Source: Saprospiraceae bacterium (GTDB lineage: Bacteria; Bacteroidota; Bacteroidia; Chitinophagales; Saprospiraceae). Taken from it: 64,000 nt of DNA. The stretch spans positions 116,326 to 180,325 of the forward strand of contig JAJCYH010000018.1 of the NCBI GenBank assembly GCA_029262995.1, in the 5' to 3' direction. This document shows positions 1-64,000 of the stretch, in pieces. The position numbers were made by a program, and so were the translations under genes. Position 1 is the stretch's first letter. Each line of letters begins with the position of its first letter. The notes beneath the pieces were generated by a model, which was not told where the DNA came from, ran no database searches, and saw nothing but the letters and a program-made list of their open reading frames with translations.

Positions 1-2007
1 AAACTGGGGAGCCTCCTCAAGTACACCTTCTGGGAAAAGTATAAAAAATCTAGTACGCATCGAACGAAATTCAATTTCTCGCAAGCTTCCGACATAACTT
101 GTTATCATGGCACCTTGTACATTCCAAATTAATTCATCTCCAATTTCTACATCCAAAGCATCAGCAAATCCCTCTTCCAAACTGATAAATATTGAGTCCC
201 TTCCTGGATTAAATGGTATCAAATCACCAGATAACATTTTCTCATCATCCTCGAGCGTATCACGGTAACTAACTCTTGCCTCACGGTTTATTGCCCACCT
301 GTTAGCAGTTCTGGTTGTATCTGCCATCCACTCGGTTTTAGATTTCCCCTTCCATCCTGCCAAGCGCATTGTAACGATAGGTACTTGCTGTTTGACAGGC
401 ATGTCAAAGCGCCTTGTTATATCTGCTAGGGAATCTCTTTGATCTGTTTCAATGCCATACAATATCATATTGGGTTGATTGCCTGCATCCATAGAGGCAA
501 CATTATTCAATAGGAGTCCTTGCACAATAAACAATATCGTTAGAATGCAAGTGCCCAAACCAATGGAAATAATCAATGTTTTAGTTTGGTTGTTGGGCCT
601 ATACAAGTTAGCTAGCCCTTGCCTAAAAACAAAATTCAATTTCTTAGGCGTAAACCTTCTGACAAACCACATAATTGAAGTAGCGATCAAACTTAGAACA
701 ACAAAACTGATCAACAAACCAACCAAAAAAGAAAAAGCAGACTGAGCATCCTCGGTTAAGAACCACAGGAATCCATATAAGCTAGAAATTACTAAAACAT
801 ATACCAGCCATCTAAGAAAATCCCTCCCAGAAGATTCTTCAAATGATACTCTTAGCGTTTGTAGAGGGCTAATCTTCCGTATTGTTAAAAGTGGAATAAT
901 AGAAAACAATGCTGTAATAACAGAACCAATGATAAGACCTTCCAAAATTGCTCTAGGTGAGATACTTAATTCTACAGCATAGGGTAAAACGTCCTTTAAA
1001 ATAATAGGTAAAACAATCTGTGTAAGACTGCCTAAGATAACTCCTGTCAATACGCTTAAAAATCCTAAAACAGAAATTTGAATAAAGTAAATCCAAAAAG
1101 CATCTGATGCTTTAGTTCCTAGACATCTTAGTACAGCAATAGATGAAATTTTTGATTTTATGTAAATAAAAACACTACTCGCTACACCTATACACCCAAG
1201 AATCAAAGAGACTAACGCAATAAGATTTAGAAAACTATTCAATCCCGAAAATGCTCTATCCAGGCTCCTTTTTTGGTCATTAATTGTAGTAAGCCTATAA
1301 CTCTCAGATCTAAACTTTTGCTTGCGATCTTTTTGATCTTCCCATTCATCCGTATCAAAATCAGCAGGAAGCTTGAAGAAGTATGAATACTCCATCATGC
1401 TGCCTGGTTTTACCAATGATGTTTTCTCCAATTGATCAAGCCCAATGTAAATCACGGGTGCAAAGCCTGAACCTAATCCAATCGAACCAAATGCAGATTT
1501 TAATCTACCTTCAATAACAAATTTAGCAAGACCTAAATGAATACTATCTCCAACTGCTAAGCCATGCTCAAGCATTAAGCCATCATCAACTAATGCTGAT
1601 TTATTGGGTTGATAGGCATTCTTTGCGATTGGTGGTTCAGTATTAAGATTTCCGTAAAATGGAAAATCGCCATTGATGGCTTTAATACGAACAAACTGTG
1701 AACCATCAGACTTTGGAATGTAGGCCATTGAAAATAGTTCTTGCTCCTCTGCACGTTCCCCAGGGAGTGAATCCAGTATCACTTTTAGGTCTTCCGTTAT
1801 AGCTTTATTAGCATTAACTTGCAAATCTGCACCTAACAAGGATTTGGACTGCTTGTCTATATCCTTAACAAGATTGTAATTAAATGAATTGATCGCTACT
1901 AAAGCAGTAATACCAAGCACAATTGAAGACATGAAAAGAAACAATCTACCACGATTCTTTCTACAGTCTCTGAAAGCCATTTTTAAGATAAAGGATAACT
2001 TACGCAT
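1..2007 (-). CDS. FtsX/YbbP-like ABC transporter permease (3' end beyond window)
   Basis: An open frame runs from an ATG at 2007 to the window edge without a stop, giving 669 codons of an incomplete protein. Residues about 20-45 form a membrane anchor after a basic N-terminus. A periplasmic-type soluble region of about 200 residues follows, then hydrophobic clusters near residues 250-275, 290-325, 335-375, 395-450 and 475-495, then a second soluble region. This two-block arrangement of FtsX-like modules matches the large YbbP/COG3127 permeases. The start codon overlaps the stop of the upstream ATPase gene by 8 nt, so the two are co-translated. In E. coli the corresponding ybbA-ybbP pair lies divergently beside tesA, and a TesA-like gene is divergent here too. 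The substrate is unknown; lipid or lipoprotein handling is only an inference from that conserved neighbourhood. Confidence 0.85.
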   Translation of the reverse strand, partial: MRKLSFILKMAFRDCRKNRGRLFLFMSSIVLGITALVAINSFNYNLVKDIDKQSKSLLGADLQVNANKAITEDLKVILDSLPGERAEEQELFSMAYIPKSDGSQFVRIKAINGDFPFYGNLNTEPPIAKNAYQPNKSALVDDGLMLEHGLAVGDSIHLGLAKFVIEGRLKSAFGSIGLGSGFAPVIYIGLDQLEKTSLVKPGSMMEYSYFFKLPADFDTDEWEDQKDRKQKFRSESYRLTTINDQKRSLDRAFSGLNSFLNLIALVSLILGCIGVASSVFIYIKSKISSIAVLRCLGTKASDAFWIYFIQISVLGFLSVLTGVILGSLTQIVLPIILKDVLPYAVELSISPRAILEGLIIGSVITALFSIIPLLTIRKISPLQTLRVSFEESSGRDFLRWLVYVLVISSLYGFLWFLTEDAQSAFSFLVGLLISFVVLSLIATSIMWFVRRFTPKKLNFVFRQGLANLYRPNNQTKTLIISIGLGTCILTILFIVQGLLLNNVASMDAGNQPNMILYGIETDQRDSLADITRRFDMPVKQQVPIVTMRLAGWKGKSKTEWMADTTRTANRWAINREARVSYRDTLEDDEKMLSGDLIPFNPGRDSIFISLEEGFADALDVEIGDELIWNVQGAMITSYVGSLREIEFRSMRTRFFILFPEGVLEEAPQF

Positions 2008-2698
2008 TGACTTTCTGATTATTGACTTTATCAGAAATTACTCTTCCGCCTTTAAGCCTGACGATACGATGTGTTCTATTCGCCAGTTCAAGATCATGAG
2101 TAACCAATACTAATGTGGTATTGCTTTCTTGGTTCAAATCAAACAAAAGCTGCTCAATTTTTTGACCGGTTGTATCGTCAAGATTTCCAGTAGGTTCATC
2201 TGCAAATAATATATCTGGTGAATTGATAAAAGCTCTTGCTATAGAAACTCTCTGTTGTTCTCCTCCTGATAATTGACTTGGGTAATGACTAGCACGATCT
2301 AACAAACCTACCCTATCCAGCAATTTCTTTGCATCTTCTTCCGCTCCATCCACTCCTTGAAGTTCAAGAGGGATCATTACGTTTTCAAGAGCCGTCAAAG
2401 TAGGAATAAGTTGAAAATTTTGGAATATAAATCCCACTTTTTTATTTCTTAATTCAGCCCGTTCATTTTCATTTAATTTTGCCAAATCCTTATCACATAA
2501 GGTAATCACTCCACCTGTAGATTTATCAAGACCAGCACATAAACCCAATAGAGTAGTTTTTCCACTTCCTGAAGGACCTACGATCGAAATGATATCACCT
2601 GCATTCACATTAAATGTAATGTCATCCAATACCAATAACTCCCTTTCACCACTTATGTAGCTTTTGGATACATTCTCAATTTTCAATATTTCTTCCAT
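2000..2698 (-). CDS. YbbA/LolD-type ABC transporter ATPase
   Basis: This is the cytoplasmic ATPase for the adjacent permease. It shows a Walker A motif GPSGSGKTT, a Q-loop in FIFQNFQL, the signature LSGGEQQR, a Walker B followed by DEPTGNLD, and the switch histidine in VTHD. These are typical of the MacB/LolD/YbbA class. The frame is open to an upstream ATG at 2743, but the family normally begins with a short E/I-rich strand such as MEEILKIENV, so I chose the ATG at 2698 (232 residues). If the upstream start is used, 15 extra residues without family support are added. The stop overlaps the permease start by 8 nt. The family is secure; the exact start is less so. Confidence 0.9.
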   Translation of the reverse strand: MEEILKIENVSKSYISGERELLVLDDITFNVNAGDIISIVGPSGSGKTTLLGLCAGLDKSTGGVITLCDKDLAKLNENERAELRNKKVGFIFQNFQLIPTLTALENVMIPLELQGVDGAEEDAKKLLDRVGLLDRASHYPSQLSGGEQQRVSIARAFINSPDILFADEPTGNLDDTTGQKIEQLLFDLNQESNTTLVLVTHDLELANRTHRIVRLKGGRVISDKVNNQKVNA

Positions 2699-2773
2699 TA
2701 TCTCATTCTTAATATTGTCCCTCATAAAACCGAAGAGCTTCATTATTGTTACTTTTGAATAAAGTAATAAACA

Positions 2774-3493
2774 ATGTACGCTCTTAACTTAAAGAAGCTG
2801 ATTTTTATTTGGGCAGGCCTAGGCTTTTTAATTTTATTATCAAATTGTAAAAATAAACAGTCTAAAGCTGATGAAGTTGACCAAATAGCAAATAAACAGA
2901 CCAATGAGACTCAAAAATCTATTGAAGAGACAAAAATGACCCTATTATGTTTTGGCAACAGCCTAACTGCTGGCTTGGGATTGAATGAAGAAGAGGCATG
3001 GCCTTCGCTATTGCAGAAACGACTAGATTCTCTTCATCTGGATTATAGAGTTGTGAATGCAGGTCTTAGTGGAGAAACAAGCTCAGGTGGCTTAAATCGG
3101 ATCGATTGGGTGTTAAGACAAAGACCAGATATATTTATCCTTGAACTTGGAGCTAACGATATGTTAAGAGGATTAGATGTACAAAGCACGTCTGAAAATT
3201 TGAACGGTATACTTGAAAAGCTTTTAAGTAAATATCCTGATTGTAAAATTATAATTGCTGGTATGATGTCACCACCAAACATGGGTAAAACTTACGAACA
3301 GGCTTTTAATAATATTTTTCCACAATTGTCTAAAGAATTTAATGCTGAACTTATCCCTTTTTTCCTTGAGGGTGTTGCAGGTGTAGAAGAATTAAATCTC
3401 CCAGATGGGAAGCACCCAAATGCCGAAGGTCAAAGAATAGTATTGGAAAACGTTTGGAACAGCTTGAAGAATCTTCTCAAGCAAGCTTCTTAA
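2774..3493 (+). CDS. tesA: TesA-like SGNH esterase/lysophospholipase, lipoprotein
   Basis: A GDSL/SGNH hydrolase related to arylesterase/thioesterase TesA. The N-terminus is a lipoprotein signal ending in LLSNC (Cys25), so the enzyme is probably membrane-anchored outside the cytoplasm. Block I reads GNSLTAG with the nucleophile Ser63; the usual Asp before it is Asn62. Block III is GAND (residues 126-129) and block V is DGKHPN (Asp211, His214), completing the Ser-Asp-His triad. It is divergent from the YbbA/YbbP-type ABC pair, the same neighbourhood as in E. coli, which supports orthology. A TACTTTTG element at 2750-2757 could be its -7 box. The natural substrate (acyl ester, thioester or lysolipid) cannot be read from sequence. 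Confidence 0.85.
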   Translation: MYALNLKKLIFIWAGLGFLILLSNCKNKQSKADEVDQIANKQTNETQKSIEETKMTLLCFGNSLTAGLGLNEEEAWPSLLQKRLDSLHLDYRVVNAGLSGETSSGGLNRIDWVLRQRPDIFILELGANDMLRGLDVQSTSENLNGILEKLLSKYPDCKIIIAGMMSPPNMGKTYEQAFNNIFPQLSKEFNAELIPFFLEGVAGVEELNLPDGKHPNAEGQRIVLENVWNSLKNLLKQAS

Positions 3494-3494
3494 T

Positions 3495-4376
3495 TTGAAG
3501 ATTTCAAAACATCTTATTTTTCTAAATCTTTCAGTATTTCTGATTAGTACATCTGGTATTTTTGGTAGGTTAATAACTTTAAGTCCTGAGATTACCATTT
3601 TCTATAGGTGTCTAATAGCATCCTTATTATTATATGCATTTATTAAATACAAGAAGCTTTCATTCAAACTTATTGAACCAACACATTGGAAATATATTGC
3701 GCTTGGTGGTGTACTGATGGCAGTTCATTGGGTTAGCTATTTTTATGCATTAACGCTGTCTAGCATTGCCATAGCTATGATCACTTTACACAGTTTTCCT
3801 GCAATGACATCTATCTTGGAACCTATAATATTAAAAACGCCATTTAAAGTTTATCATCTACTCTTAGCTCTTCTTGTAATCATAGGTATATGCATTATCC
3901 TTCCATCAACCGACACAAGTGATATTATTGTTATCGCAACATTCTGTGGATTACTCTCGGCGCTTAGTTATGCCCTCAGAAATATTTGGACAAGAAAAAT
4001 AATGATGCATTACAATGCCTCAGTAATCATGTATTTCCACCTTATTATTATGACGGTTCTGTTGAGTCCTTTTCTTTTTATTCAAGATTCTTCAGCTCTT
4101 GAAGTGGACTGGAAATATATTCTTGCATTGGCAATCTTCACCACGGTAATTGGTCATACACTGTTGGTAAATGCATTGAGACATTTCAGTGCAGTGAGTG
4201 TTGGGCTCATCAGCAGCGTCATTCCTTTGTATGGTATTCTTTGGGGTTTAGTATTTTTAAATGAAGTACCTAATCTAAATACAATTTTAGGAGGGAGCTT
4301 AATTATGGCTAGCTTTATAATCGAATCTTATTCCAGTCAACGAGAATTAAAACTAAATAATGTGCAAAAAAATTAG
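3495..4376 (+). CDS. EamA/DMT-family inner-membrane transporter
   Basis: About ten hydrophobic segments arranged as two repeated EamA halves make this a drug/metabolite transporter superfamily permease of normal length (293 residues). The first half carries RCLIASLLLYAF and the second ALRNIWTRKI followed by the long C-terminal repeat ending in ESYSSQ. The most likely start is a TTG one base after the tesA stop, since the first in-frame ATG lies 74 codons in and would delete two membrane helices. The gene end overlaps the next gene by 17 nt, so tesA, this gene and the binding-protein gene look like one transcript. The transported metabolite is unknown; EamA proteins export amino acids, nucleosides or other small metabolites. 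Confidence 0.85.
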   Translation: MKISKHLIFLNLSVFLISTSGIFGRLITLSPEITIFYRCLIASLLLYAFIKYKKLSFKLIEPTHWKYIALGGVLMAVHWVSYFYALTLSSIAIAMITLHSFPAMTSILEPIILKTPFKVYHLLLALLVIIGICIILPSTDTSDIIVIATFCGLLSALSYALRNIWTRKIMMHYNASVIMYFHLIIMTVLLSPFLFIQDSSALEVDWKYILALAIFTTVIGHTLLVNALRHFSAVSVGLISSVIPLYGILWGLVFLNEVPNLNTILGGSLIMASFIIESYSSQRELKLNNVQKN

Positions 4377-5223
4377 AATTGGCGGCGTACCAGAGCATTT
4401 TAATCTCCCAATTCATCTAGCAATGGAAACTGGAAAATTCGATCCCTTAAAAATAGATTTAGAATGGAAAACATTTGATGGGGGGACAGGGCAAATGACA
4501 AAAGCTTTAAGAAATGATGATGTCGACATGTGTGTTGTTCTTTCTGAAGGTATAATCGCTGATATTATAAATGGTAATCCTAGTAAATTAGTAAGTATAT
4601 ATATTAACACACCACTATGTTGGGGCATACATACAGGCAGCAATAATACATTAGATCATTATGATAAGATTTTTGATAAAAAATATGCCATAAGTAGAAA
4701 AGGATCAGGATCTCACCTTATGGCGATAGTTGATGCAAATAGCAAAGGTAAAATAATTGATGAATCACAGTTCATAATCATAAACAAATTATCAAATGCT
4801 ATCGAATCATTGACTAAGCTTGAAACAGATGTGTTTTACTGGGAAAAATTTACAACCAAACCTCATGTAGATAATGGTACATTGAATAGGATTGGAGAAT
4901 TCTACAGTCCATGGCCTTGTTTCGTCATGGCGGCTACTAATAGAATTATTGATAAAGAACCTGAGCTGATAGACAGAGTATGTAAAATCATACTGGAATC
5001 AAATGCTTCATTCATGAATGATCTAGATTCTGTATTGAAAGTTGAAAAAAGATATAATCTAGGACTATCCGATGTTCAAAAATGGTATCATTCAACTGAA
5101 TGGGCTACAAATGCGTGGATCAGCAATAAAATGATTGAGAGTATTATTTATAATCTCAAACTAGCAAAAATTATTTCAGTAAATGACTTTATCCCTGAGA
5201 TAATATGGACCAAACATAAATAG
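4360..5223 (+). CDS. Cytoplasmic NMT1/Ca3427-like periplasmic-binding-fold protein
   Basis: A 287-residue protein with the type 2 periplasmic binding protein fold of the NMT1/THI5 and Candida Ca3427-like group. The N-terminus KIRIGGVPEHFNLPIHLA enters directly into the first strand and ligand loop with no signal peptide, so it should be cytoplasmic. The GTGQM segment and the motif SRKGSGSHLMA correspond to conserved ligand-pocket loops of this group. It overlaps the EamA transporter by 17 nt. In related proteins the domain may bind or make a pyrimidine or similar small molecule, but no ligand can be assigned here. The family call is from motif memory and is fairly firm; the function is not known. 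Confidence 0.72.
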   Translation: MCKKIRIGGVPEHFNLPIHLAMETGKFDPLKIDLEWKTFDGGTGQMTKALRNDDVDMCVVLSEGIIADIINGNPSKLVSIYINTPLCWGIHTGSNNTLDHYDKIFDKKYAISRKGSGSHLMAIVDANSKGKIIDESQFIIINKLSNAIESLTKLETDVFYWEKFTTKPHVDNGTLNRIGEFYSPWPCFVMAATNRIIDKEPELIDRVCKIILESNASFMNDLDSVLKVEKRYNLGLSDVQKWYHSTEWATNAWISNKMIESIIYNLKLAKIISVNDFIPEIIWTKHK

Positions 5224-5252
5224 CCCTGATTCATTAATTCTGAATCAAGGCT
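5222..5252. terminator. Bidirectional stem-loop between convergent genes
   Basis: AGCCCTGATTCA at 5222-5233 pairs with TGAATCAAGGCT at 5241-5252 (12 bp, one mismatch, 7-nt loop). It overlaps the stop of the binding-protein gene and lies just downstream of the converging minus-strand gene, whose transcript meets a U-rich stretch at 5260-5280 before the stem. It probably ends transcription from both sides. Confidence 0.65.
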
Positions 5253-5281
5253 AATCTATTCTTTTCAAAAAAGAAAACTAA

Positions 5282-6088
5282 TTATTTCTTCTTTCTTGCA
5301 GTAGTTCTTTTAGCTGGTGCCTTCTTAGCTGCTGCTTTCTTTGCAGGTGCCTTCTTAGCTGCTGCTTTCTTTGCAGGTGCCTTCTTAGCTGCTGCTTTTT
5401 TTGCAGGAGCTTTCTTAGCTGCTGCTTTTTTGACTGGTGCTTTTTTCACAGATTTAGAATTTGATTTTTTAGCGGCAGTTCTTGAACCAGCTTTTACTGG
5501 TGTAAAGCCTTCGACTTTCAACTCGCTCCAATTTTCTCCAGACTCAATTCTATTGATTTGAGTATGACTAACACTGAATTTAGCTGCAATCTTACTTTTG
5601 GCCATACGACCTGCTGCCAGATGTTTTTTAATTTGAATAACTTGTTTTTCCGTAAGTTTTGGTTTGCCTCCTCGTCTATGAGGGACATAACCATATTTTT
5701 TCGCGCGAGCACGAACATATTCTTTCCACTCTTCATTGGTAACCCAAACAACATTTGAAGATTTGTTGTTTAGCCTGTTCAAGTCTTTGTGGATATACTT
5801 ATTATATCCTGGTTTGTTTGGTCTTTTGGACCAATATTTAGCAACAGCCATATGAACATAAAGTCCATAACTACCGCCTTCTAACTTGACACTGGATTTT
5901 AAATAATCTTTTGAATCCGCTGTTGGCGTTAAGATATGTTCAGATTTATCTGATTTGCTAACAGACTTAAGACGACCCATGTTGGAAACATAGTAGTCCA
6001 TTTTAAGAGTGGGGCGTGGCGTTTCAATTTGCTTCCATCGCTCGCCCTGGAGACTCTTAATTTTTTTTTCTCTTTGTACGTTTGACAT
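5282..6088 (-). CDS. NUMOD4/HNH-like DNA-binding protein with histone H1-like tail
   Basis: Residues about 16-45 (ERW...YYVSNMGRLKSV) match NUMOD4, a DNA-contacting module of homing endonucleases. Residues 77-117 resemble an HNH_3 nuclease core: YVHMAVAKYW, then His100 in KYIHKDLNRLNN, then NVVWVT. Residues about 143-178 form a helix-turn-helix (KLTEKQVIQI...VSHTQINRIESG). From about residue 200 the protein is a basic tail made of the ten-residue unit APAKKAAAKK, four near-identical copies, as in histone H1-like bacterial proteins. The canonical N-H-x-D of HNH_3 is altered, so cleavage is doubtful. A role as a nucleoid or sequence-specific DNA-binding protein is an inference. It stands upstream of no partner and its 3' end faces a terminator. 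Confidence 0.7.
   Translation of the reverse strand: MSNVQREKKIKSLQGERWKQIETPRPTLKMDYYVSNMGRLKSVSKSDKSEHILTPTADSKDYLKSSVKLEGGSYGLYVHMAVAKYWSKRPNKPGYNKYIHKDLNRLNNKSSNVVWVTNEEWKEYVRARAKKYGYVPHRRGGKPKLTEKQVIQIKKHLAAGRMAKSKIAAKFSVSHTQINRIESGENWSELKVEGFTPVKAGSRTAAKKSNSKSVKKAPVKKAAAKKAPAKKAAAKKAPAKKAAAKKAPAKKAAAKKAPAKRTTARKKK
5313..5432 (-). repeat. Four 30-bp tandem repeats encoding the Ala/Lys tail
   Basis: Consecutive near-identical 30-bp units encode the ten-residue APAKKAAAKK repeat of the H1-like tail. Copies differ by a few substitutions, mostly silent. Copy number is likely to vary between strains by slippage or unequal recombination. Confidence 0.8.
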
Positions 6089-6099
6089 CGAATAAGGAT

Positions 6100-6618
6100 T
6101 TAATTCTCTAAGTTTAATTCAATTCTCTTTAGGTATTTAGCCTTAAGATAATAATCTTTAATAAATTCTAATTGTTTTTTATCAGCTTTCTGATATTCAT
6201 AATTACTAAGAATATCATCGATGTTGTTCAATAGATTGGATTTTAAGGTAGTTATTTGCTTAATTATACTATTTTTCAGTTCCCTTTTAGATTCCATTTT
6301 ATAATCCATGATCATCTCGTTAATTTCCATAACCTCCATTAGGAAGTCTTGGGGAACAGTTTCCTTACCTTCTGCAAAATCAATGCCAGATAATTCAAGC
6401 AAATATTTCATTCTCAACTCTTCATCAGACAGTACTTTAAATGCCTGATTTATCAGTGTCGCCTTCTGCAAAGATAAATCTTTTTCTTTATCATTGCTTA
6501 AAACAATTTTATCAGGATGAAATTGCATGCTTTTTTGATAAAACTTTTTGCGCAAAGCAACTTCATCAACATTAAATGTAGGTTCAAGTTCAAACAATTC
6601 AAAGTAATTTAATCCCAT
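6100..6618 (-). CDS. hscB: Fe-S cluster co-chaperone HscB
   Basis: A J-domain co-chaperone that stimulates HscA/DnaK during iron-sulfur cluster transfer from IscU. The start GLNYFELFELEPTF, the J-domain HPD in FHPDK, the linker NQAFKVLSDEELRMKYLLEL, and the C-terminal domain beginning PQDFLMEVMEINEMI are all diagnostic of HscB, and the length of 172 residues is normal. It starts 5 nt downstream of the rseP stop and is probably co-transcribed with it. The gene continues into the 11-nt gap before the H1-tailed protein. No other isc genes are in the window. Confidence 0.92.
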   Translation of the reverse strand: MGLNYFELFELEPTFNVDEVALRKKFYQKSMQFHPDKIVLSNDKEKDLSLQKATLINQAFKVLSDEELRMKYLLELSGIDFAEGKETVPQDFLMEVMEINEMIMDYKMESKRELKNSIIKQITTLKSNLLNNIDDILSNYEYQKADKKQLEFIKDYYLKAKYLKRIELNLEN

Positions 6619-6623
6619 ATTTC

Positions 6624-8006
6624 CTAAAACATTCTTGAGATATCAAGTCCCAATGCATATATCATCAATACGATAAGAATCAAGAAACCTGCGAAGGTTG
6701 CAATCTCCATTACCCTATCTGGTACCTTAACCCCTGTGATGCTTTCAAATAACAAAAACATAACGTAACCTCCATCAAGCGCAGGTATTGGCAATAAATT
6801 TAAAAAGCCAAGAAGAATAGACAAACTTGCTGTCATATACCAAAACCTTCGCCAATCCCAATTAGTTCCAAACATTTTACCAATTGTAATAAAACTGCCA
6901 AGACTTTCTTTTACTTCTATGTTTCCTTTAAACATCTGACCAAACGCCTTGAGTTGATCAGTAAGAAAGCTCCATGAAAGACTCATACCTTTTGGTACAG
7001 ATTGCAACAAAGAATATTTTTCTTTTTGATAGTCATAGTATTTGGTACTGTCTTCAATCCAAAAACCAATTCTTCTTTTCATTATAGCATCCCTTCCTAG
7101 TACACGTTGTACTAATCCTTGCTTTTGCTTAAACATTGTATTATAACTATACGCCAATGTATCCTGCTCCCTTACAACTGTTAAGGTCAAAATAGAATCT
7201 GCAGCAGAAACAACATTCTCTTGAAACAAATGAGCGTAATTACTTTGCTTGCCGTTGACAGCTATAATCCTATCTCCAATATTTATTCCAGCTTCCTTTG
7301 CTTTAGCTGGAGACGTTTCATCATAATGTGAAACTACTGCAGGATATTTCAAATGAATAAGCTGTTCGTTTCTGTTTTCAAATTTTGTAAGTTCCTTAAT
7401 ATAAGTTGGATCAATAGCTAAGTCTATAACTTGACCATCACGCTCAAGTTTAATATTGTCAGCTTGGTTAATAATAATTTCCTTGCTTAAAACTCCTGAC
7501 TTAAATCGATCGAACTCTTTATCACCAACAGAAATTATTTTATCCCCATCTCGTAAACCCATTTCATAAGCCATCTGACTTACTGCAATTCCTTCTTTAA
7601 CGTCTTTATTAGCGATATACATTTCACCCCAAACAAAAACTATAATAGAAAACAAAATGATGCCAAGTATAAAATTAACTGCAACACCTCCTACCATAAT
7701 AATTAACCTTTGCCATGCAGGCTTCGATCTGAACTCATAGGGTTTAGGCTCTTCTTTCATTTGTTCCTTGTCAAAACTTTCATCTATCATCCCAGATATT
7801 TTTACATACCCTCCCAATGGAAGCCATCCTAATCCATACTCAGTTTCACCTTTTTGAATTTTAAATAATGTAAAGCCTGGATTAAAAAACAAATAAAATT
7901 TTTCTACTCTTGTCTTAAACCATTTTGCTGCACTAAAATGTCCTAACTCATGTAAAACAATTAGTATTGAAAGGCTTAAAAGAAATTGAGCAATAGTAAC
8001 CCACAT
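6624..8006 (-). CDS. rseP: RseP-type site-2 membrane metalloprotease
   Basis: An intramembrane zinc protease (M50 family) that cleaves membrane-anchored anti-sigma factors and signal-peptide remnants. The HExxH zinc site is His19-Glu20 to His23 in the first helix, and the third ligand is in PALDGG near residue 410 in the C-terminal membrane part. Between them lie two PDZ-like regions (MGLRDGDKIISVGD and AGINIGDRIIAVNG). At 460 residues it is the usual size for Bacteroidota RseP. A -7 type promoter element lies 50 nt upstream and hscB follows directly. It could process an anti-sigma protein such as the one near 58 kb, but that link is only speculation. Confidence 0.94.
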   Translation of the reverse strand: MWVTIAQFLLSLSILIVLHELGHFSAAKWFKTRVEKFYLFFNPGFTLFKIQKGETEYGLGWLPLGGYVKISGMIDESFDKEQMKEEPKPYEFRSKPAWQRLIIMVGGVAVNFILGIILFSIIVFVWGEMYIANKDVKEGIAVSQMAYEMGLRDGDKIISVGDKEFDRFKSGVLSKEIIINQADNIKLERDGQVIDLAIDPTYIKELTKFENRNEQLIHLKYPAVVSHYDETSPAKAKEAGINIGDRIIAVNGKQSNYAHLFQENVVSAADSILTLTVVREQDTLAYSYNTMFKQKQGLVQRVLGRDAIMKRRIGFWIEDSTKYYDYQKEKYSLLQSVPKGMSLSWSFLTDQLKAFGQMFKGNIEVKESLGSFITIGKMFGTNWDWRRFWYMTASLSILLGFLNLLPIPALDGGYVMFLLFESITGVKVPDRVMEIATFAGFLILIVLMIYALGLDISRMF

Positions 8007-8055
8007 ATTTTTATATTTTGAAAAATTAAAGCAACTTAGATATGTTTAAAAGCCG

Positions 8056-8063
8056 CAAAAGTA
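8056..8063 (-). promoter_or_regulatory. Bacteroidota -7 promoter element for rseP-hscB
   Basis: The minus strand reads TACTTTTG here, matching the Bacteroidota -7 consensus TAnnTTTG. It sits about 50 nt upstream of the rseP start in a non-coding gap. The -33 region is only weakly matched. Confidence 0.5.
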
Positions 8064-8145
8064 GCAATTTAAATTGCATAAAACCATAATAACGCTTTAT
8101 GATCAAACTAATTACTTTTATGACCAATAAAACTCAAGATGGCAA

Positions 8146-8856
8146 ATGATTCTATTCTACGTAGATAATCTAGATGAAAGACTAACATTGTTAGAGGAAG
8201 AAGAGTTTCAACATTGTATAAAAGTATTGCGTCACAGAGAAGGTGATGTGATAAACATTACAAACGGGAATGGCATTTTTGCGGAAGCAAAAATCATAAA
8301 ACTGTCAAAAAGAAATGCCATACTTGAGATTGTTAGTCAATGCAAAATTATACCAGAAAAAAGCTTTATCACTTTAGCCATTGCACCGCCAAAATCGAAA
8401 TCGCGATGGGAATTTCTGCTTGAAAAATGTGTGGAAGTAGGCGTTAATCATATTCAACCTATCTATAGTCAACATTCTGAAAGGGTAAGATTGAATATTG
8501 ATAGAGCTTCAAAAATCATAAGAAGTTCTGCCCTGCAGTCCAAAAGAATTATACATCCCTCAATACAAGATTCTATTTCGTTTAAAGAATTAATGGACCA
8601 ATACCGCGATAATGATGCAGCGAAATATATCGCAAAATATAGTGACGACCACAATCATCTTATCCAAGAAAAATCCTTAAAAGAAAATAAAGTTATTATC
8701 ATAGGACCTGAAGGAGACTTTTCTGAAGAAGAGTATCTTCAGTCGAAAGAGAACGGATTTATAGCTGTCAATATCTCTAAAAACAGATTACGGACAGAAA
8801 CTGCAGCTTTGACCTCAGTAGTCATCCTTAAGAATCTTGATAGACTTCTATCATGA
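8146..8856 (+). CDS. rsmE: 16S rRNA m3U1498 methyltransferase RsmE
   Basis: A SPOUT-class methyltransferase that modifies U1498 of 16S rRNA using S-adenosylmethionine. The N-terminal PUA-like domain contains HCIKVLRHREGD. The C-terminal trefoil-knot domain has the SAM-binding IIGPEGDFSEEE and the family hallmark NRLRTETAAL close to the end. The length of 236 residues fits. It is transcribed alone and converges with the next gene, the two coding ends overlapping by 6 nt. Confidence 0.95.
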   Translation: MILFYVDNLDERLTLLEEEEFQHCIKVLRHREGDVINITNGNGIFAEAKIIKLSKRNAILEIVSQCKIIPEKSFITLAIAPPKSKSRWEFLLEKCVEVGVNHIQPIYSQHSERVRLNIDRASKIIRSSALQSKRIIHPSIQDSISFKELMDQYRDNDAAKYIAKYSDDHNHLIQEKSLKENKVIIIGPEGDFSEEEYLQSKENGFIAVNISKNRLRTETAALTSVVILKNLDRLLS

Positions 8857-9210
8857 TTCCTCTGATTTAGGATTGGGATACAAATTAGATTCATCCTCAT
8901 GTTCACGATCTACCAAACATTTAAAGTCTTTTTCAACCAAAAGATATGTGCCGTTAGTTAATTGATAATCAAATCCTACTCGATTGTCTTTATCCCAATT
9001 TTCTAACCAGGATTTGGGAATTGTTATATGAATTTTCGCTTGGTCAAAATCAGCATTCATAATTTCGCTGTCAATAGGACTTATTCCATATTTGAGTGTA
9101 GAAGATGCAAAATGACAACTGTCCCATACCTCAGCAGCACTAACCAACGCACTTACTTCTACTTGACTAAGTCTAAGTCGAATCGTATTGGACTTAATTC
9201 TAATTTTCAT
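8851..9210 (-). CDS. Small conserved Bacteroidota protein of unknown function
   Basis: A 119-residue soluble protein beginning MKIRIKSNTIRLRLSQVEV, a pattern I associate with a Bacteroidota domain of unknown function (perhaps DUF7009; not certain). The middle contains FDQAKIHITIPKSWLENW and the C-terminus is acidic. There is no signal peptide or membrane segment. Its ATG overlaps the stop of the large Asp-box gene as ATGA, so it is translationally coupled to a secreted protein, although it looks cytoplasmic. The function is unknown. Confidence 0.75.
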   Translation of the reverse strand: MKIRIKSNTIRLRLSQVEVSALVSAAEVWDSCHFASSTLKYGISPIDSEIMNADFDQAKIHITIPKSWLENWDKDNRVGFDYQLTNGTYLLVEKDFKCLVDREHEDESNLYPNPKSEES

Positions 9211-12200
9211 TTAATTTTTATTTCTTCAAACTCCTTATAAATATTTACCGGTAACGCTTTAATGGCTTCGATATACGTTTTCCACTCCGTTTTGAAAAAC
9301 AAATTTACAGCAACTATTACTTCATTAGTACTTTTCTCTGCTGTTCTAATGGCAGACTTCCCATTTGGTGTAGGTTCCGCGGTACTTGTACGCAAAAAGC
9401 TGTTTGCCTTACCCAATTTCGAATTAAGTGTTTTAGAGTTGTCACGATATTCGGTTTTCCTTTCAGGCGGAAGCATATATAAGTGCATTAAACTGTCGAC
9501 TTGATCAGTCATTTTTTTATGCATTTTATTAGTCTCCTTTTTAATGCTGTCTTCCTGAATTTCAATAATTTTCGAATAGATCTCCATAGACTTTTTGGCT
9601 TCTTTCAATTGATCAAAAGCAGAAGTAGCAACCATAATTGTCTTATTAAATTCTTTCATTGCATCATACTTTGCTTTCGAATCGTGCAGACCGGAAGGTT
9701 CTCTTGGGTCCGTTCTAATAGTTACTGAAGTTGAATCCTTTAAGTCACCAAACTTAAATATGATCTTGTGGCTTCCTGGTATGATAGGCATTCCTCCAGG
9801 TTCTCGTTTAACTCTTGGCTCAGATTTTCTAGGAAATTCTACTCCTTTTTGATCAGGCCTCCAGGACAATCTATTCAATCCCTCCGATAACTTTCTTTCA
9901 AAAGTTCTAACGGTATCACCATGAGCATTAATGACAAATACTTTCACTTCTGAGGATTTTTTGGATTTAGCTTTGTCCCCCGTTTTATCTTCACTTGAAT
10001 TATCGTCTTTAGTTTCATCTGGTGTTTTCTTTGATTTCTTTTTTCCTTTTTTGGCTTTAGCCAAAACTTGATCCACTAACGAATCCCTTTTAATCTCTTC
10101 TTTTGGTTTATTCCAAAGCGTAAATATCGCAGATGTATTTTTGTTATCACCAACAAATTCTCCTTGAGCAATAAATCTTATACCGTCATAAGATCTACTG
10201 CTTGTCAAATAAACATCTGAAGTCTCAAAAGCCATAAACTCCTTATCAAGTAATTCTAAGCCATTTCTTGCAATTGCTCGAAGTGGTTTGATATCATCTA
10301 ATATCCAAAATGCCCTACCGAATGTTCCTAATACCAGATCATCATGTGTTGTCTGGATTTTCATATCTCTTATTTGTACAGGAGGAAACCCCTTTTCCCA
10401 TTTAAGCCAAGTTTTTCCATGATCGAATGATATATAGAGACCAACATCCGTTCCTAGAAAAATTAGATTTTCTTCTTCTGGATCTTGAAGTACGGAACAA
10501 ACAAATCCACTAACAGTACTATCATCCACTACCCTGTCCCATGTATCACCGGCATCAAGCGAGTGATAAAGGTATGCGGACCAATCATTCATTCTATAAT
10601 TATTGACGACAACGAACAACTCTTCTCTATTGATCTTTGATAGTTCAATTTGTGGTATCCATGAATATTCTGGAATTCCTGGCAGTCGATTGCTAATGTT
10701 TACCCAAGACTTTCCTCCATCTCGAGTCCTCTGAAGGTTGCCATCATCTGTAGATGCAAATATTAAATTTGAATCAAATGAACTTGGTGCAATAGCAAGT
10801 ATAGTAGTATGATTTTCTGCTCCTGTAATATCTAATGTCAATCCTCCACTTTTCGACTGGTTCTGTTTTAAAGTATCATTGGTAGTCAGGTCAGGTGATA
10901 TGATACGCCAAGAATGTCCACAGTCTTCGCTTTTATGAACAAACTGAGAGCCATAATAGAGGCCACAATCATTAAATGGATCCAATGCTAAGGCTGCATT
11001 CCAGTTATAACGCAAATTTAAGCCGTCAGGATGTTGAGGTTGTATAAAATGTGTTCTTCCAGTTATTCTATCAAAGTAAGCAATGTTACCTTCCTGTGAC
11101 ATAACAAAACCATACCTATTATCATCAGGTTTTGGGGCCACATCAAAACCATCACCAAAATATAGTTCTTGCCAATCGTAATTTCTTATACCTCCTCTTT
11201 TCAATACAAATCCAGGTCCTACCCATGAACCATTATCCTGCATGCCACCATAAACATTATATGGAAAATCATTATCTACATTTACATGATAGAATTGACC
11301 TACTGGAAGGTTTTCAACGAATTCCCAGGACTTTGATCCATCCCTCGATATATTAAGTCCACCATCATTTCCGTTAATTAGGTAATTAGAGTTATCTGGA
11401 TCTATCCAAAAGGCATGATGATCCGGATGCACTTTACTCCCATAATCCATTATCGTACTAAATGTTTTTCCTCCATCTTCAGATTTAGACACATAGGACC
11501 ATAAATTATAAATTCTATTTTCATTTTGTGGATCTACATATATTTCTGCATAATAAAATGGTCTATTTCCAATGTTCTTTGTAGACACTAGAGACCATTT
11601 TTCACCACCATCAACACTTTTATATAAGCCATTTTTTTTCGCTTCAATAAGTGCATATACAATATTAGGTTTAGACTTTGAAAATGCAATTCCTATTCTC
11701 CCAAGATCTCCTTTCGGTAGACCCTCTTTACTTGTAATTCTTTTCCAGTTTTCACCACCATCATAAGTTAGATATAATCCAGAATTTTTTCCTCCTGAAT
11801 TAAATCCCCAAGGTGTTCTTCCAAATTCCCACATCGCAGCAATTAGTTTGTTTGGATTTGAAGGATCACAAACCATATCTGCTACTCCAGAAGAGTCAGA
11901 TGTATAAAGCACTTTATTCCAAGTCTTGCCGCCATCAGTAGTTTTAAAGACACCTCGATCTTCCGTTGGGCCCCAAGCAGAACCCAATGCTCCTATAGAA
12001 ACCGTATTGGGATCATCACTATGAATGATGATTCTATGTATTAATTTTGTTTCTTTCAAACCCATATATTTCCAGGTCTTACCACCATCAATAGATTTGA
12101 ATACGCCAGCACCACTATTATGAGAATTTCTTGGATTTCCTTCTCCAGTTCCTACCCAGATTTCATCAGGATTTTTCTGATTAAACTTTACTGCACCTAT

Positions 12201-12461
12201 AGATAAGGTTGGCTGATCATCGAATATAGGTTTCCAAGAGACGCCTCCATTAGTGGACTCCCAAACCCCACCAGATGCTGACCCTACAATGATATGTTCT
12301 TTGTCATGTAGGTTTACATCGATAGAAGTAATTCTTCCACTCATTCCTGCAGGTCCAATATTTCGCCATCGCATAGATTTGAATTTATCAAAATCTAAGG
12401 CTTGACCATTAACTACTAAAAAAGAGAATATACATACAAGGCTAAAAATGAATCTTTTCAT
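9207..12461 (-). CDS. Secreted VPS10/BNR-like Asp-box beta-propeller protein
   Basis: A 1084-residue exported protein with a cleavable signal peptide ending near VNGQA. From residue about 25 to 700 it contains many Asp-box motifs (S/T-x-DGGKTW: SIDGGKTW, TTDGGKTW, TYDGGENW, SVDGGEKW, SEDGGKTF, TRDGGKSW, SLDAGDTW), which fold as one or two VPS10/sialidase-like beta-propellers. A Lys/Ser/Glu-rich linker (residues about 800-845) precedes a C-terminal region with beta-structure and helices. Homologues are common in Bacteroidota and are often annotated as glycosyl hydrolases, but no glycosidase catalytic residues are evident, so an enzymatic role is unsupported. No T9SS sorting domain is obvious at the C-terminus. 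Confidence 0.85.
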   Translation of the reverse strand: MKRFIFSLVCIFSFLVVNGQALDFDKFKSMRWRNIGPAGMSGRITSIDVNLHDKEHIIVGSASGGVWESTNGGVSWKPIFDDQPTLSIGAVKFNQKNPDEIWVGTGEGNPRNSHNSGAGVFKSIDGGKTWKYMGLKETKLIHRIIIHSDDPNTVSIGALGSAWGPTEDRGVFKTTDGGKTWNKVLYTSDSSGVADMVCDPSNPNKLIAAMWEFGRTPWGFNSGGKNSGLYLTYDGGENWKRITSKEGLPKGDLGRIGIAFSKSKPNIVYALIEAKKNGLYKSVDGGEKWSLVSTKNIGNRPFYYAEIYVDPQNENRIYNLWSYVSKSEDGGKTFSTIMDYGSKVHPDHHAFWIDPDNSNYLINGNDGGLNISRDGSKSWEFVENLPVGQFYHVNVDNDFPYNVYGGMQDNGSWVGPGFVLKRGGIRNYDWQELYFGDGFDVAPKPDDNRYGFVMSQEGNIAYFDRITGRTHFIQPQHPDGLNLRYNWNAALALDPFNDCGLYYGSQFVHKSEDCGHSWRIISPDLTTNDTLKQNQSKSGGLTLDITGAENHTTILAIAPSSFDSNLIFASTDDGNLQRTRDGGKSWVNISNRLPGIPEYSWIPQIELSKINREELFVVVNNYRMNDWSAYLYHSLDAGDTWDRVVDDSTVSGFVCSVLQDPEEENLIFLGTDVGLYISFDHGKTWLKWEKGFPPVQIRDMKIQTTHDDLVLGTFGRAFWILDDIKPLRAIARNGLELLDKEFMAFETSDVYLTSSRSYDGIRFIAQGEFVGDNKNTSAIFTLWNKPKEEIKRDSLVDQVLAKAKKGKKKSKKTPDETKDDNSSEDKTGDKAKSKKSSEVKVFVINAHGDTVRTFERKLSEGLNRLSWRPDQKGVEFPRKSEPRVKREPGGMPIIPGSHKIIFKFGDLKDSTSVTIRTDPREPSGLHDSKAKYDAMKEFNKTIMVATSAFDQLKEAKKSMEIYSKIIEIQEDSIKKETNKMHKKMTDQVDSLMHLYMLPPERKTEYRDNSKTLNSKLGKANSFLRTSTAEPTPNGKSAIRTAEKSTNEVIVAVNLFFKTEWKTYIEAIKALPVNIYKEFEEIKIK

Positions 12462-12481
12462 ACTTTTAATTATTGCGCTTG

Positions 12482-12511
12482 AAAATATAGAAATCTTGAG
12501 ATAATTTCAAA
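12482..12511 (-). promoter_or_regulatory. Possible promoter of the Asp-box protein gene
   Basis: On the minus strand TTTG is followed after 18 nt by TATATTTT, one base off the TAnnTTTG element, about 20 nt upstream of the start codon. Spacing fits a Bacteroidota -33/-7 pair, but the match is imperfect. Confidence 0.35.
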
Positions 12512-12554
12512 TACCTGAAGACAATACAAATGAATGTATGACAAAATACAGAAA

Positions 12555-12830
12555 TCAAGCTGCGCGTTTTATCAGATTATTGATTATACCCCAAGCTTCA
12601 CTTTGTTTGTAGCATCTAAGATTAGCAATGGCTTGCGCTCCATTGATAAACCACTTTTGACCTGAGAATATCAATCGTTATTGAATTACGTTTCGGTGTG
12701 CAGCTTCAATTGGCCCTGATCCAATAAGGAGTCCTTTGTCTTTGAAGGTTTTGTATCTCATTAGAACTTCATGTTCGGTATAATAATGAAAAGTACTATT
12801 GCTTTTATGCATTAAATATTTTTTACTACC
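12555..12830 (-). pseudogene. ISKra4-type transposase C-terminal remnant
   Basis: Translated on the minus strand this gap encodes the C-terminal end of an ISKra4-like DDE transposase. RYKTFKDKGLLIGSGPIEAA is followed by HRNVIQ, a TAA stop, RLIFSGQKWF and GAQAIANLRCYKQSEAW. In intact relatives the segment reads roughly IGSGxIExAHRxVIQxRxKxSGQRW, so the stop replaces a conserved glutamine position. A second in-frame stop lies at 12831-12833 upstream, and no N-terminal part or terminal inverted repeats are recognisable. It is a dead fragment of an old insertion lying between the Asp-box gene and the type B adhesin-like gene. Confidence 0.78.
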
Positions 12831-12883
12831 TTAATTGCCCTGTTTTTATTAAAAAGGCAGGTATTGAATTTATCCTTAATACA

Positions 12884-15800
12884 GTGAAACACCCAATAAC
12901 AATTGCGCTTGCAATAATTTTTAATATCCATTCTTATGGAATAGAGCATTCTAAGGGATTGTATTCAATTGATGACCCTACCGATTGTACTATTGAAGTA
13001 GAAATCCCAGATAATTTTCACGTATGCTTTGACGAAACATTTAATCTAGGAGGAGTAATTAATGGTGATTATGAAGAATTTGAATGGCTTGAAAATGGAT
13101 CTTCGACTAACCATTCACTTAATGAAGAGGTAGAAATAGATCAGACAACTACTTTCACTCTCATTGCATGGGGAAGCAGTGGTGAAAATATAATTGAAAA
13201 TGGTGACTTTGAAGATGGTGCTTCTGGATTCACTACAGATTATGAGCTTGGAAGTTTTTCCTGCTTCGGATTAGGATTCTTAGATTGTGAAGGTACCTAT
13301 GGCGTTATAGATGACCCTAGTTTAGGTCATGCTAATTTCGCTGCTTGTTCTGATGTCGAAGGAGGTGGTAATATGATGGTAGTAAATGGTGCTTCAAGCT
13401 TGCAAGAAATATGGTGTCAGGAAGTTTGTGTCGAAGTTGGTGCCAATTACCTGTTCAATGCATGGGCTACTTCAGTAAATGCAGCTTCACCCGCACAGCT
13501 CCAATTTTCTATTGATGGCAATTTAATCGGCAATTTGTTTTCTTTAACCTCAAACCTGTGTGACTGGGAAGAATTCGAAGCTGAATGGGGGTCTGATGCA
13601 TCTACGACAATCGAAATCTGTGTAACCAACCAGAATACTGCCGCAAGTGGGAATGACTTTGCTCTTGATAATATTGGATTTTACCAAGTTTGCCAGGATG
13701 AAGCAAGCTTCACAGTTAGCCATTCTGAATTTGAAGTTGATTTATTAGGTATTGAACTTTTGAATTGTATTGTTATCGAAACCGAAGGTCTTTTTGTCAT
13801 CGATCCACCTGGCATTTATGACATTGAATTAAGCTTCGAGGGTACTGTCATTGAAAGTTCAAGTACAGATGAGTTTTACTTCACTCTTGATACCCCTGGT
13901 GAATATCATTTCGAGGTGACAGATGAATGGGGATGCTCTTTAATTTATGAATTCGACGTAGAGGCAGAATACAATTATCCAGAGCCTGAACTTGCAAGTA
14001 GTAATGACTTAAATTGTGAACAACTATCCAGTCAACTTACTGCAGATTCAAACCTTCGAGGAACATTGTTTGAATGGTTCAATGATCAAAATATACCAAT
14101 AGGTGATGATGAAGAGATTACAGTGACTCAAGGAGGCTTTTATTATCTTTTGGCAACTGATGATGATTCTGGATGTCAGACGCTGGATTCCATTTTTTTA
14201 GATGAAGATTTTACCGTCTCGGATTTTTTCATTTTGGGCGGAGACCCGCTAACATGCATCAATACAGAATCTACACTTTATACATCTATTGAATCTGATT
14301 CAGTACATTGGATATATCATGCCGGTAATGATCCTATATCGAATAATGATACTTTATTGATAAGCCAGTCTGGCAATTATTCAGCAAGCGTTGTTCTTGA
14401 AAATGGTTGCATAGCCAAGGACACTATTACAGTAGATGAAATTGCTATCAACTTTGATTTTAGCGTCAGCTATGACAGTTTGATCAACTGTTTAGATTCC
14501 TTTTCACTGGTGCAACTAAATTATGATTCAAGCTTTTACCAACTCAATTGGCTCAACTTAAATGAAAGTTATAATGATTCCACTGAATTTATTCTAAGCA
14601 ATGCTGGTAGCTACTATTATTCTCTTCTCAATCTCGAGGGATGTATTATGATAGATTCATTAACAATTGAAGCTGATTTTGACTTTGTTGTTCCAGACCT
14701 TATTGCTGATTCAATAGATTGTACCGGTGAACAGGCCTTTATTTCCATTGTAGATTCACTGAATGAATACAATATCGAATGGCTATTTGAGGATGGTAAT
14801 ATTGTAACTTCAGATTCTGCTTTAATTAATTCTGTGGGAATTATCGAATACGACATGAGCTATATTAATGGCTGTGAAATGTCAGGTCAAGAAGAAATAT
14901 TCTCCTCTGAAAATATTCCAGAAATCTCTATAAAAGGTGATACAATAAATTGCACAAATGCGTTTGTTGAACTTATTCCTGTCAGCAATCAAAACAAATT
15001 AAGTTACTTATGGACGTTGCCTAACGGTGCTCAGCTTACTAAAGATACAATTACTGTGATGCAGAATGGTTTATATCTATTGCAGGTAACAAATAATCTC
15101 TCATGTCAAAATCTAAAAGAGTATTTCCTCGAAATTGATACCATTCGACCATCGATAGAAATTCCCTCAGATATCACACTTGATTGTGCCCAAAGTACAT
15201 TTTCATCTGAATTAATCATTACTTCAAGTTATGAGCAAGTATTAAGCAACAACAACTGGCTTAATGGCAATAATTTAAATTATGAAATATCTGAATCAGG
15301 AGTATATGAATTTGAAGTAATCGCTAAAAACGGATGTTCAGTATCATCTTCATTTGAAGCTGTTGTTGATACCATAACTCCAGTATTAAACATACCAGAC
15401 TCCGTTAACTTAAATTGCGCAGTAACAGTTGATACAATATACCTAAACAGTAATCCAGAAGATGTGCTTGTCTGGACTTACAATAATATTAATCATTATT
15501 CAGATACAATTGTTATTGTGGATTCAGGAATTTATACTATTGAAATTACTGGTTCTAACGCTTGTGTTACATCAGGTGAGATTATTTCATATTCTGATTT
15601 TGAAAAACCAGAATATAGCCTTTCCGCAGATACTATAAGCTGTGACAATTTAGAATCTACAATTTCAATATCTGGAGATGAAAATGAATGGGAAAATATC
15701 TCTATTTTCAAAGATGACATCCTAGTAGCAGAAAGCAATCGATATGTGTCAGAGGATCCTGGTTTATTTACTGTTATTGTAACTGCGTTAAATGGATGCA

Positions 15801-16846
15801 GTCATGAAAGTGAAGTAACAATAGCCATAGACACAAGCACTATACAATTTACCTTGGAATCAGATATGCTCGATTGTCTGAATAATGAAATTCAGATCAG
15901 AATTATAGAAAACCTTAATACCTCCAATGCCCAAGTCTATAATTCTAATGGATTATTGCTAGGCAATTTAGACATCTCAATTTCAGAACCCGATGAATAT
16001 TCTGTTACTGTCCTAAATGAAAATGGATGCCCATCAACTAAGAAAGTTCTAATCGTTGAAGATATTGATCCACCAGTCATTACCAGTTTGGAATATGAAG
16101 ATATTGTATGTAGTGAATCTATCGAATTAAGCATTCTTGAAATTCTAGATATTTCTCAACTTTCTCAACTCAATATTGATCAATCCCCGATCAACCCAGC
16201 TTCGATACCAATTACAATAAATGGTCCAGGCGATCATACTATTGAACTTATCGGCAACAACGGATGTATTACTGACACTATCATTACAATTGCTCCTCTT
16301 GAAGAGATAGATGGGTATATATTCCCTGAGTTAAAACTTTTTGAAGGTGAAGAACAGGAACTACAGATTGAAATTAACAAATCACTTGATGAAATTGAGT
16401 CTATCAGTTGGTATCCTGAAAATGGATTAAGCTGTTATGATTGTCTGAATCCCAACTTTATAGGTCTTGAAGATCAAGAGTATACTATTACATTAGTTGA
16501 TATAAATGGATGCGAAGATGAGTTAGAACTAAGAGTAATGATTGAAAAGAATATTAAATACTATATTCCAAATGTCATCAATCAAAGCGACAGCCGCAAT
16601 GCTTTTTTTACAATTTTTTCGAAAGAAAACGATATACAAAATATAAATTCTCTAAGCATATATGATCGATGGGGTAATCTTATGTTTATAAAAGAAAATA
16701 TGCCAGCCAACAATCCGCAAGAAGGCTGGGATGGCACATATCACGATAAATACGTTGAACAAGGAGTGTATGTCTTTGTTGCGGAGTTACTACTTAGAAA
16801 TAAGGAAGTAAAAGTTATTAGTGGAGATGTTACGGTTTTAAGATAA
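12884..16846 (+). CDS. Giant secreted protein with Cys-paired Ig-like repeats and T9SS type B sorting domain
   Basis: A 1320-residue protein beginning at GTG with a signal peptide (ITIALAIIFNIHSYG). Residues about 105-265 form a jelly-roll, carbohydrate-binding-like domain (NGDFEDG ... ICVTNQN ... ALDNIGFY). From about 365 to 1150 there are roughly ten Ig-like repeats of 70-80 residues, each opening with a pattern like D-x-L-x-C and closing with NGC, so each probably holds one disulfide. The last 90 residues (SLSIYDRWGNLMF ... WDGTYHDKYVEQGVYVFVAELLL) are a CHU_C, gliding-motility-associated type B T9SS signal. It is likely a surface adhesin or matrix protein. The coding end overlaps the converging symporter gene by 9 nt. 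Confidence 0.88.
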   Translation: MKHPITIALAIIFNIHSYGIEHSKGLYSIDDPTDCTIEVEIPDNFHVCFDETFNLGGVINGDYEEFEWLENGSSTNHSLNEEVEIDQTTTFTLIAWGSSGENIIENGDFEDGASGFTTDYELGSFSCFGLGFLDCEGTYGVIDDPSLGHANFAACSDVEGGGNMMVVNGASSLQEIWCQEVCVEVGANYLFNAWATSVNAASPAQLQFSIDGNLIGNLFSLTSNLCDWEEFEAEWGSDASTTIEICVTNQNTAASGNDFALDNIGFYQVCQDEASFTVSHSEFEVDLLGIELLNCIVIETEGLFVIDPPGIYDIELSFEGTVIESSSTDEFYFTLDTPGEYHFEVTDEWGCSLIYEFDVEAEYNYPEPELASSNDLNCEQLSSQLTADSNLRGTLFEWFNDQNIPIGDDEEITVTQGGFYYLLATDDDSGCQTLDSIFLDEDFTVSDFFILGGDPLTCINTESTLYTSIESDSVHWIYHAGNDPISNNDTLLISQSGNYSASVVLENGCIAKDTITVDEIAINFDFSVSYDSLINCLDSFSLVQLNYDSSFYQLNWLNLNESYNDSTEFILSNAGSYYYSLLNLEGCIMIDSLTIEADFDFVVPDLIADSIDCTGEQAFISIVDSLNEYNIEWLFEDGNIVTSDSALINSVGIIEYDMSYINGCEMSGQEEIFSSENIPEISIKGDTINCTNAFVELIPVSNQNKLSYLWTLPNGAQLTKDTITVMQNGLYLLQVTNNLSCQNLKEYFLEIDTIRPSIEIPSDITLDCAQSTFSSELIITSSYEQVLSNNNWLNGNNLNYEISESGVYEFEVIAKNGCSVSSSFEAVVDTITPVLNIPDSVNLNCAVTVDTIYLNSNPEDVLVWTYNNINHYSDTIVIVDSGIYTIEITGSNACVTSGEIISYSDFEKPEYSLSADTISCDNLESTISISGDENEWENISIFKDDILVAESNRYVSEDPGLFTVIVTALNGCSHESEVTIAIDTSTIQFTLESDMLDCLNNEIQIRIIENLNTSNAQVYNSNGLLLGNLDISISEPDEYSVTVLNENGCPSTKKVLIVEDIDPPVITSLEYEDIVCSESIELSILEILDISQLSQLNIDQSPINPASIPITINGPGDHTIELIGNNGCITDTIITIAPLEEIDGYIFPELKLFEGEEQELQIEINKSLDEIESISWYPENGLSCYDCLNPNFIGLEDQEYTITLVDINGCEDELELRVMIEKNIKYYIPNVINQSDSRNAFFTIFSKENDIQNINSLSIYDRWGNLMFIKENMPANNPQEGWDGTYHDKYVEQGVYVFVAELLLRNKEVKVISGDVTVLR

Positions 16847-18622
16847 AAAGTTCTTAGTGAATAATTTTTTCAAAATTAACACAGTAGCTATCGCTATTAA
16901 AAAGGCTATTAAACAAGTAATCATTTCACTATAAATTAGTGCTCCAATGCCAAATAGAATTGAATAGACCATGATGCACGCAACAAACATCATAAGTATT
17001 TCAGTTGCTAGGCTATTCTTCTTCAAACCTAATTCTGTTTTTAATTCGCTAGCATCCATTTCCTTGATCACCAATTGCCATCCTTTAGAATATGGTCGAA
17101 TAAGTTTGTAAAATGACTTAAGTGTAGCCATCTCTGTTTTAGGTCCAAAACAAGCAGCTAGCAACCATGCAATACTTGTAATTCCTATTCCAATTAGCAT
17201 CCTTTCATGTGCCAATAAATTGCCACTATAATATATCTCAAAATATACAGCTATGACAAATGAAACAACCATGGCAACAATCTCAGACAAAGCATTGATC
17301 CGCCACCAGAACCACCTAAGAATGAAAATCAAACCTGTGCCTGCACCAATCTGAAGCAATATATTAAATGCTTGAAGCGCATTGCTCAGTACCAAAGCAA
17401 ATAAAGCGGCTAATACCATTAGCAAAATCGTAGAAATCTTTCCTATCCTAACCTGCTTCTTTTCAGACATTTCTGGGCTAATAAATCTCACAACAAAGTC
17501 TTTAACTACGTATGAAGAACCCCAATTTAGATGTGTACTAATTGTTGACATTAACGCAGCTATTAAAGCGGCTATCACCAATCCAACCAATCCTATAGGA
17601 AGATAACTTAACATGGCTGGAAATGCCAGGTCGTTCTTAACCAAATCTTTGTCAATATGTGGAAATGCATTTTGAATAGACTCCAAGTCAGGAAAAACAA
17701 TCATTGAAGCCAATGCAATGATAATCCATGGCCAAGGTCGTAAGGCATAATGGGCTATATTAAAAAACAAAGTTGCTTTAATCGCTCCTGCCTCGTCACG
17801 TGATGACAGCATCCTTTGAGCAACATATCCTCCGCCGCCAGGTTCTGCGCCAGGATACCACAAACTCCACCATTGTACAGCAAGAGGAATTATAAATATT
17901 GGCACATATACAGCAGGATCAGAAAACTCTGGTATAAACCTTAGTGAATCTTTTACATTATCATGAGTAATCAGATTAGATAGACCACCAATTTCTGGCA
18001 TTTGAACTATATAAATTGCCGCCAAAATCATCCCTATCATGCTTAAAACAAACTGAAAAAAATCTGTTAGAATTACGCCTCGTAAGCCTCCAAGTGATGA
18101 ATAAAAAACAGTTGCCAAAGAAACCAAACAAACAGTTTGTACTGCGCCAAGTCCAAGAAGAACAGAAGCAATTTTAATCCCTGCCAATAAAACTGTTGCC
18201 ATAATCATGACATTAAAAAAAACACCCAAATAAATAGCTCTAAATGCTCTTAGGAATCTGGCTCCCTTTCCAGAATACCGCAATTCGTAAAACTCAAGAT
18301 CGGTCATGATGCCCGACCTTCTCCATAATTTGGCATAAACAAAAACAGTTAACATCCCTGTTAACAGAAATGCCCACCAGACCCAGTTGCCAGCAACACC
18401 ATTGGTTCTTACAATATCAGTAACAAGGTTTGGCGTATCCGCACTAAATGTTGTAGCCACCATAGAAACGCCTAATAGCCACCAAGGCATATTTTGACCT
18501 GAGAGAAAGAATTCTTTAGTGCTAGATCCAGCTTTTTTTGAAACAAACAAGCCAATAGCCAGAGTGATTATAAAGAACAAAGCTATAATCAACCAGTCTA
18601 ATAAGGATATATTTACTGACAT
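16838..18622 (-). CDS. Sodium:solute symporter (SSS family)
   Basis: A 594-residue inner-membrane transporter with about 13-14 hydrophobic helices. The N-terminal signature STKEFFLSGQNMPWWLLGVSMVATTFSADTPN, here cited only by its ends (STKEFF and FSADTP), is typical of SLC5/SSS proteins, as is GGLRGVILTDFFQF in the middle. It lies 22 nt downstream of a BadF/N-acetylglucosamine kinase-like gene on the same strand. SSS paired with such a kinase suggests Na+-coupled uptake of an amino sugar or other sugar followed by phosphorylation. The actual substrate is an inference. Confidence 0.9.
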   Translation of the reverse strand: MSVNISLLDWLIIALFFIITLAIGLFVSKKAGSSTKEFFLSGQNMPWWLLGVSMVATTFSADTPNLVTDIVRTNGVAGNWVWWAFLLTGMLTVFVYAKLWRRSGIMTDLEFYELRYSGKGARFLRAFRAIYLGVFFNVMIMATVLLAGIKIASVLLGLGAVQTVCLVSLATVFYSSLGGLRGVILTDFFQFVLSMIGMILAAIYIVQMPEIGGLSNLITHDNVKDSLRFIPEFSDPAVYVPIFIIPLAVQWWSLWYPGAEPGGGGYVAQRMLSSRDEAGAIKATLFFNIAHYALRPWPWIIIALASMIVFPDLESIQNAFPHIDKDLVKNDLAFPAMLSYLPIGLVGLVIAALIAALMSTISTHLNWGSSYVVKDFVVRFISPEMSEKKQVRIGKISTILLMVLAALFALVLSNALQAFNILLQIGAGTGLIFILRWFWWRINALSEIVAMVVSFVIAVYFEIYYSGNLLAHERMLIGIGITSIAWLLAACFGPKTEMATLKSFYKLIRPYSKGWQLVIKEMDASELKTELGLKKNSLATEILMMFVACIMVYSILFGIGALIYSEMITCLIAFLIAIATVLILKKLFTKNFLS

Positions 18623-18644
18623 AAGGATATATGAGTACTAGAAA

Positions 18645-19511
18645 TTAAAGCATTAATTTAGAAATATCATCTATTTTAGTCGCAAGGTTTTTTATTGGTC
18701 TTTGAATGATTTCTTCTAAATGGTAGCCATACTCTATGCACAGCGTATTAATCGTATCCTTAAAATAATATGCAACGCTCCCAGTAAAATGAAGTGGATA
18801 TTTAGCTAATTCCTCTTTATAATTTGATAATAAATTGTCAAAAAAGGAACGCAATTGTTTTTCTACCAATTGACGAATAAATGCATTGTCAATATTCTCA
18901 TAAGCAAATGGAGTATAGGAAGCTAAAAATTGACTTGCATGCGAACCTTCATAGAGTTCTTTCTTGATTTTTTCTGGATTGGTTTCAAATTGAGATTCGA
19001 ATTTCTTTGCAAGTTCTTCAGGCATTTTCTTAAAATAGTAAGCTCTTAGACAATCTCTTCCTATCCCATTTCCACCACCATCATCCATAAGATAGAATCC
19101 CAAAGAAGGAACCTTATATATTATTTCTTGACCATTGAAATAACAACAATGACTTCCTGTCCCTAAAACTCCAACGACAGCATTGGTATTTGTACAAGCG
19201 TAAACAGCACCTTCAATATCTCCAGCTACATAAATCTCCTTACAATTGTAAAATAGTCTGCCAAGAATTTGCTTCATTTTATTCTTGGTTGACTCCACCC
19301 CACAGCCAGCACCAAAAAAATAAATCTTTTCTACGTGGGACTTAATTGCTAAAAAGTCATTTGAACTGTTAATGATACCAGATATTTCATTTTCAGTATT
19401 ATAACTAGGGTTCAATCCTGTTGTCTGCATATCGAATTGATGCTCATACTTTAATTTATCAACAAATATCCAATCACATTTGGTAGTTCCGCTATCAGCC
19501 AATAATATCAT
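18645..19511 (-). CDS. BadF/BadG-type ATPase, N-acetylglucosamine kinase-like
   Basis: A 288-residue ASKHA-fold kinase. The phosphate-1 loop is LADSGTTKCDW at the N-terminus, the phosphate-2 and adenosine region is VVGVLGTGSHC, and GFYLMDDGGGNGIGRD is the conserved lid/substrate segment of N-acetylglucosamine kinases in Bacteroidota. The C-terminal FTGSVAYYF is the adenosine loop. It is the first gene of a two-gene unit with the SSS symporter, consistent with phosphorylating the imported sugar, perhaps from peptidoglycan or chitin turnover. The family is secure; substrate specificity is not. Confidence 0.85.
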   Translation of the reverse strand: MILLADSGTTKCDWIFVDKLKYEHQFDMQTTGLNPSYNTENEISGIINSSNDFLAIKSHVEKIYFFGAGCGVESTKNKMKQILGRLFYNCKEIYVAGDIEGAVYACTNTNAVVGVLGTGSHCCYFNGQEIIYKVPSLGFYLMDDGGGNGIGRDCLRAYYFKKMPEELAKKFESQFETNPEKIKKELYEGSHASQFLASYTPFAYENIDNAFIRQLVEKQLRSFFDNLLSNYKEELAKYPLHFTGSVAYYFKDTINTLCIEYGYHLEEIIQRPIKNLATKIDDISKLML

Positions 19512-19683
19512 TTATTCTATTTTTGGTAAATCTAATTATTGAAAAGTGAATTTTGAAAAATATCACACGTATTTATAACAATGCGAGCTATAAAGGCATT
19601 ATATATACGATTAACAATAGGTCAGTCAAAGAAATGGCCTATCATTGCCAATTATTGATATTTTTGCAGCCGTAGAAAAAATT

Positions 19684-21702
19684 ATGCAGTTTATATATCC
19701 ACAACTTCTTTGGGCCCTTGCAGCATTGTCGATTCCTGTCATTATACACTTGTTTCATTTCAGGAAATTTAAAAAAGTATATTTCACCAATGTAAGGTTT
19801 CTAAAGGAAATAAAAGAAGAAAAAAGCACAAGGCGTCAACTAAGAAATCTCTTGGTATTATTATGCCGTTTACTTGCATTAAGTTTTTTAATTTTCGCTT
19901 TTGCTCAACCGATTATCTCCAAAAATGATACTACAAAAAAAGGGAAAAATTATATAAGCATTTTCATTGACAACTCATTCAGTATGATGGCTGATATTGA
20001 TGATGTGCCGCTTTTGGACAATGCAAAAAAGAAAGCAGAAGAAATCATCAGTGCCTATGGTCCTGGAGATGATTTTCAAATATTATCTCATGAACTCAAA
20101 AGCAGTCAGCAAAGGTGGATCAATAAAGAAAATACAACACAAGCTATAGAAGCTGTTGAACTTAACCCAGAAGTGAACAGACTCAATAATGTTTTAATAA
20201 AACAAAAACAGATTCGACTCAATGAAGGCAATCATATTGTTTATTTCCTATCTGATTTTCAAAAGTCGATTACTGATTTCGAATTCGATGAAGATTCCCT
20301 TTCTGAAATTAACTTGATTCCTCTTCAATCTATAAAAGAAAATAATATCAGTATTGACTCGGCATGGTTTGAATCTGCTGTTCCTGCCTTAAACCAAAAT
20401 AACAAGCTATTAGTAAGAATTAGCAACCAAGGTAATACATCGCAAGAAGACCTTAGAATAAGCTTGAACCATAATGGCAAAAAGAGACCTGAAGGGACCA
20501 TGGATATAGACGCCAATAGCAGCAAGGTAGACACTATTAATCTCTTGGTTACGCAGTCGGGTTGGCAGAGGGTTGAAATTAAAATAGATGATTATCCAAT
20601 TCAGTTTGATGACCAATATTTTATGTCCTTTAATGTTAAGGCCAAACTTAAGGTACTTTGTATAAATCAAAATATTCCTAATAAATATATTGATGCAGTT
20701 TTCAAAGGATTGAATAACTTCGAATTGAGCAATATTAAACTTTCTTCTGTACAATATGATCAATTGGGTGATTATGATTTGATTATTCTTTCTGACTTAA
20801 TGGATATTAGCACAGGGTTAGCATCAGAAATCAGAAACTACACAGAAGAAGGGGGCAATGTATTAATGTTTCCTGCTGCGGAAGCAAGCGTCAATAGCTA
20901 TAACAATTTCTTATCTTTGCTTAACGCAAATAAAATTACACGTTGGTCTGAAGAAAGTAGAGAAGTTCACCGTATAAACACATCTGAATTTGTGTTCGAA
21001 AATGTTTTCAAAAATATTGACAATAATTTAAAGTTGCCAAAAACAAACGGTAATTTTTTATTCTCTTCCTTCACCAGTTCATCTGGCGAACATCTATTAA
21101 AGTATCGAGATGGTCATGATTACATTATTAAGTATAAAAGGTCAAAAGGTCACTTTTTCATATCAGCAGCCCCCTTGAATAATCAATACAATAATCTAGT
21201 CCTCAATGCGGAAATATTTGTTCCGCTTCTCTACAAAGTCGCTTATGCCTCAACCCAATCAGAAAAAAATGCTTACACTATTGGCAGAGATAATATTGTT
21301 GAAATGAACCATCAATCTGTAACCGATGAAATGATTTATACAATTACAGGTCAAGAAGAGTTTATTCCTGGACAAACCAATTTAGCTAACAAAACGATGT
21401 TGAGCTTTAATAACATGATCAAATTAGCAGGTTACTATGATATACAACTCGAAGATACTCCCATTAAGACTATAGCAATGAATTATGACAGGCTTGAATC
21501 AGCTATGGACTTCTTTTCTGTAGAAGAACTTAGAAGTAAATTTGGTGAATCAGTAAATATCATCGAAAATTCGCTTAAAAACGATTTAGGTAATATTATT
21601 AAAGAAAAAGATAAAGGCATCACATTATGGCGTTGGTGTCTTATTTTAGCACTATTATTTTTAGCTGTAGAAACCGTATTGCTTAGATTTTGGAAAATAT
21701 AA
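19684..21702 (+). CDS. BatA/aerotolerance-type membrane protein with VWA-like domain
   Basis: A 672-residue protein with the BatA N-terminal double-membrane domain (LLWALAALSIPVIIHLFHFR, then a basic loop and LLVLLCRLLALSFLIFAFAQP). A von Willebrand A-like domain follows (FIDNSFSMMAD is the MIDAS-type DxSxS variant), then Ig-like and amidotransferase-fold regions, and a final membrane helix near the C-terminus. The open frame extends back to a TTG at 19645, but the ATG at 19684 gives the canonical N-terminus MQFIYPQLLWALA, so I use that. It is 12 nt upstream of the dihydroorotase-like gene and part of a unit with the DUF4159 gene. The family is linked to membrane complexes; its function is poorly known. 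Confidence 0.85.
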   Translation: MQFIYPQLLWALAALSIPVIIHLFHFRKFKKVYFTNVRFLKEIKEEKSTRRQLRNLLVLLCRLLALSFLIFAFAQPIISKNDTTKKGKNYISIFIDNSFSMMADIDDVPLLDNAKKKAEEIISAYGPGDDFQILSHELKSSQQRWINKENTTQAIEAVELNPEVNRLNNVLIKQKQIRLNEGNHIVYFLSDFQKSITDFEFDEDSLSEINLIPLQSIKENNISIDSAWFESAVPALNQNNKLLVRISNQGNTSQEDLRISLNHNGKKRPEGTMDIDANSSKVDTINLLVTQSGWQRVEIKIDDYPIQFDDQYFMSFNVKAKLKVLCINQNIPNKYIDAVFKGLNNFELSNIKLSSVQYDQLGDYDLIILSDLMDISTGLASEIRNYTEEGGNVLMFPAAEASVNSYNNFLSLLNANKITRWSEESREVHRINTSEFVFENVFKNIDNNLKLPKTNGNFLFSSFTSSSGEHLLKYRDGHDYIIKYKRSKGHFFISAAPLNNQYNNLVLNAEIFVPLLYKVAYASTQSEKNAYTIGRDNIVEMNHQSVTDEMIYTITGQEEFIPGQTNLANKTMLSFNNMIKLAGYYDIQLEDTPIKTIAMNYDRLESAMDFFSVEELRSKFGESVNIIENSLKNDLGNIIKEKDKGITLWRWCLILALLFLAVETVLLRFWKI

Positions 21703-21714
21703 ATTTTTGTCTCA

Positions 21715-22977
21715 ATGTCCATACTGATTAAACAAGCAAAAATCATCCAAGCAAAATCATCTTATCATAATACCCGAAAAGATATTTTGATTAAAAATGG
21801 AATGATTGAAAAAATTGCTGACAAGATTACTGATGATAAGGCACAAATCATTAAATCGGGCAATCTTCATGTTTCTTTAGGATGGATGGATATTGGAACA
21901 GTTTCAGGGGAACCTGGATTTGAACATAGAGAGTCTCTTGAAAGCTTAAGCTTAACAGCTGCCGCTGGAGGATATACTGCTCTTGCCATATTCCCAAATA
22001 CCTACCCCGTCATCGATAATAAATCAGGAATCCAGTTTGTTAAAAATAATACTAGCAATCATATTGTAGATTATCACCCTATAGGTTCTGGTAGTAAGAA
22101 ATGTGAAAGTGAGGAAATCACAGAAATGATAGACATGTTCAAAAGTGGAGCTGTTGCATTTTCTGATGGTCATAAAACCATACAGTCCAGTGGTTTATTT
22201 ATGAGAATCCTTGACTATTCAAAAGCTGTAAACGCACTGGTTATCCATCATCCTGATGATCCTAATTTATCAAACGGTAATACCATTCATGAAGGACTAA
22301 TAAGTACTGAGCTAGGACTTAAAGCTAGCCCTGATCTAAGCGAGGCACTTTCTTTGGAAAGAGACATACAATTAGCCTATTATACTGGCGCCAGATATAT
22401 GGCTCATAACCTAACATCAAAATTATCATTAGAAAAGCTAAAAAATCTCAAAAACAAAAATCTCTTTGCTTCTGTTTCCTACCTCAATTTATGTCTGACA
22501 GATGAAGCCCTTAAATCATTTGATGCAAATTGTAAGGTCAGCCCCCCTTTAAGATCTCATTCAGATAGAAAAGAATTAATCAATTCTGTGAATAAAGGCA
22601 CAATTGATGTTATTACCAGTAATCACGTTCCCCTCGAAGAGGAGTTAAAGAAAAAGGAGTTTGTTTATGCAGAAGCAGGAGCAATAGGATTGCAAACCAG
22701 CTTTAGTGCAATGAACACGTTTAGCGAAGGATTAAATCTGACAAAGATGATATATTGCCTTACGATTAATCCCAGAAAAGTATTAGGTCTCCCCGTTCCC
22801 AATATTGACAAAAATGAACAAGCCAATCTATGCCTTTTTGACCCTGATGCTGAATGGCAATTAAACGATAAAACCAATTGCTCAAAATCAAAAAATTCTC
22901 CTTTTTGGAATCAAAAACTTAAAGGAAAGATTATAGGTGTAATTAATGGTAAACAAAAACACATTAACAATTATTAA
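21715..22977 (+). CDS. Dihydroorotase-like amidohydrolase lacking catalytic residues
   Basis: A 420-residue member of the class I dihydroorotase/PyrC family. The framework is preserved: EPGFEHRESLES, AAAGGYTALAIFPNT, and the C-terminal NPRKVLGLPVPNI. However the metal site DxHxHxREPG reads D59-I-G61-T-V63-S-G65-E-P-G, so both histidines and the substrate arginine are gone. The later catalytic aspartate of ATDHAPH is Asn in TSNHVPL (about residue 302). It is therefore probably not a hydrolase. Non-catalytic dihydroorotase homologues (pDHO) are known to scaffold aspartate transcarbamoylase in some bacteria. The gene is sandwiched between a BatA-type and a DUF4159 gene, a Bacteroidota arrangement. 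Confidence 0.85.
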   Translation: MSILIKQAKIIQAKSSYHNTRKDILIKNGMIEKIADKITDDKAQIIKSGNLHVSLGWMDIGTVSGEPGFEHRESLESLSLTAAAGGYTALAIFPNTYPVIDNKSGIQFVKNNTSNHIVDYHPIGSGSKKCESEEITEMIDMFKSGAVAFSDGHKTIQSSGLFMRILDYSKAVNALVIHHPDDPNLSNGNTIHEGLISTELGLKASPDLSEALSLERDIQLAYYTGARYMAHNLTSKLSLEKLKNLKNKNLFASVSYLNLCLTDEALKSFDANCKVSPPLRSHSDRKELINSVNKGTIDVITSNHVPLEEELKKKEFVYAEAGAIGLQTSFSAMNTFSEGLNLTKMIYCLTINPRKVLGLPVPNIDKNEQANLCLFDPDAEWQLNDKTNCSKSKNSPFWNQKLKGKIIGVINGKQKHINNY

Positions 22978-22999
22978 ATCAATTTTCCGTTTGCTTGGT

Positions 23000-23665
23000 A
23001 TGAATAGATTAGCCACTTTTATTATTATTCTCACTTCTCTTTTAATTTGTGTTTCATTCTCAGCCGAACCAAGTTATAAATTAGCACTATTAAAGTATAA
23101 TGGCGGTGGTGATTGGTATGCTAATCCTACTGCACTTCCCAATCTAGCCTCTTTCTGTAATTCTGAAATTAAAACCAATTTCGATATAAATTATGCAACT
23201 GTAGAGGTAGGGAGTGCTGAGCTCTTTAATTATCCTTTTGTACATATGACTGGACATGGCAATGTTGTTTTTTCACAATCAGAAGCTGAGAACCTAAGAC
23301 TATACCTCATTGCCGGTGGATTTCTACATATAGATGATAATTATGGTATGGATCCATTTGTTAGGCCTGCAATGAAAAATGTTTTTCCAGAATTAGATTT
23401 CATTGAAATTCCATTTGATCATCCCATATATCATCAAAAATTCGTTTTTAAAGATGGATTGCCTAAAATCCACAAACATGACGATGCACCTCCGAAAGGC
23501 TATGGCTTGATCTATGAAGGCCGATTGGTGTGTTTCTATAGCTATGAGACTGACTTAGGAGACGGATGGGAAGATGCTGAAGTACATAAAGATCCTCAAG
23601 AACTTAGACTCAAGGCATTGCAGATGGGTGCTAACATTGTACAATTTGCCTTTGAAGGAGAATAA
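23000..23665 (+). CDS. Exported DUF4159 protein
   Basis: The mature part matches DUF4159: LALLKYNGGGDWYANPTALP, the HMTGHGNVVFS segment, GGFLHIDDNYGMDPFVRPAM and a late YSYETDLGDGWED. I chose the ATG at 23000 because it begins a clean signal peptide (MNRLATFIIILTSLLICVSFSAEP); an upstream ATG at 22946 overlaps the preceding gene and adds 18 residues. The fold is amidotransferase-like without an evident catalytic triad. It follows the pseudo-dihydroorotase closely and is probably in the same operon with the BatA-type protein; all three may act around a cell-envelope complex. The function is unknown. Confidence 0.82.
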   Translation: MNRLATFIIILTSLLICVSFSAEPSYKLALLKYNGGGDWYANPTALPNLASFCNSEIKTNFDINYATVEVGSAELFNYPFVHMTGHGNVVFSQSEAENLRLYLIAGGFLHIDDNYGMDPFVRPAMKNVFPELDFIEIPFDHPIYHQKFVFKDGLPKIHKHDDAPPKGYGLIYEGRLVCFYSYETDLGDGWEDAEVHKDPQELRLKALQMGANIVQFAFEGE

Positions 23666-23669
23666 CTGT

Positions 23670-23861
23670 CTATTCCTCCTCTAATGCCGATTCTTCATTT
23701 TCTATGAGCTTTTTATCATCCAAATTTTCATTTAGAAAGGAATTTATCTTCTCTATATTGAAATTTGATTGAAGTTCCCCAAAAGTATTAACCTTTATAT
23801 CAAAGCCATTCAATTCTTCATGAACTGATGGAATTCCCTTCTTCTTCATTTTCTTAGGCAT
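23670..23861 (-). CDS. Small charged protein, unknown
   Basis: A 63-residue protein beginning MPKKMKKKGIPSVHEELNGF and containing FGELQSNFNIEKINSFLNEN, then an acidic tail. The pattern (basic start, then DIKVN-FGE-motif, then a short helix with NEN-DDKK) recalls a conserved short Bacteroidota protein, but I cannot name it. It has no membrane segment or signal. It converges on the DUF4159 gene with a 4-nt gap. It is likely real because of its biased composition and conserved-looking core, but the function is unknown. Confidence 0.6.
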   Translation of the reverse strand: MPKKMKKKGIPSVHEELNGFDIKVNTFGELQSNFNIEKINSFLNENLDDKKLIENEESALEEE

Positions 23862-23953
23862 TTGTATTGCATTTTATAATAAAATTAAAAAAACCAAAGA
23901 GACATTTTGATTTTTAATAAGATTTATAGATAGTTTTCGAAAGCATTAATTCC

Positions 23954-23961
23954 TAACTTTG
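23954..23961 (+). promoter_or_regulatory. Bacteroidota -7 element upstream of the 1947-residue surface protein
   Basis: TAACTTTG matches TAnnTTTG and lies about 65 nt upstream of the start at 24026 in a non-coding gap. A clear -33 TTG is not seen. Confidence 0.45.
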
Positions 23962-24025
23962 AAACCCATGCATCAACTATTTTATATTATTTGTACATTA
24001 TTTAAGGCAAATTCGTTCTCGTAAC

Positions 24026-27000
24026 ATGAAATATGTCTTAGTAAAATATATATTTCTTCTAGGTTTCATCTTTATAAGCCTACCCTTAATGGCTTCAGTG
24101 AATTCTGATACCATCCCTCCTGTTTTTACAACTGTCCCTAGTAATCTTAGTATTTCTTGCGAACAAAATATAAATAACAGATTTACAAACTGGTATAACA
24201 ATCAGGCAGCCTCTGTCGCAGACAATGGTGAAGCACAAGTCTTTGCACTTATAAGTCTGGATTCTGCTTTGACTGAATTAGAATTCTCATTAATAGATTG
24301 CTCATCGACAGGATACTATTCTTTAGGATTCTTTGCAATTGACAGCTGTGGCAATGTAAGTCTTGATACTTTGTCTGCTGCATTTATAGTGCATGATAGA
24401 GTAAGACCAACTATTGTTGAAGAGGCTACAGACAATATTGTTTTCTGTGATGAAAACACTACTGATTCACTATCTCAATGGGTGACTTCAGCAGGAGGAG
24501 CAATCGCATTAGATAATTGTGATCCTAATCCTATTTGGATCAATTATATTTGGACCGATAGTGAAGGCGGTAGTGGATTTGGCAATATTGATGATACTAT
24601 AGATTTTCTTGAAATTAGAGATAGCTGTATATGGAGCATTGATGTTACATTTTTCATAGAAGATGAATGTGGAAATATCAATAATACCTTGGCAAGTTTT
24701 ACTGTTCAAGGAGATACACTATCAGCATTGCTCCATCAATTTCCAAATGACACCACAATACTTTGCCACCAGACTTTGGATACAATAGCACCAATTTTTA
24801 TCGATGCTTGTGAAGGGCTTTTGGCGTTAAGCTATTCTGAATCAAATACAAGAAGTAACGATAGCCTTTCTTGTTCATTTTACGACTATACCGTTCAAAG
24901 AAATTGGTTTGGGCAGGATTTATGTGGAAACACAGTTTCATATCAACAAAATATAACTGTTGTAGATACACTTGCACCAACTCTTAACTTTGAAAGTATC
25001 ATAGCCAAAGATTGTGATGAAGATCTAAGCATAATCGAAGATTTCATAGACTATCAGGATAATTGTGCAATAAAAAATGTTGAATTCAGTGATGTCCTTC
25101 TTATGGAAACAAAGTGTATAACTCAATTTGATAGAACTTATCGCCTTGAAGACTTCTGCTCGAATATTAGAAATGCTAATCAGCAGCTTCAAGTAGAAGA
25201 CTTTAGTGGGCCTAATTTTACCAAGCCGCCGCAAGATAGAATAGTTAAATGTGGCATCAGTAATATTGAATTGGAATTTCAGAATTGGATTAACAATTTT
25301 GGCTTTGCAGAAGTAACCGATAACTGTAATGATTATACAAACATCGTCAGAAACCAACCCAACCTATCAGATAGCATGTCAATTATAAATGCTACGGCAG
25401 CCAATTTAAATGACATCAGATGCAGTCAGGGAAATCCAATCGACAATATTATTTTTAGGCAAGATTTTTCCTTTTACAGTTATGATGTTTGCGGTAATGT
25501 AAGTTCTAGTATAGCAAGCTTCATATTAACAGATACTATAGCTCCAGTAATTCCAAATTGTCCAGCAAACCAGCAAATATTTTTGCCAGAAGAAGAATGT
25601 GACATTTTTAGTTCAATAAACCTGCCATTTGCAATAGATCCTTGTCTTAGCTTTGATGATACCAAATGGACCGTAAACATAGATGATGTTTTCATTTTTA
25701 AAGACTCTAATGAAAGCATTGACTTCAATTTTGATATAGGTACTCATAACATTGAATATGTGATTGAAGATTGTGCAGGTAACCAAAATAGTTGTATTCA
25801 AACATTAATGGTTCTAGACAGCTTTCCTCCTAAAATTGAATGTCCACAGGATATTAATATAATTCTTCCTGAAGATAGTTGTGAAGCAGAAATTCAAATT
25901 CCAGAGATTATTTCATTTTCAGATAACTGTTTTGGAACAGCCGACTTTAGCCTTACACTTCCTGAAGGAGGAGCATTTATTAATTATGAGCTTAATGAAT
26001 CAACCAACAGCTATTTCAGTAAATCCTTTAATATAGAATTTGACAATATTACTAACGAACAAAATTTCTTCAAGCCAGTATTAATAATAGAATATGCCCT
26101 TAGCATAGACATAACTTCTAGAGTAGTTTTAAAGTCGGAATTTCAGGATGAACTCTTTATTGCTGAAAAAGCACCTTGTGTTAGGCAAAAGCATAGGTTG
26201 GTAATAGACGAAAACCAATTTGAAGTCTGGTCCATGGACGGCAATATAAAATTTGCAGTAGTTATAGAAGAAAATGGAGGAAATGGTCTCATCCCATGTT
26301 TTCCTGAAAATCTGGATGGTCCATCTGATATCGATGACTTTTCATTCTTCAGTATAACACTACAGTATACAAATATTAACCCTGACTTTACTGTATCAGA
26401 TGAAAACGACGTCATTCTATCACAAAATATCTCAGAACTAAACCTTGAAGCAGGCAGTTATTCGATAAATTATGAAACTCAGGATTTTGCAGGAAATATA
26501 GCAAACTGCAATACTAGTATTACTATACAAGATACATTGAACCCTGTGATATCATGTGTTGATAGAACCCTGGTCCTAACACCTGAGACTGATGAATTTA
26601 TTGATATCATACTAGATGATTTAGACATTTTTATTACCGACAACTGTAACATAGACCGCATAAGCTACTTTCCTTCAGACTTTAGTTGTCAACAAATAAA
26701 TCGAAACGTTCCTCTCGTCGTTCAAGCCTGGGATGAATTTGATAATTTCTCATTTTGTACTGCAAACCTTTCTGTAAATGGTGCAGAATTAACGCCATCA
26801 TTTATAGGAGGACTTTGTTTAGCAGACACTCTTAAATTATTTGCTAATGTAGATAATGGTATAGATGGTACTTTTAACTGGACTGGTCCCGATAATTTCA
26901 GCTCTAATGAAAGGAATCCTATTATTACAAATATAGGCTCAGCAAATTCAGGTATTTATACACTTAACCTAACAACAGATAAAGGCTGTCCCTTTACAGG

Positions 27001-29869
27001 AATTGTAGAAATTGAAGTAAGCCAGTTTTTAAGTCCTGAAATTAGCGCAAGCAAGATCAAAGCTTGTGAAGGAGATATGGTCGTTTTAAATTCAAACAGT
27101 TACTCAGAAATAGTAAATTACTTTTGGTACAAGGGTGTCTCCCCAAATGGTGAATTAATAGATCAAACAGATGGTCCAAGCTTACAATTGACTGCCGAAC
27201 TTGGCACTCAACATTTCTTTGTTGTCGTCGAAGGACAAGGATGTCGATCTAATCCATCCAATACACTAACTCTTGAAGTATTGGAAATACCTAAAGCCAA
27301 TATTACCGAAACATTTATCGTAATCTGTGCAGGAGATGATATCGTATTACAGTCTCAAGATATTATTCCAAAGTACGAATATCAATGGACAGGACCTGAC
27401 AGTTATAATTCAACGGGCGTCTTCCCTGAGGTAATAGAAAATGCTGATCAATCTAATGCAGGACTATATACACTGGTGGTAAAAAACGAAAACTGTTTTT
27501 CAGAACCTGCAATGGTACAGGTAATCATCCTATCTCCTCCACCAAAGCCAATAATTGAAGGACCATCGATTTTCTGTGAAAGAGAAAGAGCAAGTCTTAC
27601 AATTGCAAATATTCAAAGTGGCATAATGTCAAGCTGGTATTTTAATGGTGTCCTTTATACTACTATTAACTCCAATACACTTGTACTCCCTGACATTGAC
27701 TTGACTCTATCTGGTAACTGGACAGTAATCGTTGATGATGGCTTTTGTACTTCGAATATTTCTGATGAATTTGAATTAAATGTAGAATCAATACCCAATA
27801 TAGGTGCAACCAATAATGGGCCAGTTTGCGAAGGAGACAGCATTCAGTTGACAGCAAGCTTTATTCCAAATGCATCTTATGAGTGGGAGGATCCAGAAGG
27901 CAACAGATATTTTACAAGAGAAATAAAACCACTTGCTCTAAGTGGCAATTATTCGGTAACGCTTACAACAGTTAATGGTTGTCAAACAATCGCTAATACT
28001 AATGTTGATGTTGGCTTAAGACCTAGAGTAACCGCATTGAGTAATACTTCATTGGGCTGTATGGAAGCAGGAAATACCTTTCAACTAAACCCAACGGTAT
28101 TTCCTCCAGGTAATTACACATACATTTGGAGTGGTCCAGATAATTTTAACTCTAATCTTACTAATCCCCTAGTTGAAAATATAGACTCCACTAACCTTGG
28201 AATATATCAACTAATCGTTATAGAAAATGAATGTGCCTCTTTTCCAGCACAAACGATCGTAGATTTCACATTACGTCCAGAAGCACCAAACTTACTCGGC
28301 GATACCCTTGTATGTGAATCAGATAACGTCTTTTTATTTATTGAAGAACCTATTGAAAATAATGATGCTATTTGGATATGGTTTACACCTCAAGGTCAAA
28401 TTACCACATCAACACCATTTTTAGAATTAAATAATTTTAATAATGCATTGAGTGGGCAATATTCAGTTTATCAAGAAATAAACAATTGTAGATCTCTAAG
28501 ATCAAATATAATAGACATTGATTTGATCAAAAAAACCAACAGACCCAAAATTAACGGACCAGCCATAGCTTGCCAAGGCTCTCAAATTAATTTATTCGCT
28601 ACTGGAATGGCAGGTGATGTTTTTTCTTGGATTACACCAGCAAATGATACGATCAATAATTCAGATCCTGTATTGGTGCTAGATGATTTAAATCTTACTG
28701 ACTCAGGGAACTATATAGTATTCATCAATAACAACAAGTGCAGATCGGAAAACTCTATTCCCTTTAATTTAGTAGTTATCGAGAATGCAATTATACCTGA
28801 ATTTGTAGATAAGGAAGTAGACGTTTGCCTAGATACTCAAAATGAAATTTCTATTTGTTTGCAAAACACTAATTTAATTTATGATAGTATACAATGGATA
28901 AATATTGTAGATAATTCAATAATAGCGCAAGGAGATGAAAATTGTATTATTCTAGAATTAATTGATTTCGAAAACATTTCAGAACTAGAAATCAAGGCAA
29001 GAGCCTTTAATCAAATATGTAGTTTTGAATCTGATGAGAATATACTTATCAGAATTTTTACTTCAGATCAATCTTCACTAGAAATAACAAATGAACTAGA
29101 GTTTCTATGTAATACTTACTTTATAAATCTTACCCCTGACATTATTCCTAATAATATTTCACCATTATGGTCTTCGCCAGATCCTGAAATATTAATTTTT
29201 AATAAAGACAGTATTTCTGCTTCCTTCAGTAACTTAAGATCTGGCATAAATGAAATTATACTAACCAGCCAAAATGATTTTTGCTCAATGTCCAAATCAG
29301 ATACACTTATTGTATTTGTTTTGGATGAAATAGAAGCTGCTGATGATAATATTACATTGGAATTTGATGACTTAGATTCAATTAATTTTCTAGCAAATGA
29401 TGTCTATTCTGACATTGTCAATACAAGAATTATTTCAAGCCCTCAGTTCGATGTAATTAAAATTGAAAATAACAAAATAGTTATAGACAATTCCGAATTG
29501 CTCTTGGGTCAATATGAAATAGCTTATGAGATTTGTTATATTGAATGTCCTGACATTTGTTCTTCAGCAATAATCTCGTTGCATATTGGTGATAACAACC
29601 AATGCCTTGCAGGAAATATGATTACGCCAAATGACGATGGGTACAATGATATATTTAGAATTCCCTGTCTGGAACAAAATAATTTTCCCGATAATAAATT
29701 GATCATCTTTAATCAATGGGGAGATGAGATTTTCAAGGCTTCCCCTTATCAAAATAATTGGTCAGGAACTTATCAAAAGGTAAAAATACCTGCTGGTACA
29801 TACTATTACTTATTAGATCTTGGCGATGGCTCAAGACCGCTTAACGGATTCATAGTATTGGAAAGATGA
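24026..29869 (+). CDS. Giant type B T9SS surface protein with HYR- and Ig-like repeats
   Basis: A 1947-residue secreted protein. A signal peptide (residues about 5-25) precedes an N-terminal half built of HYR/proprotein-like repeats with phrases such as DTIPPVFTTVPSN, DTLAPTLNF, DTIAPVIPNCPAN, DSFPPKIECPQD and DTLNPVISC. The second half has Ig-like repeats marked by WTGPDNFSS, WTGPDSYNS and WSGPDNFNS followed by SGIYTL- or LGIYQL-type strands. The final region (MITPNDDGYNDIFRI ... IIFNQWGDEIF ... GTYYYLLDL) is a CHU_C, gliding-associated type B sorting domain. The stop overlaps the next gene, a PorP/SprF-OmpA protein, by 4 nt. That arrangement parallels SprB-SprF, so a motility or surface adhesin role is likely. 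Confidence 0.9.
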   Translation: MKYVLVKYIFLLGFIFISLPLMASVNSDTIPPVFTTVPSNLSISCEQNINNRFTNWYNNQAASVADNGEAQVFALISLDSALTELEFSLIDCSSTGYYSLGFFAIDSCGNVSLDTLSAAFIVHDRVRPTIVEEATDNIVFCDENTTDSLSQWVTSAGGAIALDNCDPNPIWINYIWTDSEGGSGFGNIDDTIDFLEIRDSCIWSIDVTFFIEDECGNINNTLASFTVQGDTLSALLHQFPNDTTILCHQTLDTIAPIFIDACEGLLALSYSESNTRSNDSLSCSFYDYTVQRNWFGQDLCGNTVSYQQNITVVDTLAPTLNFESIIAKDCDEDLSIIEDFIDYQDNCAIKNVEFSDVLLMETKCITQFDRTYRLEDFCSNIRNANQQLQVEDFSGPNFTKPPQDRIVKCGISNIELEFQNWINNFGFAEVTDNCNDYTNIVRNQPNLSDSMSIINATAANLNDIRCSQGNPIDNIIFRQDFSFYSYDVCGNVSSSIASFILTDTIAPVIPNCPANQQIFLPEEECDIFSSINLPFAIDPCLSFDDTKWTVNIDDVFIFKDSNESIDFNFDIGTHNIEYVIEDCAGNQNSCIQTLMVLDSFPPKIECPQDINIILPEDSCEAEIQIPEIISFSDNCFGTADFSLTLPEGGAFINYELNESTNSYFSKSFNIEFDNITNEQNFFKPVLIIEYALSIDITSRVVLKSEFQDELFIAEKAPCVRQKHRLVIDENQFEVWSMDGNIKFAVVIEENGGNGLIPCFPENLDGPSDIDDFSFFSITLQYTNINPDFTVSDENDVILSQNISELNLEAGSYSINYETQDFAGNIANCNTSITIQDTLNPVISCVDRTLVLTPETDEFIDIILDDLDIFITDNCNIDRISYFPSDFSCQQINRNVPLVVQAWDEFDNFSFCTANLSVNGAELTPSFIGGLCLADTLKLFANVDNGIDGTFNWTGPDNFSSNERNPIITNIGSANSGIYTLNLTTDKGCPFTGIVEIEVSQFLSPEISASKIKACEGDMVVLNSNSYSEIVNYFWYKGVSPNGELIDQTDGPSLQLTAELGTQHFFVVVEGQGCRSNPSNTLTLEVLEIPKANITETFIVICAGDDIVLQSQDIIPKYEYQWTGPDSYNSTGVFPEVIENADQSNAGLYTLVVKNENCFSEPAMVQVIILSPPPKPIIEGPSIFCERERASLTIANIQSGIMSSWYFNGVLYTTINSNTLVLPDIDLTLSGNWTVIVDDGFCTSNISDEFELNVESIPNIGATNNGPVCEGDSIQLTASFIPNASYEWEDPEGNRYFTREIKPLALSGNYSVTLTTVNGCQTIANTNVDVGLRPRVTALSNTSLGCMEAGNTFQLNPTVFPPGNYTYIWSGPDNFNSNLTNPLVENIDSTNLGIYQLIVIENECASFPAQTIVDFTLRPEAPNLLGDTLVCESDNVFLFIEEPIENNDAIWIWFTPQGQITTSTPFLELNNFNNALSGQYSVYQEINNCRSLRSNIIDIDLIKKTNRPKINGPAIACQGSQINLFATGMAGDVFSWITPANDTINNSDPVLVLDDLNLTDSGNYIVFINNNKCRSENSIPFNLVVIENAIIPEFVDKEVDVCLDTQNEISICLQNTNLIYDSIQWINIVDNSIIAQGDENCIILELIDFENISELEIKARAFNQICSFESDENILIRIFTSDQSSLEITNELEFLCNTYFINLTPDIIPNNISPLWSSPDPEILIFNKDSISASFSNLRSGINEIILTSQNDFCSMSKSDTLIVFVLDEIEAADDNITLEFDDLDSINFLANDVYSDIVNTRIISSPQFDVIKIENNKIVIDNSELLLGQYEIAYEICYIECPDICSSAIISLHIGDNNQCLAGNMITPNDDGYNDIFRIPCLEQNNFPDNKLIIFNQWGDEIFKASPYQNNWSGTYQKVKIPAGTYYYLLDLGDGSRPLNGFIVLER

Positions 29870-31308
29870 CCAGAGCAATATATATATCTGTCTTCTTTTT
29901 ATTTTTCATCATTACCAGTCATGCTCAGCAGCAAGCATTATTTAGTCAATTTGCGTTTAACAAATTACCATATAACCCAGCTACATTAGGTGCACATGAA
30001 CAGGCGAATGTTACTCTTATAAATCGGAATCAATGGTCAGGCCTGCTTGGAGCTCCAAAAACACAAATGTTAAGTTATTCGAGTGCTATGTCAAAGCATA
30101 ACAATGCATGGGGACTACAACTTCAAAGACACACTATTGGGATACAGGAAAGGTTAGAAATGTCAGCTTTTTATGGCATGAAAATTCCTTTTTTACCACA
30201 AGAGTGGAAATGGGGGCTACAATTTTCTGCACGACGCTACCAAATGGATTTTACGGATCCGAACCTAATTGCACTTGACGGGTTTAATCAAGACCCGAAC
30301 ATCGAACAGAGCGTTATATCAACAAGCAATTTTAATTTAGGAGCTGGAATATTATATAGAAATGATAACTTTTTTGCTGGCGTTTCCATTCCTCAAATAC
30401 TAAAAAATAAATTAAATACAGGTAATCTCAATGTGAAAAGTTCGGAAGTTAATCATTTATATATTATGCTTGGCGCAAAATTTGAATTAGGAGAACATTG
30501 GGACTATCAACCAGAATTCTTGTTCAAGTTATCGGAAAATACACCTTACAACTTAGACCTTTTATCCATGTTCAGTTATCAAGAAAATCTTTTTCTAGGC
30601 CTTAATATACGTTCTGGAGGATCTCAAAATGCTATCCTAGAATCTTTTGATTATGTGATGGGGTTTGCGTTTACAGATAAAATATTTGCAGGCCTAAGTT
30701 ATGATATAACTGTTTCAGAATTAAGCGATGTTGAAAATGGTAGTCTGGAACTTTTGCTAAGGTATAAATTTGATAAAAAACCTAGCATCGAAATTGATGA
30801 ACCACTTAATAATTACATAGCTGTTGTAGAAGTATCAAATTCAAGGGATTCACTATCCATTCAAAATAATAATGATAGTAACGTAGTTCTACAAGGAAAA
30901 GAAATAAATAACGCAACAGAGACAGATTTTTCTACAGAAAAATTTCTTTCAGGAGAAAGAATGGAATTAAAAAACATATACTATTCATTTGATTCTTTTA
31001 CAATTGAAAAAGATGCTGCCAATGAACTTGATCTTTTGGTCGAAATTTTAAAAGAAAATACAAAAATAAACATACGTTTAATGTCATATACTGATTCGCA
31101 GGGAGATGAAGAATATAATTTGGAGCTATCCAATAAAAGAGCTTTATCAGCGAAAAAATATCTTGTCCTAAATGGGATAGAAGATAAACGCGTAATCGCT
31201 CTAGGTTTTGGCGAAAGCCAAATTAGAAATCATTGCTCTGAGGGCGTAAAATGTACAGAAGAAGAACACAATTATAATAGAAGAACCGAAGTACAGATCA
31301 TTAACTAA
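29866..31308 (+). CDS. PorP/SprF-family outer-membrane protein fused to OmpA domain
   Basis: Residues 1-20 are a signal peptide ending near SHAQ. Residues about 20-310 match the PorP/SprF family: QALFSQFAFNKLPYNPATLG, then a run of beta-strands expected to form an outer-membrane barrel. Residues about 365-480 are an OmpA-like peptidoglycan-binding domain (YYSFDSF, then LMSYTDSQGDEEYNLELSNKRA cited by ends YTDSQG and LSNKRA, then GFGESQ and NRRTEV). ATGA overlap with the giant type B protein implies coupled synthesis. SprF is needed for surface delivery of SprB in Flavobacterium johnsoniae, so this one likely serves the protein encoded just upstream. The OmpA fusion would also anchor it to peptidoglycan. 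Confidence 0.88.
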   Translation: MTRAIYISVFFLFFIITSHAQQQALFSQFAFNKLPYNPATLGAHEQANVTLINRNQWSGLLGAPKTQMLSYSSAMSKHNNAWGLQLQRHTIGIQERLEMSAFYGMKIPFLPQEWKWGLQFSARRYQMDFTDPNLIALDGFNQDPNIEQSVISTSNFNLGAGILYRNDNFFAGVSIPQILKNKLNTGNLNVKSSEVNHLYIMLGAKFELGEHWDYQPEFLFKLSENTPYNLDLLSMFSYQENLFLGLNIRSGGSQNAILESFDYVMGFAFTDKIFAGLSYDITVSELSDVENGSLELLLRYKFDKKPSIEIDEPLNNYIAVVEVSNSRDSLSIQNNNDSNVVLQGKEINNATETDFSTEKFLSGERMELKNIYYSFDSFTIEKDAANELDLLVEILKENTKINIRLMSYTDSQGDEEYNLELSNKRALSAKKYLVLNGIEDKRVIALGFGESQIRNHCSEGVKCTEEEHNYNRRTEVQIIN

Positions 31309-31351
31309 AAAAAATCAATTATCCTTTTCATTAGTTAAGCTATCATACAAT

Positions 31352-33808
31352 ATGTCTAGAATTGCTATTAGTATTTTATTACTATTTATTGCAAGTCAAA
31401 TGCTTGCCCAAATTACAGGTACCGTAAAAGACAGTCATGGAATGCCTTTGTCCTATGTAAATGTATATGTTAAAAATTCAAGTATCGGTACAACTACGAA
31501 TTTTGATGGATTGTACAAACTGAAATTGAATCCAGGACAACACACAATTGTATATCAATATATAGGATTCCAAACACAAGAAGTTGATATCCAAATAGAG
31601 AAGGAAGAAATCAGAAAAGACATTGTTTTATTCGACATGTCATACACTATGCCTGAAGTAACAATTACGTCTGGAGGTGAGGATCCGGCTTATGCTATTA
31701 TACGAAAAGCTCAAGCAAAGAGAAAATTTCATTTGGAACAAAACAGTGAATATGAATGTGATGCCTATGTAAGAGGATTCAATAAGATTTATAACGCTCC
31801 TGAAAAAATCATGGGCATAGAAGTAGGTGATATGGATGGAGCATTGGACTCTACCAGGCAAGGCGTTGTCTACCTTTCTGAATCAGTTTCAAAATTATAT
31901 GTGTCTGGATCCAAAAGCAAAGAAGTTATGACCTCCTCTAAAATTAGTGGTGATGATCAAGGTTATAGCTTCAATAGTGCCCAAGAAATGGATTTTAATT
32001 TTTATCAAAATACTCTTGACCTTAATAAGAAAATTATTTCACCTATTGCCAGCAATGCATTAAACTTTTATGATTATTTACTTGAAGGTGCTCATGTTGA
32101 CGAAAATGGACAATTGGTCAATAAAATAAAAGTGATTCCCAAAAATGATTATACCCCTTGCTTTTTTGGCCACATTTATATCAATGAAGATTTATGGAAT
32201 ATCAATAGTGTTAAAGTAGGCGTAACCAGTAAAGCAACTCAGTTGGCTTTTATAGACACTCTAAATTTTGAACAAAATTATATCCCATTAGCCAGCGACA
32301 AATGGATGATGCTTTCCAATATAATAGAATTCAGAATGAGTGCTTTTGGTTTTGAAGTTGGCGGAAGCTTTGCTTGTGTGTATTCAAACTATAAACTAGG
32401 ACCAGTTGATGCAAATATTTTTAACAGGGAAATATATGTGGTTAAAGATGGAGCAAATGAAAAATCGGAAATGTTTTGGGATTCCATTCGACCTATCCCC
32501 TTGACGATTGAAGAAGAATTGGATTACATACGAAAAGACAGCATTAGAATTGTAAAAGAAAACCCAGAATACCTTGATTCCATGGACAGAAAAAACAACA
32601 AGCTTGCAGTCACAGATATACTAACTTCTTACTCCCACCAGAATTCAAAAAAAAGATCGAGTTGGTCTATTTCTTCGCCTTTAACCAATATTGATGTAAA
32701 CACCATTCAAGGATGGAATGGTAGTCTTGGCTTTAAATTTAACAAATCTTATAATAAACAACGAACAAGAACCTTAAGTATAAATACAGATGTAAATTAT
32801 TCTACTTCTTCCAAACAGTGGAGACCTCGGATCAGTGCTAATTTTAGATTTAATCGAAAGAATAATCTATCCATCTCTGGTAGTACAGGAAGAAGTATCT
32901 CCCAATTTAATTCGCAAGAACCTATTACCGAAAGGCTCAATGCAATCATGACATTGTTTTTTAGACGAAACTACCTTAAAGCATATGATAAATATTTTGC
33001 ACATCTCAGATTATCACAATACATAGGCTCTCTTTTCTATGGAAGATTTTCTATCGACTACGAAGACAGATCTGCATTAAGCAACAATTATGATGGAAGT
33101 TTATTCTATAAAAACTCTAGAGAGTTTACAAATAATCTGCTAGGCTTTGAAGATCATCAAGCAATTATCCTCAGGACTTCGCTGCGCATAAGATTTGGTG
33201 AAAGACTAGTAAGCTACCCTGATCGTACCTTTAGGATTGGATCACAATGGCCAACACTGTGGTTACATTACAAAAAGGGTATTAATTCTATCGGTGGAAG
33301 TGATGTAAATTATGATCTTCTTCATGCGTCGATTAGAAAACAATATTCCGTTGGTAATCTTGGTACATTCGACTTTTATATTCATGGTGGAACATTCATC
33401 ACGAAACCCGAATTTTTTATTGATGCTTATCATTTTGTTGGGAACCAGACGCATATTGCTTATCCACAAAGCTATATTACCTCATTCCTATTACTACCCT
33501 ATTATGAAAATAGTACTAATAATGACTTTGCACAATTCCATTTTCAACATAACTTTAACGGCTGGTTAACAAATAAACTACCAGGAATACGTAGATTAAA
33601 CCTTCACTTAGTTGGAGGTTACAAATATTTGCTTTTAAATGGTGGCGACTACTCTGAAATATATGTTGGATTGGATAATATAGGATATAAATTTTTTAGA
33701 CTTCTTAGAGTTGATGCAGTATGGTCAAAACAATTTAGTAAAGAAGTTACGGGAGAAGATTCAAATTCTCGATTTGGTGTTGTTGTTGGATTAAAGTTCA
33801 AACTGTAA
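31352..33808 (+). CDS. DUF5686 outer-membrane protein with carboxypeptidase-like N-domain
   Basis: An 818-residue exported protein. After the signal peptide (ending near MLAQ) comes a CarboxypepD_reg-like domain (ITGTVKDSHGMPLSYVNVYV ... YQYIGFQTQEV), as in TonB-dependent receptors. It is followed by the DUF5686 region (DPAYAIIRKAQAKRKFHLEQ, AYVRGFNKI) and a C-terminal half rich in alternating strands ending in aromatic or basic residues, a probable outer-membrane barrel that ends with GLKFKL. There is no TonB plug domain, so it is not a classical receptor. It is 43 nt downstream of the PorP/SprF-OmpA gene and could be in the same transcript. The function is unknown. Confidence 0.85.
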   Translation: MSRIAISILLLFIASQMLAQITGTVKDSHGMPLSYVNVYVKNSSIGTTTNFDGLYKLKLNPGQHTIVYQYIGFQTQEVDIQIEKEEIRKDIVLFDMSYTMPEVTITSGGEDPAYAIIRKAQAKRKFHLEQNSEYECDAYVRGFNKIYNAPEKIMGIEVGDMDGALDSTRQGVVYLSESVSKLYVSGSKSKEVMTSSKISGDDQGYSFNSAQEMDFNFYQNTLDLNKKIISPIASNALNFYDYLLEGAHVDENGQLVNKIKVIPKNDYTPCFFGHIYINEDLWNINSVKVGVTSKATQLAFIDTLNFEQNYIPLASDKWMMLSNIIEFRMSAFGFEVGGSFACVYSNYKLGPVDANIFNREIYVVKDGANEKSEMFWDSIRPIPLTIEEELDYIRKDSIRIVKENPEYLDSMDRKNNKLAVTDILTSYSHQNSKKRSSWSISSPLTNIDVNTIQGWNGSLGFKFNKSYNKQRTRTLSINTDVNYSTSSKQWRPRISANFRFNRKNNLSISGSTGRSISQFNSQEPITERLNAIMTLFFRRNYLKAYDKYFAHLRLSQYIGSLFYGRFSIDYEDRSALSNNYDGSLFYKNSREFTNNLLGFEDHQAIILRTSLRIRFGERLVSYPDRTFRIGSQWPTLWLHYKKGINSIGGSDVNYDLLHASIRKQYSVGNLGTFDFYIHGGTFITKPEFFIDAYHFVGNQTHIAYPQSYITSFLLLPYYENSTNNDFAQFHFQHNFNGWLTNKLPGIRRLNLHLVGGYKYLLLNGGDYSEIYVGLDNIGYKFFRLLRVDAVWSKQFSKEVTGEDSNSRFGVVVGLKFKL

Positions 33809-33850
33809 TATCTGCTTGTAAGCTGTATACATTCAGGCGGATAAATTTGA

Positions 33851-34327
33851 TCAGCTTTCTGGAATTGGAATATTTCTTCTGAAGGCTGTTTCAAATGAAA
33901 TAGTTGTGTTAGTACCTTCTACACCTTTAATCGTTAAGATTTTTTCATAAATGATATCTCTAAGGTGTCGATTGTCTACAGCATATATTTTTACAAGTAG
34001 AGCATATCGACCAGCGATGTTTACACATTCCACAATTTCTGGAATCTTGCTTAATTCTGTTTCAACGGAACGATGGAAATTGGAATTATCCAACATTATA
34101 TGCGTAAATGCAGAAGTCTGATAGCCCAAAATTAAAGGGTCCAACTGTATGCTGGCATTTTTCAATAAGCCTACTTCCTTTAATTTCTTAATCCTTTGGT
34201 GAATTAATGTATTTGAAACCTTTAGCTTTTTAGCCAATTGTAAATAAGGTACACGGGCATCAAATGTCAATTCTTTAAGAATTCTGCGGTCAAATGGGTC
34301 AAGTTGTAAATTATCTTCTTTCATCAT
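33851..34327 (-). CDS. Lrp/AsnC-family transcriptional regulator
   Basis: A 158-residue regulator of normal Lrp/AsnC length. The N-terminal helix-turn-helix is DPFDRRILKELTFDARVPYLQLAKKLKVSNTLIHQRIKKL (cited by its ends DPFDRRIL and QRIKKL). The C-terminal RAM domain contains SAFTHIMLD, PEIVECVNIAGRYALLVKIY and the final EGTNTTISFE strand; RAM domains bind amino acids and mediate octamer assembly. It is divergent from a MarC-family gene, and a palindrome with flanking direct repeats lies 15-59 nt upstream of its start, suggesting autoregulation. The effector amino acid is not known. Confidence 0.93.
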   Translation of the reverse strand: MMKEDNLQLDPFDRRILKELTFDARVPYLQLAKKLKVSNTLIHQRIKKLKEVGLLKNASIQLDPLILGYQTSAFTHIMLDNSNFHRSVETELSKIPEIVECVNIAGRYALLVKIYAVDNRHLRDIIYEKILTIKGVEGTNTTISFETAFRRNIPIPES

Positions 34328-34341
34328 AGATAAAATTAGTT

Positions 34342-34386
34342 ATTATGACTTAATTATATTCAATATAAGTACATTATAACTTAATT
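34342..34386. promoter_or_regulatory. Candidate Lrp/AsnC operator
   Basis: A perfect palindrome TTATATT-C-AATATAA spans 34354-34368. It is flanked by near-identical direct repeats ATTATGACTTAATT (34342-34355) and ATTATAACTTAATT (34373-34386), 31 nt apart, about three helical turns. The position upstream of lrp and between divergent genes fits an autoregulatory site. Confidence 0.5.
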
Positions 34387-34519
34387 TACTGTAATTGACA
34401 AACTATATGAACTAAATAGCACTATTTTTGAGTTATACTAATACTAGTAATTAAAAAAAGAACACGAGCTGATTTTGATTTAAGATCAATTTTATTTAAC
34501 CCAATAAAGACGTTTTGTG

Positions 34520-35080
34520 ATGAGCGCAACAGCAGTACTTTCTGTTACATTGATTTTATTTTCTGTAATTGATATGATAGGCAATGTGCCAATTATTATC
34601 AACATGAAAAAAGATGGTTTAAGGATAAATGCCCAGAAAACAACCATGGTATCTGGTTTAATCATGATTAGCTTTCTGTTTTTTGGAACTGCAATGCTAA
34701 GCCTTTTTGGTATTGATATAACCTCCTTTGCACTAGCAGGATCGTTGGTTATGTTCTTTATAGGACTGGAAATGATACTGGGCATCCGTTTCTTTAAAGA
34801 AGAAACCACAGGCAAAAAATGTGGCAGTATAGTTCCTATAGCCTTTCCTCTATTAGCAGGAGCTGGAACATTGACTACCATCATTTCCCTAAAGGTTCAA
34901 TACGACAGTTTTAGCATTATTCTAGGAATTCTTATCAACATATTGATCATTTACTTCGTTTTAAGATCAACAGACTGGATGGCAAAAAAAATATCCGAAG
35001 ATGTTTCTAGTACATTAAGGAAAGTATTTGGAATCTTGCTTTTAGCTATATCCATTCAAATCATAAAAAACAATCTATAA
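34520..35080 (+). CDS. MarC-family integral membrane protein
   Basis: A 187-residue protein with six hydrophobic helices. SVIDMIGNVPIIINM, the segment GIDITSFALAGSLVMFFIGLEMILG (cited by ends ITSFALAG and GLEMILG) and PIAFPLLAGAGTLTTII are characteristic of the MarC/UPF0056 family, which is now not thought to confer antibiotic resistance directly. A GTG lies three bases before the ATG at 34520; the ATG gives a more usual start. It is divergent from the Lrp-type regulator, which may control it. A strong terminator follows at 35131. The substrate is unknown. Confidence 0.9.
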   Translation: MSATAVLSVTLILFSVIDMIGNVPIIINMKKDGLRINAQKTTMVSGLIMISFLFFGTAMLSLFGIDITSFALAGSLVMFFIGLEMILGIRFFKEETTGKKCGSIVPIAFPLLAGAGTLTTIISLKVQYDSFSIILGILINILIIYFVLRSTDWMAKKISEDVSSTLRKVFGILLLAISIQIIKNNL

Positions 35081-35130
35081 TTGAGTCATTAGTAATGTTT
35101 TTTAATATAGTTGGTTATTTAAATATTGTA

Positions 35131-35161
35131 AAACCCGACCTTCCAGTCGGGTTTTTTTTTA
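35131..35161 (+). terminator. Intrinsic terminator of the MarC-family gene
   Basis: AAACCCGAC (35131-35139) pairs perfectly with GTCGGGTTT (35146-35154) around a 6-nt loop, and a run of T continues to about 35161. This is a textbook rho-independent terminator 50 nt after the stop codon. Confidence 0.92.
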
Positions 35162-35285
35162 TAATTATTCCAATCACTAATTATTTATTCTAAACATTGG
35201 TTATTCATAAGGTCTGATATAATCACTCGTGCGACTCGCTCACCACAGCCTGCACACGAGGTTGGCGAAGGTGAAAGCATGAGAA
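35162..35285. other. Intergenic gap with a GC-rich patch and weak stem
   Basis: The left half is AT-rich spacer. The right half (35225-35281) is clearly more GC-rich than its surroundings. It contains CTCGTG (35226-35231) and CACGAG (35255-35260), able to form a 6-bp stem with a 23-nt loop. It lies just downstream of the converging lpd gene. I see no open reading frame or RNA gene in it. Confidence 0.4.
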
Positions 35286-36686
35286 TTAAATATGTATATA
35301 TCTGTTTCCTGTTGCGCCAAGTGCAGCTTCTTTAACTGCTTCAGAGTAAGTTGGATGTGGGTGTGAAATCCTGGCCATATCTTCAGCCGATGCCCTGAAT
35401 TCCATTAAAGCGACAGCTTCCATTATCAAATCTGCAGCCCTAGCCCCCACCATATGAACACCTAACAATTCATCTGTATCTTTATGAGCAATTACCTTTA
35501 TCATTCCCTCAATATCCATACTAGCTCGAGACCTTCCTAATGCCTTCATTGGGAACTTACCTATTTTGTATGGAATTTCCATCTCCTTGCATTGCTCTTC
35601 TGTTTTGCCTACAACAGCAAGCTCAGGCCAGGTATAAACTACACCAGGAATCAACTCATAATTTATATGTGGCTTTTCACCTACCATATATTCTGCAACA
35701 AAGACACCTTCTTCTTCAGCTTTATGGGCCAACATGGCACCTTTAATAACATCTCCAATTGCAAAAATTCCTTTAGCTGAGGTTTCCAAATGCTCATCCA
35801 CCTCAATTCTTCCCTTATCATCCTTTGCAACGCCAATATTCTCTAATCCAAGATTATCGGTATATGGTTTTCTTCCTATAGCAATCAAACAATAATCAGC
35901 CTTTGTTTCTAGAACATCCTCACTGCCCTTTTTTGAGAATTTTATAGTAACAGATTTACTTGTAGACTTTACTTCTGTTACACCATGATTAAGATGAAAC
36001 TTGATCCCTACTTTTTTCAAAGACCGCTGTAACTCTTTAGCCGCATCTGCATCCATGCCAGGTAATATTCGATTCTGAAATTCAATCACTTCAACTTCAG
36101 TTCCAATTCTGGCAAAAACAGAGCCTAATTCCAATCCAACCACACCTGCACCAACTATGACCATTCGCTTTGGAATTGAGTCTATATTCAGCGCTTCGGT
36201 AGATGTTATAACACGCTTTTTATCATAATTAAACATCTCTGGAGCAACAGGTTTTGATCCTGTAGCAATAATTGCTTTATCAAATTCGACAAGGGTTTTA
36301 TTATCACCATTAGTTACTTCAATTTTATTTTTGTCAACAAAACTGCCATGCCCATGAATTACTTCTATTTTATTTTTTTTCATCAGGAAAGAAACACCGT
36401 CATTTGTTTGCTTAACAACGCCATTTTTTCTCTCCACCATTTGCTTTAGGTCAGCCTTTAAATCACTGATATTAATACCATGCTCTTTAAAGTTATGCTG
36501 TGCATTATGAAAATGTTCCGTTGAATCTAGCAAAGCCTTAGAAGGTATACAACCAACATTTAAGCAAGTACCCCCCAATACATTGTATCTTTCAACTATA
36601 GCAGTTTTAAATCCCAACTGAGCTGCTCTGATAGCAGCTACATATCCTCCCGGTCCAGAACCGATAACGACTAAATCGAATTTCAT
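35286..36686 (-). CDS. lpdA: Dihydrolipoyl dehydrogenase
   Basis: The flavoenzyme (E3) that reoxidises lipoamide for 2-oxo-acid dehydrogenase complexes and the glycine cleavage system. The FAD-binding GSGPGGYVAAIRA is at the N-terminus, the redox disulfide is in GGTCLNVGCIPSK, the NAD-binding GAGVVGLELGSVFARIG is central, IFAIGDV marks the second FAD contact, and the C-terminal HPHPTYSEA holds the catalytic His-Glu pair. At 466 residues it is standard. The start overlaps the ricT stop by one base (TAATG), so ricT and lpd are co-translated; no other dehydrogenase-complex gene is adjacent. Confidence 0.96.
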   Translation of the reverse strand: MKFDLVVIGSGPGGYVAAIRAAQLGFKTAIVERYNVLGGTCLNVGCIPSKALLDSTEHFHNAQHNFKEHGINISDLKADLKQMVERKNGVVKQTNDGVSFLMKKNKIEVIHGHGSFVDKNKIEVTNGDNKTLVEFDKAIIATGSKPVAPEMFNYDKKRVITSTEALNIDSIPKRMVIVGAGVVGLELGSVFARIGTEVEVIEFQNRILPGMDADAAKELQRSLKKVGIKFHLNHGVTEVKSTSKSVTIKFSKKGSEDVLETKADYCLIAIGRKPYTDNLGLENIGVAKDDKGRIEVDEHLETSAKGIFAIGDVIKGAMLAHKAEEEGVFVAEYMVGEKPHINYELIPGVVYTWPELAVVGKTEEQCKEMEIPYKIGKFPMKALGRSRASMDIEGMIKVIAHKDTDELLGVHMVGARAADLIMEAVALMEFRASAEDMARISHPHPTYSEAVKEAALGATGNRYIHI

Positions 36687-38047
36687 TACTTATTATTGCT
36701 GTCTTTATTATTTGAATTTTTGTTGTTGCCGCGATTTTTATTGCCACGGTACTTGTTGTTGCTCTTCTTGTTGGCGGAACCTTCACCCTTTTCTCCTTTA
36801 GGTGCTTCACGGTTTGCTTTTGAACCACTGTCTGTATTTGTCTTATCAGACTTATCAGTCCTAGACTGATTCTGAGGCTTCTTATTATCCCTTCTCGGAT
36901 TTCGCTTATTGTTGGACCTTCTCTTATTGCTTCTTCGCTTTATTTCTGGCAATTCAATTTGGCCAGTCACATCCGCATAATCCAATTCAATATTTTCATC
37001 ATCCTCATCAATAATTGGTATGACAACTTCTTCCATTTCAGCAAGATCTTCTATCAAATTGCCTTTCTTATTCATTTCCAGAAGCAGCTTGACTTTCTCC
37101 TTGGTAAGTGCAATAAGGGGTCCTTTAAAATTTAATTTTTGAATTGAATAATACATCAATCCTTTAAAAATATCCGTCTTGACCAATTGAGCTTTACCAT
37201 CTTTTAATTTCAATATATCCGCCTTATCCGGAAAATCTCCAAGAGCATCGATATAATTATCTAGCTCATAGTTGAGACAACATTTTAGACGACCACACTG
37301 ACCTGTTAATTTGGTTTGATTTATTGCCAGATTTTGGTATCTCGCAGCAGTAGTTGTTACAGTTTCAAAGTTAGACTTCCAAGTTGAACAACAAAGCTCT
37401 CTACCACAGGTTCCTATACCACCAATGATTGAAGATTCCTGCCTTGCACCTATTTGCTTCATTTCAATTTTAACTCTGAATTCCTTAGCAAATAACCTTA
37501 CAAGTTCTCTGAAGTCTACCCTTCCATCAGCAGTATAATAAAATGTTGCTTTCCTTTTATCGCCCTGGTATTCAACATCACCAATTTTCATATCAACATC
37601 CAGAGTCCTCGAGATTGCTCTTGCTCTTACTAGAGCCATTTTTTCCAGATCCCTTGCCTCTTCCAATTTTTCAAGATCTCTATCATTGGCAATACGAATA
37701 ATCTTATGTATGATGCTTTCTTCTTCCGTTTTCTTTTTCTTCATCTGCATCCTTACCAAATCACCAGACAAACTGATTCGGCCTATATCATAGCCATTTG
37801 AAGATTCAACAACAACCATATCACCAGTAATAGATTCTGTATATTCTGGATTTATATAAAACTTCTTGTGATTACCTTTTTTGAATGATACTTCTACGAT
37901 TCTGTATTCCATAGGATCGTGTAAATCCAAAGTTGCCAGCCAATCGAATGTATTCTTTTTGTTGCAGGAGCCACTTGTACAGTGACCTTTATCTCCACAT
38001 CCTTGAGGAACTCCATTCTTAGTTGTGGAGCATGATGCACATCCCAT
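36686..38047 (-). CDS. ricT: RicT/YaaT (PSP1-domain) protein with low-complexity basic tail
   Basis: A 453-residue PSP1 C-terminal-domain protein. The N-terminus is Cys-rich (GCASCSTTKNG and CGDKGHCTSGSC) and the core has the diagnostic FYYTADGRVDFRELVRLFA, RIGARQ-like KQIGARQESSIIGGIGTCGRELCC (cited as KQIGARQE and GTCGRELCC) and GQCGRLKCCLNYE. In Bacillus subtilis RicT (YaaT) forms an Fe-S-containing complex with RicA and RicF that affects RNase Y-dependent mRNA maturation. From about residue 375 the tail is Asn/Lys/Arg-rich and unstructured, a frequent Bacteroidota feature and perhaps RNA-binding. It overlaps lpd by one base. Confidence 0.88.
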   Translation of the reverse strand: MGCASCSTTKNGVPQGCGDKGHCTSGSCNKKNTFDWLATLDLHDPMEYRIVEVSFKKGNHKKFYINPEYTESITGDMVVVESSNGYDIGRISLSGDLVRMQMKKKKTEEESIIHKIIRIANDRDLEKLEEARDLEKMALVRARAISRTLDVDMKIGDVEYQGDKRKATFYYTADGRVDFRELVRLFAKEFRVKIEMKQIGARQESSIIGGIGTCGRELCCSTWKSNFETVTTTAARYQNLAINQTKLTGQCGRLKCCLNYELDNYIDALGDFPDKADILKLKDGKAQLVKTDIFKGLMYYSIQKLNFKGPLIALTKEKVKLLLEMNKKGNLIEDLAEMEEVVIPIIDEDDENIELDYADVTGQIELPEIKRRSNKRRSNNKRNPRRDNKKPQNQSRTDKSDKTNTDSGSKANREAPKGEKGEGSANKKSNNKYRGNKNRGNNKNSNNKDSNNK

Positions 38048-38218
38048 CTATTATATATTATATTATATATAGGTCATCTAACAACCCACAAGGGGCTAAA
38101 ACTTTGACCGTAAAAGTTTTAATATATATGACATCAATTAATGTGCCTCGATGTTCCTAAACCATGGATTTGCCAGGCATAGCTGTTTTTCATCATTGTA
38201 GTCAGCATTAATTGACGG

Positions 38219-39349
38219 TTATACAAATCTATTGACTTCTGCTCTTAAAATCTCATTTATTTTGAAAGTCATGTTCATTAACATGATTTTCATTGATAGA
38301 TTTCTGCTGATATAGCCTATATTTTTATTAAAAAGATAATTAAGTTGATCTGCTTTATTGCGATCAAGTATTTTTTGCATTTTAATAATAACAGCTTTTT
38401 CTTCATCGGATAATTTCAGATTGTCTGTAGTTTTAAAACTATAAGCTAAAAGGTATTCACGTAAAAAATGAAGTGTATACCGCATAAAGCTTTTTAGGTT
38501 TTCTTTGCCCAAGCTGTTTAAGTAATCCACCCAAGCTACCAGTTCGTCAGGATCACACATGTATGATTTTCTAAACCACTCTAGCATATCAGTTGAAAAG
38601 TTTATCTGCCCTGAACCAATAAGTTCTTCTGCCTTACGCATATTTCCTTCAGCCAAATAACCAATCTCCTTAATTTTTTGCTCAGAAAGATCAAATTTTC
38701 CCCTGATGTGATCCTCAATAGCATTATCAGAAAATGCAGGGATTCTAAGTATTTGACAACGCGACTGAATTGTATTTAAAATAGCATTGTGGTTATTTGC
38801 TATCAATATGATTATTGTATCATCTGATGGTTCCTCGATCAATTTCAATAATCGATTCCCCTCCTTTGCTAGGCTCTCTGCATGCCAGATTATTTGAATC
38901 TTATATTTGCCTTCATAACTCTTTAAGCCCAAGTTATGGATGATCTGGTGACATTCAGCAACATTTATATTACCATTCTTATTTGACCCTCCAATTGCTT
39001 TAAGCCAATCGGTAATATTTCCATGAATTTGATCTGTCATAAATTGACGCCACTCTTTCAAAAAATGAGTACTTGTTGTCTCTTCTCGCTTAAATTTATC
39101 ATGTTTGATTACTGGAAATGCAAAGTGGATATCAGGATGGACAAATGTTGCGATCTTATGGCATGTTTTACATGAATTGCATGGCAGTCCTCCTTTTGGA
39201 TTTATACAAAACAACATCTTACATAACTCCAAGGTAATTTCCAATTGCCCAGAACCTTCAGGTCCTAGCATTAACAGGGCATGAGGAACTCTTTTCTCCT
39301 CAATAATTTTTACAAAATAGCTTTTGATTTCCTGATGTCCTGCGAGCAT
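38219..39349 (-). CDS. holB: DNA polymerase III delta-prime subunit
   Basis: A clamp-loader subunit of the AAA+ family, 376 residues. RVPHALLMLGPEGSG at residues 20-34 is the P-loop region, with the lysine replaced (GSGQLE), as expected for the non-hydrolysing delta-prime subunit. The zinc module is Cys48, Cys57, Cys60 and Cys63 (CNSCKTCHK). The segment HAESLAKEGNRLLKLIEEPSDD and the following SRCQILRIP are the conserved sensor and SRC-type motifs. It has a 171-nt gap to ricT downstream and divergent queD upstream. The call is firm. Confidence 0.9.
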   Translation of the reverse strand: MLAGHQEIKSYFVKIIEEKRVPHALLMLGPEGSGQLEITLELCKMLFCINPKGGLPCNSCKTCHKIATFVHPDIHFAFPVIKHDKFKREETTSTHFLKEWRQFMTDQIHGNITDWLKAIGGSNKNGNINVAECHQIIHNLGLKSYEGKYKIQIIWHAESLAKEGNRLLKLIEEPSDDTIIILIANNHNAILNTIQSRCQILRIPAFSDNAIEDHIRGKFDLSEQKIKEIGYLAEGNMRKAEELIGSGQINFSTDMLEWFRKSYMCDPDELVAWVDYLNSLGKENLKSFMRYTLHFLREYLLAYSFKTTDNLKLSDEEKAVIIKMQKILDRNKADQLNYLFNKNIGYISRNLSMKIMLMNMTFKINEILRAEVNRFV

Positions 39350-39451
39350 TTATAATTTGATTATTCCAAAGATAAGCTTACATTTTAACAATATACATAT
39401 GTTATTCTAAATATCATATGAACCATAATAGTCCTTTAAAAATTAAACTAT

Positions 39452-39459
39452 TAGCTTTG
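39452..39459 (+). promoter_or_regulatory. Bacteroidota -7 element upstream of queD-like gene
   Basis: TAGCTTTG matches TAnnTTTG, 38 nt upstream of the start codon at 39497 in the gap shared with divergent holB. The -33 element is not clear. Confidence 0.5.
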
Positions 39460-39496
39460 CTTGTAGGTTAATAAGTCATTCAAAATAGAATTCAAA

Positions 39497-39910
39497 ATGA
39501 GAGTTTCAATATGTAGATGGGCACATTTCAATGCAGCACACAAATTACATAACGACCATTGGTCAGATGAAAAAAATAAAGCTGTTTTCGGTAAATGCAA
39601 TAACCCTAATTACCATGGTCATAATTATGAAATGGAAGTTACACTTACCGGTGAAATTGATCCTGATACTGGCTATCTATTTGATCTTGCTAACTTGAAG
39701 GAAATCATCAAAACAGAAATTGAAGACAGATATGACCATAAAAATCTAAATTTAGATTGTCCTGAATTCAAAGAGAACAACCCAACAGCTGAGTTGATTT
39801 GCATTGAAATTTATAAACTACTCAGGGCTAAAATTGATGAGAAAATGGATATAAATCTCAGGTTATGGGAAACACCAAGAAATAGTGTCATCTATCCTCC
39901 TGTCTGTTAA
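39497..39910 (+). CDS. queD: 6-pyruvoyl-tetrahydropterin synthase/QueD family protein
   Basis: A 137-residue T-fold enzyme. HFNAAHKL supplies the first zinc histidine, CNNPNYHGHNY supplies the catalytic cysteine region and the other two zinc histidines (HGH), DHKNLN is the conserved second catalytic motif, and the C-terminal WETPRN carries the substrate-binding glutamate. QueD converts dihydroneopterin triphosphate to 6-carboxytetrahydropterin for queuosine, while 6-pyruvoyl-tetrahydropterin synthase makes the biopterin precursor; the Cys-containing first motif CNNPNYHGHNY does not by itself decide. It is a single-gene unit. Confidence 0.88.
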   Translation: MRVSICRWAHFNAAHKLHNDHWSDEKNKAVFGKCNNPNYHGHNYEMEVTLTGEIDPDTGYLFDLANLKEIIKTEIEDRYDHKNLNLDCPEFKENNPTAELICIEIYKLLRAKIDEKMDINLRLWETPRNSVIYPPVC

Positions 39911-39986
39911 AGTGTTTTCTTCTTTTAAATTCTAAAACGCTGAATTACACAGTACTTTAGACTTTTACACTGCCCTTAACATTTGA

Positions 39987-39994
39987 TATGTTTG
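39987..39994 (+). promoter_or_regulatory. Bacteroidota -7 element for the four-gene membrane/FG-GAP unit
   Basis: TATGTTTG matches TAnnTTTG and lies 58 nt upstream of the ATG at 40052. It is the best promoter candidate for the coupled genes that follow. Confidence 0.45.
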
Positions 39995-40051
39995 TTTGAG
40001 GACAAATATTCCTAAAGATAATTCTTAGCTTAGGTGATTGACCTAATTACT

Positions 40052-40723
40052 ATGCTAAAGAATATCCTCAAATTTAAAAACCATCATTTGTTAACGATTG
40101 GTATTCTCGCATCTATAATTGTCGGACTTGGAGAATATTTACTTCACTATGTTCCCGGAGGTCCTCATGGAGAAATTGAAATGCTTGAAAAAGTCCCGCT
40201 TAACAGGGCATGCATAGGGCATTTTCTAGTTGTTTTTGGCGCACCTCTTTACTATGTAGGTTATCTAGGTTTATATAAAATATTCAAATCCACAAGTCCT
40301 TTAATTTCTAGTCTGTTACTCATTTTTGGTATACTATCCTTCTCAATTGGTGGAGTCTGGATTTCTTCAAGGTATTATGCTGCAGATGTGTTCCAAAACA
40401 GTCCGATCGAATTACATGATTACTTTGTTAATTCTTATAATTCTCATTATCAAGTGCTGGTTTGGGTACTACGCATTTTGGTAACTTTTGTTTCTATAAG
40501 TTATTTCACTTTGATCCTTAAAAACAAAATAGGCATTCCCAAATACTATGTTCTATTTACACCAATCATCCTATTGGCTACTATAATTTCAACGCTTTTC
40601 TGGTTCAAAGCATTCGGTGAACATATTGCACCTATTGCTATGAATGTAACCCATTTTATATTTTTTGGAATGATACTAATACATTTATTAAAAAAAGAAA
40701 AACTAAAAAATCCAATCCAATGA
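40052..40723 (+). CDS. Multi-pass membrane protein of unknown function (possibly DUF6796)
   Basis: A 223-residue membrane protein with six or seven hydrophobic helices and little polar sequence outside them. Conserved-looking polar positions are GLGEYLLHYVPGGPHGE early in the chain and SSRYYAADVF in the middle. I associate these with the DUF6796 group, but with limited certainty. I chose the ATG at 40052; a GTG at 40034 adds six residues. Its stop overlaps the FG-GAP gene by 4 nt (ATGA), so the two are translated together. The function is unknown. Confidence 0.7.
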   Translation: MLKNILKFKNHHLLTIGILASIIVGLGEYLLHYVPGGPHGEIEMLEKVPLNRACIGHFLVVFGAPLYYVGYLGLYKIFKSTSPLISSLLLIFGILSFSIGGVWISSRYYAADVFQNSPIELHDYFVNSYNSHYQVLVWVLRILVTFVSISYFTLILKNKIGIPKYYVLFTPIILLATIISTLFWFKAFGEHIAPIAMNVTHFIFFGMILIHLLKKEKLKNPIQ

Positions 40724-42402
40724 AAAAGTTTATTGTCGCTGCAATTGTTATCATCTTATTTCTAGTACTTTTTCTAATCTTCTTTTTCAAATCAGATGCT
40801 ACAGATCCATACAAACAAACAACATGGGGTAAGTTCTCTGGATCTTGTAATACAGAGGAAGCTCCTTCTGAAAATTATGGTAATAAATTCATTGGTTGTG
40901 ACTATTCCATACCTGATCAAGATATCCCAAAATTCACTTCTCTTAATTTTCCATTCACCAATAAATTTGACAACAGTAAATCACTACCCTTAATGGCTTC
41001 CGCACTAATTGACATTGACAATGATGGCATTGATGAAGTCTTTATTGCTGGTGGTATTACTCAAAATGATGGCTTATTTAAATTTGACAACAATAGTTTT
41101 ATTGAAATCACCGACATAGTTAATCTACCTTCTAAAGAACCCAATACCACGAATTACGGAGCCATATCAGTGGATTTAGATAACAATGGATTTGTTGATC
41201 TAATTGTTTGCGGTGATGATGGCGTTAAATGGTATAAGAATAATGGAAACAATTTTTCAGCTACTAAGCTACAAATTGAGTTCAATGAAAAATCGGTTCC
41301 CATTTCTGTTACCGCTGGAGACATCAATAAAGATGGTCATCTTGATTTGTTTGTAAGTGCATACATCAAACTCAGTAAAATGGAGGGTCAAACCATCTTT
41401 AAGGATATGAGTTATGGAGCAACTAGCTTGCTTCTACTAAACAATGGAGATCAATCTTTTAAAAACGTCACATCCGAGTGGGGAATAAATTATATTCATA
41501 ATACATTTATGGCCGTTATGGTTGATATAGATAAAGACGGTTGGATCGACTTGGTAGTAGCACACGACACAGGAGAAGTGAAAACATATAGAAACAATAA
41601 TGGAGAATCATATGATATGATTTCCAATCCGTTAACCGGAAAATATGCATACCCAATGGGAATTGCTGTTGGTGATTATAACAATGATAGCCATATCGAT
41701 TTCTTCTTTTCAAATACAGGAAGTTCAGTACCAGAATTTATGGCTAGAGGAGATTTGGCTGAGGAGGATGTTTTTATTCGCAAATGGATTCTTTTCAAAA
41801 ATACAGGCGATTTTAATTTTATTAATACTGCTGAAAATGCAAAAATATCAGATTTAGAATTCTCATGGGGAGCCATATTTGAAGATTTTAATTTGGACGG
41901 CAAACAGGATTTAGTAGTAGCAGAAAATTATGTAGATTTTCCTCCACATAAAATTTTCAAATTACCTTGTAGATTTCTAATACAAAGAGAAAATCATACT
42001 TTTGCAGCAGTTGAGGATCAAGCAGGTGTTGTAAATAGAGAATACGCCATTACACCACTTTCAAGCGATTTTAACAATGATGGGTATAAGGACTTTTTAT
42101 ACATTAACCTAAACGGAACATCAGCAGCTTTTATCAATAAGGGTGGTGAGGTTAATTACATTTCTGTAAGATTCAAAGAAACAGCAGACAATATAGGATC
42201 TTATGTGACTATAAATAAAATTGATGGGACTAAGCTTACCGATGTATATGTTATAGGAGAAGGCTTGGTGAGCGATCAAAGCAACACTGTAACATTTGGA
42301 ATAGGTTCTGATGAATCAATAATTAGTTTAGTCATTAAAAAACTATCGGGAGAAGAAATCGTCATTGATAATCCTGAGCTTAATAAAACCTATCAAATTT
42401 GA
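40720..42402 (+). CDS. Membrane-anchored FG-GAP/VCBS beta-propeller with ASPIC/UnbV-like end
   Basis: Residues 5-22 are a single N-terminal membrane helix. The body has at least seven calcium-binding propeller loops of the DxDxDGxxD type: DIDNDGIDE, DLDNNGFVD, DINKDGHLD, DIDKDGWID, DYNNDSHID, DFNLDGKQD and DFNNDGYKD, so it should fold as an integrin-like propeller. The last about 85 residues (ISVRFKE ... IGSYVTI ... TVTFGIG) resemble the ASPIC/UnbV domain that often follows FG-GAP repeats. It overlaps the membrane gene before it (ATGA) and the DedA gene after it (TTGA). Likely an envelope-facing binding or assembly protein; the ligand is unknown. Confidence 0.85.
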   Translation: MKKFIVAAIVIILFLVLFLIFFFKSDATDPYKQTTWGKFSGSCNTEEAPSENYGNKFIGCDYSIPDQDIPKFTSLNFPFTNKFDNSKSLPLMASALIDIDNDGIDEVFIAGGITQNDGLFKFDNNSFIEITDIVNLPSKEPNTTNYGAISVDLDNNGFVDLIVCGDDGVKWYKNNGNNFSATKLQIEFNEKSVPISVTAGDINKDGHLDLFVSAYIKLSKMEGQTIFKDMSYGATSLLLLNNGDQSFKNVTSEWGINYIHNTFMAVMVDIDKDGWIDLVVAHDTGEVKTYRNNNGESYDMISNPLTGKYAYPMGIAVGDYNNDSHIDFFFSNTGSSVPEFMARGDLAEEDVFIRKWILFKNTGDFNFINTAENAKISDLEFSWGAIFEDFNLDGKQDLVVAENYVDFPPHKIFKLPCRFLIQRENHTFAAVEDQAGVVNREYAITPLSSDFNNDGYKDFLYINLNGTSAAFINKGGEVNYISVRFKETADNIGSYVTINKIDGTKLTDVYVIGEGLVSDQSNTVTFGIGSDESIISLVIKKLSGEEIVIDNPELNKTYQI

Positions 42403-42971
42403 ATGGCTTAGATCTACATGATTGTGGGTATCTAGCTACTTTCGTTGGGGTCTTAATGGAAGGTGAGATTTCATTAATTACTTCGGTGCTTGGCGCAAAA
42501 ATGGGATATTATAATCTCTATATCGCAATGGTTTTCGCATTTATCGGATCATGGATAGCTGATTGGTTCAAGTTTATTCTTGCAAGATATAGAGGCAAAA
42601 AGATAATTGAAAAAAAGATCAAACTTCAAAAGAAAATAGAAAGGGCAACCAAGCTATTTGACAAGAACCCTTATATCGTTTTAAGCTTTTACAAACTCTT
42701 TTTTGGCGCTACTACTATTATTCTTATTCTTGCTGGAATAAAAAATATTCCTATCTGGCGTTTTGCAATTCATAGTTTTATCGCCACAAGTATCTGGTTA
42801 ATTCTGTTAAGCAGTTTAGCCTTCTATTGTGGAGAAGCATTAATTTCCAACTTCAAGTTATTTACACAATATAGCCTTGAAGTTCTATCTGTGCTATCAA
42901 TAATTGCAATAATTTACTGGCTATACATCAAACGTCCATTTACCAAACAATGTCTCGAAATTCCACAATAA
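42399..42971 (+). CDS. DedA-family (VTT-domain) membrane protein
   Basis: A 190-residue DedA protein: EGEISLITSVLGAKMGYYNL, GSWIADWFKFILARYRG and FYKLFFGATTII followed by PIWRFAIHSFIATSIW correspond to the conserved half-helix and arginine-bearing segments of the family. DedA proteins help flip or recycle polyprenyl-phosphate or phospholipid. The start is a TTG that overlaps the upstream TGA stop as TTGA; the nearby ATG at 42403 is out of frame and hits a stop at once. The unusual start makes its translation dependent on the FG-GAP gene. It overlaps the next small gene unless that uses its internal ATG. Confidence 0.85.
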   Translation: MNGLDLHDCGYLATFVGVLMEGEISLITSVLGAKMGYYNLYIAMVFAFIGSWIADWFKFILARYRGKKIIEKKIKLQKKIERATKLFDKNPYIVLSFYKLFFGATTIILILAGIKNIPIWRFAIHSFIATSIWLILLSSLAFYCGEALISNFKLFTQYSLEVLSVLSIIAIIYWLYIKRPFTKQCLEIPQ

Positions 42972-42976
42972 AAATT

Positions 42977-43366
42977 ATGAAGAAAAGAATATTATTAATT
43001 GCTATAAATTTAATTATTATAATAGGCATATGGGGGTCATTAGGCTTGGTAGTTGATGAACTTAAATACCACAACATCTGTCCAAAAATTCTATTAATCC
43101 CAGCTTGTTATATCATCTTTATCTGCTTACTACTTGCTGCTATAGCCAATAATTTAAATTTAAAATTTGCTAGTCTCTTGTACTTTATCGGAGTAATTAC
43201 AGCACTATCCATTGCAACATATGGTACTCTAGGTGAGATTATTGGTTTTGCTGAATGCCCGAAAACAACCAACGGAATACCAATGTGCTATATATCTTTT
43301 GCTATATTCTTGTCGTTACTTAGCCTAAAAGTATTATCGATTAGATCAAGCAGGTCCATTGGTTAG
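42977..43366 (+). CDS. Small four-helix membrane protein with paired cysteines
   Basis: A 129-residue protein with four hydrophobic helices and five cysteines (NICPK, PACYI, FICLL, AECPK and PMCYI). The last two flank a short loop, CPKTTNGIPMC, as if forming a disulfide or binding a metal at the membrane surface. I chose the ATG at 42977, beginning MKKRILLIAIN; an upstream ATG at 42950 overlaps the DedA gene by 22 nt. It is the last member of the coupled unit. I do not recognise the family and suggest no function. Confidence 0.65.
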   Translation: MKKRILLIAINLIIIIGIWGSLGLVVDELKYHNICPKILLIPACYIIFICLLLAAIANNLNLKFASLLYFIGVITALSIATYGTLGEIIGFAECPKTTNGIPMCYISFAIFLSLLSLKVLSIRSSRSIG

Positions 43367-43389
43367 AATTCAATTAAATGATACTATTA

Positions 43390-44799
43390 TTAAAGTTCCA
43401 ATTCATTGCCCAAATCTGGAATATAGATGTTGCTATGACCCGCGTCTTCCAAATAGCTTTTAAATGCCAGTTGTGTATCATATTCTCCATGCACTAGAAA
43501 TATTTTCTTCAAACTTTTTTGGTTAGATAAAAAATCAACCATCTCTTTGCGGTCAGCATGGGCAGAGAATGAATCCATTGTTTTGACAGTAGCTCTGACT
43601 GGTTTAATCTCACCAAATAGTTTTATCTCTTCAATACCATTTTTCAACATTCCACCTGGTGTATCTGGAGAACAATAACCAACAATTAAAAAAGTAGCAT
43701 TTGGCTTATCAATATTATTGTTTAGATGATGACGAACTCGACCTGCATTCATCATTCCACTTGAACTTATGATAATGGCTGGTTCATTTGAAGAGTTCAA
43801 CGCTTTGGATTCTGCTACATCCCGAATGTATTTAAGGGTATTAAATCCAAATGGGTTAGGATCTTCAAGCATATATTCATGAAGCCTGTCATCATAACAC
43901 TCTGGATGAGTGCCATAAATCTGAGTGGCATTAACAGCAAGAGGACTGTCTACATAAACAGGAATTGGAGGAAGCATGCCAGCAGATTCCAGTTTGTCCA
44001 ACATATATACAATCTCCTGAGTCCTTCCGATGCTAAATGCAGGTATGATCAATTTGCCTTTCTTCTCACAACAAGCTTCCTTTACAATTTCTAAAAAAGT
44101 CTGAGATTGTTCTGGTCCAGTTTCATGATCTCTATCACCATATGTAGACTCGCAGATCAAATAATCCATTTCAGGCATTTGCACAGGATCTCTTAAAATT
44201 GGTCGATCAGGTCTACCGATGTCTCCTGTGAAGCCAACATAGGTAAAGCTATTGTCATCTTTCTTAATACGCAGACTTACACTTGCGCTACCAAGGATAT
44301 GTCCTTGATCTCTGAAACATACCTCCACTTTTTCATTGATATGGAACCATTTGTTATAAGCATGGCTTTCAAATAAGTTCATTGCAGGTCCAACATCTTC
44401 ACTTACATAAAGAGGAACTCTGAAATTTTTACTCGTCTTTTTTCTTTTCTTTCTCAGTTTGTTATTATGCCACTCTACATCTCTTTCTTGAATTTTAGCA
44501 GAATCCAACAACATAATTGTACATAGACTTCTGGTTGCATGTGTAGAATGAATGGTGCCAGAAAACCCTTCTTTAACAAGCTGTGGAATTCTTCCACTGT
44601 GATCAATATGGGCATGGGATAACACCAAACAATCGATTGTCTTAGGATCGAAATGCCATGTATTGTTTATATCCCAAATATGTCTACCTCTACCTTGAGC
44701 CAACCCGCAGTCAAGCAATATTCTATAACCATCGTCCAAAGTAAGTAGATGAGCACTTCCTGTAACCATTCTCGCGGCTCCACCAAATTTAAGTTGCAT
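43390..44799 (-). CDS. Beta-CASP metallo-beta-lactamase-fold RNA nuclease
   Basis: A 469-residue hydrolase. The zinc motif SHAHIDHSG lies near residue 60; TGDIGRPDRP supplies the metal-ligand Asp of the fold and the preceding DQGHILGSASV the conserved His. The beta-CASP domain contains ESTYGDRDHE, IPAFSIGRTQEIVYML, SSSGMMNAGRVRHHL (motifs A to C) and MDSFSAHADRKEM, and the final VHGEYD is motif 4. This matches CPSF73/YSH1-like bacterial RNA exonucleases. It is 77 nt downstream of the acyl-CoA dehydrogenase gene on the same strand. Confidence 0.93.
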   Translation of the reverse strand: MQLKFGGAARMVTGSAHLLTLDDGYRILLDCGLAQGRGRHIWDINNTWHFDPKTIDCLVLSHAHIDHSGRIPQLVKEGFSGTIHSTHATRSLCTIMLLDSAKIQERDVEWHNNKLRKKRKKTSKNFRVPLYVSEDVGPAMNLFESHAYNKWFHINEKVEVCFRDQGHILGSASVSLRIKKDDNSFTYVGFTGDIGRPDRPILRDPVQMPEMDYLICESTYGDRDHETGPEQSQTFLEIVKEACCEKKGKLIIPAFSIGRTQEIVYMLDKLESAGMLPPIPVYVDSPLAVNATQIYGTHPECYDDRLHEYMLEDPNPFGFNTLKYIRDVAESKALNSSNEPAIIISSSGMMNAGRVRHHLNNNIDKPNATFLIVGYCSPDTPGGMLKNGIEEIKLFGEIKPVRATVKTMDSFSAHADRKEMVDFLSNQKSLKKIFLVHGEYDTQLAFKSYLEDAGHSNIYIPDLGNELEL

Positions 44800-44876
44800 A
44801 TAAGATTCTTTAAGTAAGTTAAGTTATAAAATCGAACCCCAATGCCCAAAATTTATTCGCTTAAAGAGAGTAAACC

Positions 44877-46046
44877 TTAAGACTTAGAATTAGGGAGATA
44901 CAAATTGTTTTTAATAAGATTCCTTGAAATTACGATTTTTTGAATCTCACTTGTTCCCTCATATATTTGAGTGATTTTTGCATCACGCATCAATCTTTCA
45001 ACATGGTATTCTTTGACATAACCATAACCGCCATGGATCTGCACTGCTTCAGTTGTAACAAATTGGGCAATCTCTGAAGCATATAATTTAGCCATGGCAG
45101 AAGCCTGATCGTATACCATGCCATTGTCCTTTAACCAAGCCGCTCTGTAAACCATCATTTTTGCAGCCTCAATTTTAACAGCCATATCCGCCAATTTAAA
45201 TGCAATGACCTGATGTTGATTAATTGGCTTTCCAAATGTTAACCTTTCTTGAGCATATCTTGATGCCAATTCATAAGCACCTCCTGCTATTCCTAATGCT
45301 TGGGATGCAATCCCTATTCTACCACCACTTAATACTTTCATGGCAAATTTAAACCCAAATCCATCTTCTCCTATTCGGTTGGATTTTGGAACTTTTACAT
45401 CTTGAAACATAACGGTACAGGTGTCTGATGATCGGATTCCTAGTTTATCTTCCAATTCTCCCGTGGTCACACCCTCTGTTTTTGGGTCAACCAGAATTGC
45501 ATTGATCCCATGGTGTGCTTTTTCTGGGTCCGTTTGTGCGATAACAACATATAGACCGCCATACTTGCCATTGCTGATCCAGTTTTTGGTGCCATTTATC
45601 AAATAATGATCTCCTTTATCAAGGGCAGTAGTTCTTTGACTTGTAGCATCACTACCCGCTTCGGGCTCTGACAATAAGAAAGCACCAATTGTATCTCCAG
45701 AAGCCAACATAGGCAGATACTTCTGCTTAAGCACTTCTGAAGCAAATGATTGAATTCCTGAACATACCAATGAATTTTGCACTGACATTGTAACCGAACA
45801 AGAATTATCAACTTTGGAAATCTCTTCCATTGCAAGCACGTAAGACAAGGTATCCATTCCTGTCCCTCCATACTCAGGTTGTACCATCATACCCATAAAG
45901 CCTAATTCTCCCATCTGCTTAAGCTGTTCACGTGGGTAGGTTTTATTTGTATCTCTCTCAATAACGCCTTTAATCAATTCATTTTGAGCAAAATCTCTCG
46001 CCGCCTTTTGAATCATTAATTGTTCCTCATTGAAAATAAAGTTCAT
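44877..46046 (-). CDS. Acyl-CoA dehydrogenase
   Basis: A 389-residue flavoenzyme of fatty acid or branched-chain amino acid oxidation. SLVCSGIQSFASEVLKQKYLP and AFLLSEPEAGSDATSQRT form the flavin-binding middle domain, and the C-terminal GGYGYVKEYHVERLMRDAKITQIYEGTSEIQKIVISR (cited as GGYGY and IYEGTSEIQ) is the family signature with the catalytic Glu in YEGT. It starts 10 nt downstream of the CWC/DUF5522 gene. Substrate chain length cannot be told from this; short-chain (butyryl) type is most similar to my eye. Confidence 0.93.
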   Translation of the reverse strand: MNFIFNEEQLMIQKAARDFAQNELIKGVIERDTNKTYPREQLKQMGELGFMGMMVQPEYGGTGMDTLSYVLAMEEISKVDNSCSVTMSVQNSLVCSGIQSFASEVLKQKYLPMLASGDTIGAFLLSEPEAGSDATSQRTTALDKGDHYLINGTKNWISNGKYGGLYVVIAQTDPEKAHHGINAILVDPKTEGVTTGELEDKLGIRSSDTCTVMFQDVKVPKSNRIGEDGFGFKFAMKVLSGGRIGIASQALGIAGGAYELASRYAQERLTFGKPINQHQVIAFKLADMAVKIEAAKMMVYRAAWLKDNGMVYDQASAMAKLYASEIAQFVTTEAVQIHGGYGYVKEYHVERLMRDAKITQIYEGTSEIQKIVISRNLIKNNLYLPNSKS

Positions 46047-46056
46047 CTCTTATCTT

Positions 46057-46398
46057 TTAATATGGGCAATGTTTACATCCGTTATTACAACAATATGCTC
46101 TCTTGAGGTGATACCACTTTGTAAAAACAAAATTTTCTTCCTCATTGATGTAAAAATCTACATTTTGTTCAAGTTTTCCCACTATTCCTAATCTGGATAT
46201 TTCATCCTTTTGTTCCACTGTTAGTAATATGTGCTCATCATTTATCAACCTAGCCATTTCCTTCAGTAGGCAATTTGAACAAATGCAATTTTTAGTGCTA
46301 ACATCAATCTTTATCTTCGGCATTGAAGAACACCAACAATCAAGTTTATTAAAACATTCAAATTCACTATTACACAATGTACATTTCATTGTTTGCAA
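46057..46398 (-). CDS. Cys-rich CWC plus DUF5522 protein
   Basis: A 113-residue protein whose N-terminus has the CWC pattern (CTLCNSEFECFNKLDCWC) and whose C-terminus is a DUF5522 motif (FTKWYHLKRAYCCNNGCKHCPY). About twelve cysteines are paired in CxxC-type steps, so it probably binds zinc or an Fe-S cluster. The join of the two small modules in one chain is worth noting; each is often found as a separate small protein. It may start at an ATG three codons later (46389). It is 10 nt upstream of the acyl-CoA dehydrogenase gene. The function is unknown. Confidence 0.75.
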   Translation of the reverse strand: MQTMKCTLCNSEFECFNKLDCWCSSMPKIKIDVSTKNCICSNCLLKEMARLINDEHILLTVEQKDEISRLGIVGKLEQNVDFYINEEENFVFTKWYHLKRAYCCNNGCKHCPY

Positions 46399-46479
46399 AA
46401 TCTCTGTAAAGATTAAAAAACGATAATAAAATAACTAAATCTAGAAGTAGTTTAAATTAATTGGTTTTTTTAGAAAATA

Positions 46480-46875
46480 TCAGTTCTGATACTTTTTGAT
46501 CACCTTGATCATATCATAGGTAGGAATCACACCATCCTTATATTCGACTATAATGTCAATAAAGTCATTGACCATGGCTCTTGAAAAGCCAAGTTTGAAA
46601 CCATAATGGTGTATCAATTCGGTTTCTGAATCAGAAATGTTTTTGTCAATTTTCATTAAAAATAGCAAATAGTAAAATATTTTCATTCTTTCCTGCTCCG
46701 TTGCTGGAATCGTTAATTCCCTAGATTCAGAATCCCTAATGATCAATTCCAATTGGGATTGTGGAAATCCTAATGTTTCTGCCACATTCAAAATGTACAT
46801 AAACTCGGAATCACTGAAGTTCTTATCAGATTTTGAAAGTAAAACAAGATGGTGGAGCAGTTCTTCTGGATTCAT
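46480..46875 (-). CDS. TerB-like helical protein
   Basis: A 131-residue all-helical protein. SKSDKNFSDSEFMYILNVAETLG and MKIDKNISDSETELIHHYGFKLG are two copies of the pattern x-D-K-x-S-D-S-E that resembles the acidic metal-binding motif of TerB/DjlA-like domains. It is encoded 7 nt downstream of a PspC-domain gene and probably co-transcribed with it. No other tellurite-resistance genes are nearby, so a general stress or envelope role is more likely than tellurite resistance. The function is an inference. Confidence 0.75.
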   Translation of the reverse strand: MNPEELLHHLVLLSKSDKNFSDSEFMYILNVAETLGFPQSQLELIIRDSESRELTIPATEQERMKIFYYLLFLMKIDKNISDSETELIHHYGFKLGFSRAMVNDFIDIIVEYKDGVIPTYDMIKVIKKYQN

Positions 46876-46882
46876 CAGAAAG

Positions 46883-47101
46883 TTAATCTAATAGCAAATG
46901 ATAGCCCTTACGAAGATACTTTTTGACATTTAACCAAAATGCAAGCACCAGGTAAATGATCAAAGGAGATCCAAAAGTGACAAAGGATGCATAAATGAAA
47001 TATAAACGAACTCTTGACGTACTAATCCCTACGCGTTCGCCTATATAAGAGCAAACACCAAAAACAGATTTTTCAATAAAATTTCTTATAGATTGGTGCA
47101 T
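46883..47101 (-). CDS. PspC-domain membrane protein
   Basis: A 72-residue PspC domain. The start SVFGVCSYIGERVGISTSRVRLYFIYASF, cited as GVCSYIGERVG and VRLYFIY, matches the GVcaGlAeyfgid-RllF pattern, followed by a single membrane helix (PLIIYLVLAFWL). Single-domain PspC proteins sense or stabilise the cytoplasmic membrane. It is followed after 7 nt by the TerB-like gene. The call is firm; the signal sensed is unknown. Confidence 0.85.
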   Translation of the reverse strand: MHQSIRNFIEKSVFGVCSYIGERVGISTSRVRLYFIYASFVTFGSPLIIYLVLAFWLNVKKYLRKGYHLLLD

Positions 47102-47172
47102 AATAATAAATCAACGATTTAAAGATATAAAAGCTTTTAAAAAACAAATAGCTTTTATTAACATTAAATCTT

Positions 47173-47403
47173 TCAGGAAACAGAAGCCTGGTCCTCAAGA
47201 TGAACATAATCTGCATCATGTATGATTACATCTTTGATTTCACCCTTTGTGCTTGGATAGAATTTTTCAATGCAAAGGCTCATGCCTGAAAATCCCATTA
47301 ATAAAACAATGAATAGGAAAAAATATTCTTTGCACCTTAGGGTAAAGCTCATTTTTATGTTTTCTTCTTCAGAAAGAAGAAAATCTTCGGTATTTGGGTT
47401 CAT
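47173..47403 (-). CDS. Small single-helix membrane protein, unknown
   Basis: A 76-residue protein with an acidic N-terminus (NTEDFLLSEEENIKMSF), one hydrophobic helix (FFLFIVLLMGFSGMSLCI) and a short polar C-terminal tail. It lies upstream of the PspC and TerB-like genes on the same strand, 71 nt before PspC. I do not recognise a family. It is plausible as a membrane partner of PspC, but it could be a chance frame. Confidence 0.5.
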   Translation of the reverse strand: MNPNTEDFLLSEEENIKMSFTLRCKEYFFLFIVLLMGFSGMSLCIEKFYPSTKGEIKDVIIHDADYVHLEDQASVS

Positions 47404-47494
47404 AGTTAAAAGTATTGGGAGATTAAAGTTAACATAAATATTTTAGGTATAAAATACTTTAACAAAATATTTAATATATAATTTTAGTATTCTG

Positions 47495-47502
47495 TATATT
47501 TG
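47495..47502 (+). promoter_or_regulatory. Bacteroidota -7 element upstream of the DUF3467 gene
   Basis: TATATTTG matches TAnnTTTG and is 71 nt upstream of the ATG at 47574. The preceding DNA is very AT-rich, and no clear -33 TTG can be fixed. Confidence 0.45.
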
Positions 47503-47573
47503 TACTATTGACATTAACAAAAGAACCTTTACCTGAACTTAATCGTTATTGAATATTACTATAATATCTAAAC

Positions 47574-47888
47574 ATGGAAGAGAAAAAAAAACCAAAAAAC
47601 TCAGTAAACATAGAATTGCCAGAAGAAGTAGCTGAAGGTGTCTATTCAAATTTGGCCATAATATCACATTCTCAGTCTGAGTTTGTTGTTGACTTTATAA
47701 GAATGGTTCCTAATGTTCCTAAAGCCAAAGTTAAATCTAGAGTGATTCTGACACCACAACATGCCAAAAGACTCTTAAAAGCATTAAATGAAAATGTTGT
47801 AAAATTTGAAAAGCAATTTGGACCCATTACGGACAACCAAACACCTCCAAATCTTCCACTTAATTTTACGCCAACAGCACAGGCATAG
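47574..47888 (+). CDS. DUF3467 protein
   Basis: A 104-residue soluble protein. SNLAIISHSQSEFVVDFIRMVPNVPKAKVKSRVILTPQHAKRLLKAL (cited as EFVVDFIRM and SRVILTPQHAKR) is the DUF3467 signature, with a short variable head and tail. In many bacteria it sits alone or near RNA polymerase genes, but its role is undefined. It converges with ruvB, whose end lies 70 nt away. The gap contains repeated TTGCTTAAAG motifs but no clear terminator. Confidence 0.88.
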   Translation: MEEKKKPKNSVNIELPEEVAEGVYSNLAIISHSQSEFVVDFIRMVPNVPKAKVKSRVILTPQHAKRLLKALNENVVKFEKQFGPITDNQTPPNLPLNFTPTAQA

Positions 47889-47958
47889 CTTGCTTAAAGT
47901 TAAATTTGCTTAAAGAAAGCTTGTCTTAATTGAGACTCAACGAAAATTTTGCGTTAAG

Positions 47959-48984
47959 CTAAAATAAGCTACCATCATGTTTTGGTTTGTTATAACCTAA
48001 ATGGCTATAAGCTTTTGCTGTAGCTTCTCTTCCACGAGGAGTTCGTTGTATATACCCTTCCATAATCAGAAAGGGTTCATGAACTTCTTCTATTGTTCCT
48101 GCTTCCTCACCTACAGCAGTAGCAATTGTACTTAAACCTACAGGGCCTCCCTTAAATTTTTCTATAATCGCTGTCAGTATCCTATTGTCCATTTCATCCA
48201 ATCCCCCATCATCAACATTTAGTGCTTCCAATCCATATCTAGCAATTTCCAAATCAACGACTCCATTTCCCTTAATCTGAGCAAAATCTCTAACCCTTCT
48301 CAAAAGTGCATTGGCAATCCTAGGCGTTCCTCTTGAACGGCCTGCTAATTCATGTGCTCCTTCTTCCTTAATTTCAACACCCAATATATTGGCACTTCGC
48401 TTAATTATACTCTTTAAAGTCGCAATATCGTAATAGTCTAAATGACAATTTATCCCAAACCTCGCCCTTAAAGGAGCAGTTAATAAACCCATCCTAGTTG
48501 TAGCACCTATCAAAGTAAAAGGATTTAACTCAATTTGGATACTTCGAGCACTTGGACCAGAATCTATCATAATATCAATCCTGTAATCTTCCATTGCCGA
48601 ATACAAATATTCCTCAATTACATTATTCAATCTATGAATTTCATCTATGAACAAAACATCCCCAGATTCAAGATTGGTCAATAATCCTGCGAGATCTCCG
48701 GGCTTTTCCAAAACTGGACCTGAGGTTAATTTAATGCTTGTATTCAACTCATTGGCGATGATATGACTAAGTGTAGTCTTCCCTAGTCCTGGTGGACCAT
48801 GTAATAATACATGATCCAATGCTTCCTCTCGTTGCATGGCAGCTTCTATAAATACGTTGAGATTGTCAACAATCTTTCGCTGACCTGAAAAATCAGACAG
48901 CAGCTTAGGCCTTAAAGCTTTTTCCATCTGCCTTTCTTCCTGCGATAAATGCTCTTCTGTAGGATCCAAAATAAAATCACTCAT
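47959..48984 (-). CDS. ruvB: Holliday junction branch-migration helicase RuvB
   Basis: A 341-residue AAA+ motor that drives branch migration with RuvA. Walker A is GPPGLGKTT, Walker B is LFIDEIHRL, sensor 1 lies in IGATTR followed by APLRARFG (Arg finger region), and the C-terminal winged helix contains IQRTPRGR. The N-terminal DEYVGQ-like element reads [10 protein letters not shown]. Length is standard. There is no ruvA next to it, which is common. A TAnnTTTG match lies only 5 nt before the start codon and is not counted as a promoter. Confidence 0.97.
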
Positions 48985-49160
48985 ATAACAAAATTAGTTA
49001 ATAAATAACAATAATATCAGATATCGACTGCGTTCAGTTAATCTCTATAGACGAAAACATTAAACTAATTTTCAATATATGAAGCTTAGAATTTGCTTTT
49101 CATGAAAAATTATCTTTAAATAGTGTTTCTACTAATTATTAAACATCTAAACAAGAAATT

Positions 49161-49616
49161 ATGGGCTTATTTTCATTTATTAAAGGTGCTGGATCAAAGT
49201 TATTTGGCAAAAAAACACAAGCAACTGAGGCTGCACCTGTGGAGTTGTCAAAAGAAGATGCACTTAAAGCAGAGATATCAAGATTACGTATTCCAGTAGA
49301 TGGATTATCTATCGATTTTGCAGATCATGTAATTGTAACTGGAACAACAGATACAAATGCAGATAGGGAAAAAATCATTCTTGCAGTCGGTAATGTTGAT
49401 GGAGTAGGTTCTGTTGCTGATTATATTTCAGTAACTAACCCTGAACCAGAATCAACTTTCCACGAAGTTAAATCTGGAGATACTTTATCTAAGATATCTA
49501 AAGAAGTTTATGGTGATGCCATGAAATACAACATCATTTTTGAAGCGAACAAACCCTTACTCGAACATCCAGATAAAATTTATCCTGGACAGATATTGCG
49601 TATTCCAGTATTATAA
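49161..49616 (+). CDS. kbp: Kbp/YgaU-like BON-LysM protein
   Basis: A 151-residue protein with an N-terminal basic, Gly/Phe stretch (GLFSFIKGAGSKLFGKK), a BON domain around residues 35-90 (VDGLSIDFADHVIVTG ... GNVDGVGSVADYI), and a C-terminal LysM domain from about residue 98 (FHEVKSGDTLSKISKEVYGD ... KIYPGQILRIP). The same order and length define E. coli Kbp (YgaU), a cytoplasmic potassium-binding protein. There is no signal peptide, so the LysM domain is not facing peptidoglycan. A terminator lies 8 nt after its stop. Confidence 0.88.
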   Translation: MGLFSFIKGAGSKLFGKKTQATEAAPVELSKEDALKAEISRLRIPVDGLSIDFADHVIVTGTTDTNADREKIILAVGNVDGVGSVADYISVTNPEPESTFHEVKSGDTLSKISKEVYGDAMKYNIIFEANKPLLEHPDKIYPGQILRIPVL

Positions 49617-49623
49617 AAACAAT

Positions 49624-49650
49624 AGCGGTCAGATTTGGCCGCTTTTGTTC
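49624..49650 (+). terminator. Intrinsic terminator of the Kbp-like gene
   Basis: AGCGGTC (49624-49630) pairs with GGCCGCT (49637-49643, one G-T pair) around a 6-nt loop, followed by TTTGTT. It overlaps a spurious upstream TTG start of the next gene, supporting the start at 49662. Confidence 0.8.
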
Positions 49651-49661
49651 TAAAAAAACCT

Positions 49662-50630
49662 ATGCCTGCTAAATTTCAAATATGTCTCCTTCTTTTATTA
49701 AACATTAATTGCTTAGCGCAAAGGACAGACCCGAATTCTCAAGCCATTGAACTTGGTAAAGTGGAATGGTACAAAACTTATGATAAGGCACTGGAACTTT
49801 CAAAGGAGACTGGCAAACCAATTCTGATTTTATTTCAAGAAGTACCAGGTTGCTCAACTTGCCAAAACTATGGATTCAATGTCTTAAGTCACCCCTTGAT
49901 CGTAGATGCCATCGAAAATGAATTTATAGCTCTTGCTATTTTTAACAACAAAAAAGGCGAAGATGCCAGAGTCCTAAAACTATTTAATGAACCAAGCTGG
50001 AATAATCCAGTCATTCGAATTATAGATTCAAATGCCAAGGATATTATATCACGCATAAATGGACAATACGACGCAGAATCTCTAGTCCTAAATATGATAA
50101 TCGCTTTGCGTAAAGCTCACAGAAAAATTCCTGAATATCTAAATCTTTTGAATCAGGAAATTTCTCTATCTAAAGACAATATTCAAGAAGCTCATTTTAG
50201 CATGTACTGTTTCTGGAGTGGTGAGGCATTTTTTGGCAATCAGGATGGTGTTATTAAAACCACTGCAGGATTCATGGATGGAAAAGAAATTATAAAAGTA
50301 ATCTACGATGATTCCAAAACATCTATAGATATTCTCAAAACAAAAGCTGAAAAAGAAAGTATCTCGTACATTAGAAACCCAGGCAAATTCTTAAAAGATA
50401 AAGACCCCAAATACTATCTGAAAAAATCGATATATAAATACCTCGCAATGAATGAATTACAAGCTACCAAAATTAATTCAGCTCTTGCAAATGGCAGGGA
50501 TGCAAGCCTATATTTAAGCCCATCACAAAAGTTATTTCTACTTAAATTTTTAAAAAATGAACTAGATGGGAAGCTGATAGTTCTGTATGACAAGGAATTA
50601 CACGAAGCTTGGAAAAAAATGAAGCTTTAA
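49662..50630 (+). CDS. VPGC-type thioredoxin-like protein fused to an MsrA-like domain
   Basis: A signal peptide ends near NCLAQ. Residues about 35-150 are a thioredoxin-fold domain with the motif FQEVPGCSTCQNYG (Cys64, Cys67). This corresponds to the VPGUxxT thioredoxin-like family in which the first cysteine position is selenocysteine in some bacteria; here the codon is TGC (Cys). Residues about 175-320 resemble peptide methionine sulfoxide reductase A: AHFSMYCFWSGEAFF (GCFW-like, Cys183), GVIKTTAGFMDG, VIYDDSKTS, and later YLSPSQKLFLLKFL. I chose the ATG at 49662; an upstream TTG at 49635 lies inside the preceding terminator. Likely an exported thiol-dependent repair protein; activity is an inference. 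Confidence 0.72.
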   Translation: MPAKFQICLLLLLNINCLAQRTDPNSQAIELGKVEWYKTYDKALELSKETGKPILILFQEVPGCSTCQNYGFNVLSHPLIVDAIENEFIALAIFNNKKGEDARVLKLFNEPSWNNPVIRIIDSNAKDIISRINGQYDAESLVLNMIIALRKAHRKIPEYLNLLNQEISLSKDNIQEAHFSMYCFWSGEAFFGNQDGVIKTTAGFMDGKEIIKVIYDDSKTSIDILKTKAEKESISYIRNPGKFLKDKDPKYYLKKSIYKYLAMNELQATKINSALANGRDASLYLSPSQKLFLLKFLKNELDGKLIVLYDKELHEAWKKMKL

Positions 50631-50690
50631 TTGTAATATTTCAATCACCTTTGTGCGTTATACCTAAATCATTAAATAAAAAAATTAGAA

Positions 50691-51065
50691 ATGAAAAAAT
50701 TATGTGTTTTGTTATTGGGCTTTAGTTTATTCGCTTTAAGCTCATGTGGAGATGATAATGGACCTGAGGTAACTATTACCGCTCCCGCTGCTGGCTCAAG
50801 CTTTGCAATTGGAGGAACTATCGTTATATCAGGAACTGCTACGGATGATGTAGAAATATCGTCAATAGAGGTTTCTGGTAAAGATGATTTTAACATCTCA
50901 GGAACTCTTGATTTGTCAGGAGTAACAGATTTAAGTAATATTCCATTTACTTTTAATGTTGGCCTTGATTCAACTTCTGTTGTTGGTGATTACACGCTAA
51001 TCGTAACTGCTACAGACAACGATGGCAATGAAGGTGATGCAGAATTAGACTTCACAATTCAATAA
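50691..51065 (+). CDS. Small Ig-like lipoprotein
   Basis: A 124-residue lipoprotein. The signal ends in FALSSC, so it is lipid-anchored. The mature part starts EVTITAPAAGSSFAIGG and is a single beta-sandwich domain of the bacterial Ig-like kind (TATDDVEISSIEVSG ... TLIVTATDNDGNEGDAELDFTI), resembling DUF4625-type proteins of Bacteroidota. It is 60 nt downstream of the VPGC thioredoxin gene and may share its transcript. Immediately after its stop comes a hairpin-repeat patch. The function is unknown; binding or structural. Confidence 0.78.
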   Translation: MKKLCVLLLGFSLFALSSCGDDNGPEVTITAPAAGSSFAIGGTIVISGTATDDVEISSIEVSGKDDFNISGTLDLSGVTDLSNIPFTFNVGLDSTSVVGDYTLIVTATDNDGNEGDAELDFTIQ

Positions 51066-51080
51066 AAAATAAAGGAGCGT

Positions 51081-51209
51081 TGCGTGAAGTTGGAAACTTC
51101 ACGCAGGGTTCTAATTTGAAGTTGCAAACTTCAAATAGCGTGCGGGCGGGGTTCTCAAATAGCGTGCGGGCGGGGTTCGAATTTCCCATTATTCGAAGTT
51201 TGTAACTTC
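51081..51209. repeat. Patch of GAAGTT-NNN-AACTTC hairpin repeats (array 1)
   Basis: Three inverted repeats share the core GAAGTT-NNN-AACTTC. The first is an 11-bp perfect stem, TGCGTGAAGTT with AACTTCACGCA (51081-51105); the second a 10-bp stem, ATTTGAAGTT with AACTTCAAAT (51114-51136); the third an 8-bp stem at 51193-51210. They are joined by GC-rich linkers of the type GCGGGCGGGGTTC. The same unit recurs at 52167-52235, on the other side of hicAB. Confidence 0.75.
51131..51178. repeat. Exact 24-bp tandem duplication within the hairpin patch
   Basis: Positions 51131-51154 and 51155-51178 are identical. Each begins TCAAATAGCG and ends GGGCGGGGTTC, so one arm end plus its GC-rich linker was duplicated. 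It is far more GC-rich than the surrounding DNA. Confidence 0.9.
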
Positions 51210-51332
51210 GAGTCTTTTACTTCATCTCCCATTATTAAGATTTCGAAATCAAGTAAACACATACCCGTTTTGGACGCCATAATCAATAATTTCAACATCT
51301 AACAATACATTATCCATCGACAACTCTCTTTA

Positions 51333-51671
51333 TCATACGCTTTGAAGTAATCTCGCTCTAATTGATTCTGAAACAAAACCATTTAACGAGGTATTTAATT
51401 CCATTGCTTTGAGTGCCGCATCTCTATGTAATTCGGATGGAATACGAACATTAAAACTTCCCTTAAAAGATTTCTCTGGATTAATATTTAAATCCTTACA
51501 ATCTGCTAGATAATCATCTACTGCCGCTACAAAATCTTTTTCTAATTGAGGTCCTGTTTTACCTTCGTAAGAGATCAAACTTTTAATTCCAAGTAACTTA
51601 CCATAGAATAATTTATCTTCTTTACTGTACTCAATTGAACCTGTATAGCCTTTGTATTCTAAATTTTTCAT
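51333..51671 (-). CDS. hicB: HicB-type antitoxin
   Basis: A 112-residue HicB-family antitoxin. The N-terminal RNase H-like pseudo-domain contains YTGSIEYSKEDKLFYGKLLGI (cited as GSIEYSKED and FYGKLLGI), and the C-terminal half carries a ribbon-helix-helix/HicB arc-type segment (FNVRIPSELHRDAALKAME ... NGFVSESIRARL) that binds DNA. Its start overlaps the hicA stop by 4 nt, the usual hicAB coupling, toxin gene first. A palindrome upstream of hicA could be its operator. A HicAB system typically acts as mRNA-interferase toxin plus antitoxin. Confidence 0.85.
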   Translation of the reverse strand: MKNLEYKGYTGSIEYSKEDKLFYGKLLGIKSLISYEGKTGPQLEKDFVAAVDDYLADCKDLNINPEKSFKGSFNVRIPSELHRDAALKAMELNTSLNGFVSESIRARLLQSV

Positions 51672-51910
51672 AAGCCTAATTTCTCTTTTATTTCCTTAAG
51701 TTGGTAGCTTTTCATTATGCCTTTAGGATGTGGTTTATGGAATTTCATTTGATCCTCTCTTTTATTCATAAACTTTATTCTTGAACCGCTTGTCTTTCCT
51801 GTCTTCATTTCAACATATCCAAAGTACCCTACCAATTTTACGACTTCATTAAAATGAAAATCAGTCGGCATACTCAAGAACCTTTCTATTAATTTATCCT
51901 TCTTAGACAT
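51668..51910 (-). CDS. hicA: HicA-type mRNA interferase toxin
   Basis: An 80-residue toxin with the double-stranded RNA-binding-like fold of HicA. MPTDFHFNEVVKLVGYFGY, GSRIKFMN and the conserved FHKPHPKGIMKSYQLKEI segment (with the catalytic-type histidine region) match the family, which cleaves mRNA. It is the first gene of the hicA-hicB pair and overlaps hicB by 4 nt. Both genes lie in a small patch with IS remnants and hairpin repeats, consistent with horizontal transfer. Activity against mRNA is established for the family, not shown here. Confidence 0.82.
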   Translation of the reverse strand: MSKKDKLIERFLSMPTDFHFNEVVKLVGYFGYVEMKTGKTSGSRIKFMNKREDQMKFHKPHPKGIMKSYQLKEIKEKLGL

Positions 51911-51916
51911 AACGCA

Positions 51917-51940
51917 ATTGTAACTATATTAAGTTGCAAT
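51917..51940. promoter_or_regulatory. Candidate HicB operator upstream of hicA
   Basis: ATTGTAAC (51917-51924) and GTTGCAAT (51933-51940) form an inverted repeat with one mismatch and an 8-nt AT-rich centre. It ends 7 nt upstream of the hicA start codon, where antitoxin autoregulation usually occurs. Confidence 0.45.
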
Positions 51941-51961
51941 AAACAACAATTATTTTAATGG

Positions 51962-52093
51962 ATGATGCTTTTTAATCTCATTCTTGACGACTTAGGACTA
52001 AAAGGACTAAATGAAAAGCAAAGAATAGATTACTTTGAAATACTTGAAGAGCGACATGGCAGAAAGTACACCATTCTGACATTAGTCAATTAA
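51962..52093 (+). pseudogene. IstB-like (IS21) transposition ATPase fragment
   Basis: A 43-residue frame reads NLILDDLGLKGLNEKQRIDYFEILEERHGRKYTI, cited here as LILDDLGLK, QRIDYFEILEERHGRK and TILT. This matches the Walker B and sensor region of IstB (LILDDFGL ... EDRYGRKSTIITSQ). The Walker A half and the C-terminus are missing and the frame breaks just after TILT. In-frame stop TAA precedes the fragment. It is a relic of an IS21 insertion within the hicAB patch. Confidence 0.7.
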
Positions 52094-52166
52094 TCATATG
52101 ATAAATTGCAAATAATATATGGCATGATTGCTTATGAAAAATAGAATCATTAGTAAACAATATACC

Positions 52167-52235
52167 GTGAAGTTCCAATTTAAAGTTGCAAACTTCAAAG
52201 AGCAGGCAGGGTTCGAATTTGAAGTGTCAAACTCA
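52167..52235. repeat. Hairpin repeat unit (array 2)
   Basis: The sequence TTTAAAGTTGCAAACTTCAAA (52179-52199, cited as AAAGTTGCAAACTTC) is followed by AGAGCAGGCAGGGTTCGAAT, nearly the same as the hairpin and linker found at 51114-51181. Together the two arrays bracket hicAB and the IstB remnant. Confidence 0.65.
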
Positions 52236-52244
52236 AAAAAAATA

Positions 52245-52273
52245 AAAGGGATGACTGAATCAGTCATCCCTTT
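52245..52273 (-). terminator. Strong bidirectional terminator downstream of the dockerin/T9SS gene
   Basis: GGGATGACTG (52248-52257) pairs perfectly with CAGTCATCCC (52261-52270), extended by A-T pairs to about 13 bp with a 3-nt loop. On the minus strand it is followed by a run of T, so it ends the 52300-56463 transcript; on the plus strand TTTCT is weaker. Confidence 0.9.
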
Positions 52274-52299
52274 CTAAATATTTGTACTTCACACCTTGT

Positions 52300-55200
52300 C
52301 TAGTATCTCAAAATCTTAATGCTGTTTAAGTTTACATCACTTCTCATCTCAGCAATAAGAATTCCTTTATTCTCTCCCAAAATATTTGAATTAATGTTAA
52401 AAGCATTCATGCCTTTTTCACCTTCAATTTGCTTACTATATATCAACTTCCCACTTACTGTATATAAGTTGATTTGAACTAATTTTTTTGATGTCAAATA
52501 ATACTGCAACTTCGTTTGCTCCACAAATGGGTTTGGAATACTACCTATCAATAGATCCGTTAGATTATTTGTGTTATCCATCGATATAATATCTAATGAA
52601 AGATTCTTCACAAGTCCCTCTGAAGAAGTATAAACTGCATTTTCAAAACCGCTATTATATAGTTTAATAGCCTCACTCAGCATTTGCTCTTGATCAGAAA
52701 TTATTACAATCTCAATTTTAGCACTCATTCCAGATTCATATGCTGACAATCCACTAATGTAGAGCACCTCGTCTTTCTCATGAATCATTACATCTATCTC
52801 CCCTTTTTCTGATCTTGCATTAATACTCGAAATTTCAACTTTGTTTAATTCAAAAGCCAACTGAATTCCATCAATATTAGAATTATTGTTAATTCTCAAT
52901 TCCACAATATTTTGGACTCCCTCTTTCAATAAGTAATCCTCAGATTCAATGCTTATTTCTTCATATAAGCTATTACTCTTCCTTGTAGACATTACAAAAT
53001 CATTATTAACATCACCAACCTTAACCGCTCGGAAATTCTGTTTGATTACATCTACAGACATCTCTGAAATTTCTAATACTTCAGAAAAGTTCCAAACTGA
53101 TGCCAAATCCAATTCCTGTCTGGAATCCAGAAACCTCCAACTTTCATTACCAGGTAATTCGTCATATATACCAAGCAATAACCTTCTCAACTCAAGAATG
53201 TCGATAGCGGAAACAGAAGAAGAATTATCAGCGTCAGCAGCAACAAATTGGTAAGGACTGACAAAACTTTCAATCCCTAATATATGTCTTTGAATCGCTA
53301 ACAAATCCATTGTTGAAACACCTTCTAAATGCCCTTTATTATAATTGGCTTTAATTTCATAAGACTTTTTATTAGCTGCATCAAAGGCATAATATCCCTC
53401 ACTATCCGTCAATGTAGATCCAAAATAATCAGTGCTACCTTCTTCGTATATTTGAACCACAGCTTCACTAAAATATTCACCATTCAAAGTGGTCACCTGA
53501 CCTTCAATTGCTGATCGGTTATTGCTTTCTAATCCACAATTAGCCTGAATACTCATCTCATCGATATCCCAAGCAGTAACATCTGAATCATTTCCAATAA
53601 GGCAATAAGGCAATAATTCAAATTTCAATAGGCTTGCTTCATCAATTCTGAATGCACTCAATCCGACAAAATTGAATATCTCTCTGGTCCAATTGGTAGT
53701 TGTTGGATTATCTGTTTGTCTAAAAATCTCAACATTATTCTTCAAGACCCTTAATCCATAAAACATTGGATAGTTATTTAATCCTCTGGTTCCTACAATC
53801 CATTGGAATTCCTCAGGCGCTCTTTCAAAGAAGTCCAAACTGGTAATGTTTATTACTGAATCTGGAGATGGATTAACTTCTACTTCAAAAATCAATGACT
53901 TTGGATGGTTTGGTTCATAACTGCAATTGTCAAGCGAACTAATGCATATAGCAACTTCACCATTTACTCCTGGGGTACAAGAATGAGCATTGGTTTGTGG
54001 ATCAACTCTATATACGTTGGATGCTTTGAAATCCCCACATAAGACAGTATTAGGATAGTCTGCTTGAAAGTTATTGTAATCTGTCGATCTACAATCATCG
54101 AAATCATAAAATACTACAGCATTTTGAGAAATGACATTGATGATTACTATACTGTCACAACCATTTTGAGAAACGAATATTTGTTCAAATTGTCCAGGTT
54201 CAGTTATCAACAAACCGTTAATGTCCAATACATCGCCTTCCGTGATTAATGTGTCTATTGCTGTCGCAAATCTTGGATTGAGTTTTAGGTCAAAGCTGCA
54301 ATCGGTAAATCTGTTATCTCCAGAAGAACTTAACCAGTTCACAACAGCTACATAAGTCCCTTGTCTCGTAACTTCTATGGACTGTCCTAAAACATTAGCT
54401 GAAAGACCTGGACCAGACCATTCTATGGATTGTAGAGGTAATGCTGTTGCATCGTCTGGTATTAAAGTTGTAATGACTTCTAAGGCAGTTGTGTCACCAA
54501 AGCAAATTGTTGATTCACCTATGATTTCACAAGTGTATATAGGATCGACTACTGAAACAATAATCGTAATTATACTGTCACAACCATTTGCTGCAGTCAA
54601 TACCTGAATATAATCTCCTGCCTGAGAATAACTGATTCCGTTTACCACCAAACTATCACCAAAGAATAATGAAGTATCAATTTGGGAAGCAGATATCTTT
54701 AACTCCTCTATATCGTAACTGCAGGAAGAAAAACAAGTATCACCGGTCGTGTTAATCCATTCTACATAATATTCATATTCACCAGCCATACTGACACTAA
54801 TTGCAGTAGTATCCTTTGTAATAACAGACCCATCAAATTTCCAATCTCTTGTAATTACGACTGAAGAAAGGCTATCTACAGTACTCCCAAGTTCAATTGC
54901 TGTTAATGAAATAGTGTCGCCTTCACAAATTTGATTGGATCCAGAAATTTCACAAGTCAATACAGAAGGCAATAAAAACACACTTTGACTCTGGAATTGC
55001 TGAGAAAACCACCATGAGTTTATAGTATTAAGGTTTCCAAATCCAATGGCTCCAGGATCTGTATAGTTGGTCCATCCGTGACACGGTAAAGCACAGCCCA
55101 TCAATTGTACTGCTGGCTCACCTGTTCCAGAAGCTACAGATATATTCCTATCATCGTAAAACAACAATGGATCTGGACCTGTAGGTCTTACCGCTGAAAT

Positions 55201-56463
55201 ATTAAAACCTTGAGTCATCAACTCCGCATCATATATAGGAAAATGATAAATTCCCTGAGCAAACGATAAGGTTATAGGCACTTCTGCCATCGTATCACTT
55301 ACTCTTTCTCCTAATCCATTCAAACCATCCCAATCCAAACACAGCTCTTGACCAACTTCTGAAGCATTTACATTTCCTGTAATCATAACGTCCGCTGATC
55401 CAGGCGTAAAAACATTGTCTTGACCATCAAAATCTAAAAGTAAGTCTATTTGTCCTGCTCTTGTGCTTATGAACTTTATACAATAGTTGCTTATATCACA
55501 ACTACTTATTCCCATAATATCAATTTGCCCGCCCTGTGCTGTTTGGCATATGTCAATCGGATCATTCAAGAAAATCGCATATTCTGGTATAGTAACGTTT
55601 CGGTTTTCAAAACTCTTTCTATCCTCTGCTATATTTCCAGTATTGGTAGTACCAAAACTATTGAATGCAACATTAAATGCTGCTGGTCGGAATCCACTGC
55701 CATTAAAATCAATTTTTGTTATGAATGCAGCATCTACATCTACTGGATCCGGAGCACATACAAAAAATGCACCGTTGAATGGACGGTTGGGAAAACCAAA
55801 ATCATTAATAGCAAATAGTGCCCAATTATAAGACCACACTCTTCCTGATTTCTCTTCAGGAGTTGCACCACTACAATTAACTACGGTAATGTCCCAGTAA
55901 TCTATTAGGAAAGGGTCATTTGAGCTTAGATTCTGGAATTCTATATAATAGTCACCTGGACCTGTCCACGATCCTGACATTAATTCAGCAGAACTTACTT
56001 CATTAGCATTATAACCACCGGCACCATTCAATTGCATTGGACCATTCATTGCCTCTTGCCAGTCTGAAATCTGTGGAGATGAAAATAATACTGGAATAGG
56101 TCCAAAAACAATATTTCCATTTGGATCCAAAATGCGGTATTCAAAATTTTGCCTAGTTGGACTTTGAGATGTATTGTTCAAATGTGCAAAATTGAACCCT
56201 AGATAAATACACTCTTCACTTGGGTCAGTAATATGAATATGCAACCTGCTATTAACATCTGTATTATCATACGAAGCAAAATTATTAAACTGATTGTTGT
56301 TAATATGCAGCGCTGCTGCATCGTTAGTTTGATTGCCATTAATAGTTATGGAACCATTTGGGGCCAGTTGGGGAGTTCCCTCTCCATATATACTTATCGC
56401 AAAAATATTGAATATTAGAAACAATTGCACCGATAAAGCAATGGACTGCTTGATTAATTTCAT
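52300..56463 (-). CDS. Secreted multidomain protein with dockerin and T9SS type A sorting domain
   Basis: A 1387-residue exported protein. After the signal peptide it has beta-sandwich regions. Two similar repeats start with SCEIxG-like LTCEISGSNQICEGDT (near residue 501) and YTCEIIGESTICFGDT (near 644), each ending with a NGCDSI strand. Residues about 985-1045 form a CNA-B-like domain (VVQIYEEGSTDYFGS). Residues about 1045-1100 are a type I dockerin-like pair of EF-like loops (STMDLLAIQRHILG and ADADNSSSVSAIDI). The last 80 residues (NPFVEQTKLQYYLTSKKLVQINLYTVSGKLI cited by ends NPFVEQT and TVSGKLI) are the type A C-terminal sorting domain. Without a cellulosome cohesin nearby, the dockerin may interact with other surface proteins. 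Confidence 0.87.
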   Translation of the reverse strand: MKLIKQSIALSVQLFLIFNIFAISIYGEGTPQLAPNGSITINGNQTNDAAALHINNNQFNNFASYDNTDVNSRLHIHITDPSEECIYLGFNFAHLNNTSQSPTRQNFEYRILDPNGNIVFGPIPVLFSSPQISDWQEAMNGPMQLNGAGGYNANEVSSAELMSGSWTGPGDYYIEFQNLSSNDPFLIDYWDITVVNCSGATPEEKSGRVWSYNWALFAINDFGFPNRPFNGAFFVCAPDPVDVDAAFITKIDFNGSGFRPAAFNVAFNSFGTTNTGNIAEDRKSFENRNVTIPEYAIFLNDPIDICQTAQGGQIDIMGISSCDISNYCIKFISTRAGQIDLLLDFDGQDNVFTPGSADVMITGNVNASEVGQELCLDWDGLNGLGERVSDTMAEVPITLSFAQGIYHFPIYDAELMTQGFNISAVRPTGPDPLLFYDDRNISVASGTGEPAVQLMGCALPCHGWTNYTDPGAIGFGNLNTINSWWFSQQFQSQSVFLLPSVLTCEISGSNQICEGDTISLTAIELGSTVDSLSSVVITRDWKFDGSVITKDTTAISVSMAGEYEYYVEWINTTGDTCFSSCSYDIEELKISASQIDTSLFFGDSLVVNGISYSQAGDYIQVLTAANGCDSIITIIVSVVDPIYTCEIIGESTICFGDTTALEVITTLIPDDATALPLQSIEWSGPGLSANVLGQSIEVTRQGTYVAVVNWLSSSGDNRFTDCSFDLKLNPRFATAIDTLITEGDVLDINGLLITEPGQFEQIFVSQNGCDSIVIINVISQNAVVFYDFDDCRSTDYNNFQADYPNTVLCGDFKASNVYRVDPQTNAHSCTPGVNGEVAICISSLDNCSYEPNHPKSLIFEVEVNPSPDSVINITSLDFFERAPEEFQWIVGTRGLNNYPMFYGLRVLKNNVEIFRQTDNPTTTNWTREIFNFVGLSAFRIDEASLLKFELLPYCLIGNDSDVTAWDIDEMSIQANCGLESNNRSAIEGQVTTLNGEYFSEAVVQIYEEGSTDYFGSTLTDSEGYYAFDAANKKSYEIKANYNKGHLEGVSTMDLLAIQRHILGIESFVSPYQFVAADADNSSSVSAIDILELRRLLLGIYDELPGNESWRFLDSRQELDLASVWNFSEVLEISEMSVDVIKQNFRAVKVGDVNNDFVMSTRKSNSLYEEISIESEDYLLKEGVQNIVELRINNNSNIDGIQLAFELNKVEISSINARSEKGEIDVMIHEKDEVLYISGLSAYESGMSAKIEIVIISDQEQMLSEAIKLYNSGFENAVYTSSEGLVKNLSLDIISMDNTNNLTDLLIGSIPNPFVEQTKLQYYLTSKKLVQINLYTVSGKLIYSKQIEGEKGMNAFNINSNILGENKGILIAEMRSDVNLNSIKILRY

Positions 56464-56852
56464 TATTGATTTTTTATAATATATAAAAATAATACAATAT
56501 TTAACTTCCTAATAACAAGTGAGATAAATATCACATAAATTTATATTACAAAAATCTTCATTTATTTATTACACCAATACAGCTACATCTTCATTACTAA
56601 ATATTAATAATCCTTCAATCAATTCTTATATCCTTGTATTTGACAGGTATTTATACTACAAATCAGAGCTTTTAACAGAAGAGAAAGCTTATACTCTAAT
56701 CAATTGTATATCAATGTTTTAGATAAAGTACTTATTTAGATTTTACATTGATTCAGAAAAAAAACCATACTAACCCAACCATAAACCAATCTTCCAATGT
56801 CTTTATAAGTAATCAGCTATGAAAAAGCATTAAAACACTACTATTATTTTTT

Positions 56853-56873
56853 GACAGAAAAAAGATTTCTGTC
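56853..56873. repeat. 8-bp hairpin next to the large inverted repeat
   Basis: GACAGAAA (56853-56860) pairs perfectly with TTTCTGTC (56866-56873) around a 5-nt loop. It directly abuts the larger stem and is not followed by a T run, so it is not a terminator. Confidence 0.7.
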
Positions 56874-56876
56874 TAG

Positions 56877-56946
56877 GAAGGTCAAAACGTTGTCTAATAA
56901 TTACTACTGATCAACTAAGGTTTTAATTAGATAACTTTTGACCTTC
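56877..56946. repeat. 21-bp inverted repeat upstream of the ECF sigma gene
   Basis: The arm at 56877-56898 (beginning GAAGGTCAAAACG and ending TTGTCTAAT) pairs with the arm at 56926-56946 (ATTAGATAAC then TTTTGACCTTC). There are 21 base pairs with one bulged C and one G-T wobble, and the loop is 27 nt. It lies about 90 nt before the sigma start. It could be a leader RNA structure, a protein-binding site or an element remnant. Confidence 0.8.
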
Positions 56947-57037
56947 ATTATTTTAAGGCGACTTTAGAATACTTTAAGCCATGAAACTCTTCCTGACTTA
57001 GATCTTTTTTCATATCTTAAGGACATAAAAGAAGAAA

Positions 57038-57577
57038 TTGGATTTAAGACCCATCATAGAAGGATGTAAACAAAATGACCGGAGGAGTCAGGAAAAGCTG
57101 TACAAACAGTTTTTCAATCCTATGATGTATATGTGTTTAAGGTATATCAAAGATAAAGGAAGGGCTGTTGAAATTATCAATGATGGCTTCGTTAAAGTTT
57201 TCAGCCGAATCCATCAATATGAATACAGAGGAAGTTTTGAAGGTTGGGTAAGAAGAATCGTTTACCATTGTCTGGCAGATAGTTTGAAAAAAGATGCTAA
57301 CTATCTAAAATTCATGGTATTCGAAGAACATGACCAACGTGAAAAGCATAAAATACTGGATAAGCTCTATGAGGAGGATATTTTAAAATTGATTGAAAAA
57401 ATTCCCCCTGCGAGTGGTGATGTATTTCTTATGTATGCCGTTCAAGGATATAATCATAAGGAAATTGCAGAACTAAAGGGAATTAGTATTGGAACCTCAA
57501 AATGGCATTTGTCTGAAGCAAGAAAAAAATTACAGGCATTAATTATAGAAAATTACCAAAGTTCACATGCTGGATAA
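57038..57577 (+). CDS. ECF-type RNA polymerase sigma factor
   Basis: A 179-residue sigma-70 family ECF factor. Region 2 covers roughly residues 15-85 (EKLYKQFFNPMMYMCLRYIKDKG ... IINDGFVKVFSRIHQYEYRGSFEGWVRRIVYHCLAD, cited as GFVKVFSRI and GSFEGWVRRIV). Region 4 covers residues about 120-175 (PPASGDVFLMYAVQGYNHKEIAELKGISIGTSKWHLSEARKKL cited as GYNHKEIAEL and GTSKWHLSEARKKL). The start is a TTG preceded by a purine-rich stretch (AAAGAAGAAA). Its end overlaps the next gene by 11 nt, the classic sigma/anti-sigma coupling. It probably controls the downstream envelope genes. Confidence 0.92.
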   Translation: MDLRPIIEGCKQNDRRSQEKLYKQFFNPMMYMCLRYIKDKGRAVEIINDGFVKVFSRIHQYEYRGSFEGWVRRIVYHCLADSLKKDANYLKFMVFEEHDQREKHKILDKLYEEDILKLIEKIPPASGDVFLMYAVQGYNHKEIAELKGISIGTSKWHLSEARKKLQALIIENYQSSHAG

Positions 57578-58724
57578 GAACGAATTGCAAGATTGGGATA
57601 AGAACTTCGTAGATGAGTCATGGGTGAGTTTGAAACAAAACCTAGATGAAGTTCTGCCAGTGACAAAACCGACAGGTTCAGTTGTGAATCGTACTATGGC
57701 TTTGTTGCTCTTAATATCTATAATATGTCTTACTTACCTCGGTTACCTCTATCAAAATATAACACCTTCTACAACTATTACTAAAGAAATCATTAAATAC
57801 GAAAAAGTATACGTACCTACTTCTTCTCCAGTTGCTGAAACTATACCTCAAAAAACAAGTCGTTTAAGTCAGACACCTGAAAATCACAATGCAAAATCTT
57901 TAACCAATAAATCTGCAACGGAGTCTCAATCAACAAGCTACTCCAATTCGCTAAATCCACTTTCTTCTGGTTTTAGCCTGTTAAATGCAATGAGTTCAAC
58001 TTATACCCCAAAAACTAGAGAAATACAGTTACTAGATCTAATGCCTATAGCAATCTTTGATACAAATGAGAATATTACTTTAAATATGCCATTTACGCCT
58101 GTGCATGATAAGAGCCGTCAGAAAAAATTTAATTTCTTTTTTGCTGCCACAGGATTTATTTCTAATCTGGATTATTCGGGTCATGGCATTAGTATGGGTC
58201 TATTATTACCTCTCAGTAATAAATTTTCAGTCGAAACAGGTATCGGCCTAAACTATATTTCTAAAGATTACCTTATTCTTCCATTTTTTGGAAACCCTTC
58301 TTACAGCGATTTTAAATCTAATGCAACTGCAGATTTAAATAAAGCTAACACCTATTATGAAGGCTTAAGAGGATTTAAACAAATTATTATTCCTTTTGGA
58401 ATCAACTACCATATCTCAAATAAATTATCATTCAATACAGCCGTAAAACTTAGATATACTTACTCAGAAACTATTGACCAAGTTCTTAGGTCAAGAGCTG
58501 AAGAAAAATTATCCAAAAATGAAACTGTTGCCAATTCATTCTTTAACAATTCCAACGTAGGGATTTCTACAGGTATTACATACGATATAAGCAATAGGAT
58601 GAGCTTGAGAATTGACTCAGAATTTGGTTTAAATTCCTTGATAAATAACAAAAACATCACGGACCCCACGTCTCATAAGTATGATTTAAATCTTATCAAC
58701 TTTACAAGTTATTTTAAATTTTAA
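57567..58724 (+). CDS. Membrane protein in anti-sigma position with outer-membrane-type C-domain
   Basis: A 385-residue protein translated together with the ECF sigma (11-nt overlap). The N-terminal about 45 residues are soluble and acidic (LDKNELQDWDKNFVDESWVSLKQNLDE). One hydrophobic helix (residues about 46-64) follows, then a Ser/Thr/Pro-rich linker. The C-terminal part (from about residue 190) has alternating strands with FFFAATGFISNL, MGLLLPLSNKFSVETGIGLNYI and the final FTSYFKF, which looks like a beta-barrel or porin-type domain. Such sigma-sensor hybrids occur in Bacteroidota. Whether the N-terminus binds the sigma factor is an inference; no classical zinc anti-sigma motif is seen. 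Confidence 0.72.
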   Translation: MLDKNELQDWDKNFVDESWVSLKQNLDEVLPVTKPTGSVVNRTMALLLLISIICLTYLGYLYQNITPSTTITKEIIKYEKVYVPTSSPVAETIPQKTSRLSQTPENHNAKSLTNKSATESQSTSYSNSLNPLSSGFSLLNAMSSTYTPKTREIQLLDLMPIAIFDTNENITLNMPFTPVHDKSRQKKFNFFFAATGFISNLDYSGHGISMGLLLPLSNKFSVETGIGLNYISKDYLILPFFGNPSYSDFKSNATADLNKANTYYEGLRGFKQIIIPFGINYHISNKLSFNTAVKLRYTYSETIDQVLRSRAEEKLSKNETVANSFFNNSNVGISTGITYDISNRMSLRIDSEFGLNSLINNKNITDPTSHKYDLNLINFTSYFKF

Positions 58725-58838
58725 TCAACGCCTAACTAATATCTAATCAACTACGATTTAGCATATTATACCTTCATTTTAAAGTTTCCAGAAAATAAGA
58801 ACTAATTTGGTTAGTAATTAAAACTGCCTAAAATAATT

Positions 58839-61800
58839 ATGAATATTACATTATTAATATTTGGCTCTCTATTGTTCTCACAAACTGTAATTGCTCAATC
58901 TTTATCACCCCTCCCTTCAGAAAATATAAAAGAAGAAATATTCCTAGCTGGTAATTTCTTCAAAAAGAATATTAATACAAATTCCATTGAAACCCTGAAT
59001 TATTTCAACACACTAATTGACGCCGATAAAAAACACCAACATAGTTTTCTACTTGGAAATGTAGTTCCTCATAAAGCACTTGAAGAAGATTCCCCCTTTT
59101 ATAATGAATTAACAGAAAATATTGGTAATGTTTTCCAAAGCTTTAAGGATAAATCAAATAATGTCTATTATATCCCTGGTAATAATGAATGGTATGATGG
59201 AGAAGATTATACAGTAAAGGGATTAAAACAAACTGAAAAATTCATTGAATTAAATTCTTCCGAGAAAAATAGATTTCTACCAAGCAAAGGTTGTGGTGAT
59301 CCTCAAATAATTAAACTCGGAAACAAGCTCGTTGTCATCATCATCGATTCTCAATGGATGATGCAGGGAGAATCCTCAAGTGAACGCAAAAAATCATCCT
59401 GTGAAGCTGATAATAATTTTGAATTCATTGCTCATCTTAAAGAGATACTATCAAAACAAAAATCTAAACAAGTTATAATCCTTAGCCACCATCCCGTTTA
59501 TTCAAATGGTAAACTAGGTGGCAACTATCAACTTGTAAATCACCTTTTACCTCTGCCTATACTTGGAACTATTATAACTAGCATTAGAAAGTTGGCCGTA
59601 AACGAACAGTATTTTGGACACCCTGATTATGAAGCATATCGAGCCGCAATGAAATCAGTATTAAACAATTATGAGAATTGTGTAATTGTATCTTCTCATG
59701 AAAATAATCTTCAGTATCATTTTGACAATGCAAATCATTTTGTTACGGTTGGAAGTGGAGTAGACAGTGATTACTGCCGTAAAGCTAATGATGATAATTT
59801 TGCTTTGGGCAAACGTGGCTATAGCAGAATAATTCTTACCGATAAGGAAGCACTGGTTATAGAGCTTTATCAACTCGATGGTACTAGCGGTTCTCAACTT
59901 GTTTATCAAAAAACTATTCCTCCTAAAGTAACCAAACTTGATGATTCTATTTTAATTGAAAGCAAAGAAAACCTAGATGATATCATCAATACTGAAATTA
60001 CTATTGCTGCATCTAAAATGTATAGCAAGAAAAGATTCCTTAGAGGCAAGTTCTATCGCAAAGCATGGCGTACTGAAGTTACAGTTCCAGCTATAATGCT
60101 AAGCAACGAACATGGAGGTTTAAAGCCAGTTCAGCAAGGAGGTGGTTTTCAAACACAATCTTTGAGGTTAGAAAATGATGAAGGCCAACAGTGGGTATTG
60201 CGGAGTGTAAATAAAGATGTTGAAAAAATTGTTCCACCTGAGCTTAGAGGAACATTTGCTCAGAATATGATTCAAGATGGTATTGCTTCATCTCATCCTT
60301 TTGGTGCATTTGCTATTCCACATTTAGCTCAATCAGCAGGAATACTTCACGCCCATCCTAAATTAGTCTATTTACCTTATCAAAAGGCATTAGGAGATTA
60401 TAATGCTGATTTTGGTGAAAAAATATATTTGTATGAGGAAAGACCAGGAGGAAATACAAGCAAATTTGAACACTACGACTTTACAAAGAAAACTATAAAT
60501 ACACTTGATTTATTAGATAATCTTGAAAAGAATCATAAACATGTAGTAGATCAAAAAGCTGTACTGAGAGCTCGGCTTTTTGACATATTTGTCGGAGACT
60601 GGGATCGTCATGATGACCAATGGCGTTGGGCATCATTTGAAGAAGATAACATCACAATATACAAACCTATCCCAAGAGACCGAGATCAAGTTTTTTTTAA
60701 AAATGATGGCATTCTGGACTATCTGGCTAGTAGACCTTATTTCAATCCTGGCCTTAGAAAATTCGACCACAAAATAGATTTCTTGCCAGGACTTATTTTT
60801 AATGCAAGGCATTTTGACCGCAGTTTTCTCAACCAATTAACAAAAGACGATTTTGTTAAAATGGCTGAAGAACTACAACAAAAACTCTCTGACCAAGTCA
60901 TTGATGAGGCATTCTTATCATGGCCCCAAGAAATTCAAGACATCGATGCATATACCATTAAAGACAAATTAAAATCAAGGAGAAAAGATCTGGTCAAATA
61001 TGCAAAAGAATTTTACGATCACATTTTTAAAGAAGTCACAATATCAGGAACAAATGATCAAAATCTATTTCAAATAGAACTACTTGAAAATAATCAACTG
61101 CATGCAAGACTTTATGAAGACAAGAAAAAAAAGAAACACCTCCTTTATGATCAAATTTTAAATGGAAATATTACTAAAGAACTAAGACTTTTTGGCTTAA
61201 GTAAGGATGATGAATTTATAATTGAAGGCGAGTATCCTACAAAAATACTTATTCGTGCAATCGGAGGTAGTGGCGATGATCAACTTATAAATAATAGCGA
61301 AGCCTGTGTGATTGCGTATGATCGTCCAAAGAAAATGGAACTCTCTGGAAGCAATATTAAATCAAAACTAAAAGATGTTAATGGAATAAATAGTTATAAT
61401 CGAAAAGACTGGAAACAAAATAGATTCTGGCAATTTCCTATGCTTAGTTTTTACACCGATGAAGGTATAGGCTTAAGCTATAATATATGGTGGAAAAAAT
61501 TCGGCTTTCGATCAAAACCATTCAAGTCAGATCACAAACTTACAACATCATTCTTCTTTAAAAACAAGGCTATATCATTAAATTATCAATCCTATTATCC
61601 CAATCTAATAAACAAACTAGATGTTGCATTTGATTTGAAATATAATGGACCTAGCTTTACTCAATTCTTTTACGGCTTTGGAAATGAGTATATAGATTTT
61701 GAAGAGCAATATCCACAATTCGCCAATGCAGATGATCAAAGTTTTCACTTTGTAAAAGGAACACACCTAGATTTTAATACACATTTTATTAAAGAATTAA

Positions 61801-62492
61801 ATTCATCGAGCAAACTTCAATTCAATCCTTCTTTTGAATTTTATAATATTAAAAATATGGATGAAGATCCTCGGTTCTATCTGTTATCAGACTCAAATAT
61901 CCCTGAAGTCAGTTTTGAACCCAAATACTATGGGGCTATTGGACTCTCCTTTATAAGTCAACGTTTAGATTTGGCCTCACTTCCATCACAGGGTTATAGT
62001 TTTTCAATATCTGCTGATGGCAAATTAAATTTAACTGATTCCAATTATAAAAGTATAAATCTAAGCACTGAACTATCTGCTTATATACCATTTAATCTAC
62101 AAAAAAGCATTGTTCTTTCTACCTATTTAGGCTATCACCACCTTCTTGGAGACAAGGAATTTTTTCACTACAATTATTTGGCTAGTAAGACAAGACTTAG
62201 GGCCTTTCGCACCAATAGGTTTAGTGGCGATAGAATGGCTTTTCATTCGACTGATCTAAGAATAGGACTACTCAAAAGCAAAGGTGACCTACCAACTGTC
62301 TTTGGTATCATAGCATCTATGGACTATGGAAGAGTATGGCTAAATGATGATAATGAAAATAATAACAAATGGCATACAAGTATTGGTGGTGGTGTTTATT
62401 TTGCTCCCGTTGAACTGGTCGGGTTTAGAGTGTCATATCATAAAGCACCTAGAGAATTTCAACTAAACATAGGAGGAAGTCTCACGTTTTAA
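58839..62492 (+). CDS. Degenerate metallophosphoesterase, kinase-like middle domain and Omp85-type barrel in one protein
   Basis: A 1217-residue exported protein (signal ends near VIAQS). Residues 30-370 have the metallophosphoesterase layout but key ligands are changed: FLAGN (35-39) lacks the Asp of GDAGN, LLGNVV (71-76) lacks that of GDN, GNNEW (114-118) lacks the His and Asp of GNHDW, and SHEN (286-289) loses the second His of GHEH, while HHP (217-219) stays. Residues about 400-830 hold GTFAQNMIQDGIASSHPFGAF, FDIFVGDWDRHDDQW (about 581-595) and PRDRDQVF (about 612-619). DRH followed by D-R-D is reminiscent of HipA/FAM20-type kinase motifs. From about residue 870 strands and the final GGSLTF suggest a BamA/TamA-like 16-strand barrel. 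The gene lies 115 nt after the anti-sigma-like gene and 15 nt before an intact paralogous phosphoesterase. Confidence 0.8.
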   Translation: MNITLLIFGSLLFSQTVIAQSLSPLPSENIKEEIFLAGNFFKKNINTNSIETLNYFNTLIDADKKHQHSFLLGNVVPHKALEEDSPFYNELTENIGNVFQSFKDKSNNVYYIPGNNEWYDGEDYTVKGLKQTEKFIELNSSEKNRFLPSKGCGDPQIIKLGNKLVVIIIDSQWMMQGESSSERKKSSCEADNNFEFIAHLKEILSKQKSKQVIILSHHPVYSNGKLGGNYQLVNHLLPLPILGTIITSIRKLAVNEQYFGHPDYEAYRAAMKSVLNNYENCVIVSSHENNLQYHFDNANHFVTVGSGVDSDYCRKANDDNFALGKRGYSRIILTDKEALVIELYQLDGTSGSQLVYQKTIPPKVTKLDDSILIESKENLDDIINTEITIAASKMYSKKRFLRGKFYRKAWRTEVTVPAIMLSNEHGGLKPVQQGGGFQTQSLRLENDEGQQWVLRSVNKDVEKIVPPELRGTFAQNMIQDGIASSHPFGAFAIPHLAQSAGILHAHPKLVYLPYQKALGDYNADFGEKIYLYEERPGGNTSKFEHYDFTKKTINTLDLLDNLEKNHKHVVDQKAVLRARLFDIFVGDWDRHDDQWRWASFEEDNITIYKPIPRDRDQVFFKNDGILDYLASRPYFNPGLRKFDHKIDFLPGLIFNARHFDRSFLNQLTKDDFVKMAEELQQKLSDQVIDEAFLSWPQEIQDIDAYTIKDKLKSRRKDLVKYAKEFYDHIFKEVTISGTNDQNLFQIELLENNQLHARLYEDKKKKKHLLYDQILNGNITKELRLFGLSKDDEFIIEGEYPTKILIRAIGGSGDDQLINNSEACVIAYDRPKKMELSGSNIKSKLKDVNGINSYNRKDWKQNRFWQFPMLSFYTDEGIGLSYNIWWKKFGFRSKPFKSDHKLTTSFFFKNKAISLNYQSYYPNLINKLDVAFDLKYNGPSFTQFFYGFGNEYIDFEEQYPQFANADDQSFHFVKGTHLDFNTHFIKELNSSSKLQFNPSFEFYNIKNMDEDPRFYLLSDSNIPEVSFEPKYYGAIGLSFISQRLDLASLPSQGYSFSISADGKLNLTDSNYKSINLSTELSAYIPFNLQKSIVLSTYLGYHHLLGDKEFFHYNYLASKTRLRAFRTNRFSGDRMAFHSTDLRIGLLKSKGDLPTVFGIIASMDYGRVWLNDDNENNNKWHTSIGGGVYFAPVELVGFRVSYHKAPREFQLNIGGSLTF

Positions 62493-62507
62493 TCAACAAT
62501 CGAAAAT

Positions 62508-63671
62508 ATGAGGTTTATTAATTCATTTTCAAACTTGTTTCTTTTAACAATCTTGACACTTTCTTGTGTAAGTTACAAGGCCAAATACAGGCATCCTACA
62601 ATTAAAGAATACAACGCAATTACTGAAGAACCAAAATTTACTTTATATCTAATTGGTGATGCTGGTAATGCTCCATCTGGAAAGACTACACCTCTTCTTA
62701 AAACATTAAAAAATGATCTCTCCGAACAAAATAATAAATCTGCAATAGTTTGGTTAGGAGATAACATCTATCCTGTTGGCTTATCCCCTGAACTGGACGA
62801 AGACTATAACTTGGGTAAACACAGGATATTAAAACAACTGGAATGTCTTGATCAATATAATGGATTAATCTATTTTATTCCTGGAAATCATGATTGGTAT
62901 AAATATGGTGCTGAAGGCATTCAAAGGCAGGAACAACTAATTGAAAATTACCTTAGCAATAGAAAACAGAAAAATAAGTATCAGAACAATTATTTTATTC
63001 CAGACAATGCGTGTGGTAAAATTAATGTTTCACACCTTGACGACGAAAAAGTATTAATTCTAATGGACTCTAACTGGTTCCTACTACAGGATCGTCAGCA
63101 ATTTGAACACTGCGATCATTCATCACGTGAATATTTTAAACAACAACTCAGAGATTCCATCAGACACAATATTGACAAACAAATTATTGTTTGCCTTCAC
63201 CACCCCCCCTATACCTATGGGTCCCATGGTTCACATTTCCCTTTTAAAGATAACTTTTTCCCACTTACACAAGTAAAGTCAGCCCTTTGGATACCCCTAC
63301 CAATTGCAGGATTTGTATTCAATAATATGCGGGGCTTTTTTACTGAACAGGACAGTCGTCATTATGCCTACAAACAGTTGAAATCACTATTGGAAGAAGA
63401 ATTATCAAAAGCAAAAAATCCTATAGTCGCCTCTGGTCATGAGCATAACTTACAACATATTTTCAATAATGGAATTGAATATATCGTAAGTGGAGCTGGA
63501 TCAAAAAAGAATCCAATAAAGCTAGGGGAACATTCAGAATTTGCCATAGGCGAAAAAGGTTTTGTCAAAATTTACTTCCTTGAAAAAACTATCGTTATAG
63601 ATTATTTAATAAATTCAGAAGATGGCATCAATATAAAAGTCATCTTTAGAAAAATCATTAATAAAGATTGA
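62508..63671 (+). CDS. Metallophosphoesterase lipoprotein (intact metal motifs)
   Basis: A 387-residue lipoprotein (signal ending TLSC, Cys20) with a complete calcineurin-like phosphoesterase core. The motifs are LIGDAGN (Asp51), WLGDN (Asp85), PGNHDW (Asn127, His128), CLHHPPYTYGSHG (His221-222) and SGHEHNLQ (His301, His303). The sequence around each motif parallels the degenerate N-terminal domain of the gene before it, including YIPGN-type and HHP-type blocks, so the two are paralogues. It is 15 nt downstream of that gene and 5 nt before the next, likely one transcript. Substrate could be a phosphomonoester or diester; not determinable here. Confidence 0.88.
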   Translation: MRFINSFSNLFLLTILTLSCVSYKAKYRHPTIKEYNAITEEPKFTLYLIGDAGNAPSGKTTPLLKTLKNDLSEQNNKSAIVWLGDNIYPVGLSPELDEDYNLGKHRILKQLECLDQYNGLIYFIPGNHDWYKYGAEGIQRQEQLIENYLSNRKQKNKYQNNYFIPDNACGKINVSHLDDEKVLILMDSNWFLLQDRQQFEHCDHSSREYFKQQLRDSIRHNIDKQIIVCLHHPPYTYGSHGSHFPFKDNFFPLTQVKSALWIPLPIAGFVFNNMRGFFTEQDSRHYAYKQLKSLLEEELSKAKNPIVASGHEHNLQHIFNNGIEYIVSGAGSKKNPIKLGEHSEFAIGEKGFVKIYFLEKTIVIDYLINSEDGINIKVIFRKIINKD

Positions 63672-63676
63672 AATTA

Positions 63677-64000
63677 ATGAGCCTTATGAGCACAATTATA
63701 ATTGGATGTATTAGCAATTTTTTAATCATTCTGACATTTATTACTTGCAAAAGCGATAATAGATCATCAGAGCAAGTAGAGACGATCTCTCAGTATATTT
63801 CAATTGATTCCATTCTTCCAGAATATGATTTTTATAAGCCTAGTAAAATATTGACTCTTGGCAAGAAGCTAAAAGAAATATCTGGCTTAAGCTTTGACGA
63901 TCAATCTTCTACTATATTTTCAGTTAATGATGAACAAGGCATTTTATTTCAATTAGAATTATCAAATGGGAATATTATAAAATCTTTTGATTTCGCTAAA
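63677..64000 (+). CDS. SdiA-regulated-family lipoprotein (truncated by window end)
   Basis: A frame begins at the ATG at 63677 (or 63686) and runs off the window with 108 codons visible and no stop. The N-terminus is a lipoprotein signal ending in FITC. The mature part (KELKEISGLSF-like LKEISGLSFDDQSSTIFSVNDEQGILFQLEL, cited as EISGLSFDD and FSVNDEQGILFQ) matches the first blades of the SdiA-regulated (PF06977-type) propeller family. It starts 5 nt after the phosphoesterase gene and belongs to the same unit. Its remaining domains are outside the window. Confidence 0.75.
   Translation, partial: MSLMSTIIIGCISNFLIILTFITCKSDNRSSEQVETISQYISIDSILPEYDFYKPSKILTLGKKLKEISGLSFDDQSSTIFSVNDEQGILFQLELSNGNIIKSFDFAK

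What the first reader, a model, noticed from the sequence alone, without database searches (positions are those of the whole stretch)
58839..62492. Exported pseudo-phosphoesterase joined to a kinase-like domain and an Omp85-type barrel
Seen: four of the five metal-binding blocks of a calcineurin-like phosphoesterase are altered (FLAGN, LLGNVV, GNNEW, SHEN), and a middle domain holds GDWDRHDDQW and, about 20 residues on, PRDRDQVF. The C-terminus looks like a 16-strand outer-membrane barrel. Known: HipA and FAM20C kinases use D-R-H-x-x-N/D and a later acidic DxD/DFD-type metal site. Inference: a phosphate-binding or kinase-like module could be carried to the surface on a BamA-like barrel.
Basis: partly seen in the sequence, partly recalled or inferred. 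Interest (0 to 1): 0.72.

Follow-up and report, generated by a model that had tools for sequence, protein, structure and literature searches.

The report
Outer-membrane kinase-fold protein with dead phosphatase
A bacterium makes an exported outer-membrane protein that joins a worn-out phosphatase domain, an unannotated but well-conserved kinase-like domain and a membrane barrel, with an intact phosphatase encoded right next to it, which hints at an unstudied phosphate-based switch in the cell envelope.

The parts
58839..58898 (+). signal peptide of P (about residues 1-20)
   Evidence: read by eye from the translation; no predictor was run, the cleavage site is inferred
58899..59948 (+). degenerate purple-acid-phosphatase-fold phosphoesterase domain of P (about residues 21-370)
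60000..61031 (+). kinase-fold middle domain K (about residues 388-731); GDWDRHDDQW at 60594-60623, PRDRDQVF at 60672-60695
61032..61403 (+). all-beta linker domain before the barrel (about residues 732-855)
   Evidence: DSSP on the model: strands only from model residue 345 on
61422..62489 (+). 16-strand Omp85-type beta-barrel (about residues 862-1217)
62508..63671 (+). Q: stand-alone phosphoesterase with intact motifs, predicted lipoprotein (LTLSC, by eye), starting 15 nt after the stop of P
   Evidence: its motifs agree with the family consensus of alignment A2
63668..64000 (+). 5' part of a lipoprotein gene of the SdiA-regulated (propeller) family, start at 63668 (TTG) or 63677 (ATG), running past the window end
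   Evidence: PF06977 match G000:C18:180197-180913; ORF L207:5094-6062, which ends at the equivalent of 64636

Best explanation
P is an outer-membrane-anchored extracytoplasmic protein whose working part is an atypical kinase-fold domain (K) of the PI4K-II/CotH/HipA type. Shown by computation: the three folds, the conserved catalytic-type residues and the gene linkage. Inferred: K binds a nucleotide or other phosphate donor through metal held at D614/D616 and transfers phosphate, with D589 at the catalytic-base position, to a substrate at the periplasmic face of the outer membrane. The phosphoesterase, in cis and intact in 55 of 87 aligned relatives, would reverse or tune this. In the window's lineage the in-cis phosphoesterase has lost its metal site and stays as a scaffold or binding domain, while the intact lipoprotein phosphoesterase Q, encoded 15 nt downstream, takes over in trans. 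The propeller lipoprotein of the same likely operon is a probable partner.
Against: No activity was measured for any member, and the periplasm is not known to hold much ATP (general knowledge). Which residue stands for the beta-3 lysine is uncertain: R455 lies in the strand, K459 just after it. 12 of 23 K+barrel or open-ended relatives lack at least one of K459, D589, Q594, D616. A Q-like stand-alone phosphoesterase within 3 kb of a degraded fusion was seen only in the window and in L039, not at the other degraded loci, some of which end soon after the gene. The three-gene split is from two genomes of one genus (g68), so one lineage. hhalign probabilities are modest (27% and 19%), Foldseek TM-scores low (0.28-0.33) with rmsd 8-12, and sequence searches of solved structures found no kinase.
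Confidence: 0.5

Rival explanations
1. K is a pseudokinase or ligand-binding domain: the whole protein is a double pseudo-enzyme that senses or scaffolds, for example as an outer-membrane receptor for a phosphorylated ligand.
Against: Fused and K-only forms keep K459+D589+Q594+D616 in 38 of 39 and 4 of 4, which binding alone does not obviously need.
Confidence: 0.25
2. Omp85-dependent autotransporter: the barrel carries the N-terminal domains to the cell surface, as in type Vd patatin autotransporters (recalled), and K acts outside the cell.
For: N-terminal domains in front of a 16-strand Omp85-type barrel.
Against: The segment before the barrel is strands only, so no POTRA-like unit; K also occurs without a barrel; in L123 and L124 the Omp85 protein is a separate gene.
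Confidence: 0.15
3. K is a kinase-fold enzyme with other chemistry or substrates, such as AMP transfer (as in SelO, recalled) or lipid or glycan phosphorylation, rather than protein phosphorylation. This overlaps with the main explanation, so the odds do not add to 1.
For: PI4K-II, a lipid kinase, is among the tied best structural matches. A polyphosphate kinase gene lies within 4.5 kb in 20 of 121 loci, which may point to phosphate metabolism; its background rate was not measured.
Confidence: 0.35

Closest known systems
CotH spore-coat kinase (PF08757; PDB 5jd9, 5jda)
   Different: no Pfam family at E<=1 for the window's K domain; K sits between a phosphoesterase and an Omp85-type barrel
Type II phosphatidylinositol 4-kinases (PDB 9hhm, 4yc4, 4hnd)
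   Different: 8-11% identity; eukaryotic lipid kinases without these partner domains (recalled)
HipA (PF07804)
   Different: cytoplasmic toxin of a toxin-antitoxin pair (recalled; HipB partner in PMC12189002, passages); weaker match
Purple acid phosphatase (PDB 1ute) and Plasmodium GAP50 (3tgh)
   Different: P keeps 3 of 7 ligand positions; 55 of 87 fused relatives keep all 7
BamA/TamA/SAM50 (Omp85 superfamily)
   Different: no POTRA-like segment; kinase-fold and phosphoesterase domains in front; L6-type motif reads LRAFR in P

Membership tests
calcineurin-like/purple acid phosphatase | PAP/metallophosphoesterase fold | tested here: met
calcineurin-like/purple acid phosphatase | complete two-metal ligand set in P | tested here: not met
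   3 of 7 positions kept in P, with Q as reference
Omp85 superfamily | 16-strand barrel | tested here: met
   one broken strand counted once
Omp85 superfamily | POTRA domain before the barrel | tested here: not met
   the segment before the barrel is strands only in the model; no POTRA profile was run
Omp85 superfamily | L6 motif (V/I/L)RG(F/Y) (recalled) | tested here: not met
   LRAFR in P; of 113 K proteins over 800 aa, 74 have the G form, 38 have no match to the pattern, 1 (P) has LRAFR
kinase-fold superfamily (PI4K-II/CotH/HipA type) | two-lobed kinase fold | tested here: met
kinase-fold superfamily (PI4K-II/CotH/HipA type) | catalytic Asp and later metal-binding Asp | tested here: met
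   D589 and D614/D616 in 39 of 39 fused proteins; aligned with CotH by profile; no residue-level superposition
kinase-fold superfamily (PI4K-II/CotH/HipA type) | beta-3 Lys (or Arg) that holds the nucleotide | tested here: inconclusive
   R455 and K459 both conserved
kinase-fold superfamily (PI4K-II/CotH/HipA type) | phosphotransfer activity | not testable with these tools
   needs a biochemical assay
CotH (PF08757) | match to the Pfam model | tested here: not met
   no family at E<=1 for the window's K domain; of 39 families hit by any of 81 members 25 were shown, CotH not among them
FAM20C | FAM20C fold and active site | not tested
   no FAM20C profile was compared; it is not among the 50 entries shown, which excludes nothing

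The most novel reading that the evidence does not exclude
A widespread, unannotated extracytoplasmic kinase family of Bacteroidota works with a phosphatase as a phosphorylation switch on the outer membrane, sometimes in one polypeptide and sometimes as separate genes, with repeated loss of the in-cis phosphatase and, in the window's lineage, its replacement by a neighbour gene.
Probability: 0.4. Interest if true: 0.85.

Novelty: new variant of a known kind. Interest (0 to 1): 0.66.

Why it matters
The domain was found in 113 of 296 sampled genomes of this phylum, but no Pfam or NCBIfam model fitted the window's K domain. If K is active, these bacteria have a dedicated kinase/phosphatase system in the outer envelope, which makes a question testable: what phosphate donor does an extracytoplasmic bacterial kinase use? 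The natural series of intact, degraded and split phosphoesterase is a ready test of how pseudo-enzymes arise and how their job is passed on.

Tried and rejected
Sequence searches of solved structures gave only weak hits that I take as unrelated: phmmer with P (best E 0.31) and a profile of 81 K domains (best E 0.038). Pfam over 81 K domains gave scattered hits in few members (at most 6 of 81), taken as chance; NCBIfam gave one hit in one member. A first hhalign control against the phosphoesterase alignment was void because the two inputs overlapped in sequence. In one search, one of 14 control families was the K family itself and was left out, leaving 13. The polyphosphate kinase table was cut short, so no background rate for that linkage was computed.

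Literature: ten searches; in the listings, which were capped, no title or abstract start describes this architecture, and only an open-licence library was searched, so absence from print is not shown. Passages only were read in PMC12189002, PMC10281475, PMC12645872, PMC10202324 and PMC3482391. PMC9758233 was read in passages and in section 8: its family Lani_1194, also found in Flavobacteriales, carries a methyltransferase domain in 94% of homologues, so I set it aside; no sequence comparison was made. A lead not followed: a Riemerella metallophosphoesterase reported as a phosphatase (Niu et al. 2021), seen only as a citation and table entry; the paper is not held, and its relation to P or Q was not tested.

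Selection bias and dropped rows: loci L037-L116 were fetched with six peptide patterns, one being WDRHDDQW, so motif invariance in them is partly circular. Conservation counts rest: 75 proteins, namely the window, 29 from the best loci and 45 from 40 regions that I chose for diversity; that is not a random sample. The phosphoesterase alignment covers 90 fusions, three cut at the 5' end (L085, L089, L099); the whole-genome part of it is 11 proteins, 8 intact and 3 degraded, the window included. The tree used 86 of the 87, leaving out L069, by the quick method. Alignment A2 used 59 of 73 full-length proteins. The Fisher test treats related genomes as independent.

Full report
What is there. Pfam sees a phosphoesterase at residues 56-233 and an Omp85 domain at 925-1186 and nothing between. 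Q (62508-63671) starts 15 nt after its stop: a phosphoesterase with intact motifs and a lipobox by eye; P and Q share 24% identity over 324 columns (E 2e-31). The next gene starts at 63668 (TTG) or 63677 (ATG), at Q's end, and runs past the window; it holds the genome's only SdiA-regulated (PF06977) match. The order P-Q-propeller on one strand with tight spacing suggests an operon (inference). 'Propeller' is the recalled fold of that family. The phylum is taken as Bacteroidota from the named nearest relatives.

Sequence support for the kinase reading. A profile of 156 K domains aligns with 25 CotH proteins (score 37.7, E 6.6e-4 for one comparison, probability 27%), placing GDWDRHDDQW and PIPRDRDQVF on the CotH catalytic segment, and with 24 HipA proteins (35.5, 0.0013, 19%), placing DWDRHDDQW on NCDDHTKNF. 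Forty column shuffles of each reached at most 18.5 and 23.3; 13 other families 12.5-18.3. Sequence searches of solved structures found no kinase.

Conservation. Of 75 proteins from whole-genome searches: 39 fused phosphoesterase-K proteins keep R455, K459, D582, D587, D589, R590, D614 and D616 in 39 of 39, and E533, H591, Q594 and R615 in 38 of 39. Four K-only proteins keep all twelve positions. Of nine K+linker proteins five keep K459+D589+Q594+D616 (one of the nine lacks the aligned core). Of 23 K+barrel or open-ended proteins eleven keep them. So the kinase residues are tightly kept where a phosphoesterase is fused, intact or degraded, and decay in part of the K+barrel group.

The phosphoesterase decays repeatedly. 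Of 90 fusions aligned, three are cut at the 5' end; of the other 87, 55 keep all seven ligand positions and 32 keep five or fewer, P with three. On a tree of 86 of these, built from K onwards without the phosphoesterase, the label needs 8 changes, at least 6 forced by starred branches; gains and losses are not told apart. P sits in a supported set of six rows, Saprospiraceae or Saprospirales where named, all degraded. A Q-like phosphoesterase within 3 kb of a degraded fusion was found in the window and in L039 (45% identity to Q) only; several contigs end early. So the hand-over to Q is a reading for this lineage, not a rule.

Architectures and linkage. K occurs as phosphoesterase+K+barrel, K+barrel, K+linker and K alone behind an N-terminal hydrophobic stretch. 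A crude lipobox pattern hit 19 of 87 fusions, 2 of 24 K+barrel, 3 of 9 K+linker and 0 of 4 K-only proteins. In L123 and L124, two genomes of one genus, three consecutive genes encode a K lipoprotein, a phosphoesterase lipoprotein (both by eye) and an Omp85 protein; the first two lie 13 and 6 nt apart, the last two overlap at the mechanically chosen start. That supports joint work of the three domains and shows that K need not be threaded through its own barrel. Across 296 genomes K is in 113 and PF06977 in 64, both in 44 against 24.4 expected (Fisher p 2e-8, relatedness ignored); in 27 of the 44 they lie within 6 kb, 20 of these with PF06977 upstream on the same strand; the window genome is one of two with it downstream on the same strand. 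Among 121 loci, BLAST clusters labelled from one scanned member each lie within 4.5 kb: HD-PycTM in 56, propeller in 55, polyphosphate kinase in 20, a histidine-phosphatase (SixA-like, recalled) in 15; these loci are related and mostly pattern-selected, so the counts are not independent.

Verdict. Whether K is an active kinase, its donor and substrate, and its side of the outer membrane are inference. My preferred reading is a periplasm-facing kinase/phosphatase pair on the outer membrane, in which this lineage has replaced its own phosphoesterase domain by Q. No Pfam or NCBIfam model fitted the window's K domain; as a kind it is a new variant of the atypical kinase fold.

Noticed in passing
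window 57038-58724 (+): An ECF-type sigma factor gene overlaps a gene with an N-terminal soluble part, one hydrophobic segment (by eye) and an outer-membrane barrel domain; it ends 114 nt before P on the same strand. It could regulate the genes downstream.
   Followed up: no
L039:1183-10795: Two tandem P-size genes with K, then a DUF6268 protein and a Q homologue (45% identity). Pfam found no phosphoesterase in the first P-size gene at E<=0.1.
   Followed up: partly
L121, L122: Clusters of two and three K+linker paralogues; in one protein of each, D589 is replaced by Ser.
   Followed up: no
L133, L141, L142, L143: K+barrel relatives in which the DRD motif reads R-H-Y or R-Q-Y: probable pseudokinases.
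   Followed up: no
56 of 121 K loci, for example L049:8497-9699: An HD-domain protein with a PycTM (Pycsar effector) segment is a frequent neighbour of K; a polyphosphate kinase gene is another in 20 loci.
   Followed up: partly
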